DNA from: a virus
Reading direction: 5' to 3' (one strand)
Virus record (IMG/VR): IMGVR_UViG_3300030020_000077
Location: 1-29,239 of that record
DNA length: 29,239 nt
Part shown: in pieces, positions 1-29,239 of the stretch
Layout: every line of letters begins with the position of its first letter
Numbering within the stretch: the stretch's first letter is position 1
Notes under the pieces: generated by a model
The model's database searches: none
What the model was told of the DNA's origin: nothing
What the model saw: the letters and a program-made list of their open reading frames with translations, nothing else
Made by a program: the position numbers and the translations under genes

Positions 1-382
1 CGCCGTTAGGCGTGGACTTCCCGAACGCCACCTCGAAGATGCCGTCGTAGCTGGCCAGCCACTCGGCCGCACCCAGGCCCTGGCCGAACTGCATGAGCTC
101 GTTGCCCCAGTTGTCGTAGTATTGGAGGTCGGGCGCGCCTCCCACGATGTTCGACTGGAGGACCTCGTCAGAGATGCCGAGCACTGACGGATAGCGGCCC
201 GTCGAGAGGTAGACACTCTCGACCTCGGGGCCGAGGCCACCGTTGTTCAGCCAGTAGTCGGTGAACGAGATTCCGGTCCCGACGTAGTGCTGGTTGTTGC
301 ACCCGGCGCTGTACAGCTTCTCGAGCAGACCCCGCGCAATCGTGTTGAGGGCAGGGTCAGCCGGCGGATTCGGGGCGGCCAC
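1..382 (-). CDS. Partial hypothetical protein, possible carbohydrate-active enzyme N-terminus
   Basis: The first 127 codons are visible and the gene runs off the left edge. The GTG start is forced, because an in-frame TAG lies two codons upstream. The product begins MAAPNPPADPALNTIARGLL and includes the stretch YLSTGRYPSVLGIS followed by aromatic and acidic residues (YYDNWGNEL). A 'TGRYPSVLGI' strand of this sort recalls the first strand of some TIM-barrel glycoside hydrolases such as GH26, but the resemblance is slight and the catalytic half is missing. It is the last visible gene of the minus-strand run and lies 7 nt after the stop of its neighbour. I treat the function as unknown; it could be a virion-associated or cell-wall-acting enzyme. 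Confidence 0.6.
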   Translation of the reverse strand, partial: MAAPNPPADPALNTIARGLLEKLYSAGCNNQHYVGTGISFTDYWLNNGGLGPEVESVYLSTGRYPSVLGISDEVLQSNIVGGAPDLQYYDNWGNELMQFGQGLGAAEWLASYDGIFEVAFGKSTPNG

Positions 383-389
383 GGACTAC

Positions 390-794
390 CTATGCGTCCG
401 GAGCGTCGGAAGCCTCGTCGACCGGATCACCCACGTGGGCGTGGGCATGGCTGGTCTCGTCGCCGATGATCCTGCACGTCGGGCCGTCGTAGCCCTCCTC
501 GTGCAGGAGCTCGGCCAGATGACCGTTCGCCTCGAGCTGCTTCGCGATGTGGAAGCCCACGCCAGAGACGTGGCGTTCGGACACCTGGATGATGTCGGGC
601 GTCACGTCATACAGGGTGCCGTCGGACATGGTGACGACCCCACGAGCCTTGGGTCCCGTGATGACGGCATGACCCTGCTCTTCTCCCGGTAGCGGAGGGA
701 CGGTCACGACGACCTTCACCCGTCCGGTCTCGGGGTCGAGGGTGGGCTCGCCGGTGGTGGGATCGGTGACGACGGTGCGGGTCATAGTGGTCAT
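390..794 (-). CDS. Hypothetical protein, 134 aa
   Basis: I do not recognise this protein. The ATG at 794 follows a good Shine-Dalgarno site, AAGGAG, about 5 nt upstream. The N-terminal 30 residues are rich in Thr, Pro and Val (TTGEPTLDPETGRVKVVVTV), like a short beta hairpin found in small virion proteins. The middle is predicted alpha/beta, and the C-terminus is acidic with a His-containing stretch (SHAHAHVGDPVDEAS). There is no signal peptide or membrane segment. It lies 9 nt downstream of the tail-fibre-like gene and just upstream of the partial gene at the left edge, so it probably shares their transcript. It may be a small tail or virion accessory protein, but nothing in the sequence proves this. 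Confidence 0.7.
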   Translation of the reverse strand: MTTMTRTVVTDPTTGEPTLDPETGRVKVVVTVPPLPGEEQGHAVITGPKARGVVTMSDGTLYDVTPDIIQVSERHVSGVGFHIAKQLEANGHLAELLHEEGYDGPTCRIIGDETSHAHAHVGDPVDEASDAPDA

Positions 795-803
795 GGTGGC
801 TCC

Positions 804-1505
804 TTAGCTGGCCGATTCGGTGAGGCCGCCGATGGCGATGGTGACCGTTCCCGCAGACGGGAACGTGATGGACGAGAGGGTGCCGCCGAAGATGAACCCG
901 TTTCCGCCGGTCCCGGTGATCTGTGCGAACGTCCCGAAGTTGGTGATGGTCGAGGCTGGGATGTTCAAGACCAGGGTGTTGCTGTTGGACACCGACCCCG
1001 AGGACGGCGATCCCCAGGAGATCCCCGCCCGGCTGTACCCGATCTGCACCGTGCCCGAGCCGCCCGGGTTCGTGGCGTAGGTGGTCACCGTCACGGCGAC
1101 CGTGAACGTGGTCGAGGTCGGGACGCTGGTCACGATGTAGGCGCCCTGGCCACCGGCCACGGTGTTGAGCGCCGACCATCCGGTGCCGGTCAGGCCCAGG
1201 AATGAAACCGAGTTGCCGACAGACAGGCCGTGGGCTGACCCGGTGGTGAACGTCGCGACGCCAGCCGAGTAGGTGGTCGAGGCGTTGGTGACCGTGACCG
1301 TTCCGCCCGCCGGCTCCTCGTTGGTCCCGGTCGTCCCGGTCGTCCCGGTGTGGATCGACAGGAAGGCGGCGTAGGTGCTCCCGGTCAGCGTCGAGAGAGC
1401 GGCGTTCTCCGCCGTGGTGCTCGCATAGAGCATGACCGCCTCGATCTCAGCGGCGATGGCCGCAAGCCGCTGGAGCTCGGGGTCGTGGAAGATGTGAGGA
1501 CGCAT
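804..1505 (-). CDS. Tail-fibre-like protein with inserted beta domain
   Basis: The 233-aa product starts at an ATG preceded by AAGGAG. Residues 1-35 form a helix (LQRLAAIAAEIEAVMLYAST). Then comes the pattern typical of small phage tail-fibre proteins: a strand ending in SIHTGTTGTTGTNE, later IGYSRAGISWG, then SVSNSNTLVLNIPAS and a Gly-rich C-terminal beta sheet ending GTVTIAIGGLT. In the usual domain the 'HT..PG..G.NE' and 'Y.R..I.WG' strands are nearly adjacent. Here about 85 residues separate them, containing HGLSVGNSVSFLGLTGTGW and YIVTSVPTSTTFTVAV, a repeat unit seen in other phage fibre proteins. It therefore looks like one beta domain nested in another. Its probable place is the tail tip, for host or surface binding. 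It sits outside the main tail block, downstream of the lysis genes. Confidence 0.7.
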   Translation of the reverse strand: MRPHIFHDPELQRLAAIAAEIEAVMLYASTTAENAALSTLTGSTYAAFLSIHTGTTGTTGTNEEPAGGTVTVTNASTTYSAGVATFTTGSAHGLSVGNSVSFLGLTGTGWSALNTVAGGQGAYIVTSVPTSTTFTVAVTVTTYATNPGGSGTVQIGYSRAGISWGSPSSGSVSNSNTLVLNIPASTITNFGTFAQITGTGGNGFIFGGTLSSITFPSAGTVTIAIGGLTESAS

Positions 1506-1517
1506 GGTTCTCCTTGG

Positions 1518-2318
1518 CTATGGGGCGGGTACGACAGGTGAGCTGGAACGGTGTGGCCCGGCGTAGGCCAGGCGGGCGTGGGGGTGATGGGCCGGCAGGA
1601 CGTGCACCCCGCCGTCGGCAGTCCGGGCCCGATGCTCGTGGTAGAGCTCCTTGTCCGGGTGGAGCGGCGAGACGTACAGCACGGATGCCGTCCCCGAGTC
1701 ATCCCCTGGATGGCCGACGGCGAGCGTCCCCGTGCTCCCACCCCACATGTCCCACCGACTCCAGTCGGCCGTGGCCTGGCCGAGCCAGATCGGCACCGGA
1801 CCGTTGTGGATCCCGACGCCCTCATGGCCGTTGGCGTCAGGGGTGTGCTTGTCCTCGTGGGCGACGTGGTGGACCGCGCAGAGCTTCATGTTGGCGTTGC
1901 CCTGGGAGTCGACCCATGCCATCACGTCGGTGGTGGTGGCGATCTCCGCCGAGTACGGCTGCCCGCCGAGGCGCGTCGTGACCTCATTGAGCTGCCGGAC
2001 GAACGCCGCCACCCGAGCCGGGTCGGCACCCCACCCGAGCGACCACTCGGTGCCGAAGAGGTTTGTTCCGACCAGCACGGGGTCACCACCGTGTGCCGGG
2101 GTCAGGAAGATGCCGCCGCCATGATGGTCCTGCAGCCCTCGAGCGTTGGCCGGGTCTTCCGGATGACTCAGATCGACCGGGCCGCCACAGACGTAGCAGC
2201 CGCCCTCGGTCATGCCCATCAGCCACTTGCGGGTCTTCGTGTACTCCGGCGAGTCTGTGCGCTCCGGGTGATCAGCGGTGACGACGTGCTCAACGTCACC
2301 GATCGTCTCCTTGGGCAT
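1518..2318 (-). CDS. HNH-like zinc-binding protein, 266 aa
   Basis: The ATG at 2318 overlaps the stop of the preceding peptidase gene (TGATG), which fixes the start; the longer open frame upstream lies within that gene. The residues suggest a His-Me-finger (HNH-like) fold: C41xxC44, then D64-H65-H66 (GLQDHHGGG), an Asn-containing segment N141-N143, and C147xxH150H151 (LCAVHHVAH). The two Cys-containing turns could bind one zinc and DHH could supply the metal-dependent nuclease site. The spacing of about 80 residues between DHH and the second CxxH is long for a compact HNH domain, so a structural zinc protein is the alternative. The C-terminal 100 residues are Trp-, Gly- and His-rich and unfamiliar. 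It differs clearly from the small HNH protein beside the terminase. Confidence 0.65.
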   Translation of the reverse strand: MPKETIGDVEHVVTADHPERTDSPEYTKTRKWLMGMTEGGCYVCGGPVDLSHPEDPANARGLQDHHGGGIFLTPAHGGDPVLVGTNLFGTEWSLGWGADPARVAAFVRQLNEVTTRLGGQPYSAEIATTTDVMAWVDSQGNANMKLCAVHHVAHEDKHTPDANGHEGVGIHNGPVPIWLGQATADWSRWDMWGGSTGTLAVGHPGDDSGTASVLYVSPLHPDKELYHEHRARTADGGVHVLPAHHPHARLAYAGPHRSSSPVVPAP

Positions 2319-3121
2319 CAGGCGGCCAGATCCCACCAGGGACGGGGACGGGGACCGAGCTGCTGGACGAAGCTGTCGATGGCCGGCAGGTTGAATCCTC
2401 GGGCGTCCCCACCCCGCTCGACGAACGCCGGCGGCACGACGGCGTAGGCACCCACGACGTAGGTGAGCCACCACTTCCAGGTGATGAGCACCCAGGAACC
2501 CCAGGTGATGGCCAGGACGCCTTCGGCGGTGTACCCAACGGGGCTCACACAGTGGCCGCCCTCGATGTCGTCGTCCGCGCCGGTGCCGGTGAGCTCCCAC
2601 ACGCCGGACCCGTCCGAGCGGAACTGCTGCTGGGCGGGCATCGGGAGGTTCACGGCGATGTAGGCGTTGCCGAAGATCCAGATGCTCTGCTTCACCAGGG
2701 TGGTGTTCTTCACGTTCAGCGACGTGTAGCCGCCGTTCTCAAAGACCACTCCCCTGCCGAAGATTCCGGGGGAATGCCACGGCCGCAGGACGGTCGGGAG
2801 CTGGAGGCCCGTGTCCTGGCCGCCGGTCAGCCCGAAGTAGGTGCTCTTCACTTCGGCGTCGCCGCAGTAGGTCCACTCCTGGCCGGTGATGATCGCCCCG
2901 GCCTGGTCGACGTGCAGTGCGCCGGCGATGGTGCAGTCGCCATAGGTGTCGTTCAGCGCCATAGGCCAGCCACCTTTGGCGTCTGGCAAGGCGACGGCCC
3001 CCGGAGGCGCGGGGATGGGCTTCTCCGCGAAGACGGCGAGGTCGGGGACCTCGGGCGGTCGGTGATCGTGGATCAGACCCAGCGGGTAGCGGACCAGGTC
3101 CTGGTCGAGGGTGAACGTCAC
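2318..3121 (-). CDS. Papain-like cysteine peptidase, probable lysis or virion enzyme
   Basis: The 267-aa product starts at a GTG that overlaps the stop of the membrane-protein gene (GTGA). It carries the signature LNDTYGDCTIAGALH, with C63 as the likely nucleophile at the start of a helix and N57/D58 just before it. The second half has GGHCVSPVGY, with H190 as the likely catalytic histidine, then GVLAITWGSW, which matches the strand carrying the third catalytic position in C39/papain-like enzymes. This pattern is common in actinobacterial and actinophage proteins. Next to holin candidates and a DUF1906-type hydrolase, it could cut peptide cross-links in peptidoglycan. A structural or tail-associated peptidase is also possible. 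There is no signal peptide, so export would depend on a holin. Confidence 0.7.
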   Translation of the reverse strand: MTFTLDQDLVRYPLGLIHDHRPPEVPDLAVFAEKPIPAPPGAVALPDAKGGWPMALNDTYGDCTIAGALHVDQAGAIITGQEWTYCGDAEVKSTYFGLTGGQDTGLQLPTVLRPWHSPGIFGRGVVFENGGYTSLNVKNTTLVKQSIWIFGNAYIAVNLPMPAQQQFRSDGSGVWELTGTGADDDIEGGHCVSPVGYTAEGVLAITWGSWVLITWKWWLTYVVGAYAVVPPAFVERGGDARGFNLPAIDSFVQQLGPRPRPWWDLAA

Positions 3122-3492
3122 GCCTCGTCCTTCAGGGCACTCTTGGTGGTGGCGACGAGGATGGCGCCGGACCCGGCAGCGGTGCCGGTGATGATGAGCG
3201 TCAGGAGCGCCGTGATCTGTCCGCTGGCGAACACGTCATGCAGGCCCAGGGCGACCACTGCTCCGATGATCCCGATGCCGACGATGAGGTGTGGCACGGC
3301 ACTGGTGTTGGTGAAGACGGTCGAGGCGAGGATGTACAGGCCGCTGGCACCGACCAGTCCGACGAGCCCGAGCAGCGCGCTGTAGGTGTCGCTCGGGCTG
3401 AGGTGCCCGGTGTACCCGAAGACGGTGAGGGCGGCGAGGAGGACGAGCCCGACGAGGGTCTGCGGGAGCAGCTTGAGAATCGTGGATTTCAT
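3118..3492 (-). CDS. Multi-span membrane protein, holin candidate
   Basis: The 124-aa product follows the RBS AAGGAG. It has a short positive N-terminus (MKSTILK) and three or four hydrophobic segments: about residues 10-27 (TLVGLVLLAALTVFGYTG), 38-60 (ALLGLVGLVGASGLYILAS), 65-85 (AVPHLIVGIGIIGAVVALGL) and 92-112 (ITALLTLIITGTAAGSGAIL). It ends with a charged tail, KSALKDEA. Size, topology and position between a peptidoglycan-hydrolase candidate and a peptidase all fit a phage holin. Holins share little sequence, so this call rests on context. Three other membrane proteins are encoded in the same cluster and any of them could be the pore former. Its stop overlaps the start of the peptidase gene by four bases. 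Confidence 0.7.
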   Translation of the reverse strand: MKSTILKLLPQTLVGLVLLAALTVFGYTGHLSPSDTYSALLGLVGLVGASGLYILASTVFTNTSAVPHLIVGIGIIGAVVALGLHDVFASGQITALLTLIITGTAAGSGAILVATTKSALKDEA

Positions 3493-3506
3493 GAGGACTC
3501 CTTGGG

Positions 3507-3842
3507 TCAGTCGTGGATACGGGTGTTGAGAGCTTCAAGTCGGGCGACGCGGTCGGCGAGGGTGGTGGCATCGGTCACGTACCGCTGGCCGATCATCTGG
3601 CCGAGCTTCGTGCCGAAAAGATTTGCGGCCGACACAAGGACGACGACGGCCACCTTCTCGGTCATGTCGTGGCCCTGCAGGGCGGTGACGGTGATGGTCG
3701 TGGTGGTGATGCCGACGATCCACTGGGCGGTGTCCATCCAGCCCGCCAGCCAGCCCCGGTTGCGGGCCTCGGCCTGGACCATGACGACGCCGAGGACGTC
3801 GGTCACCACCATCGTCAGTGCGGCGATGATGGCGAAGATCAC
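3507..3842 (-). CDS. Two-span membrane protein of the lysis cluster
   Basis: I chose the GTG at 3842 because it overlaps the stop of the preceding gene as GTGA; a longer in-frame ATG version would only add a charged stretch read through that gene. The 111-aa product begins MIFAIIAALTMVVTDVLGVV, an N-terminal membrane segment, followed by QAEARNRGWLAGWMD and a second hydrophobic region (WIVGITTTTITVTALQGHD, then KVAVVVLVSAANLFGTKLG). The C-terminus is a soluble helix (DRVARLEALNTRIHD). Proteins with the 'QAEARNR..L.G..D' loop and 'TALQGH' recur in lysis regions of actinophages. I infer a holin partner or membrane accessory role; no enzyme motif is present. Confidence 0.7.
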   Translation of the reverse strand: MIFAIIAALTMVVTDVLGVVMVQAEARNRGWLAGWMDTAQWIVGITTTTITVTALQGHDMTEKVAVVVLVSAANLFGTKLGQMIGQRYVTDATTLADRVARLEALNTRIHD

Positions 3843-4174
3843 GTCGGCTCCTCGGTGTGGGCGATGTGGTCCGGGTACTTGGCCCGGTGCCTGGCCCGGA
3901 GTCGATCCTGGTTCTCGTGGGTGGCGTGCTTGTTGCACATCCGCTGCCCGGTGTCGGGCACCTTGTGGTGCAGCGCGATGCGAGGGCAGGAGGCGCAGCG
4001 GTGGTGGTGGTAGACGGCGATCAGGCCGGCGATCAGGGTGACCTCGCCGAGGTCCGACCCGAAGCCGCTCCAGAAGGCGTAGGCCCTGCTCGCCTCATTC
4101 GAGGTGCCGGTCTCCTGCGAGAGGTGGACCGCGATCCAAGCCCACAGGTGTGCGAGGGGGGTCGGGTCGTGCAT
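3839..4174 (-). CDS. Single-span membrane protein with His/Cys-rich tail
   Basis: The 111-aa product has an amphipathic N-terminus, then YAFWSGFGSDLGEVTLIAGLIAVYHHHRC, containing one membrane segment at roughly residues 53-69. The C-terminal half is rich in His and Cys (CASCPRIALHHKVPDTGQRMC, then NKHATHENQ) and could bind a metal through CxxC and the His residues. The arrangement 'YAFWSGFGSDLGE' plus membrane helix plus basic Cys/His tail recurs in actinophages next to lysis genes. The function is unknown; a holin regulator or small membrane accessory protein is likely. Its start lies 3 nt after the stop of the coiled-coil membrane protein and its stop overlaps the next gene by four bases, so the whole group is one coupled operon. 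Confidence 0.7.
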   Translation of the reverse strand: MHDPTPLAHLWAWIAVHLSQETGTSNEASRAYAFWSGFGSDLGEVTLIAGLIAVYHHHRCASCPRIALHHKVPDTGQRMCNKHATHENQDRLRARHRAKYPDHIAHTEEPT

Positions 4175-4177
4175 CGC

Positions 4178-4627
4178 TCAGCGAGCGTGGAGCTCAGTCG
4201 AGACATCACGGGCCGTGTCCGCCGCGTCTTCCTGGCCCTGGGTCAGCGAGGCGACGGCGGCATCCTGGTTTCGTCGCAGGTCGGTGAGCTGATGGCCAAG
4301 ATCCCGGACCCGATCCTTGGTGGACTCCCCGCCGTTGAACGAGAGTTCGGCACTGATCGCCTCCAGCTGGTGGTCCTGTTGCTTCAGGTGTCGGTCGACG
4401 GATGTCAGGTGCTCGTTCACGCCCTGGAACCGCTCGATCATGCTCGGGATCTTCTCGGAGGCCGCGGTGGCCGGCCGGCCGACGATCGCCTCGTGGACCA
4501 GGTGCAGGTGGTTCACGACCTTGACGATCGCCCACACGACCGTGGCCGCCACCGGGAGGGCGAGAAGGATCCCGGCGATCTCATACCAGGTGTAGAGCGG
4601 ACCATTGTGCGAGACGACCTCGAGCAT
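4178..4627 (-). CDS. Membrane-anchored coiled-coil protein, holin or spanin-like candidate
   Basis: The 149-aa product has one hydrophobic segment near the N-terminus (about residues 14-36, TWYEIAGILLALPVAATVVWAI). A long helical, charged region follows (roughly residues 55-145) with heptad-like spacing: FQGVNEHLTSVDRHLKQQDH, QLEAISAEL, DLGHQLTDLRRNQDAAV. This is the layout of DUF2746-type phage membrane proteins found next to endolysins. The ATG lies 3 nt after the endolysin stop. A membrane anchor with a soluble coiled coil could work as a holin partner, antiholin or envelope-spanning factor; sequence alone does not decide which. There are no Cys residues and no lipobox. Confidence 0.7.
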   Translation of the reverse strand: MLEVVSHNGPLYTWYEIAGILLALPVAATVVWAIVKVVNHLHLVHEAIVGRPATAASEKIPSMIERFQGVNEHLTSVDRHLKQQDHQLEAISAELSFNGGESTKDRVRDLGHQLTDLRRNQDAAVASLTQGQEDAADTARDVSTELHAR

Positions 4628-4630
4628 CGA

Positions 4631-5479
4631 TCACGCAGCCACGAAGACGCGAGCGGTGAAGAAGGCGTTCGGGCTCGTCGACTTGAACACCAGGCGGGCC
4701 ACACCGGGACCCCCGCCGTTGTAGTCGACCGACCCGACGCAGGACTGCCAGGACTGGGTGTCGTAGGCGCTGGCCCAGTCGCACATGATGGACACCACGT
4801 CCGCTGGCGTCGCTCCGGTCGGGAGCGTGCAGTCGATGGCCTCCCAGCCATCGGCGTTGGTCGTGAAGCTGACAGGTACGACGGTCATGCCGTCTCCGAT
4901 CTCGTAGGGAGGCTGTGCGGGGTGAGGCGGGTCGAGGGGGATGAGGATCGTGTCGAGATCCGTTCCCGGGAGCGGGCCCGCTCCGCCCTGCTGGACATTC
5001 GTGATCGGGAGCGTCGAGCCGTTCCCGTTGAACGACGTCGAGGCCGACTGCCAGTGGTAGGTGGCGTAGCCGGCATCGTGCGTGGCCTGGCACAGGGCGC
5101 CCGGGCCGTAGTCCCCGGTGCGGCCGGCTCCGATGGCCGTCGACGCCCCCCGGATGTACTGGACGGCCGAGGCGAGTGCCGTCCCACGGAGGTCCTCGTC
5201 GCAGGCGAAGAAGATCGGGCCCGAGTATCCCGTCGGTGCGTACTGGACAGCGGTGTGGGCGTTAGCCACGCCGGCGTTGAACCCGCCGGCGGAGTCGTTC
5301 GCCCCGTACTCGAAGACGAGCCACACGCGGATCCCGGCTCCGGTGAGCTCGTCGTACTCCGCCTGCGTGATGGTCTTGACCCATCCCGGAGGCCCCGTGT
5401 ACCGGAAGGCGTCGGTGATGCCAGCGTTCAGGAGCTGCGCCACGGTCGGCTTCTCGAAGGCGTAGTCGACGGCGGTCAT
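4631..5479 (-). CDS. DUF1906 (Rv2525c-like) glycoside hydrolase-like endolysin
   Basis: The 282-aa product has an RBS of AAGGGG before its ATG. Residues 1-180 match the pattern of DUF1906, a GH25-related TIM-barrel family: VDYAF at the N-terminus with D5, DAFRYTGP, then VWLVFEYG with E57, the acidic strand end FACDEDLRG (D94, E95, D96) and YATYHWQ. These acidic residues at strand ends are candidates for catalysis. Residues about 195-282 form a separate beta-rich domain (TVVPVSFTTNADGWEAIDC, ending FFTARVFVAA) that may bind the cell wall or virion. It heads the lysis gene cluster, so it is the most likely endolysin, cutting peptidoglycan glycan strands. It has no signal peptide, so it would need a holin. 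A tail-associated wall hydrolase is the alternative. Confidence 0.8.
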   Translation of the reverse strand: MTAVDYAFEKPTVAQLLNAGITDAFRYTGPPGWVKTITQAEYDELTGAGIRVWLVFEYGANDSAGGFNAGVANAHTAVQYAPTGYSGPIFFACDEDLRGTALASAVQYIRGASTAIGAGRTGDYGPGALCQATHDAGYATYHWQSASTSFNGNGSTLPITNVQQGGAGPLPGTDLDTILIPLDPPHPAQPPYEIGDGMTVVPVSFTTNADGWEAIDCTLPTGATPADVVSIMCDWASAYDTQSWQSCVGSVDYNGGGPGVARLVFKSTSPNAFFTARVFVAA

Positions 5480-5487
5480 GATTCCCC

Positions 5488-5522
5488 TTGCGTTTTCCCA
5501 GGTAGAGGCACAGAATTAGTTC
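5488..5522 (+). promoter_or_regulatory. Candidate plus-strand promoter for a near-leaderless mRNA
   Basis: TTGCGT (5488-5493) and CAGAAT (5511-5516) are separated by 17 bp. They match the bacterial -35 and -10 hexamers at 3 and 4 positions respectively. The ATG of the plus-strand gene starts 6 nt after the -10 box, so transcription would begin at or next to the start codon. Leaderless messages of this type are common in actinobacteria. This would explain the absence of a convincing Shine-Dalgarno site before the gene. Confidence 0.5.
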
Positions 5523-6071
5523 ATGGAACCTGTTCAGTCCGGATTGAAGTGGCTGCGAGTGGCTGTCGTCGTGGTGGGCGTCCTGGCCCTCGGGGCCGTG
5601 GGTGGGGTCCTGGCCAGGCGGGGGTCTGCCCATCCAGTTGCCCTGATCCAGCGGACCGACGCCACAGCGACCACCACGACGACCGCTCCGGCGGTGACCA
5701 CCACGACCCAGGCCCCGGTAGCGACGACCTTGCCCGCCTCGACGCCTCCGGTGGTGGCCGCCAACTCCGCTGCGAGCTCCGCCAACCAGGCGGCTCAGTC
5801 GGCGGCGGCAGCGGCCGGCTCGGCGTCAGTAGCTCAGAGCGCAGCGGCTGCGGCAACCGCGACAACGGTGCCGTACGTGACGCCGACGTCGGATCCGCCG
5901 CCGGTGACGTACTGCGCCGGATCGCTTGCCGCGGACGAGGCGGCGCCGTCGTGGCCAGGGACGAGGCCGGCCGACCTCTTCAACGTGTCCTCGTGCACTG
6001 ATCCCGTGGGCACGTTCAACATTGGCGAGATCAACGACCGCGCTCCTGAGGTCGCTTTCCGGGTTTCCTAG
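5523..6071 (+). CDS. Membrane-anchored Thr/Ala-rich protein on the opposite strand, moron-like
   Basis: This is the only plus-strand gene I accept in the window. The 182-aa product starts MEPVQSGLKWLR, then has one hydrophobic segment (about residues 13-32, VAVVVVGVLALGAVGGVLAR). A long low-complexity linker follows, rich in Thr, Pro, Ala and Ser (about residues 47-120). It ends in a small C-terminal region with two Cys (YCAGSLAADE and SSCTDPVG) that could form a disulfide outside the cell. The topology suggests a protein held in the membrane and displayed through the cell wall. Third codon positions are GC-rich as in its neighbours. It is independently oriented, so it may be a moron expressed in the lysogen, for example for superinfection exclusion; that role is inference only. 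Confidence 0.75.
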   Translation: MEPVQSGLKWLRVAVVVVGVLALGAVGGVLARRGSAHPVALIQRTDATATTTTTAPAVTTTTQAPVATTLPASTPPVVAANSAASSANQAAQSAAAAAGSASVAQSAAAAATATTVPYVTPTSDPPPVTYCAGSLAADEAAPSWPGTRPADLFNVSSCTDPVGTFNIGEINDRAPEVAFRVS

Positions 6072-6724
6072 ATCGGCCGGACAGCCAGGTAGTTGGCGCC
6101 GAAGGTCGAGGTTCCGGTGGACGTGGCGTACTTCATGGTGAAGGTGTGGGCCACGTTCGGGGTGAGCGTGGTCAGCCAGGTGGACCCCTGCCGGGTCGAC
6201 TGCGGGTTCCCGGAATTGGCCCCCGAGCCGCCGAGTCCGAAGATGCTGTGCGGTGATCCGCCGTCTATCACGACGTACGCAGTCGCAGTCCCGCCCGTCG
6301 GAGTACCTACGTATGCTCCGGCGGTGATGAGGTAGTCGCCGGTGGCGCCCGTGACGATGGTGACGGAAGGGGACCCGGCGATGGACGCGGGGGTGGTCGA
6401 TGAGCAGGTCAGCGCGCTGGAGACGTAGTCGGTTACCTCCGGCAGCACCTCTTGGGTGTTGCCGGAGGTGTCCGATACGAGCACCCCGTAGTCGCCGTTG
6501 ATGAATTTGCCGATCTCGGCGCGGATGTTGTCGGACGAATCGTAGACCTGCATGCCGTAACTGATCGTGCTGCCCGGGAAACAGCCCATGGCCACGACGG
6601 GCTCGGTGCCGTCCGGGTTGGAGACCACGAATTGCTGTTGGGTCTGGAGTGCCTGGATCGCCCGCTCCATCGCTGTGAGCCGGGCCAGGAGGGCGTCGGC
6701 TGGGGGAAGGTTGGCTCCCGGCAT
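6068..6724 (-). CDS. Tail-tip or receptor-binding protein with N-terminal helix
   Basis: The 218-aa product starts at an ATG overlapping the stop of the preceding gene (TGATG). Residues 1-35 form a helix suited to trimerisation (ADALLARLTAMERAIQALQT). Next come a small beta region (QVYDSSDNIRAEIGKFINGD) and a C-terminal domain of about 120 residues rich in Gly, Thr and Ser that reads as a jelly-roll or C1q-like fold (DYLITAGAYVGTPTGGTATA, then HTFTMKYATSTGTSTFGANY). This layout is usual for the last tail proteins of actinophage structural operons, which bind the host surface. It is the last minus-strand tail gene before the plus-strand gene and shares the tetranucleotide CTAG with that gene's stop. 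Confidence 0.7.
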   Translation of the reverse strand: MPGANLPPADALLARLTAMERAIQALQTQQQFVVSNPDGTEPVVAMGCFPGSTISYGMQVYDSSDNIRAEIGKFINGDYGVLVSDTSGNTQEVLPEVTDYVSSALTCSSTTPASIAGSPSVTIVTGATGDYLITAGAYVGTPTGGTATAYVVIDGGSPHSIFGLGGSGANSGNPQSTRQGSTWLTTLTPNVAHTFTMKYATSTGTSTFGANYLAVRPI

Positions 6725-7890
6725 CAGTTCGGAGGAGCCGGCACCGGGGCGAGGCCGGGGGGCGTGTTCATCGTGTGGGTCATGGTGGCGAGACCCTCCT
6801 CGGGGACCTTGACGTCTAGGGCCACGATCCGAAGGGCGGTATCGACTCCGTTCGGGAACCGCTCATCCGGAGAGATCACGACCCGCTCGTCGTCACCCAG
6901 CCGGAAGGTCCCGAGGCTCGGGTCGCCGATCACCGGCATGGTGAACGTCGGGGTGACCACCGGCCACTCGTACTGCGCCCAGTCCCCTTCGGTACTCGCC
7001 TGCAGCTGGTCGGTGGTCGTCACGTTGGAATACGAGATCGTCTGCTCGAGCAGCGGGTAGCCCGCACCGAGGACCGAAGGGTCGGATCCGGTCGAATACT
7101 GCAGGCCGCCGGAGCCGGACGCCGTCCCGTAGATCGAATTCGACTCCTTGGTGCCGTCCTCCGGCCAGGTGTACCCCGTCGAGGCATTGCCCGAGGTCAT
7201 CAGCAGCGCCGGGCTCGTCGACCCGAAGGGCACCCCTCGGCGCGGGTAGGAGATGTTCAGCACCGGGACGGGGGTGGAGCCCTGGCCGGCGGACCAGGAC
7301 CAGTCGATCCCGAAGTCGAAGCCGGTCCCGTACCCGCCGCCGGAGAGCCCGGAGACGATCGAGGCGACGGTCTGGAGCTGGCTCAGGGGGAAGCTGCCCG
7401 TGAGCGGGTTGGGATTCGGGACGGTCTCGGCGATGTTGATCGTCAGCCCCTGGAAGGCCGACCCGGCGACGGCCAGGGCGTCGGCGACCACCTGGGCGGC
7501 GATGGAGCAGGCGTCCGCCGGGTTAGTGGACCAGTAGGCCCCCGCCGGAGCGTTGGTGTAGTCCGCGGCCTGCACTCGGTTGGTGAAGTACGACCACCCC
7601 TCCTGCCCTGCGACGGACGCCTTGTGAGTGGCGCCGTCGAAGTTGCGGGTCCAGTTGATGCCGCCCCACACGATCTGGCCATCGAGGTCGATAATCGTCA
7701 GCGTCTTGGACGGGTTCGTCGCACCGATCGGTCCGAGGTTCTTGATCCGAGGATCCGAGAGCAGAAGATCGCCAGTGAATGATCCGGCCACATTGAGCCG
7801 CTGGGAGAAGGTGACGTTCGTGTACGGGAGCTCGGCCAAGAGGTTATAGGTGAGCAGGTCGTAGGCGAAATAGGTGAAAACGCCCGCCAT
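6724..7890 (-). CDS. Minor tail protein, tail-tip hub candidate
   Basis: The 388-aa product begins MAGVFTYFAYDLLTYNLLAE, the opening typical of actinophage minor tail proteins of the Gp37-like group (siphophage tail hub). It continues LPYTNVTFSQRLNVAGSFTG, LTIIDLDGQIVWGGINWTRN and GQEGWSYFTNR, matching the beta-rich first domain of tail hub (gp27-like) proteins in which a measured quantity is set against a user frame. A Ser/Gly-rich middle and a C-terminal domain with DDERVVISPDERFPNGVDTA follow. It lies after the distal tail protein, as expected for the hub that closes the tail tube and carries receptor-binding proteins. I cannot prove the exact baseplate role. Its stop overlaps the next gene by one base. 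Confidence 0.75.
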   Translation of the reverse strand: MAGVFTYFAYDLLTYNLLAELPYTNVTFSQRLNVAGSFTGDLLLSDPRIKNLGPIGATNPSKTLTIIDLDGQIVWGGINWTRNFDGATHKASVAGQEGWSYFTNRVQAADYTNAPAGAYWSTNPADACSIAAQVVADALAVAGSAFQGLTINIAETVPNPNPLTGSFPLSQLQTVASIVSGLSGGGYGTGFDFGIDWSWSAGQGSTPVPVLNISYPRRGVPFGSTSPALLMTSGNASTGYTWPEDGTKESNSIYGTASGSGGLQYSTGSDPSVLGAGYPLLEQTISYSNVTTTDQLQASTEGDWAQYEWPVVTPTFTMPVIGDPSLGTFRLGDDERVVISPDERFPNGVDTALRIVALDVKVPEEGLATMTHTMNTPPGLAPVPAPPN

Positions 7891-7893
7891 GGG

Positions 7894-8829
7894 CTACTGA
7901 CTCACGAGTGCGGCGCTCAATTGGACGTAGGCGGGCACCGTGTTGGCCGCTGCTGGGAAATACGCATACATCGCCAGGGTGTCGCCGGCGTTGCACGCGA
8001 TCAGGCCGGCCATCCCCGCCCCCGGCGATGCGCTGATTGCCGGCACGGCTAGGTCGGTGATGACAGCGGTCGCCGCAGCGTTCCTGTAGACCGTGAGTCC
8101 GATCGGGCCGTCGGTGCCGTTGCCAGCCGACAAGATGTTACCGGCGACCGAGTAGAGGCCGGCGACCGGGACGGTGAACGCACTGGGGGTCCACGTCATG
8201 CCACCCTTTAGTACGGGCGTCGCTGCGCCAAAGGTCACCTGCGTGTAGCCGACCCCGACCGCCGAGGCGGCCGTCTGGACGATGATGCCCGCCGGGTTGT
8301 TCCGGTTGGCGTTGGGCATCCCGACGAAGACCCGCTTGTCGACGATCGTGTAGGACGACGACGACGAGGCGCTGGCCGGAACGAGCACGGTGGCCAGGAG
8401 CAGCGAGTTGGCCGGCGTGGCTGGTACGGACGGCGATGGTGCCGGGGTTCCGGCTGTGGCCAGCACGTTCCAGGTGTTGTTGGTCACCGAACTGTCGTTG
8501 CCCGTGTACGCCTGGTCATTCACCGTGGCGGTGATGATGTAGTACATCGGATTCGAGGCATTTGGCGTGGTGCCGATGTTCACGACTGCGTCGTTGTAGC
8601 CGTAGTAGGCACCCATATGGGAAGCCGAGGAGCCCGGGACCCACACCTCCCCAGCGGCCACATTCACCGAATTGCCCGAGCCGGCGGTCACGGCCAGGTC
8701 CGCCGGGGCGACAACTCCCCCGGGCGTGCCATTGGTGACACCTCCGGTCAGGGAGCAGATGGCACGGCGGAAAAGCTCCGACGAGTGCGAGTCGGCCTGG
8801 ATGGCGAAGGGCGGGTTCTCGCTAGCCAT
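7894..8829 (-). CDS. Tail-tip/baseplate protein with C-terminal beta domain
   Basis: The 311-aa product follows the RBS AGGAGAC. Residues 1-60 hold SHSSELFRRAICSLTGGVTN and a domain with NSVNVAAGEVWVPGSSASHM, resembling the N-terminal part of phage baseplate or tail-fibre proteins that attach to the tail. The middle is Ala/Ser/Thr-rich with a run of Ser (ASASSSSSYTIVDKRVFVG). The last 110 residues look like a C1q/TNF-type jelly roll (FTVPVAGLYSVAGNILSAG, then GDTLAMYAYFPAA, ending VQLSAALVSQ), which would form trimers. It sits between the distal tail protein and the hub candidate. I infer a virion protein that touches the host. No enzymatic motif is visible. Confidence 0.7.
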   Translation of the reverse strand: MASENPPFAIQADSHSSELFRRAICSLTGGVTNGTPGGVVAPADLAVTAGSGNSVNVAAGEVWVPGSSASHMGAYYGYNDAVVNIGTTPNASNPMYYIITATVNDQAYTGNDSSVTNNTWNVLATAGTPAPSPSVPATPANSLLLATVLVPASASSSSSYTIVDKRVFVGMPNANRNNPAGIIVQTAASAVGVGYTQVTFGAATPVLKGGMTWTPSAFTVPVAGLYSVAGNILSAGNGTDGPIGLTVYRNAAATAVITDLAVPAISASPGAGMAGLIACNAGDTLAMYAYFPAAANTVPAYVQLSAALVSQ

Positions 8830-8906
8830 GTGTCTCCTAGATCAGGTAGAAGGGGATCTGGGTTCACCAGCAAGCATCTGGCCACGAGGGGAAGTCGAGG
8901 CTGGCG

Positions 8907-9836
8907 TCAAATCAGATACGCTGAACTCCAGCTCAGGGCGAGCGTCCCGACGACGGCGGACGAGTCACCGGACGAGAACTCGATGGTGTTGGCCCCCGGG
9001 GCGATGCCGGCGATCCCGGCCACGGGATTGGGCCAGACCGAGTTGGCCACCAGCCAGTTTCGTCGGGGCGCCGACACGCTCGAGCCGGACGCGGTGTAGA
9101 GGATGGTGCGGAGGTCGGTGTCGACTGCCAGGGTGTCGCCGGCGTTGAGCGTGTATCCGATCCCCGTCGGGTTGGAGAAGGACAGGATCCATCCGGTGGT
9201 CACGTTCTGGACGACGGGGTTGGTCACCGGACCGGTGATGACGAAGGTCGGACGCATCTCCACGTTGCCCGTGTTGGTGGCCGAGATGGACCCGTAGGTG
9301 CCGCCTCCACCGAAGGTGGCCGGGAAGGTGGCCGGGAAGGTCAGACCGCCGATGGGGGCCGGCAGACCCACCGTGGATGTCGTCGGGGTCGTGTACAGCC
9401 GCGGGTCAGTGGAATGAACCAGGATGGACGCCTGGGCCATGGCGCTGACCGAGTACCCGATGTCGATCGGCACCGTGCGCTTCCGGGCCCGGCACATGAG
9501 GCCGAGGCACGGGAGGTTGGGGATCTGGATCCACAGCGGCGACTCGGTGCCGATGCCGGTCTCGAAGGCCGTGGCCAACGCCTCGGCAGCGTGCTGCAGG
9601 CTGGTGCCGTCACTGGCGAAATTGGCGGTGATGGTCACGTCCCGGCCCGACATGAAGTCCAGGCCGATCAGTTCGCCGTGGTCCCGGGGTCGGGGTACGT
9701 CGCCGTTGCGGATCACCGGAAGATCGAGCCCGGCGATCTCGCTGATGGCATACGGGGTGGTGTTCCCGAGGTTGAGCCCTCCGTACTGGAGCTCCCAGTT
9801 GCTCAGGGACGGGGCAGCCGTGGTGGGGAACGCCAT
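8907..9836 (-). CDS. Distal tail protein (Dit-like)
   Basis: The 309-aa product starts with an ATG overlapping the tape-measure stop (TGATG). Its N-terminal half has the features of siphovirus distal tail proteins: WELQYGGLNLGNTTPYAISE, a loop with DVPRPRDHGELIGLDFMSGR, then DVTITANFASDG and a helix (HAAEALATAFE) before ADPRLY-like STDPRLYTTPTT. The second half is a galectin/jelly-roll-like domain (YGSISATNTGNVEMRPTFVI, then TGIGYTLNAGDTLAVDTDLR, ending EFSSGDSSAVVGTLALSWSSA). Its position directly after the tape measure is the standard one. The protein would form the ring joining the tail tube to the baseplate. A 77-bp stretch without a gene separates it from the next gene. Confidence 0.85.
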   Translation of the reverse strand: MAFPTTAAPSLSNWELQYGGLNLGNTTPYAISEIAGLDLPVIRNGDVPRPRDHGELIGLDFMSGRDVTITANFASDGTSLQHAAEALATAFETGIGTESPLWIQIPNLPCLGLMCRARKRTVPIDIGYSVSAMAQASILVHSTDPRLYTTPTTSTVGLPAPIGGLTFPATFPATFGGGGTYGSISATNTGNVEMRPTFVITGPVTNPVVQNVTTGWILSFSNPTGIGYTLNAGDTLAVDTDLRTILYTASGSSVSAPRRNWLVANSVWPNPVAGIAGIAPGANTIEFSSGDSSAVVGTLALSWSSAYLI

Positions 9837-12364
9837 CAGACCGGTGCAGTCTTCATGGCCCAGCCCACCTCGGTGCCAATCTCAGAGGCACTGGCGTTGG
9901 TCTGGACGTAGACGTTGGTGGTGAGGCTGCGACCCGACGCCGAGCTCGCTGCGGCCGGCGTTCCGGGAATGCCGCCCTGGCCGGTCGGCAGATTGCCCTC
10001 CAGCGGCTTGATTCCGGCGAAGAACTGCGACTTCATCTGCGCCTCGGGGATCACGAACTCCGGACCCGCCTCACCCACCAGGGCCAGGGTCGGGCTCGTG
10101 ACGTAGCCGCCGGTGGCCAGCCCGATGGCGCTGAGGGCCGAGCCGATGACCGGGATGGAGTTCACGGCGTTCTTCGCCGCCGTGATCCCGCCGGTGACCA
10201 CGGACTTGATCGCGTCCCCCACCTTGGAGGCTGCCTTCTCGATCCCAGAGACGAGCCCGTGCACGAGATCGTCGCCCCATTTAAGGAGGACGCTGCCGGC
10301 GTCTCCCAAAGCGGTGACAATCTTGAGGGGAATTCCCTTCACGAAGGTGATGACGTCGCTGATGCTGGTCACGATGGCACTCTTGAAGTCGGCCCATGCC
10401 GTTTTGGCCACGCCCTTGATGTCTGATCCGAGATCCTCGAGGCCGGCGACGATCTTGTCCGGGATCCCGGAGATGAAGGTGACGATGTCGTCGAAGGCCT
10501 TGACGACGTCGGACTTCACCGTGTTCCAGTGCTTCACCAGCTCGAGCACCAGGAGGCCGATCGGGCCGGTCACGACCAGGAAGATCGTCTCGGCAATCAC
10601 CTTCAGGTGGTCCTTGATGAAGTCCCACACCTTGACGGCGGCCGTCTTGATCGCGTTCCAGATGTCCTTCAGGACCGACTCAACCTGCTTCCAGTGGGTC
10701 ACCAGCAGGGTGCCCACGGTGACGACGCCCATGATGATCAGACCGATGGGACCGAATGCCGAGTCGGCCGCAGCCCCAGTCGCCTCGAAGGCTTCGTCGA
10801 CCTCGGGGGCCGTCTCGGCGACCTCTCCCATTCCTGCGGTGACTTCCTCGCAGGATGCGGACACCCCTTCCAATTTGGCCTGGATCGTCGACAGCGCCTC
10901 GTCGACCTCGGGGGCCGTCTCGGCCAGCTTCTGCATTGAGGCGACCTGGCGCTGGGTCGACTCCGATGCCTTCAGTTGGCCCTTGGCATTGTCGAGCGCT
11001 GCGGCGGTCGCCTCGATGGTGGCGTCTGTGGCGCTACCGCTGGCCTGCTTCTGCAGGTTCAACTGAGCAGAGAGCAGCTTCACCTGCTGACTCAGGAGCT
11101 CGGTGCGCTCGGCCAGGGCATCCTGTGCCGCCTGGTCCTCGTCGGCCATCCCGGCGGCGCCCTTGAACGTGTCGCCCAGATGGAGCAGGGACGAGGCCAT
11201 GTTCTTCGTGGCCCCGACCATCTTGCCGGCGGTCTCCACGGAGAACTTCAGGACGGCAGCACCGAGCACGGCACCGATCACCCCGGCCAGCACCTCGGCT
11301 GCGGCCTTGTGCTTCCCGAACCAGTCGACGATCTGGGTGACGACCTTGATCGCGCTAGTGATGATCGGGATCAGCTTCTCGCCGAAGGAGACCGACAGGT
11401 TCTCGACCTTGGCCTTGGCCACATCCATCTGCCCGGCCAGGGTCTCGCCGTAAGCGGAGGCAGCCCCGTGGGTCTTCTTGCTGATCTCGTCGATGACCTT
11501 GCCGATGGTCCCCTGATCCAGCGTCAGCTTCTCAGTCGCCTTGGACACGGCCTCGTGCGCGTTCACCAGGGCGATCTGAGCCGGAACACCGGCCTTGATG
11601 ACGCCGGCAGCCACCTCTTCCTGGGTCTGCTTCAGCTTGAGCTGCGCAGTGGCGACGGCCTCGGTGGCGGTGTGGATCGACGCCAGCTTCCCCGATCCGA
11701 TATCGAGGTTGATCCCCATCTGCGTCAGGACCCGGGTGCTGCCGGCCATGGCCTTGCCGAGGAGAGTGGATGCTTCAGAGAGGCTGATGTGCTTGAACCG
11801 GGCCAGGTCGGCCGCGCTCCCGAGGAGCTTGATGGCCTGGGTGGGCGAGCCGGTCGAGGTCGTGAGCTGGGTCAGGGCGTTCGAGGTGTCGATCGAGTTG
11901 AACCCGAGATTCGACATCGATCCGTAGGCCGCGTCCAGCTTGGGCTTCAGCTTGTCGAAGCCGGAGCCGGTCGCCTCGACGGCCGTCTTGAGGTTGGCCT
12001 GGGCCACGTCGAACTTGTCGGCCATCTCGACCGACTCGGTGCCGAAGGCCACCAGCCCGGCGGCGCCAGCGGCGAGGGTGACGCCACCGATGGTGGACAT
12101 CAGCTGGCCGAACTTCTGGCCCTTGGTCTCGGCCTGCTCGAGCTTCTCGCCGATCTTGGAGACCGACGACCCGAAGGGGATGCCCCAGTTCTCCAGCTTC
12201 TGCCCGAGCTTGTCGAACACGCCGCCGGCCTTCGTCGTGGCCCCGTCGAAGGAGTCGCCGATGGAGGCAGCCGCCACGTCGGCCTTGGCCGCGCTTCCTG
12301 CCAGGGCGTCGTCGAGGGACTTGGCGTCGCCCGAGATGTAGACCGCTACGTTTCTCGTGACCAT
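9836..12364 (-). CDS. Tape measure protein
   Basis: The 842-aa product is the longest in the window and lies where a tape measure is expected. Its N-terminus (MVTRNVAVYISGDAKSLDDA) and the following Ala-rich helices are typical. Residues about 85-330 match the TP901-type tape measure core (FGTESVEMADKFDVAQANL, GFNSIDTSNALTQLTTSTG, AMAGSTRVLTQMGINLDIG). Hydrophobic segments lie near the middle and in the C-terminal half (VLAGVIGAVLGAAVLKF, AFGPIGLIIMGVVTVGTLL, VIAETIFLVVTGPIGLLVLE). The C-terminus contains IGLATGGYVTSPTLALVGE, a common tail motif. An internal repeat, AETAPEVDEA, occurs twice 35 codons apart. Tape measures set tail length, so 842 residues suggest a tail of roughly 120-130 nm by the usual 0.15 nm per residue. 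The start abuts the preceding stop. Confidence 0.93.
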   Translation of the reverse strand: MVTRNVAVYISGDAKSLDDALAGSAAKADVAAASIGDSFDGATTKAGGVFDKLGQKLENWGIPFGSSVSKIGEKLEQAETKGQKFGQLMSTIGGVTLAAGAAGLVAFGTESVEMADKFDVAQANLKTAVEATGSGFDKLKPKLDAAYGSMSNLGFNSIDTSNALTQLTTSTGSPTQAIKLLGSAADLARFKHISLSEASTLLGKAMAGSTRVLTQMGINLDIGSGKLASIHTATEAVATAQLKLKQTQEEVAAGVIKAGVPAQIALVNAHEAVSKATEKLTLDQGTIGKVIDEISKKTHGAASAYGETLAGQMDVAKAKVENLSVSFGEKLIPIITSAIKVVTQIVDWFGKHKAAAEVLAGVIGAVLGAAVLKFSVETAGKMVGATKNMASSLLHLGDTFKGAAGMADEDQAAQDALAERTELLSQQVKLLSAQLNLQKQASGSATDATIEATAAALDNAKGQLKASESTQRQVASMQKLAETAPEVDEALSTIQAKLEGVSASCEEVTAGMGEVAETAPEVDEAFEATGAAADSAFGPIGLIIMGVVTVGTLLVTHWKQVESVLKDIWNAIKTAAVKVWDFIKDHLKVIAETIFLVVTGPIGLLVLELVKHWNTVKSDVVKAFDDIVTFISGIPDKIVAGLEDLGSDIKGVAKTAWADFKSAIVTSISDVITFVKGIPLKIVTALGDAGSVLLKWGDDLVHGLVSGIEKAASKVGDAIKSVVTGGITAAKNAVNSIPVIGSALSAIGLATGGYVTSPTLALVGEAGPEFVIPEAQMKSQFFAGIKPLEGNLPTGQGGIPGTPAAASSASGRSLTTNVYVQTNASASEIGTEVGWAMKTAPV
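10794..10924 (-). repeat. Short direct repeat inside the tape measure gene
   Basis: A 26-bp identical tract occurs at 10794-10819 and 10899-10924, exactly 105 bp (35 codons) apart, encoding the peptide AETAPEVDEA in both copies. The intervening codons are less alike, so this may be the remains of a 35-residue unit duplication in a coiled-coil region. Confidence 0.75.
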
Positions 12365-12907
12365 CTACCGGAACCCGATCTCACCGAACGTCTCGTCGAC
12401 CACCGCGGCGATGGCCGTGGTGATCTCCTCCTCCTTCGCCTCGAGGGCGGGCGAGAGGTAGGCGGGGTGGCTGTTCTTGGCGGTCCACGGGGCCACGCCG
12501 CCGGACCGGGACTGCCCCGCCTTGCTCACGAGCTCCGGGTGCTTCTTCGAGTGCGAGACGAGTGTCCGTCCGCCGCCGCCCTTGGCGACGGCGACCTCGA
12601 ACACCGGATGGCGGACGAACCCCTTGCCCCGGTTCTCGATAGCTGCGGCGTCAGGTGCACGAGCGCCACCGGCGACCACCTTCACCGTTGCGCCGTTGCC
12701 GGTCACGCTCACACGGAGCGAGCTCGGGATCCTCCGGGAGAAGGATGCCCGGGTGGCGGCCTCGGTCTTCACGATCTCGGCGGCGACCTTCATCTTGGAG
12801 CGGAACCCCTTGGACAGCTCGGGCGATGCCCGCCGAAGATCCCGGGCCAGATCCTTCAGCCCCGTCGTGTCGACGTAGACGTTGGCGTTGGCAGTCGACT
12901 CACGCAT
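12365..12907 (-). CDS. HK97 gp10-like tail completion protein
   Basis: The 180-aa product starts at an ATG preceded by AGGAG, and overlaps by 8 nt the end of the frameshifted chaperone. Its shape matches the HK97-gp10 family: an N-terminal stretch with VDTTGLKDLARDLRRASPEL, a helix with MKVAAEIVKTEAATRAS, a beta region (SLRVSVTGNGATVKVVAGG) and a C-terminal helix ending IAAVVDETFGEIGF. The motif HPVFEVAVAK and PAYLSPALEAKEEEITTAI near the C-terminus fits the family. Members join heads to tails or cap tails, and are usually encoded before the tail tube gene. Here the gene lies after the chaperones and directly before the tape measure, an unusual place that leaves its precise role open. Confidence 0.75.
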   Translation of the reverse strand: MRESTANANVYVDTTGLKDLARDLRRASPELSKGFRSKMKVAAEIVKTEAATRASFSRRIPSSLRVSVTGNGATVKVVAGGARAPDAAAIENRGKGFVRHPVFEVAVAKGGGGRTLVSHSKKHPELVSKAGQSRSGGVAPWTAKNSHPAYLSPALEAKEEEITTAIAAVVDETFGEIGFR

Positions 12908-13363
12908 CGCGCTGGCTCCTCAGGTGGTCGACGTTGCGCATCAGGACGTATGCGTCGATGAGGTCCAGGTCGTCCCACTCCCACGGCCGCACGAAGAACT
13001 CGTGGGCCACCTCCGCCATGTACTCCAGGCGCAGGGCGTCTAGGCGTCGGGCACGGTAAGTGGCGAGCCTGTCGGGTCGGTAGGGTTTGCGTCATCTCCG
13101 GCCTCCTCGGCCGGCTCCGCCTCGTCGATGATCTCGAAGTCTCCGAGTCGGAAGTCGAGGGTGTCGAAGTTGACCGCCTTGCCGGACTTCTTCTCCAGCA
13201 CGTAGACGAGACAGGAGAGCGCCGTCATCGACCCGTCCCGGACGGCCTGGCCCCACTCCTTGAACGTCCCGTCGAAGATCTTCTCGATCATCCGGGCGTC
13301 GCGGACGCTCGGATTGGCGAAGTCGAACTCGTACTTGTCGTCTCCTACCCGGACGGTGCTCAA
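12900..13363 (-). CDS. Tail assembly chaperone, long -1 frameshift product (GT-like)
   Basis: Translation that slips back one base at 13088-13082 joins the first 94 codons of the short chaperone to a second open segment ending with TGA at 12902-12900, giving 154 residues. The segment after the slip begins YRPDRLATYRARRLDALRLE and contains FFVRPWEWDDLDLIDAYVLM, with a helical, charged composition and the 'W..WD...DAY' pattern expected of the T part of lambda-type G/GT chaperones. It has no start codon or RBS of its own, so it makes sense only as a frameshift product. It ends 8 nt inside the next gene. GT-type proteins bind the tape measure and tail tube subunits during tail assembly and are absent from the finished virion. 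Confidence 0.85.
13040..13363 (-). CDS. Tail assembly chaperone, short form (G-like)
   Basis: The 107-aa product lies between the tail tube and the tape measure, the fixed position of gpG-like chaperones. The start is a TTG at 13363 that overlaps the tail-tube stop as TTGA; no Shine-Dalgarno site precedes it, so expression probably depends on translational coupling. The sequence has STVRVGDDKYEFDFANPSVR, then ARMIEKIFDGTFKEWGQAVR and a long helix (SMTALSCLVYVLEKKSGKAV) followed by FDTLDFRLGDFEI and an acidic, Pro-rich tail (EPAEEAGDDANPTDPTG). An ATG exists at codon 22 but would remove a conserved-looking strand. Most ribosomes should make this form, while a minority shift near codon 94 to make the longer chaperone. 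Confidence 0.85.
   Translation of the reverse strand: MSTVRVGDDKYEFDFANPSVRDARMIEKIFDGTFKEWGQAVRDGSMTALSCLVYVLEKKSGKAVNFDTLDFRLGDFEIIDEAEPAEEAGDDANPTDPTGSPLTVPDA
13082..13088 (-). promoter_or_regulatory. Programmed -1 frameshift slippery site A AAC CCT
   Basis: Read in the zero frame, the heptamer is A AAC CCT, a canonical X XXY YYZ site. After a one-base slip, the tRNAs on AAC and CCT re-pair with AAA and CCC. It lies 42 nt before the short chaperone's stop, and the -1 frame stays open from there to 12900. The overlap between the two frames and the tail location match lambda G/GT-type systems. Confidence 0.85.
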
Positions 13364-14394
13364 TCGAGCGTCGTGTCGGTCGACACGGTGGTGAACTGGA
13401 TCACCGGGTCGGTGCCGTCGTCCAAGATGTCGAAGGGCACCGACACCGTGATCACTCCTGGGCCGTCCACCTCGGGCGGGGTGCCGTTCAGATAGATGGC
13501 CGGGCACAGGATGCTCAGCGAGGCGTAGTGCCCGACACCGGCCAGGGTCGGCGAGGTGAAGTTGAGCTGGAGCGTCACCGGGGTATCGGCGTAGTAGGCG
13601 TTGTACATGTCGGTGAGGTTGGCGAACTCCACCACCAGGGTCCCGGTGTACTTGCGAAAGGCATTGGCCAGCTGCTCCCGCTTGGTCGTCGACCCGAGGG
13701 TCTGACGGGTCGTGTCCATGGCGTTGGTGCCCTTGATCGAGACCGACTTCACCGTCCCGACCGGAGCCGAGCCGCCGGAGATCGAGGCGACGCCGGAGGT
13801 CGTGGTGACCGTCCCGCCGGTGAGCAGCGCACCATCGACACCGGCGAAGATGTTCGCCGCCGTGTACGACGGGGCGGTGTAGCTGGTCGCCGTGGCCTCA
13901 TTGAACCCGTCGAAGGTGACGACGAGCTTCACGATCTCTGCCGCGCTGACCGAGAGCTCCCACTCCGTGATCTTGCAGCCGTTGTAGGAGAACGCCTGGA
14001 TGGTGCCGTTGGTCTCCGGACGGCCGGACTGGAGGGACAGCGACAGGCCCGTCAGGTCGGCGGGGACGAAGATCGCCGTGTAGGCGGTCGTCGAGCCGAT
14101 CTGCGTAGGGCCCGAGATGCAGCTGCCGAGCATGTTCTTGAACAGCAGGCCCATCTGGTTGATCATGACTTCCATCTCGACGGGGCCCTTGGCCTCGAGC
14201 ATGGTGAGTCGACGGTGGGCGCCGAGGACGAAGAGGCCGCCGTGGAGCGCCTCTCCCTGGACGGTCTTCTTGGCACCCATGACCTTGTCGGAGTCGACGG
14301 GCAGCCAGTTGGCCGGGGTCGTGAAGGTGCCGACGGTGCCCTCCTGGGCGAATCCCCAGGTCGCTCCGAGGCCAGATGCGATGCCTGTTGCCAT
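13360..14394 (-). CDS. Major tail (tail tube) protein
   Basis: The 344-aa product starts MATGIASGLGATWGFAQEGT, the common opening of siphovirus tail tube proteins (a sampled 'G..G.....E...G' strand). It continues TFTTPANWLPVDSDKVMGAK, LTMLEAKGPVEMEVMINQMG and FSYNGCKITEWELSVSAAEI, a recurring set in tail tube beta-sandwich folds. The C-terminal third has an added beta region (STTKREQLANAFRKYTGTLV and VTLQLNFTSP, then EVDGPGVITVSVPFDILDDG). It precedes the chaperone and tape measure genes, and the gene order supports the call. The protein should form stacked hexameric rings around the tape measure. The start overlaps the preceding stop (TAATG) and the stop overlaps the chaperone start. Confidence 0.9.
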   Translation of the reverse strand: MATGIASGLGATWGFAQEGTVGTFTTPANWLPVDSDKVMGAKKTVQGEALHGGLFVLGAHRRLTMLEAKGPVEMEVMINQMGLLFKNMLGSCISGPTQIGSTTAYTAIFVPADLTGLSLSLQSGRPETNGTIQAFSYNGCKITEWELSVSAAEIVKLVVTFDGFNEATATSYTAPSYTAANIFAGVDGALLTGGTVTTTSGVASISGGSAPVGTVKSVSIKGTNAMDTTRQTLGSTTKREQLANAFRKYTGTLVVEFANLTDMYNAYYADTPVTLQLNFTSPTLAGVGHYASLSILCPAIYLNGTPPEVDGPGVITVSVPFDILDDGTDPVIQFTTVSTDTTLD

Positions 14395-14678
14395 TAGTCG
14401 GTCTCCTCAGTGTCTGCGACCGGCTCCTCGGCCGGCTCGGGATCCGGCTCGACTGGCGTCGGGTCGGCGGGGGGTGCGAACATCGCCAGAGCGGCGTTGT
14501 ACTCGTCCTCGGCGGCGAGGGCGGCCTTGTCCTCGGGAACCCAGATCCGGGGCTGCCCGGCGTAGTTGATCGCCGCCTCGTCGAGGACGGTCAACACGTC
14601 GTCGGGCTGCACCGTGGTGACCGGGCAGCCGTAGCCGACCCGGCGGGCGTCGCCGGAGATGTTGCGGAACTTTGCCAT
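14394..14678 (-). CDS. Small acidic protein upstream of tail tube
   Basis: The 94-aa product begins MAKFRNISGDARRVGYGCPV and contains VQPDDVLTVLDEAAI, then a helical segment with AALAAEDEYNAALAMF. Its last 30 residues are Pro- and Glu-rich (PVEPDPEPAEEPVADTEETD). I recognise it only as a type commonly found between the tail terminator and the tail tube gene in actinophages: a short N-terminal beta domain that resembles a neck or connector piece. No motif gives a reaction. The RBS AAAGGAC lies about 10 nt upstream, and its stop overlaps the tail tube start. It could be a minor connector protein or a dispensable accessory. Confidence 0.7.
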   Translation of the reverse strand: MAKFRNISGDARRVGYGCPVTTVQPDDVLTVLDEAAINYAGQPRIWVPEDKAALAAEDEYNAALAMFAPPADPTPVEPDPEPAEEPVADTEETD

Positions 14679-14700
14679 CAGGGCAGGTCCTTTCGGTTGC

Positions 14701-15198
14701 TCACGCCGTGAGCCTCACGTTGATGATCTGGACAGTGAACGATCCGATGACGCCCCAGCCCTTGCCGCCGAAGGGACCCGACTCGGGCAGCTCCAGGGTG
14801 GAGACCTTCCAAGACCCCGACGGGGTGAGCGCGCCACTGGCGCCGGGGTCGTTCTGCAGGAACCCCATCAGGCTGTCGAACATCGTGAAGGCATCAGTGA
14901 GTCGGGATGCGGGGTCGGAGTCCCCCTGCCACGCCCGGAGGCTGCAGGGGATGCCGTACTCCTCGGACGACCGGTTGGCCGAGGCCGGGAGGCCCGCCCA
15001 CTCCTGGCGGTAGCCGGAGAGCAACTGCCCCGATTCGTCCTCGCCCACCATGAGGTAGTTGTTCGACACCTCGGTGCCGGTCGGGAGGCCGAGGTAGGTG
15101 CCGACACTGAGTGTCGGGTTGGCGTCCGCCACCTGCTTCATGTAGGCGAAGAGCTGGGCGATCGCCCCCGGAACGGTTGAGGTGAGTGTCTCGCTCAT
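14701..15198 (-). CDS. Tail terminator-like protein
   Basis: The ATG at 15198 overlaps the adaptor stop as ATGA; longer open frames upstream run antisense or out of frame through that gene. The 165-aa product begins MSETLTSTVPGAIAQLFAYM and has a long helix, then GTYLGLPTGTEVSNNYLMVG, EEYGIPCSLRAWQGDSDPAS and a helix (DAFTMFDSLMGFL), ending WGVIGSFTVQIINVRLTA. The alternation of an N-terminal helix, central beta hairpins and a last beta strand fits tail terminator proteins (lambda gpU/HK97 gp9 type). Those proteins cap the tail tube when it reaches the tape-measure length and attach it to the head. Placement between the adaptor and the tail tube supports this. The sequence alone is suggestive, not decisive. 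Confidence 0.7.
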   Translation of the reverse strand: MSETLTSTVPGAIAQLFAYMKQVADANPTLSVGTYLGLPTGTEVSNNYLMVGEDESGQLLSGYRQEWAGLPASANRSSEEYGIPCSLRAWQGDSDPASRLTDAFTMFDSLMGFLQNDPGASGALTPSGSWKVSTLELPESGPFGGKGWGVIGSFTVQIINVRLTA

Positions 15199-16175
15199 GC
15201 CAGGCTCGGGTAGCGGCGGTTCGGCACCAGGCGCTCTCGGATCCCGTTGGGGATGAAGAACCCGATCGGGACGCGCTGGGTCTCGTCGTCGTCCGCCTCG
15301 CCGAACCCGGCGCCGCCAAGCCGCAGGGACGTCTGCTCCTGGGTCCGCTGGTAGTGGATCCGGACGAGTTCGAGGGTGGCTTCGTAGACGTTGGACGGGA
15401 CCGTCGTCTGGCCCGCCTCGTAGAAGACGTGGACCGACTGGGGCATGTCCGGGAAGGGCTGCACGCCACCGCCGGCCGTGCGTCGGACGATCCGCCCGTA
15501 CCGCAGGTCGGCCTGTACCGAATAGAGCTGGCCCTCGTCGGGCGAGGCGATGATGGCCAGTGGCCACTCGATCGGGCCGTTGTACTCGCTGCAGGCCAGG
15601 ACGTTGAAGACCGGGGTGCAGCCGAGGGCCGTGGACGGACGCCGGTGGACCGTGATCCAGGGGTTCCCGCCGTCGTGCCACTCCTCGAACTCGCGCACGA
15701 GGATCGGTCCCGTGATGGCCTCGATGGGAGCCTGGCAGGACTGGATGAACCGCAGGAGCTTGGCGTCATTCGAGTAGTCCGTCGACGGGATGTTGAGGTA
15801 GTCCTTCGCCGCGCCGAGCGAGACGAGGAGCTGGCCGCCGACCGTCGTGAGGTCGGCCTGGACTTCGATCTCGATGTACCCGACCGTCGGGAACTGCTGG
15901 GTCAGGGCGTCGGCGAAGGTGACCTGCCAGACCGCCTGGAAAGTGCCGACCGACTGGGTGTCGGCGGCGCTGAACGCGTACTGGACCTGGCCGGCCACTC
16001 CGTTGGTCACCGAGGTGCTCCCGGTCAGCGTCACGGGGCTCGAGGAGGAGACGGATCGCATCACCAGAGCGACCGTCGCTCCGACGAGGTCGACCGCTGT
16101 CCCGTTGGAGTAGGTCAAAGTGTCGGTGAGGATCGGAAGGGTGTCGCCCTGCTTGATCGTGAACGAGGCGGCCAT
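15195..16175 (-). CDS. BppU-like N-terminal domain fused to HK97 gp6-like head-tail adaptor
   Basis: The 326-aa product has two parts. Residues about 4-105 match the BppU N-terminal pattern of phage upper baseplate proteins: FTIKQGDTLPILTDTLTYSN, GTAVDLVGATVALVMRSV, NGVAGQVQYAFSAADT, SVGTFQAVWQVTFADA. Residues about 108-326 match head-tail adaptors of the gp6 type: LLVSLGAAKDYLNIPSTDYS, NDAKLLRFIQSCQAPIEAIT, then a beta region with EWHDGGNPWITVHRRPSTAL and NVYEATLELVRIHYQRTQEQ. The C-terminal part is expected at the portal-tail junction, where adaptors form a 12-mer ring. The N-terminal domain is normally an Ig-like module used at tail tips or baseplates, so its presence here is unusual. Start: ATG with a weak GGAG upstream. 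Confidence 0.8.
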   Translation of the reverse strand: MAASFTIKQGDTLPILTDTLTYSNGTAVDLVGATVALVMRSVSSSSPVTLTGSTSVTNGVAGQVQYAFSAADTQSVGTFQAVWQVTFADALTQQFPTVGYIEIEVQADLTTVGGQLLVSLGAAKDYLNIPSTDYSNDAKLLRFIQSCQAPIEAITGPILVREFEEWHDGGNPWITVHRRPSTALGCTPVFNVLACSEYNGPIEWPLAIIASPDEGQLYSVQADLRYGRIVRRTAGGGVQPFPDMPQSVHVFYEAGQTTVPSNVYEATLELVRIHYQRTQEQTSLRLGGAGFGEADDDETQRVPIGFFIPNGIRERLVPNRRYPSLA

Positions 16176-16191
16176 CAGCGAGCTCCGATGC

Positions 16192-16551
16192 CTAGATGAA
16201 CGTCAGCTCGACACCCGACAGCGACCCGGACGAGTTGAGGATGATCGATGTCGTCCCAGTGACCAGGTCCATCTTGAACCAGGGCGTCCCGCTGACCGGG
16301 GCGATCTCCAGCCCACCGTCACCGGTGTTCAGGTTGGTCCGCACCTTGACGGTGACTGAGGGTGCCGAGGAGAGGAAGATCGCCACGGCGACGGCCCCTG
16401 ACGGCACGGCGAAGGTGTTGTCCCCGGCGGCGAGGGTGGCATCGTCGATCTGACCGATCGTGTTGCTTCCGGAGGTGGTGACCGGGCCGATCAGCTTCTC
16501 GCCGGAGACCAGTCCGGCAGCCATGCCGGAGACGGTGAGCGTCCCGGACAC
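16192..16551 (-). CDS. Small beta-rich virion-like protein, 119 aa
   Basis: I do not recognise a named family. A GTG start lies directly after the preceding stop (TGAGTG). The 119-aa product is almost all beta-type sequence: GTLTVSGMAAGLVSGEKLIG, TSGSNTIGQIDDATLAAGDN, TFAVPSGAVAVAIFLSSAP, then VRTNLNTGDGGLEIAPVSGT and FKMDLVTGTTSIILNSSG. There are no Cys or His residues, no membrane segment and no enzyme motif. Its size and position in the head-tail connector block fit a small structural protein, for example a head decoration or neck protein. The ribosome could reach it by coupling from the preceding gene. Confidence 0.7.
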   Translation of the reverse strand: MSGTLTVSGMAAGLVSGEKLIGPVTTSGSNTIGQIDDATLAAGDNTFAVPSGAVAVAIFLSSAPSVTVKVRTNLNTGDGGLEIAPVSGTPWFKMDLVTGTTSIILNSSGSLSGVELTFI

Positions 16552-16815
16552 TCAGTCGTCTCCGGGCTTGCGGGCCCGGCCGCGCCGGACGGGTGCGGGC
16601 TTCTCGTCGACGATCTCGTCCTCGCCGGCGGTGGTCGTGGTGACCGGCGCAGCGGCCACCGGAGTGCGGCGCTCGGCCAGGATCATCCGGAGGTGGATCG
16701 CACAGATGTTGAGGTGGTTCTCGACGAGACCGCCGTACTGGTCGAGGTCGTCGTCGAGGTCCTCGAGGAGGCCGGTGACCTCGGTGCGCAGTTCGCTGCG
16801 GGTGGGCAGGGGCAT
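16552..16815 (-). CDS. Hypothetical helical protein with basic tail, 87 aa
   Basis: An ATG with AAGGAG 13 nt upstream starts an 87-aa product. The first half is helical and acidic (RSELRTEVTGLLEDLDDDLD, then GGLVENHLNICAIHLRMILA). The second half is a disordered linker with Thr, Pro and Lys, ending KPAPVRRGRARKPGDD. Nothing points to an enzyme. It overlaps no neighbour but is tightly packed with the 37-aa gene before it and the beta-rich gene after it. A small connector or scaffolding-type accessory role is possible, and it may bind nucleic acid through its basic end; both are guesses. Confidence 0.65.
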   Translation of the reverse strand: MPLPTRSELRTEVTGLLEDLDDDLDQYGGLVENHLNICAIHLRMILAERRTPVAAAPVTTTTAGEDEIVDEKPAPVRRGRARKPGDD

Positions 16816-16817
16816 GG

Positions 16818-16931
16818 CTATCTCGTCTCCTTCTTCGGTGGGACGGCTCGCTCGAGCCGCCTCGTGGACTCACGGTGCTGCCGCTCGGTCTCCCGATCGG
16901 CTTCCGTGGTCTCGTGGGTCTCTTCGTTCAC
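16818..16931 (-). CDS. Very small charged protein, 37 aa
   Basis: The GTG at 16931 overlaps the preceding stop as GTGA, and a strong Shine-Dalgarno site (GGAGGGAGG) ends 8 nt upstream. The stop lies 2 nt before the next ATG. The product MNEETHETTEADRETERQHR continues with Arg, Glu and Lys and ends VPPKKETR, likely one charged helix. Without this gene, 112 bp between the glycosyltransferase-like gene and the 87-aa gene would be empty in an otherwise tightly packed operon. I assign no function. Such short charged proteins are often structural or regulatory peptides, but it could also be spurious. Confidence 0.5.
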   Translation of the reverse strand: MNEETHETTEADRETERQHRESTRRLERAVPPKKETR

Positions 16932-17434
16932 TGGAGGTGCCTCCCTCCATGCAGGTGGTCCACCGGCGGGAAGTGCCAGTGGTGGGTGAAGCCGGCGGCC
17001 CGGACGGAACCCGAGCGGAGCGGGCTGGGCGTGCCGTGGAGCTTGTCGCCGGCGATGTGGTCGCAGAGGTTGGGCCAGCCGCGATCGCGTGGCGGGATGG
17101 CGCTCACCGCGTCAGGGGTGGCCGCCAGGAGCTCGGAGCGGAACCGGGTGCACCCGAGCTGGTTGGCCCAGGCTTCCTGGCACCCGGGATGGCAGATGTC
17201 GGCGTAGCCGAACGAGCACCAGGACTCGGGACACGCCTCGACCTGCCCGATGACGTCGGGCCGACAGACGACGTCGTGCTCGACCACGAGAAAGCCCTCG
17301 CCGTCGGCCCACAGGCGGAGGAGGAGCCGCCAGTAGGCGTGGTCGTCGGCGCTCACGTCGCACCACTCGGCGTGGTCGGGCAGTGCCTCGACCACAGCCG
17401 GGTGGCGCTTCGTGTGCGGGACGATGATCCTCAA
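16928..17434 (-). CDS. Glycosyltransferase-like protein in the head gene cluster
   Basis: The 168-aa product starts at TTG directly after the preceding stop (TAGTTG), with no clear RBS. It begins MRIIVPHTKRHPAVVEALPD, a first strand and loop as in GT-A-like proteins, then RLLLRLWADGEGFLVVEHDV and VCRPDVIGQV. The acidic pair in 'EHDVV' stands where GT-A enzymes carry a DxD-like metal site, though the match is loose. Later RGWPNLCDHIAGDKLHG recalls the C-terminal 'W...D' helix of small phage glycosyltransferases. Six Cys residues are unusual for this kind of enzyme. Genes of this sort next to actinophage capsid genes could modify virion proteins. The reaction and sugar are unknown; a non-catalytic relative is also possible. 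Confidence 0.6.
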   Translation of the reverse strand: MRIIVPHTKRHPAVVEALPDHAEWCDVSADDHAYWRLLLRLWADGEGFLVVEHDVVCRPDVIGQVEACPESWCSFGYADICHPGCQEAWANQLGCTRFRSELLAATPDAVSAIPPRDRGWPNLCDHIAGDKLHGTPSPLRSGSVRAAGFTHHWHFPPVDHLHGGRHLQ

Positions 17435-18073
17435 CTACGTGAGGATGATCACCGGAGCGACCGCCTTCTGGGAAGGCGAGGCGATGGTCGCTGCCGCGGT
17501 GGCCCCGAGCGCCGAGCCGGCGGTCATCGACTGGAACAGCGGACCACCGGTGTACCACTGGTAGTTGATCCCGTTCGGCGTCGCCATCGACGTCGCCGTG
17601 GGCACGGTCGACGCCGTGATGGACACACCGGCGTAGATGAACCCATTGGGGGCGTTGGCCGCCGTGATCAGCTGCGGCGTGGCCAGCGTGAACGTGTACA
17701 GCCCCGACGAGGTCCCGGGGGAGGCGGCGGGGATCGCCGTGGTCGTGCCGTCCGTCGACTGACCCAGGAGCGCCGGGGCGGACCCGGTGCCTGCGTACAG
17801 CGCGGCGAACTGGTGGGTCGGGGTCGACGCACCGGTGGCACCCACCAGGATGCTGACCTTGGAGATGACCACGCCGAGGTCCACCGGGACGGGGACGGCG
17901 ACGAGGACACCGGAGCCGGCCAGGGCGCCGTCGGTGTAGTTGCCCCACCCGAAGCCGGGCTCGGCGTTGGACCGGGCCGGCAGGTTGGACTGCACGACGT
18001 TGGACGTCTGCCCCAGCAACGCCAGGAACGGGTTGGACAGGGGGTACTTCGACGAGACGAGATCACCAGGCAT
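17435..18073 (-). CDS. Beta-rich virion-like protein after the capsid genes
   Basis: The 212-aa product follows RBS AAGGGG. It begins MPGDLVSSKYPLSNPFLALL and is otherwise rich in Ala, Thr, Ser and Gly with alternating hydrophobic strands (GVLVAVPVPVDLGVVISKVS, then LYTFTLATPQLITAANAPNG, and FIYAGVSITASTVPTAT). It ends with a helix-poor tail (AATIASPSQKAVAPVIILT). The strand pattern is that of a jelly-roll or carbohydrate-binding-like domain, as in head fibres, decoration proteins or other virion surface proteins. It lies immediately downstream of the hairpin that follows the second capsid gene. I cannot name a family; a capsid decoration protein is the simplest idea. Confidence 0.65.
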   Translation of the reverse strand: MPGDLVSSKYPLSNPFLALLGQTSNVVQSNLPARSNAEPGFGWGNYTDGALAGSGVLVAVPVPVDLGVVISKVSILVGATGASTPTHQFAALYAGTGSAPALLGQSTDGTTTAIPAASPGTSSGLYTFTLATPQLITAANAPNGFIYAGVSITASTVPTATSMATPNGINYQWYTGGPLFQSMTAGSALGATAAATIASPSQKAVAPVIILT

Positions 18074-18125
18074 GGTGTTCCCCTTTCAGAGAGATGTTCG
18101 GTTGGAAGAGTCGGATCGGGACGGT

Positions 18126-18151
18126 GCCCCGGGGGCCGAAGCCCCCGGGGC
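18126..18151 (-). terminator. Strong TTCG-loop hairpin after the second capsid gene
   Basis: An 11-bp perfectly paired GC stem (18126-18136 with 18141-18151) closes a TTCG tetraloop, which is exceptionally stable as RNA. It starts 6 nt after the stop of the second capsid gene. No T-run follows, so it is either a U-less terminator of the kind described for mycobacteria, or a 3'-end stabiliser that raises capsid mRNA levels relative to later genes. Confidence 0.7.
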
Positions 18152-18157
18152 GGGTGA

Positions 18158-19738
18158 TCAGAAGGTGATCGAGGTGACCGCGCCCTGGGGTGCGGCGAAG
18201 CCGGAGCCGGTCGCCACCGAGATGGCCTGCCCGTAGCGGGCGAGCAGGGCCACATAGTTGTAGACCTGGAACCTCACCCCCAGGGAACCCGAGAGCACCT
18301 CGCGGTAGACGTTGGTCCGCATCTCGCCCTGGAAGAGCCAGATGTCGTCCCAGTTGGCGGCGATCGCCACGTCCTGGCCGGAGCCACCACCGGTGGTGTC
18401 GGTGGTCGTCACGTTGTCGTCGACGTAGATCGGCGCACCGAAGTTGGTGCGACCGGCCAGGCCCTCGGCCACCCGGGGACTGTCGTCAATGGCGGCGACG
18501 TTCCACGGAGCAGCGTCGGTGGCCTCGACCAGCGGGCGGCCGTTGGCGTCGAGCGACGACGCGTACCAGAAGTACCGCGACCCGTGGAGCACGAACTTCA
18601 GCTGGCTGAGGTCGTAGCGCTTGCGGGCGATCTGGGAGGCCATGGCCGCCAGCACCGAGATGAAGTGCTGCCCCGAGGGGGAAGCGTCGGTGTAGGTGAT
18701 CGAGTTGGCGCCCCAGTTGTTGTACGGGTACAGGCCGAGCAGGTGGCCGCCGTTCAGCTGGCCGGTGTTGACGCCGTCGCCGGCGAGCACCTGCTGATCC
18801 AGGAAGGCGTTGTACTGCTGGACCAGGTTGGTCGTGATGACCTCGTCGACCAAGCCATGGGGCGACTGCTCGAGGAGCTGCAAAGCCACGTCGGACTCAC
18901 CGGCCACAGTTTTCACGTTCGCCTGCACGGCGGAGTCGGTCCAGTCCTGCGACACGACGCCGGCGTTGTCCGCCTGCTGGTACCCGACGGCCGTACCTCC
19001 GGCCACCTTCGGGATGTTGATGGAGTCCGTGCCCATAGGCAGGTCCATCTGGCGGCACAGGGCAGCGGCGACCAGGTGGGCGACGAGCTGCGGGATGAAC
19101 TCGTCCGGGAGCCACAAGGGCGGCACGAAGTACCCGCCGGAGCCGTCGGTCCGGTTGGGCTCGACCCGGTACTCGAACGGGTTGAGGCTCGTGCGACCCT
19201 CGGCCTGCTCGACCTGGCTCAGCGCCCGACGCTCCCGGCTCTTCGCCCGCTTCGGCATCTCGACGTCCATCTCGATGCGGTGGCGGTTCAGGCGGGCCAG
19301 CGAGGACTCCTGGTCCGTGGTCTGGAAGGTCACGCCCGGCACGAGCACCTGGGCGAGGTCCCGGTAGTACGAGATCCCGTCGGCACCGCGGCAGGTGTCC
19401 CTGCGGTAGGTCATGGGCTCGGCGCCGACCTCGGGGGTGCTCCGATGCAGCTCGGCGGCCTCGTCCCGGCGACGGACGATCTCCTCCTGGTCGGCGATGC
19501 GCTTGTCGAGGTCCCTGACCTCGGCCTCGAGCAGCTCGGACTGGGCCCGGAAGGCGAGCTCGGCGGCCCGGAAGGACTCGATCTCGTCCTCGCCGGGGGC
19601 GGTGTCGCCCGAACGGGCCTCGAACTCGGCCCGCACGGTCTCCCGCTGGTCGATGAACTGGGTCCAGGCGTCGACGGCGGCGTTGCGCTTGGTGTGCAGC
19701 CGGTCGAGGAGCGTGGGCTCGGTGGTGGTGGGGGGCAT
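18158..19738 (-). CDS. Major capsid protein, second paralogue, with coiled-coil N-terminus
   Basis: The 526-aa product starts at the ATG with RBS AAGGAGG at 19738 (a slightly longer in-frame start lacks a good RBS). Residues 10-100 form a charged coiled coil (LLDRLHTKRNAAVDAWTQF, then ELLEAEVRDLDKRIADQEE), like the scaffolding delta domain of HK97 gp5 that the prohead protease removes. Residues about 185-526 form an HK97-fold coat: PFEYRVEPNRTDGSGGYFVP, then SDVALQLLEQSPHGL, ANSITYTDASPSGQHF, and near the end GSLGVRFQVYNYVALLARYG. The coat part aligns with the preceding gene across many motifs. It is probably the main coat subunit because it has the usual scaffold, but either paralogue could be. 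Confidence 0.85.
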   Translation of the reverse strand: MPPTTTEPTLLDRLHTKRNAAVDAWTQFIDQRETVRAEFEARSGDTAPGEDEIESFRAAELAFRAQSELLEAEVRDLDKRIADQEEIVRRRDEAAELHRSTPEVGAEPMTYRRDTCRGADGISYYRDLAQVLVPGVTFQTTDQESSLARLNRHRIEMDVEMPKRAKSRERRALSQVEQAEGRTSLNPFEYRVEPNRTDGSGGYFVPPLWLPDEFIPQLVAHLVAAALCRQMDLPMGTDSINIPKVAGGTAVGYQQADNAGVVSQDWTDSAVQANVKTVAGESDVALQLLEQSPHGLVDEVITTNLVQQYNAFLDQQVLAGDGVNTGQLNGGHLLGLYPYNNWGANSITYTDASPSGQHFISVLAAMASQIARKRYDLSQLKFVLHGSRYFWYASSLDANGRPLVEATDAAPWNVAAIDDSPRVAEGLAGRTNFGAPIYVDDNVTTTDTTGGGSGQDVAIAANWDDIWLFQGEMRTNVYREVLSGSLGVRFQVYNYVALLARYGQAISVATGSGFAAPQGAVTSITF

Positions 19739-20833
19739 GATGCCTCCTTCTGGAATTGGGCGCACCGGGACGGTGGCTCTGGTGGTTGGTGACGTCCCGG
19801 GTGGTGCCTCTCGCTCAACATGGGTGGTGCCGCCCGAAGGCGGTCCGGCGCACGATGAGTGGGGTCCGGCGCGGGGTTACTGCGTGGGTCAGTAGTTGGT
19901 CTGGACGACGGTGCCGGTGCCCTGGATCACCCAGATGCCGGCGGTGTACCGGTTGGTGATGGCGGCCACGGAGGCGTGGAGCTGGATCCGAGCGCCCAGG
20001 GCACCCGAGAGCGGCTCACGCATGACGGCGGTCTGGACCGGTCCCTCGAGGAGGATCAGGTCCGTCGGGCGCAGGCAGGTGATGAAGTCCTCGTTGCCTC
20101 CCGCACCCTGCGTGGCCGGGATGGCGTCGTCGAGGAACACGGGCCAGGAGATCAGACCGCCGACGGGGTCGGGGGTCTCCTCGTCGGCGCCGAGGAAGAA
20201 CGGCGACGAGATCCCGAAGGGTCGCCCTGCAGTGTCCTCCTGGGTCGTCAGCCACGACCAGCGGGCCGTGCGCATGAGCCAGACCTCCGGAGGGAGCAGA
20301 CGGCTGTCGCCGAGCTGGGCGGCGGCCTGGCCGAAGTAGGGCCACATCCGGGCGCCCGTCGGGGAAGCGTCGGTGTAGGTGATCGAGGTGTCGGCGGCTT
20401 GGATCCCGAGGAGCTGGTTGTTGGTCGACCCGGTGCCGATGAGCAGCTGGGTCTCGACGTCGCGGTCGTAGTCCTCCGCCATGTCCATCAGGAGCGCCCA
20501 GTCGAGGTGGGCGCCGGCGGGGCTCTGTTCGAGGGCCTGCAAGGCCACGTCGGCCTGGCCGGCCAGAGTTACCACGATCGACGAACCGGCAGAATCGGTG
20601 ATGTCCTGGGCGGGCACACCCTCGATGTCGGCCACGGGGGCGGTGTTCGTTCCGGTGCCGATGATGGGCAGGTTGATCTGGGAGACGCCCGGCGGGAGCT
20701 CGAACCGAGGCATGAGCCCGGCCAGTACCCGTCCCGGCCGCTTGGCTGTGGCGAAGAGCTGGTTGAGCCAGATCGGCGGGCTGAAATAGCCACCCTGGCC
20801 GTCGGTCCGGTTGGGCTCGACCCGGTACTCGAA
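19142..20833 (-). repeat. Matching DNA tracts shared by the two capsid genes
   Basis: A 36-bp identical tract occurs at 19142-19177 and 20798-20833, encoding FEYRVEPNRTDG in both capsid genes. A second 27-bp identical tract occurs at 18678-18704 and 20361-20387, encoding SITYTDASP. Elsewhere the genes have diverged considerably. The entry spans only the first pair of tracts. Confidence 0.85.
19830..19843 (-). terminator. Short TTCG-loop hairpin between the capsid genes
   Basis: CCGCC-TTCG-GGCGG forms a 5-bp stem with a stable tetraloop within the 150-bp gap between the two capsid genes. There is no T-run after it. Its type matches the larger hairpin after the second capsid gene, so both may set mRNA levels or ends; alone it is too short to be a strong terminator. 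Confidence 0.45.
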
Positions 20834-21340
20834 GTCACCGGCCCGGAGCGACCGCCAGGCCCGGTCGGCGCGTTCGGCGTCGATGACCCGCATCTCCTGG
20901 GCGTGACGGGCCAGGCGCTCACCAGCGCCCGTCACCCGGTCCGTCAGGAGCAGGTCGCGGTAGTACGAATGCCGGGCGTGGCGGTGATAGGTCAGCGGCT
21001 CGGACGTGACGGTGACCGCGGTGGCCCGGGCCGGGCGGGCACGGGCGTCCCGACGGGCCAGTGCGCCCCGGGTCTCGATTCCGGTGGAATCGGACGCCAG
21101 GGGGACGTAGGTGGTGATCGACTTCACCGGCTGCGGGTCGCCGGCGAGGGTGATGCCCCCGTCGGCGTCGATCGAGTAGTCGTCCTGGAGGTACTCGTTG
21201 AAGTCGACCTCGTAGACCACGTACGAATCGGAGAAGTCGATCACCCAGACGTAGCTGTCGTCGGCCTCGGGATCTGCCGCGACGGAGGCGGCGATCGCCG
21301 CCCGAAGCCCGTCCTGCAGCTGGCCGTAGGTCATGGTCAT
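19889..21340 (-). CDS. Major capsid protein, first paralogue, with scaffold-type N-terminal domain
   Basis: The 483-aa product starts at an ATG overlapping the protease stop as ATGA. Residues about 28-82 form a small beta domain: YVWVIDFSDSYVVYEVDFNE, then ADGGITLAGDPQPVKSITTY, a type seen in phage protease or scaffold proteins. Residues about 115-135 (EPLTYHRHARHSYYRDLLLT) and about 168-483 align with the following gene: DFEYRVEPNRTDGQGGYFSP, QADVALQALEQSPAGAHLD, TSITYTDASPTGARM and, near the end, GALGARIQLHASVAAITNRY. That is an HK97-type coat fold. The long Arg/Ala-rich linker between could be cut by the protease during maturation. Two complete HK97-fold coats in tandem with different N-termini are unusual. 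It may form vertices or mix with the second paralogue. Confidence 0.85.
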   Translation of the reverse strand: MTMTYGQLQDGLRAAIAASVAADPEADDSYVWVIDFSDSYVVYEVDFNEYLQDDYSIDADGGITLAGDPQPVKSITTYVPLASDSTGIETRGALARRDARARPARATAVTVTSEPLTYHRHARHSYYRDLLLTDRVTGAGERLARHAQEMRVIDAERADRAWRSLRAGDFEYRVEPNRTDGQGGYFSPPIWLNQLFATAKRPGRVLAGLMPRFELPPGVSQINLPIIGTGTNTAPVADIEGVPAQDITDSAGSSIVVTLAGQADVALQALEQSPAGAHLDWALLMDMAEDYDRDVETQLLIGTGSTNNQLLGIQAADTSITYTDASPTGARMWPYFGQAAAQLGDSRLLPPEVWLMRTARWSWLTTQEDTAGRPFGISSPFFLGADEETPDPVGGLISWPVFLDDAIPATQGAGGNEDFITCLRPTDLILLEGPVQTAVMREPLSGALGARIQLHASVAAITNRYTAGIWVIQGTGTVVQTNY

Positions 21341-22839
21341 GCCACACCCCTTCGCGGTCCGGTGCTGAGCGCAGCGAGTCGAGCCCGGGCCTCCGCTCCG
21401 TAGTTGGGCAGCGCCAGTGAACCCTGGGGCGGCGCCAGGGCCGGCTCGAGATCGGCCGGGTCGCCGTCCGGGTTGGCCACGTCCAGAACGTTGGAGACGC
21501 CAGCCAGCCCGGCGTCGACGGCGGCGTCGATGTCCTGCAGGGATCGCACGATCGCCGGGATGTCCACGTCGTCGGCCGTGTGGAGCGCCTCGAGGGCCTG
21601 CTGCAGCTGGTCCGAGTTGGCCGCCGAGAGGACCTTGCCCTCCCGGAGCTCCCGGAACAGGGCCGACTTCCGGAACAGGGCCACGATGCGCTCGACGGGC
21701 ATCTGCTCAGACGCCCGACCGATCAACCGCTGGCGCATGGCCACGGTGCCCCCAGTGGTCGGATTCGCCCCGTAGTTGACGAGGCTGACGTCGCCCTTGT
21801 CCAGGCTCACCTCGTTGATCCACCGGCGATCGAATTCCGGGTTCCACTCCTGGCGGGTGACGCGGAAGGCGAAGGACATCTCGTCGAGGTCGCCGCGCTC
21901 GACCGCCGACCGCATCGCCTGCACGTACATGTTCTCCGGATCGAGCAGGGCCTCGGAGTGGAGGCCGGTGACGCCGTAGACGGGGCTGCTGGCGCCGTCG
22001 GTCTCCTCGGAGAGCTTCAGCGTCCCCGGCTTGGTCCGGGCCAGAGTCATGCCCTCGTGGTTGAGCAGGAAGGCGACGTCGGCGCCCTCGTTGAGGGTCT
22101 TCCCGAACGCCCCGATGCCGACCGACTCGACCCAGGGGCCCTGCCAGTCCTCCATCTCGTACTCGGCGTCGGTGACCGAGGCGAAACCGGTGAAGCGGAG
22201 GTTGGTCCCGCCGGTGCCGTTGGCGATCTCCCGGAGCTCGAACTTCGGTCCGGTCGACACCCGGGACTCCGGCACGCCACGGAGCTCGGCCCGGATCGCC
22301 GTGGCCGGGATCTTCGGAGCGGCGTTCGCCTGGTCGTCGGCGTTGGCATCGCCCTCCCCGGAGCCGCCGCACTGCGGACACTCCAGGTCCTGGTCGTTCA
22401 GCGAGATGGTCCCCTCGCCGTTGCAGCGGTTGCACTTGTTGTCGGTGGCGGCCAGCTCCTCGAGCAGGTCCTCCCGTGACTTGAGTTCGGGCACGTCTTC
22501 CTCCTTGACGCCGGCATCGGTCAGATGCGCGGCGAGGTGCTTCCAGACGCCCTCACGGTCGGCGTCGGGGATGGTGGTGCCCTTCCGGGCCCCATTCAGG
22601 ACACCGATGCCCGTGGAGCAGGCCAGCGTCGATGCGGATCCGGGCAGGCCGTCCTTCGACACGAAGTGGTGGATGAACTTCCACGCCGACTTCGTTGTCT
22701 CGTCGCCGTCAGGGTCGACCCAGGCGAAGGTGTCGTCGCCGATCGCTTTCGTCAGCGGTGTCTCGAGCTTCTTCTCCTGGGCGGGACCATCCCACTCGCC
22801 GTCGTCGGTAGCCGTGTGGTGGACCGGTGTGGCGGGCAT
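21337..22839 (-). CDS. Prohead protease (S78-type) with DnaJ-like zinc motif and scaffold-like C-terminus
   Basis: The 500-aa product starts after RBS GAGG. Residues 35-118 form an N-terminal domain with SAWKFIHHFVSKDG and REGVWKHLAAHL, found on some phage proteases. Residues 136-163 hold two CxxCxGxG units, C136NRC139NGEG and C154PQC157GGSG, as in the zinc-binding centre of DnaJ. Residues about 197-370 are the protease: FTGFASVTDAEYEMEDWQG, FLLNHEGMTLART with H261 and DEMSFAFRV with S322, the probable catalytic His and Ser. Residues about 375-460 are helical (REGKVLSAANSDQLQQALEA) and likely act as a scaffold. The protein should cut the capsid scaffold parts during prohead maturation. It is much longer than HK97 gp4 (about 225 aa) because of the added domains. 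Confidence 0.88.
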   Translation of the reverse strand: MPATPVHHTATDDGEWDGPAQEKKLETPLTKAIGDDTFAWVDPDGDETTKSAWKFIHHFVSKDGLPGSASTLACSTGIGVLNGARKGTTIPDADREGVWKHLAAHLTDAGVKEEDVPELKSREDLLEELAATDNKCNRCNGEGTISLNDQDLECPQCGGSGEGDANADDQANAAPKIPATAIRAELRGVPESRVSTGPKFELREIANGTGGTNLRFTGFASVTDAEYEMEDWQGPWVESVGIGAFGKTLNEGADVAFLLNHEGMTLARTKPGTLKLSEETDGASSPVYGVTGLHSEALLDPENMYVQAMRSAVERGDLDEMSFAFRVTRQEWNPEFDRRWINEVSLDKGDVSLVNYGANPTTGGTVAMRQRLIGRASEQMPVERIVALFRKSALFRELREGKVLSAANSDQLQQALEALHTADDVDIPAIVRSLQDIDAAVDAGLAGVSNVLDVANPDGDPADLEPALAPPQGSLALPNYGAEARARLAALSTGPRRGVA

Positions 22840-22847
22840 GGGTTACC

Positions 22848-24059
22848 TCAGTTCGCCTTGTCACCGCCCTGCGTGACGGCCGCAGGCATCGGGGAGGAGT
22901 TGAGCGGCTGGTCGTAGGCGGAGAGGGCTTCGTCCGGGACCGGCGGGAGGTCTTCGGCTTCGCGGATCTCGGCGTTGTTCATCGCTCCGATGACCCGGGC
23001 GATCTGGTAGGCGGCCCAGCGCTGCAGGGTGTCGCCGCGCAGGCGTTCGGAAAGATCGAAGGTGACGAACTGGCCACGCGGCAGCCAGCTGGTCAGGAGG
23101 TCTTCCCACCGGCAGAGCCAGATCAGCAGGGTGTTGCGGACATAGCCGAGCTCCTGCTGCTCGATGCCGGCGCCCCACGAGGTGTCCTTCGTGACCATGC
23201 CGATCATGTGGGGCGGAACCCGGTAGAGCATCCCGGAGATCACCGAGGCGCTGAACTGCATCTGCTCCAAGAACTGGATGTCCGCCAGGTTCATGGTGAT
23301 CGGAACGAACTCGGCACCGCCGGTGAGCACGAGCGGCAGGTGTGATCGGTTGATCCCCTGGTGGGCCTCGAGCAGGGCCTGCTTCATGGCCTTGGCCTCT
23401 TCGACGTCCAGGTCGCCGGGGACCTGGATCACCCCGTCCGGTCGGGCCGAGTTGGCGTAGAACGCCCCGCTGTAGAGGTCCTGGGCCCGGGCCATCCCGA
23501 GCACGTTCCGGAAGTTCTCGATCGGGTTCAGGCCGACAAGTCCCTCGGGGAGCGACAGGGCCATCGCCCGGGTCACGGTGTCGGGATCGGCGAGCTGGTT
23601 CCAGTAGCGAACCTCGACGGCGCCGCTGCTGCCGCGGCGGACTCGGGCGTGGTCCGGGTGGACCAGGCGGACCTGCTCCGGGTACATCTTCCGGTCCCAC
23701 GCCGTGATGTTCCCGAAGAGGTTCCCCCGGAGCAGCAGTGAGACAGTGCCCTGGGTGATGAAGTCCCGGCGGGTGATCTCCGACCATGGCTGCTCGATCA
23801 CCGTCGACGGGTCGATCTGCTTGGCCGTGGTGTCACCTGTCGCGGTCCACTGCCGGATGGGCAGCGTGGCGAGCGAGTCGGCGATGATCGACACCGAGCC
23901 GTAGACGGCGGCGAGTTGGAGTGCCGTGTGCTCCGAGACGCTCACTCCGGCGGCCGTGACGCCCTGCTGGCCGTTCGACGGAGGAGCAGTGCTGCCCCAC
24001 TGGGCAAGCGGATTGGCACCTCGGGTCTCGAAGTGGCGGTCCCTGGTCAGGATCTCCAT
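22848..24059 (-). CDS. Portal protein (HK97 family)
   Basis: The 403-aa product carries typical HK97-portal features: TALQLAAVYGSVSIIADSLA near the N-terminus, ITRRDFITQGTVSLLLRGNL, EQVRLVHPDHARVRR, then GLVGLNPIENFRNVLGMARA, and GAFYANSARPDGVIQVPGDL. The second half has FLEQMQFSASVISGMLYRVP, PPHMIGMVTKDTSWGAGIEQ and FDLSERLRGD, the pattern of the crown and stem helices. Twelve copies form the ring at one vertex through which DNA enters and the tail attaches. Length (about 400-430 residues) is normal. The gene lies 3 nt after the LSm-like gene and 8 nt before the protease gene. Confidence 0.93.
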   Translation of the reverse strand: MEILTRDRHFETRGANPLAQWGSTAPPSNGQQGVTAAGVSVSEHTALQLAAVYGSVSIIADSLATLPIRQWTATGDTTAKQIDPSTVIEQPWSEITRRDFITQGTVSLLLRGNLFGNITAWDRKMYPEQVRLVHPDHARVRRGSSGAVEVRYWNQLADPDTVTRAMALSLPEGLVGLNPIENFRNVLGMARAQDLYSGAFYANSARPDGVIQVPGDLDVEEAKAMKQALLEAHQGINRSHLPLVLTGGAEFVPITMNLADIQFLEQMQFSASVISGMLYRVPPHMIGMVTKDTSWGAGIEQQELGYVRNTLLIWLCRWEDLLTSWLPRGQFVTFDLSERLRGDTLQRWAAYQIARVIGAMNNAEIREAEDLPPVPDEALSAYDQPLNSSPMPAAVTQGGDKAN

Positions 24060-24062
24060 GGG

Positions 24063-24308
24063 CTACTCATCGAGCTGGGCGAAGGCGACGTTCTCCCGCG
24101 GGACGAACGTCTCCCCTGCCATCGGTGTCCGCTGGCCGCCGGGCTCGAGCAGCGAGGCTGCACGCAGGATCAGACCGTCCTCCATGGTTGCGGTCAGCGA
24201 GCCCTCGATCGTCTGGCCGGACTGGAGGTGGACGATGATCCGCTTCCGGAGGACCGACTCGATCCACTCGACGGGCCCGGTCTCAACGTCCTGGTGGCGA
24301 AGGGACAC
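24063..24308 (-). CDS. LSm-like small protein between terminase and portal
   Basis: The GTG at 24308 follows CAGGAGGT, a strong RBS, and gives 81 residues; the longer open frame upstream crosses the terminase gene without a start of its own. The core reads RIIVHLQSGQTIEGSLTA, then MEDGLILRAASLL and FVPRENVAFAQL. This is the order of strands in the Sm/LSm fold ('V.V.L..G....G.L....D..L.L' and a closing 'vP..nV' strand). The N-terminal 20 residues look helical, as in LSm proteins. Similar small proteins lie between terminase and portal in some actinophages. Whether it binds RNA or DNA, or is a connector component, is unknown. Confidence 0.65.
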   Translation of the reverse strand: MSLRHQDVETGPVEWIESVLRKRIIVHLQSGQTIEGSLTATMEDGLILRAASLLEPGGQRTPMAGETFVPRENVAFAQLDE

Positions 24309-24322
24309 GGGTGACCTCCTGG

Positions 24323-25810
24323 TCAGATGTCGTTCAGGTTGATCACTCGGGACTTGGTCTTCGGCCGGCGGGAGTTTCCGAACAGGGCGAGGGTGCAGGA
24401 CACCAGCGGGGAGATGTCGACGTCCGAGCTCTTGCGGTCCCAGGCCCACGCCTCGCCGAGCTTGCGGGTCTTCGCCCCGTCGATCGCGGCGTCGAGCTCG
24501 TCGTCACCGAGGTGACGGAGCGTGCCCTGGACGATGGCGTCGTAGAAGACGCCACATGCCTGGGCGTATTCCCTCGTGGTGATGATCATGGCCAGCGACC
24601 GGCCGGCCGCGTCCATGCCCACCGCATCGGTGATCTGAGACTCGAGGGACCCGGCGGGTCCACCAGGGTCGATCACCACGGCGTAGGCTTTCCACTTCTT
24701 GACGAGCTCGGCGACCCGCTCGACAACCCACCCCGTGCCCCGATCGTTGTCGAGGACCTCGATGTGCTGCTTCCCGTCGGGACGGTCGCCAGCGATCGAG
24801 ATGCAGGCGCTGGACCGGTCCGGGGTGACGTCGACGGCGAAGCACACCGGATTCTTCACCTGCGAGTCACGGTCCCGACAGGCCCGCCACTGCTCCGGGG
24901 GGACCACCCTCGTCGAGATGTCGTCGGTCATGGGCCAGTCGCCGATGCCCAGTCGTTCCACGGCGAACTTCCTCATGCTCAGCGAGAGTCGCTCGTGGCC
25001 GACATGCTCGGCTGAGATGCGGATCCCGAGCGCGGGATTGGCCTCGGCCCAGTGCTGCTGGTCGGCGACGAAGTCCGGGGTGATCTTGTCGATCTGGCCA
25101 TCGGCCGACCACTCGAAGTAGGCGAGTGACGGGTCCTGGCCGGACATGCCCCGCTCCCGGATCCGGGCGAACACCACGCCATTGTCGTCGATCTCCTGGT
25201 CGACGGCCGAGCCGGTGTACCAGATCTGCGGGTTCGGTCGGGCGGACAGCGTCGGCACCAGAGCGCCGTGCGTCGCCTCGGGGATGTCCATCGCCTCGTC
25301 GAGCACCAGGCAATCACCGGTGAACCCACGACCGCCGCCCTTGGTCCGGGTGCGGAAGCGGATCCGCTGGCCGGACTTCAACTCGATTCCCTCGTTGCCA
25401 TGGGCGTTGGACACCCGCTTGATCCGCTTCGACAGCTGCGGGGTCTCCTCGATGAGGCCGAGGATCCGACGGAAGTGCTCGAGCGAGGTGTCGAACTGGT
25501 GGGCGGAGTGGATGATCAGCCGCTCGCCGAGGACGAACAGACCGCCGAGCTCACGCGCCTCGAGGAGTCCGCCCTTGCCGTTCTGGCGAGAGACCATGGC
25601 GCCGACCTCGAAGGCCGCCCACTTCCCGTCGGGGCGCTCGCCGAGTGACTCGGAGAGAATGAACTGCTGCCACTCGTCGAGGTAGAGCCCGGCCATGGCC
25701 GACAGCTCGACGATCTCCGGGCCGGAGGTCGAGACGTACGGAGGTACCGAGCAAAGTCTAGGACGCTGGATGCCCCGCGATGCGAGCGGCGCGACGTCGA
25801 GCAAGGTCAT
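24323..25810 (-). CDS. terL: Terminase large subunit
   Basis: The 495-aa product has the packaging ATPase and nuclease. The N-terminal RPRLCSVPPYVSTSG and LYLDEWQQFILSESLGER are typical of actinophage large terminases. The ATPase carries a Walker A-like VSRQNGKGG (residues 73-81) with K79, and Walker B CLVLDEA (167-173) with D171 and E172. The nuclease (from about 320) has FAVDVTP with D327, VVIDPGG with D381 and DVDISPLVSCTLAL with D463/D465, a metal-binding set like RuvC/RNase H nucleases. The enzyme drives DNA into the prohead through the portal and cuts concatemers. The start overlaps the end of the small-subunit gene by 53 nt but keeps the conserved N-terminus. Confidence 0.95.
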   Translation of the reverse strand: MTLLDVAPLASRGIQRPRLCSVPPYVSTSGPEIVELSAMAGLYLDEWQQFILSESLGERPDGKWAAFEVGAMVSRQNGKGGLLEARELGGLFVLGERLIIHSAHQFDTSLEHFRRILGLIEETPQLSKRIKRVSNAHGNEGIELKSGQRIRFRTRTKGGGRGFTGDCLVLDEAMDIPEATHGALVPTLSARPNPQIWYTGSAVDQEIDDNGVVFARIRERGMSGQDPSLAYFEWSADGQIDKITPDFVADQQHWAEANPALGIRISAEHVGHERLSLSMRKFAVERLGIGDWPMTDDISTRVVPPEQWRACRDRDSQVKNPVCFAVDVTPDRSSACISIAGDRPDGKQHIEVLDNDRGTGWVVERVAELVKKWKAYAVVIDPGGPAGSLESQITDAVGMDAAGRSLAMIITTREYAQACGVFYDAIVQGTLRHLGDDELDAAIDGAKTRKLGEAWAWDRKSSDVDISPLVSCTLALFGNSRRPKTKSRVINLNDI

Positions 25811-26141
25811 CTAGCTCGTCCCGTTCGGCTTCAGCCGGCGCCAGTTCCCGCAGCCGGTCGGTGATGTCGAGCAGTGCCTTGGCACACATCGACTTGGACG
25901 TTGCCGAGTTGTACCGGTCGTCGATGTCCCGCGCCAGGGCGAGAGCGGCAGCGGCCAGGCCCGAGTTGGCTAGGTCGGCGTCGACCAGGGCGAGTCGCTC
26001 GAGGTCTCGGGTGACCGACGCCACGACGGTGGCCGGCTGGGTGGCTGGACGAAGGTCACCATTCCCTCGACGAGATGCGACGCCCCTCTTGGCGGCCGCC
26101 TTCTTCACCGGTGGCTTCTTGACGGCGGCTTTGGCGGACAC
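25758..26141 (-). CDS. terS: Terminase small subunit, likely
   Basis: The C-terminal half reads VTRDLERLALVDADLANSG, then AAALALARDIDDRYNSATSK, ALLDITDRLRELAPAEAERD and DDLARRRAARIAG, a helical pattern found in actinophage small terminases. The N-terminus is Lys/Ala-rich (KAAVKKPPVKKAAAKRG), apt for binding DNA. I give the GTG at 26141, which has AAGG upstream; another GTG at 26261 has a better RBS (GGGAGG) but would overlap the HNH gene by 206 nt, and one at 26108 overlaps least. The stop lies inside the large-subunit gene by 53 nt. It should recognise viral DNA and start packaging with the large subunit and HNH protein. Confidence 0.7.
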   Translation of the reverse strand: MSAKAAVKKPPVKKAAAKRGVASRRGNGDLRPATQPATVVASVTRDLERLALVDADLANSGLAAAALALARDIDDRYNSATSKSMCAKALLDITDRLRELAPAEAERDELDDLARRRAARIAGHPAS

Positions 26142-26460
26142 GGGCCTTCGCCGCGACGAGCTGGCCGGCCCGCCGGTTGCAGCAGACGTGGGCCGGGCCC
26201 GACCAGATGCTGCGGTCTTGGTCGTCGTGGTCGAGGTCCCAGCCTTCGTGGTTCTTGCCACAGCGCCTCCCACCCCTCGGTGCCGGACAGATCCCGTCAC
26301 CGCCAGGCGGGATGAGTCGGTGGCACCTGGCGCACTCGACTTCGCCTCGGTCCACCCGCGGCTCCCACTTCCTGCGCTCACGAGCATGTGCGAGGCCGTA
26401 CCCACGGGCCTTCGTGTTGGCTCGGAACGAGCTGCGGCGGCGGTTGGGGCCGGCTGTCAC
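26056..26460 (-). CDS. HNH endonuclease next to the terminase
   Basis: The 134-aa product has the small HNH pattern: GYGLAHARERRKWEPRVDRG near the N-terminus, a zinc pair C43xxC46 (ECARCHRLI), a second Cys-rich turn with C58 and C67, the catalytic-type WDLDHDD (D77-H78) and HVCCNRRAGQ (H91, C94, N95). It ends SREW, a common C-terminal end in phage HNH proteins. Phage HNH proteins encoded next to terminase are known to help cut DNA at cos ends during packaging in HK97-like phages. The GTG start at 26460 has no good RBS, so the first 15 residues may be uncertain. Its 3' end overlaps the small-subunit gene in another frame. Confidence 0.8.
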   Translation of the reverse strand: MTAGPNRRRSSFRANTKARGYGLAHARERRKWEPRVDRGEVECARCHRLIPPGGDGICPAPRGGRRCGKNHEGWDLDHDDQDRSIWSGPAHVCCNRRAGQLVAAKARVRQSRRQEATGEEGGRQEGRRISSREW

Positions 26461-26598
26461 GTCGTCACTCGCTCACTGCCTGGCTGCAGCCTGACGGAGC
26501 TCGGGGAGGGAAGGCCCCATAGCGAGGGTCCTGACGACAATGCCGCTGGACTTTTCCCCCGCCCCCACCCCATGGCTGACCCGGCCGGGCCCGCCGCG

Positions 26599-26613
26599 CA
26601 CCGGCCGCCGGTG
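26599..26613. repeat. Short palindrome, 7-bp arms
   Basis: CACCGGC-C-GCCGGTG, two 7-bp complementary arms with one central base, in the gene-poor region before the HNH gene. As DNA it could be a protein-binding site, possibly for packaging; as RNA only part of it could pair. Confidence 0.5.
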
Positions 26614-26779
26614 GTGGTGGGCACCGGTCGGGTGCTTCCTGCTGCCCGTGCTGGCAGGGCCAGTGGGACTCGGCACTGGCTCCGGCGCACGCACCTGGGT
26701 ACGGGCTGGCTGCAGGAACGACGAAGGGACCTGCCCCAAACGAGGCGGTCCCCATCTAAACGAACCCTACCATCACGGT

Positions 26780-26798
26780 GTATCCATAGTGCGGATAC
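26780..26798. promoter_or_regulatory. Operator-like inverted repeat
   Basis: GTATCC-ATAGTGC-GGATAC: two 6-bp arms separated by 7 bp, 18 bp before the stop-codon end of the 200-aa gene (26817) and upstream of the packaging operon. A dimeric regulator could bind such a site. On the minus strand a TAGGGT box (26764-26769) lies just downstream, but I see no convincing -35 box. Confidence 0.4.
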
Positions 26799-26816
26799 CA
26801 GGGACGATTGTGCGAA

Positions 26817-27419
26817 TCACTTGCCATGGCGCTTCAACCGGTCAGAGCAGGCCTTGTCCCGGCCTTCGGATACCACCCATCCCTTAGGGTTCTCGCCGTT
26901 CTTGGTGGCGATGGCCTTGGACATCCCACAGGTGACACACTGCTCCCGGACTGGATCCGGGACATTGGACTGCGGCAAGGCTGATCTCAGTGACCCAGCA
27001 GCGCTACGAAGACGGTTGCGGGCATCGGTCGTCTCGCGGTTGAGGTTGCGGACGGCGTTGCCTACCGGATCGTACGGACCACGCCAGGTGTCGTCGCCTT
27101 CGGCCATGTCGTTCTCGTCGACACGACCACCAGCGAGCGCGACCACGTAGTCAGCGGTCGGGTCGCCCGTTCGGCCGGCGGTGATGTCCGACTCGGGCAT
27201 ACTGCGCGTCGGGTAGCCGTCCTTCACGGGGAGCTTGGCTCGAGCTCGGGCGATGGAATGCCCCTTGCGCAGATAGTCCAATAGACCCTGCATCTCGTCG
27301 AGCATGTCGCTGAAGTCACGGTCCGTCGGCGTGCGGGAATGGTCCACCACTGAAGATGTGTCCTCTCGTAGGCTGCGTGCTGTCGCGTTGGCCTTGGCGA
27401 AAGTCGGGGTGTACCGCAC
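26817..27419 (-). CDS. Hypothetical protein with C-terminal Cys motif, 200 aa
   Basis: I recognise no named family. The GTG at 27419 is preceded by GGAGG, but that RBS lies in the 3' arm of a hairpin; a GTG at 27350 (MVDHSRTPTDRDFSDMLDEM) is a shorter alternative. The N-terminal part is helical (FSDMLDEMQGLLDYLRKGHS). A middle helix (VRNLNRETTDARNRLRSAAG) follows, and the C-terminus has EQCVTCGMSKAIATKNG and KGWVVSEGRDKACSDRLKRH, three Cys that could bind zinc. The layout, helices followed by a small Cys-containing module, recurs in actinophage proteins encoded just before terminase genes. Nucleic-acid binding is possible. It is the last gene before the non-coding region ahead of packaging. 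Confidence 0.65.
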   Translation of the reverse strand: MRYTPTFAKANATARSLREDTSSVVDHSRTPTDRDFSDMLDEMQGLLDYLRKGHSIARARAKLPVKDGYPTRSMPESDITAGRTGDPTADYVVALAGGRVDENDMAEGDDTWRGPYDPVGNAVRNLNRETTDARNRLRSAAGSLRSALPQSNVPDPVREQCVTCGMSKAIATKNGENPKGWVVSEGRDKACSDRLKRHGK

Positions 27420-27420
27420 T

Positions 27421-27445
27421 CGCCTCCGGTCACCAGCCGGAGGCG
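27421..27445 (-). terminator. Hairpin, 9-bp stem, between two small genes
   Basis: CGCCTCCGG and CCGGAGGCG pair perfectly around a 7-nt loop, starting 8 nt after the stop of the 59-aa gene. No T-run follows on the minus strand. It may end or slow transcription, and because its 3' arm contains the GGAGG in front of the GTG at 27419, it could also block translation of the next gene. Confidence 0.55.
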
Positions 27446-27453
27446 TTGTGCTT

Positions 27454-27633
27454 TCAGGGCTCGGCCATCTCTTCCGTCTCGATGATCAGAGACTTGATCC
27501 GTGACCGCCAGGTGATGCGCGCCTGGACGACGGTTGCGGCCGGCATGTTGTCGGCCGAGCACGCCGACACGAAGTCGATCAGCTGACCGAGTGTGACGCC
27601 GTCGGGATTGGTCAGCTCCCGGCGGGTCTTCAC
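27454..27633 (-). CDS. Small conserved-looking actinophage protein, 59 aa
   Basis: The GTG at 27633 overlaps the preceding stop as GTGA and follows GGGAG. The 59-aa product reads MKTRRELTNPDGVTLGQLID, then FVSACSADNMPAATVVQARI and TWRSRIKSLIIETEEMAEP. The pattern 'tLgqL.dFv....aD.mPa.tvV.arit......iksL..E' is one I associate with small actinophage proteins of unknown role that help fold as a short helix plus three strands. It has no catalytic motif. It sits in a coupled row of short genes upstream of the packaging genes. Confidence 0.6.
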   Translation of the reverse strand: MKTRRELTNPDGVTLGQLIDFVSACSADNMPAATVVQARITWRSRIKSLIIETEEMAEP

Positions 27634-27788
27634 CGCCACTCCCAGATCGTCCGCACGGCCATATCGTCGGTCCACTCGTCACGGAAGACCTGGTACAGCT
27701 GGTCCTCGGGTGGTGGCTCGCACATCCACCTGGTCTCGAACGAGCCGAAGATGTCCGTATTCGACTCGACCAGAACGGGATCAGGCAC
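27630..27788 (-). CDS. Small acidic Trp-rich protein, 52 aa
   Basis: The GTG at 27788 lies 8 nt before the end of the preceding gene and the stop overlaps the next start as GTGA, so the frame fills a gap in a coupled operon exactly. The product begins MPDPVLVESNTDIFGSFETR, continues WMCEPPPEDQLYQVFRDEWT and ends DDMAVRTIWEWR. It is acidic with four Trp residues and looks folded rather than random. I do not know its function. High GC at third codon positions and the junctions on both sides are the main support. Confidence 0.6.
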   Translation of the reverse strand: MPDPVLVESNTDIFGSFETRWMCEPPPEDQLYQVFRDEWTDDMAVRTIWEWR

Positions 27789-28080
27789 GTGGCACCACGA
27801 ACCCGGCCGGGGGTGTCACGAGCTGCGGTCCGGTGTTGGCCTGCTTCTTCAGGTTGGCTGCCATCCCGAGTGCGAAGTCCCGGTCCATCGCCACCTTCAG
27901 GGATCCGGCCGGTGTCTCCAGGAACAGGGTGATCATCGGTTGCCCGTCCTGCGCCTGGGCCGAATCCACGAGGTAGCGGAGTGGCAGTGGGATCACCTGA
28001 TTGAACACCTGCTGTTCGGCCTGCATCCGGGCCTGGACCTCGGCCATGTCCTCGGGCGTCATCTCCGGTTGAGCGGTCAC
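27781..28080 (-). CDS. Hypothetical protein, 99 aa
   Basis: The GTG at 28080 overlaps the preceding stop as GTGA. The product begins MTAQPEMTPEDMAEVQARMQ, an acidic helix, then has FNQVIPLPLRYLVDSAQAQD, ITLFLETPAGSLKVAMDRDF and a helix (ALGMAANLKKQANTG), ending PPAGFVVPRA. The helix-strand-strand-helix order suggests a small folded domain that may dimerise. No enzyme or DNA-binding motif is seen. A longer in-frame version starting upstream would add only an Arg-rich stretch read through the neighbouring gene, which I reject. Confidence 0.65.
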   Translation of the reverse strand: MTAQPEMTPEDMAEVQARMQAEQQVFNQVIPLPLRYLVDSAQAQDGQPMITLFLETPAGSLKVAMDRDFALGMAANLKKQANTGPQLVTPPAGFVVPRA

Positions 28081-28616
28081 GGGAGGACCGCCGCGTCGTC
28101 GATGTCGAGCTCGGCGGCGATGCTGCGAAACATCCGGGCGGCGGCGGTGCCGTAGTCGTCGGGCTGCCCGGCGTCGGACAGGAACTTCTCCGGTGCTTCC
28201 TGGAACTGTCGTTGCCACTCGGTGAAGATGGCTGCGATCACGTCATTCATGCGTCTCCTTCTGGTTGGTGATTCTCGGGTGCGTAGGCCGGCATCGATCT
28301 CCGCCACCTCGCTCTTCCAGACCGACTTCTCGAGGTCGGGGCCGGCGAGGTGCAGCAGGCACTGGCGCGCCAGGGCGCGGCCGGCATGCTTCGGGTGGAT
28401 TTCGCTCAACTGAGCGATCTTCCGCAGGGTGTGACGCATCGCCCCGGCGCTGGCCTCGACGAGCTCCAGTCGATCAAGGAGTCGGACAATGTCCGGATCG
28501 AGGCCATGACCGTCAGGATGGAGCACGTCGGCCTGGGGATGCACCGACTCGCAGGTGATCGCGTGGCGATCGATGATTTCCTGGCGTTCGGTGGGGCTGA
28601 CCGGGCCGACCTTCAC
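28077..28616 (-). CDS. Hypothetical protein with possible internal second start, 179 aa
   Basis: The GTG at 28616 overlaps the preceding stop as GTGA. The N-terminal part (MKVGPVSPTERQEIIDRHAI) and a helical middle (LDRLELVEASAGAMRHTLRK, then HPKHAGRALARQCLLHLAGP) suggest an all-helical protein. At residues 118-122, TRRRRM is encoded by a perfect Shine-Dalgarno and start combination (AGAAGGAGACGC then ATG at 28250). From there MNDVIAAIFTEWQRQFQEA and DDYGTAAARMFRSIAAEL look like a separate small actinophage protein of 57 residues. Either one protein is made, or two overlapping products share a frame. I know no function for either part. Confidence 0.6.
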   Translation of the reverse strand: MKVGPVSPTERQEIIDRHAITCESVHPQADVLHPDGHGLDPDIVRLLDRLELVEASAGAMRHTLRKIAQLSEIHPKHAGRALARQCLLHLAGPDLEKSVWKSEVAEIDAGLRTRESPTRRRRMNDVIAAIFTEWQRQFQEAPEKFLSDAGQPDDYGTAAARMFRSIAAELDIDDAAVLP

Positions 28617-28921
28617 CCTTCACCCCCTTCCGGTGAGGGGGCCGGGAGCCACAGTTCGCACGCGGGCCATGAGACTCGGATATAGGCGACGGCTCCCATC
28701 AACCATGCAGGCTCGGCGGCCTTGTGGCATCGGCTGTCCTCGTAGTGGGCGCAAGTGCCGCAGCTTTCTCCGAGCGGCTGACGGAACTCCCGGCGACTGG
28801 CCGGGTTGAACCCCCTTTCAAGCATCAGTTGTCGGCGGACCGTGCGGTGTGGGTCGGGCGACACCTCCTCGAGGAAACCGGGGACGGAACACGGGCCAGG
28901 ATCGGGCAGTTGATCGCTCAT
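28613..28921 (-). CDS. Small Cys-rich protein, 102 aa
   Basis: The ATG at 28921 follows GGGAGGGGAGGG and overlaps the preceding stop as ATGA. The 102-aa product has an N-terminal region with CSVPGFLEEVSPDPHRTVRR and a Cys module, ESCGTCAHYEDSRCHKAAEP, closing with VSWPACELW. The order C..C, then a further C and a 'WPAC' is a possible zinc or Fe-S site that I have seen in small actinophage proteins. The last residues, APSPEGGEG, are encoded by the hairpin repeat that spans the next gene's start. The function is unknown; binding of nucleic acid or of another protein through the metal site is plausible. Confidence 0.65.
   Translation of the reverse strand: MSDQLPDPGPCSVPGFLEEVSPDPHRTVRRQLMLERGFNPASRREFRQPLGESCGTCAHYEDSRCHKAAEPAWLMGAVAYIRVSWPACELWLPAPSPEGGEG
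28623..28641 (-). repeat. Start-site hairpin repeat, copy 1
   Basis: CCCCCT-CACCGGA-AGGGGG: 6-bp stem, 7-nt loop, in the last codons of the 102-aa gene and directly before the GTG start of the 179-aa gene. The 3' arm supplies the GGGGG and following GAAGG that serve as RBS. It is the first of three similar elements (see 28926 and 29108). Confidence 0.7.
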
Positions 28922-29100
28922 CCCTCCCCTCCCGTGGGTGAGGGGGATGGCCAGGGTTGGAACCGGCCACATGCTTGCGCCAGGCCGAACAATCCGTGGT
29001 GTCGCCGTGCGTAGGTGCAGCGATTGCACGGTGCGTCGTCCGTGGCTTTCTTCCACTTCTTGTCAGCCGCCCTCTGTCGCCAATCGTCCCAGCGGCTCAT
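28918..29100 (-). CDS. Small basic protein with CxxC, 60 aa
   Basis: The ATG at 29100 follows GGGGGACGAAGG and its stop overlaps the next start as ATGA. The 60-aa product reads MSRWDDWRQRAADKKWKKAT, then DDAPCNRCTYARRHHGLFGL and AQACGRFQPW, ending PSPSPTGGEG. One CxxC pair, another Cys and two His could bind zinc; the N-terminus is a basic helix. The C-terminal tail is encoded by a hairpin repeat and resembles the tails of both neighbouring proteins. Function unknown; a small DNA- or RNA-binding protein is conceivable. Confidence 0.6.
   Translation of the reverse strand: MSRWDDWRQRAADKKWKKATDDAPCNRCTYARRHHGLFGLAQACGRFQPWPSPSPTGGEG
28926..28945 (-). repeat. Start-site hairpin repeat, copy 2
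   Basis: CCCCTC-ACCCACGG-GAGGGG: 6-bp stem, 8-nt loop, at the end of the 60-aa gene and directly before the ATG of the 102-aa gene. The 3' arm contains the GGGAGGGG that forms the RBS. The sequence CCATCCCCCTCACCCA is shared with copy 3. Confidence 0.7.
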
Positions 29101-29239
29101 CCTTCGTCCCCCTTGGGTGAGGGGGATGGGGTGGGGGGCGTCCGGTCGAAGTCGGTGAACCAAATGCACCGTCCGGGGTGTCCGAGCCAAAGCACGCATC
29201 CAGAGGCGACGGTTTCCGGCGTGCCGGGGATGTCGCACT
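29097..29239 (-). CDS. C-terminal part of an unknown gene cut by the right edge
   Basis: An open frame of 46 residues runs from the right edge to a TGA at 29099-29097, overlapping the next ATG. It reads CDIPGTPETVASGCVLWLGH, PGRCIWFTDFDR and ends PPTPSPSPKGDEG. The start lies beyond the window. Three Cys and the tight junction with the next gene suggest a real small gene. Its C-terminal tail is encoded by the hairpin repeat at 29108-29125, as in the two genes that follow. Confidence 0.55.
   Translation of the reverse strand, partial: CDIPGTPETVASGCVLWLGHPGRCIWFTDFDRTPPTPSPSPKGDEG
29108..29125 (-). repeat. Start-site hairpin repeat, copy 3
   Basis: CCCCCT-CACCCA-AGGGGG: 6-bp stem, 6-nt loop, in the last codons of the partial gene and 7 nt before the ATG of the 60-aa gene. 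The 3' arm and following ACGAAGG form the RBS. Same plan as copies 1 and 2. Confidence 0.7.

What the first reader, a model, noticed from the sequence alone, without database searches (positions are those of the whole stretch)
18158..21340. Tandem paralogous HK97-fold major capsid proteins with different N-terminal modules
The two genes share many motifs across the coat region (FEYRVEPNRTDG, SDVALQLLEQSP/ADVALQALEQSP, SITYTDASP, a late GSLGVRFQ/GALGARIQ strand), so they are duplicates. Yet one carries a small beta scaffold-type domain at its N-terminus and the other a charged coiled coil like the HK97 delta domain. That combination suggests specialisation: for example one subunit for hexamers and one for pentamers, or a mixed shell with two scaffolds matured by one protease. 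T4 gp23/gp24 shows that a duplicated HK97-fold coat can divide hexamer and pentamer roles; I know of no clear siphovirus case with exchanged N-terminal modules.
Basis: partly seen in the sequence, partly recalled or inferred. Interest (0 to 1): 0.82.

Follow-up and report, generated by a model that had tools for sequence, protein, structure and literature searches.

The report
Two-coat-protein siphophage lineage
This virus and dozens of uncultured relatives build their heads from two anciently duplicated coat proteins, of which only one carries the usual built-in scaffold; the other has also been taken up alone by small phage-satellite-like elements, which makes it a strong candidate for the subunit that shapes the shell.

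Summary
Window 19889-21340(-), "MCP-A", and 18158-19738(-), "MCP-B", are paralogous HK97-fold coat proteins: 36-40% identical, and both AlphaFold models match HK97 gp5 at Z about 20. The pair is not a local oddity. 45 IMG/VR contigs in my set carry both types; the trees fit one ancient duplication, with all A in one clade and all B in another. Both are under purifying selection.

The "exchanged scaffold module" reading is only partly right. B keeps a coiled-coil delta domain like that of single-MCP relatives. A never has it, and its N-terminus is a variable slot. The beta module sits on A in 4 lineages and on the neighbouring protease in 15, never on both. The shared motif FEYR/VEPNRTDG coincides with the maturation cut mapped experimentally in Cluster J phages, so one protease probably trims both coats.

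A's start overlaps the protease stop; B has its own leader and usually a stronger ribosome site. I favour a mixed shell with B as bulk and A as a minor subunit, most likely at vertices like T4 gp24. Position is untested.

Unexpectedly, at least eight portal-less, B-less elements, three with integrases, carry MCP-A alone, nearly always beside a coiled-coil gene and a protease.

The parts
19889..21340 (-). MCP-A, 483 aa, HK97-fold coat paralogue without coiled-coil delta domain
   Evidence: clade support 100
21128..21328 (-). MCP-A residues 5-71: small alpha/beta module (PHROG 760-like), found on the protease instead in most relatives that have it
20843..20965 (-). MCP-A residues 126-166: short helical pro-region (SYYRDL...RLxRHxxEM), shared by A, B and single MCPs
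20798..20833 (-). MCP-A residues 170-181 FEYRVEPNRTDG: inferred maturation site, cut after R173
   Evidence: alignment; experimental N-terminus of Cluster J capsid in PMC3706429
19901..20785 (-). MCP-A residues 186-480: HK97 fold
18158..19738 (-). MCP-B, 526 aa (ATG 19738; GTG 19765 also open), HK97-fold coat with delta domain
19451..19711 (-). MCP-B residues 10-96: helical hairpin, delta (scaffold) domain
   Evidence: pLDDT about 90
19142..19177 (-). MCP-B residues 188-199 FEYRVEPNRTDG: inferred maturation site, cut after R191
18194..19108 (-). MCP-B residues 211-515: HK97 fold
19739..19888 (-). 150-nt leader between A stop and B start, with AAGGAGG ribosome-binding site at 19743-19749
21337..22839 (-). 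S78 prohead protease; its stop overlaps the MCP-A start by 4 nt (ATGA)
22848..24059 (-). portal protein
24323..25810 (-). terminase large subunit
17435..18073 (-). conserved gene downstream of MCP-B (decoration-protein candidate; inference)
   Evidence: conserved position in pair and single-MCP phages; no family match

Best explanation
The two genes encode two co-assembling subunits of one procapsid. MCP-B is the bulk coat: its N-terminal helical hairpin is the built-in scaffold (delta domain), and it is translated from its own leader and strong ribosome site. MCP-A is an ancient, specialised paralogue without that scaffold. It is translated in coupling with the protease, presumably in fewer copies, and joins the B-scaffolded shell as a minor subunit, most likely the pentameric vertices as T4 gp24 does. 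The S78 protease cuts both after the E-x-R of FEYR/VEPNRTDG, giving mature A of about 310 aa and mature B of about 335 aa, and the pro-regions leave before DNA packaging. The N-terminus of A is a free slot: in this virus it carries a small alpha/beta module into the procapsid lumen, which in other relatives that have it is carried by the protease. Shown here: homology, fold, synteny, clades, purifying selection, absence of the hairpin in A, conservation of the cut motif, start/stop overlap. Inferred: co-assembly, copy ratio, the cut itself in these phages, vertex position.
For: Same order portal-protease-A-B wherever the flanks are in view, 45 contigs with A and B. One clade for A, and one for A plus A' plus solo A (support 100), one clade for B (99-100). 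dN/dS 0.13-0.52 in both genes and correlated A and B distances, r 0.85, permutation p 0.0005, n 17. HK97 fold in both. Hairpin in B and in single MCPs, not found in A. E-x-R site before G-x-GG in A and B, matching the N-terminus DLDRNNGTGGYAVP sequenced from a Cluster J capsid (PMC3706429). A start within -4/-1 nt of the protease stop in 21 of 28, B leader 124-829 nt, stronger SD for B in 20 of 27 pairs, p 6e-4. Precedents: T4 gp24 is a vertex-specific duplicate with a 10-residue propeptide against 65 in gp23 (PMC9958956), and two HK97-fold paralogues co-assemble in a Streptomyces encapsulin where one cannot form shells alone (PMC12407261).
Against: No virion, proteomic or complex-structure data. 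Nothing in sequence places A at pentamers rather than in hexamers, the portal-proximal ring or random positions. The mirror-tree correlation is expected from common descent alone. SD strength is only a proxy for copy number, and in 7 of 27 pairs A has the stronger site. Elements that carry A without B suggest A may be able to make whole shells with another scaffold.
Confidence: 0.5

Rival explanations
1. Mixed shell without fixed positions: A and B substitute for each other in hexamers and pentamers, as in the two-component encapsulin, and A tunes stability or size.
For: Two-component encapsulin shells are irregularly tiled with variable composition (PMC12407261); A and B share the same cut site and fold; solo A elements suggest that A is not restricted to vertices.
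Against: The two coats have stayed apart as two clades with no sign of homogenisation, which favours distinct positions.
Confidence: 0.2
2. A is a capsid-size determinant or satellite-warfare component: it biases shell curvature, and satellites capture it to make small heads from helper parts.
For: At least eight portal-less, B-less elements carry A alone, scattered through the A clade, with a coiled-coil gene (7 of 8) and an S78 protease (7 of 8), several with a terminase gene.
Against: No helper-satellite pair is known; no size data; the elements carry their own protease and sometimes TerL, closer to self-made capsids.
Confidence: 0.15
3. A is a co-expressed internal or portal-vertex protein that kept the HK97 fold but is not part of the icosahedral lattice.
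For: Coupled to the protease gene; hosts a presumably luminal module.
Against: Full coat fold at Z about 20 and conserved maturation site; sole MCP of satellite-like elements.
Confidence: 0.08
4. A is a decaying duplicate.
For: A evolves somewhat faster than B in several pairs.
Against: Open and conserved across deep divergence, dN/dS below 0.5, invariant residues, present in 45 contigs with B.
Confidence: 0.02

Closest known systems
T4 gp23/gp24
   Same: Duplicated HK97-fold coat in one phage; the minor copy has the much shorter pro-peptide and shares the protease (PMC9958956)
   Different: No sequence relation found by the searches used; T4 is a prolate myovirus with a separate scaffold core; here the duplication is of an HK97/Cluster J-type MCP with fused delta domain in siphophage-like genomes
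Cluster J mycobacteriophage MCP (Omega gp15, LittleE gp13, Courthouse gp14; PHROG 2263)
   Same: Closest isolated relatives, about 33% identity; delta domain; same protease and portal order; mapped cleavage at the homologous site; capsid-gene introns
   Different: One MCP only (one place per record)
Two-component Family 2B encapsulins
   Same: Two HK97-fold paralogues in one operon that co-assemble; one cannot make shells alone (PMC12407261)
   Different: Cellular compartments, not phage heads; no portal or maturation protease
capsid-forming PICIs
   Same: Satellites with their own MCP, protease and terminase; described in PMC10690885 and PMC12409344
   Different: cf-PICIs encode portal and connectors; the solo MCP-A elements here lack a portal and carry an MCP from a two-coat phage family

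Membership tests
HK97 gp5-type major capsid protein | HK97 fold | tested here: met
   A Z 20.4 and B Z 19.9 to 1ohg
HK97 gp5-type major capsid protein (MCP-B) | N-terminal coiled-coil delta scaffold domain | tested here: met
   H10-41 and H50-96 in the model
HK97 gp5-type major capsid protein (MCP-A) | N-terminal coiled-coil delta scaffold domain | tested here: not met
   no hairpin in the model or in orthologues; A is a coat paralogue, not a self-scaffolding gp5-type MCP
HK97 gp5-type major capsid protein | prohead protease encoded next door | tested here: met
   S78 protease, E 2.9e-17
HK97 gp5-type major capsid protein | proteolytic removal of the pro-region | not testable with these tools
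   site conserved and mapped in Cluster J; cut not observed here
T4 gp24-like vertex protein | HK97-fold paralogue of the phage's own MCP | tested here: met
T4 gp24-like vertex protein | pro-region shorter than that of the bulk MCP | tested here: inconclusive
   true for most A orthologues; in the window A has a 173-aa pro-region because of the added beta module
T4 gp24-like vertex protein | occupies the pentameric vertices | not testable with these tools
   no complex prediction or virion data
T4 gp24-like vertex protein | homology to gp24 itself | tested here: inconclusive
   no gp24 match among PDB sequence hits; T4 capsid chain 5vf3_a is matched by fold only
capsid-forming PICI (solo MCP-A elements) | integrase, TerS, own MCP, protease | tested here: inconclusive
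   L126 has all four; L022 has integrase and TerS but no S78 protease; L088 has integrase and protease but no confirmed TerS; the others are partial contigs
capsid-forming PICI (solo MCP-A elements) | own portal protein | tested here: not met
   no portal in L022, L024, L088, L126; therefore not filed as cf-PICIs

The most novel reading that the evidence does not exclude
A siphophage lineage divided its HK97 coat into a scaffold-bearing bulk subunit and a scaffold-less curvature subunit. Satellites have repeatedly stolen only the latter and paired it with a separate coiled-coil scaffold and protease, to build or force small heads around a helper's portal.
Probability: 0.3. Interest if true: 0.9.

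Novelty: new variant of a known kind. Interest (0 to 1): 0.72.

Why it matters
T4-like phages are the textbook case of a dedicated, duplicated vertex coat. An independent and widespread case in HK97/Cluster J-type phages, with a scaffold on one copy only and a mapped homologous cleavage site, would let the origin of hexamer/pentamer division of labour and of capsid-size control be tested by comparison. The solo MCP-A elements point to a possible satellite strategy: capture of the minor coat subunit.

Tried and rejected
Two separate scaffolds: rejected, because most A orthologues have no extra N-terminal domain and the beta module usually sits on the protease. Pseudogene: rejected. One protein not HK97: rejected. 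Pair in isolated phages: tblastn against 50,697 phage records found only single-MCP mycobacteriophages. Pair in cellular genomes: the genome-contig scan gave only a solo A in Paraconexibacter antarcticus, with no B elsewhere in that genome; 399 genomes of its class gave four more matches, three best matching the single-MCP profile and one weak and unclear (L106, slightly better to the A profile). The coiled-coil genes of the solo elements that were tested have no PHROG match; the family of four that I could align has no homologue in the pair phages at E 1e-3. The A profile against PDB sequences gave one chance hit. Literature searches found no siphophage with two paralogous MCPs; the library is open-access only. 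Hexamer/pentamer modelling could not be done: single chains only, two jobs.

Full report
Identity and setting. The window is a 29,239-bp IMG/VR virus record, 67% GC. Head genes read on the minus strand: TerL 24323-25810, a small LSm-like ORF 24063-24449, portal 22848-24059, S78 protease 21337-22839, MCP-A 19889-21340, MCP-B 18158-19738, then a conserved gene 17435-18073, connector and tail genes including a tube protein and a tape measure. The layout is that of a siphophage of the HK97/Cluster J kind.

Observation. A and B match each other at 36% over 412 aa (E 3e-53) and 40% in a second search, and both match PHROG 2263 and Pfam Phage_capsid. AlphaFold models built on 42 A and 30 B-type sequences have mean pLDDT 79.5 and 74.4. 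Both align to HK97 gp5 1ohg, at Z 20.4 and 19.9 over 257 residues, and Foldseek gives E 3e-13 for A. B residues 10-41 and 50-96 form a helical hairpin. A residues 5-71 form a helix and four strands, followed by a disordered linker. The likely B start is ATG 19738, behind AAGGAGG.

Distribution. In the set I classified, 45 distinct contigs carry both A and B, 17 carry A without B in view, and five carry an A-like copy in another order, portal-A'-protease-S'. Some contigs are near duplicates, so these are not 45 independent lineages; 29 were used in the second tree. No isolated phage shows the pair.

Tree. In the first tree (95 rows), every upstream copy lies in one clade (100/100) and every downstream copy in another (100/100) that sits with the single-MCP phages. 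In a second tree with 103 rows, A, A' and the solo copies form one clade (SH-aLRT 100), A' is one clade (99), and B is one clade (99) near S'. One old duplication followed by joint inheritance is the simplest account. dN/dS is 0.13-0.52 for both genes; saturation and high GC make these rough. A and B distances correlate (r 0.85), as common descent alone would also give.

N-terminal modules. Single-MCP relatives and the complete B proteins examined begin with a charged helical region; A proteins do not. A has a short pro-region with SYxRD and RLxRHxxEM helices, common to all. In front of it lies something variable: nothing, a short helix or helical stretch, a zinc-knuckle motif (L126), or the beta module. 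The beta module is at the A N-terminus in the window, L005, L020 and L094. It is on the protease in 15 other genomes, near its C-terminus in L045 and L131, and absent from 16. No genome has it in both. It therefore behaves as a module that moves between two neighbouring, overlapping genes. It is not a second scaffold tied to A.

Cleavage site. N-terminal sequencing of a Cluster J capsid gave DLDRNNGTGGYAVP, with a 155-aa delta domain removed in the related Omega (PMC3706429). By alignment this falls after the R of the E-x-R in FEYR/VEPNRTDG. The E-x-R (occasionally D-x-R) is kept in nearly all A and B listed. The predicted mature coats are A 174-483 and B 192-526.

Expression. Across pair genomes A starts at -4 or -1 relative to the protease stop in 21 of 28 cases; the window's first ATG also overlaps by 4 nt, though the script chose the second ATG. 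B has a leader of 124-829 nt, and the stronger anti-SD pairing in 20 of 27 pairs (median -11.2 against -8.8 kcal/mol, p 6e-4). This suggests that A is made with the low-copy protease and B at high level. It is a proxy, not a measurement.

Mechanism. I favour a mixed procapsid scaffolded by B with A as a minor specialised subunit, most probably the vertices. T4 gp24 is the working parallel: a duplicated coat, vertex-specific, with a 10-residue propeptide against 65 in gp23 (PMC9958956). A two-component encapsulin shows that HK97-fold paralogues can co-assemble when one cannot form shells alone (PMC12407261). Vertex position is not shown.

Solo MCP-A elements. Eight distinct elements have an A-clade MCP with no B and no portal in view: L022, L024 (with L023), L026, L047 (with L044), L088, L109, L119 and L126. 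L022 and L126 also carry TerS and an integrase, and L088 is a chromosomal region of Paraconexibacter antarcticus with two integrase genes and a helicase. A charged coiled-coil ORF adjoins or lies close to A in all but L088; four of these ORFs can be aligned as one family, which does not occur in pair phages. An S78 protease follows or precedes A in all but L022. The solo copies fall in several places of the A clade. L109, L119 and L026 are short contigs, so their missing genes may lie outside. The elements resemble cf-PICIs, but those encode a portal (PMC10690885), so I do not file them there. They show that A is kept as a coat gene on its own and hint that it can be used with another scaffold.

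Limits. Metagenomic contigs only apart from one genome, single-chain models only, no virion data, and an open-access literature library. The claim of a new siphophage case rests on finding none in these searches.

Noticed in passing
L140:11327-11585 (with MCP-B pieces at 10550-11368, 12401-12766, 13529-14278); L043:10900-11749; L094:8687-8899: MCP-B genes of three relatives are interrupted; no MCP-A was seen interrupted. Rfam calls a group I intron in L140; the other gaps are unassigned. Cluster J LittleE has a capsid-gene intron (PMC3706429).
   Followed up: partly
window 19739-19888 and the leaders of MCP-B in relatives: About half of the MCP-B leaders have a stem CGGGAG...CTCCCG (GGGATC/GATCCC in L007 and L029) just before the ribosome-binding site, often followed by CCCGAAAGG. 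Possible translational control; the window itself lacks the clear form.
   Followed up: partly
L022, L024, L026, L047, L088, L109, L119, L126: Portal-less elements with a lone MCP-A, mostly with a coiled-coil ORF and S78 protease; probable phage satellites.
   Followed up: partly
L141, L145, L146, L160, L161: A second arrangement, portal-A'-protease-S', with A' sister to A and no coiled coil on A'.
   Followed up: partly
window 21337-22839 (protease residues about 133-163) and L126:1385-2731 N-terminus: A CxxCxGxG zinc-knuckle-like motif sits on the protease here and on the N-terminus of a solo MCP-A, another module seen on both neighbours.
   Followed up: no
L005:7887: The MCP-B reading runs into the next gene with loss of about 34 C-terminal residues; assembly error or real deletion.
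   Followed up: no
window 24063-24449: Small LSm-like ORF (PHROG 6750) between TerL and portal, conserved in many pair phages.
   Followed up: no
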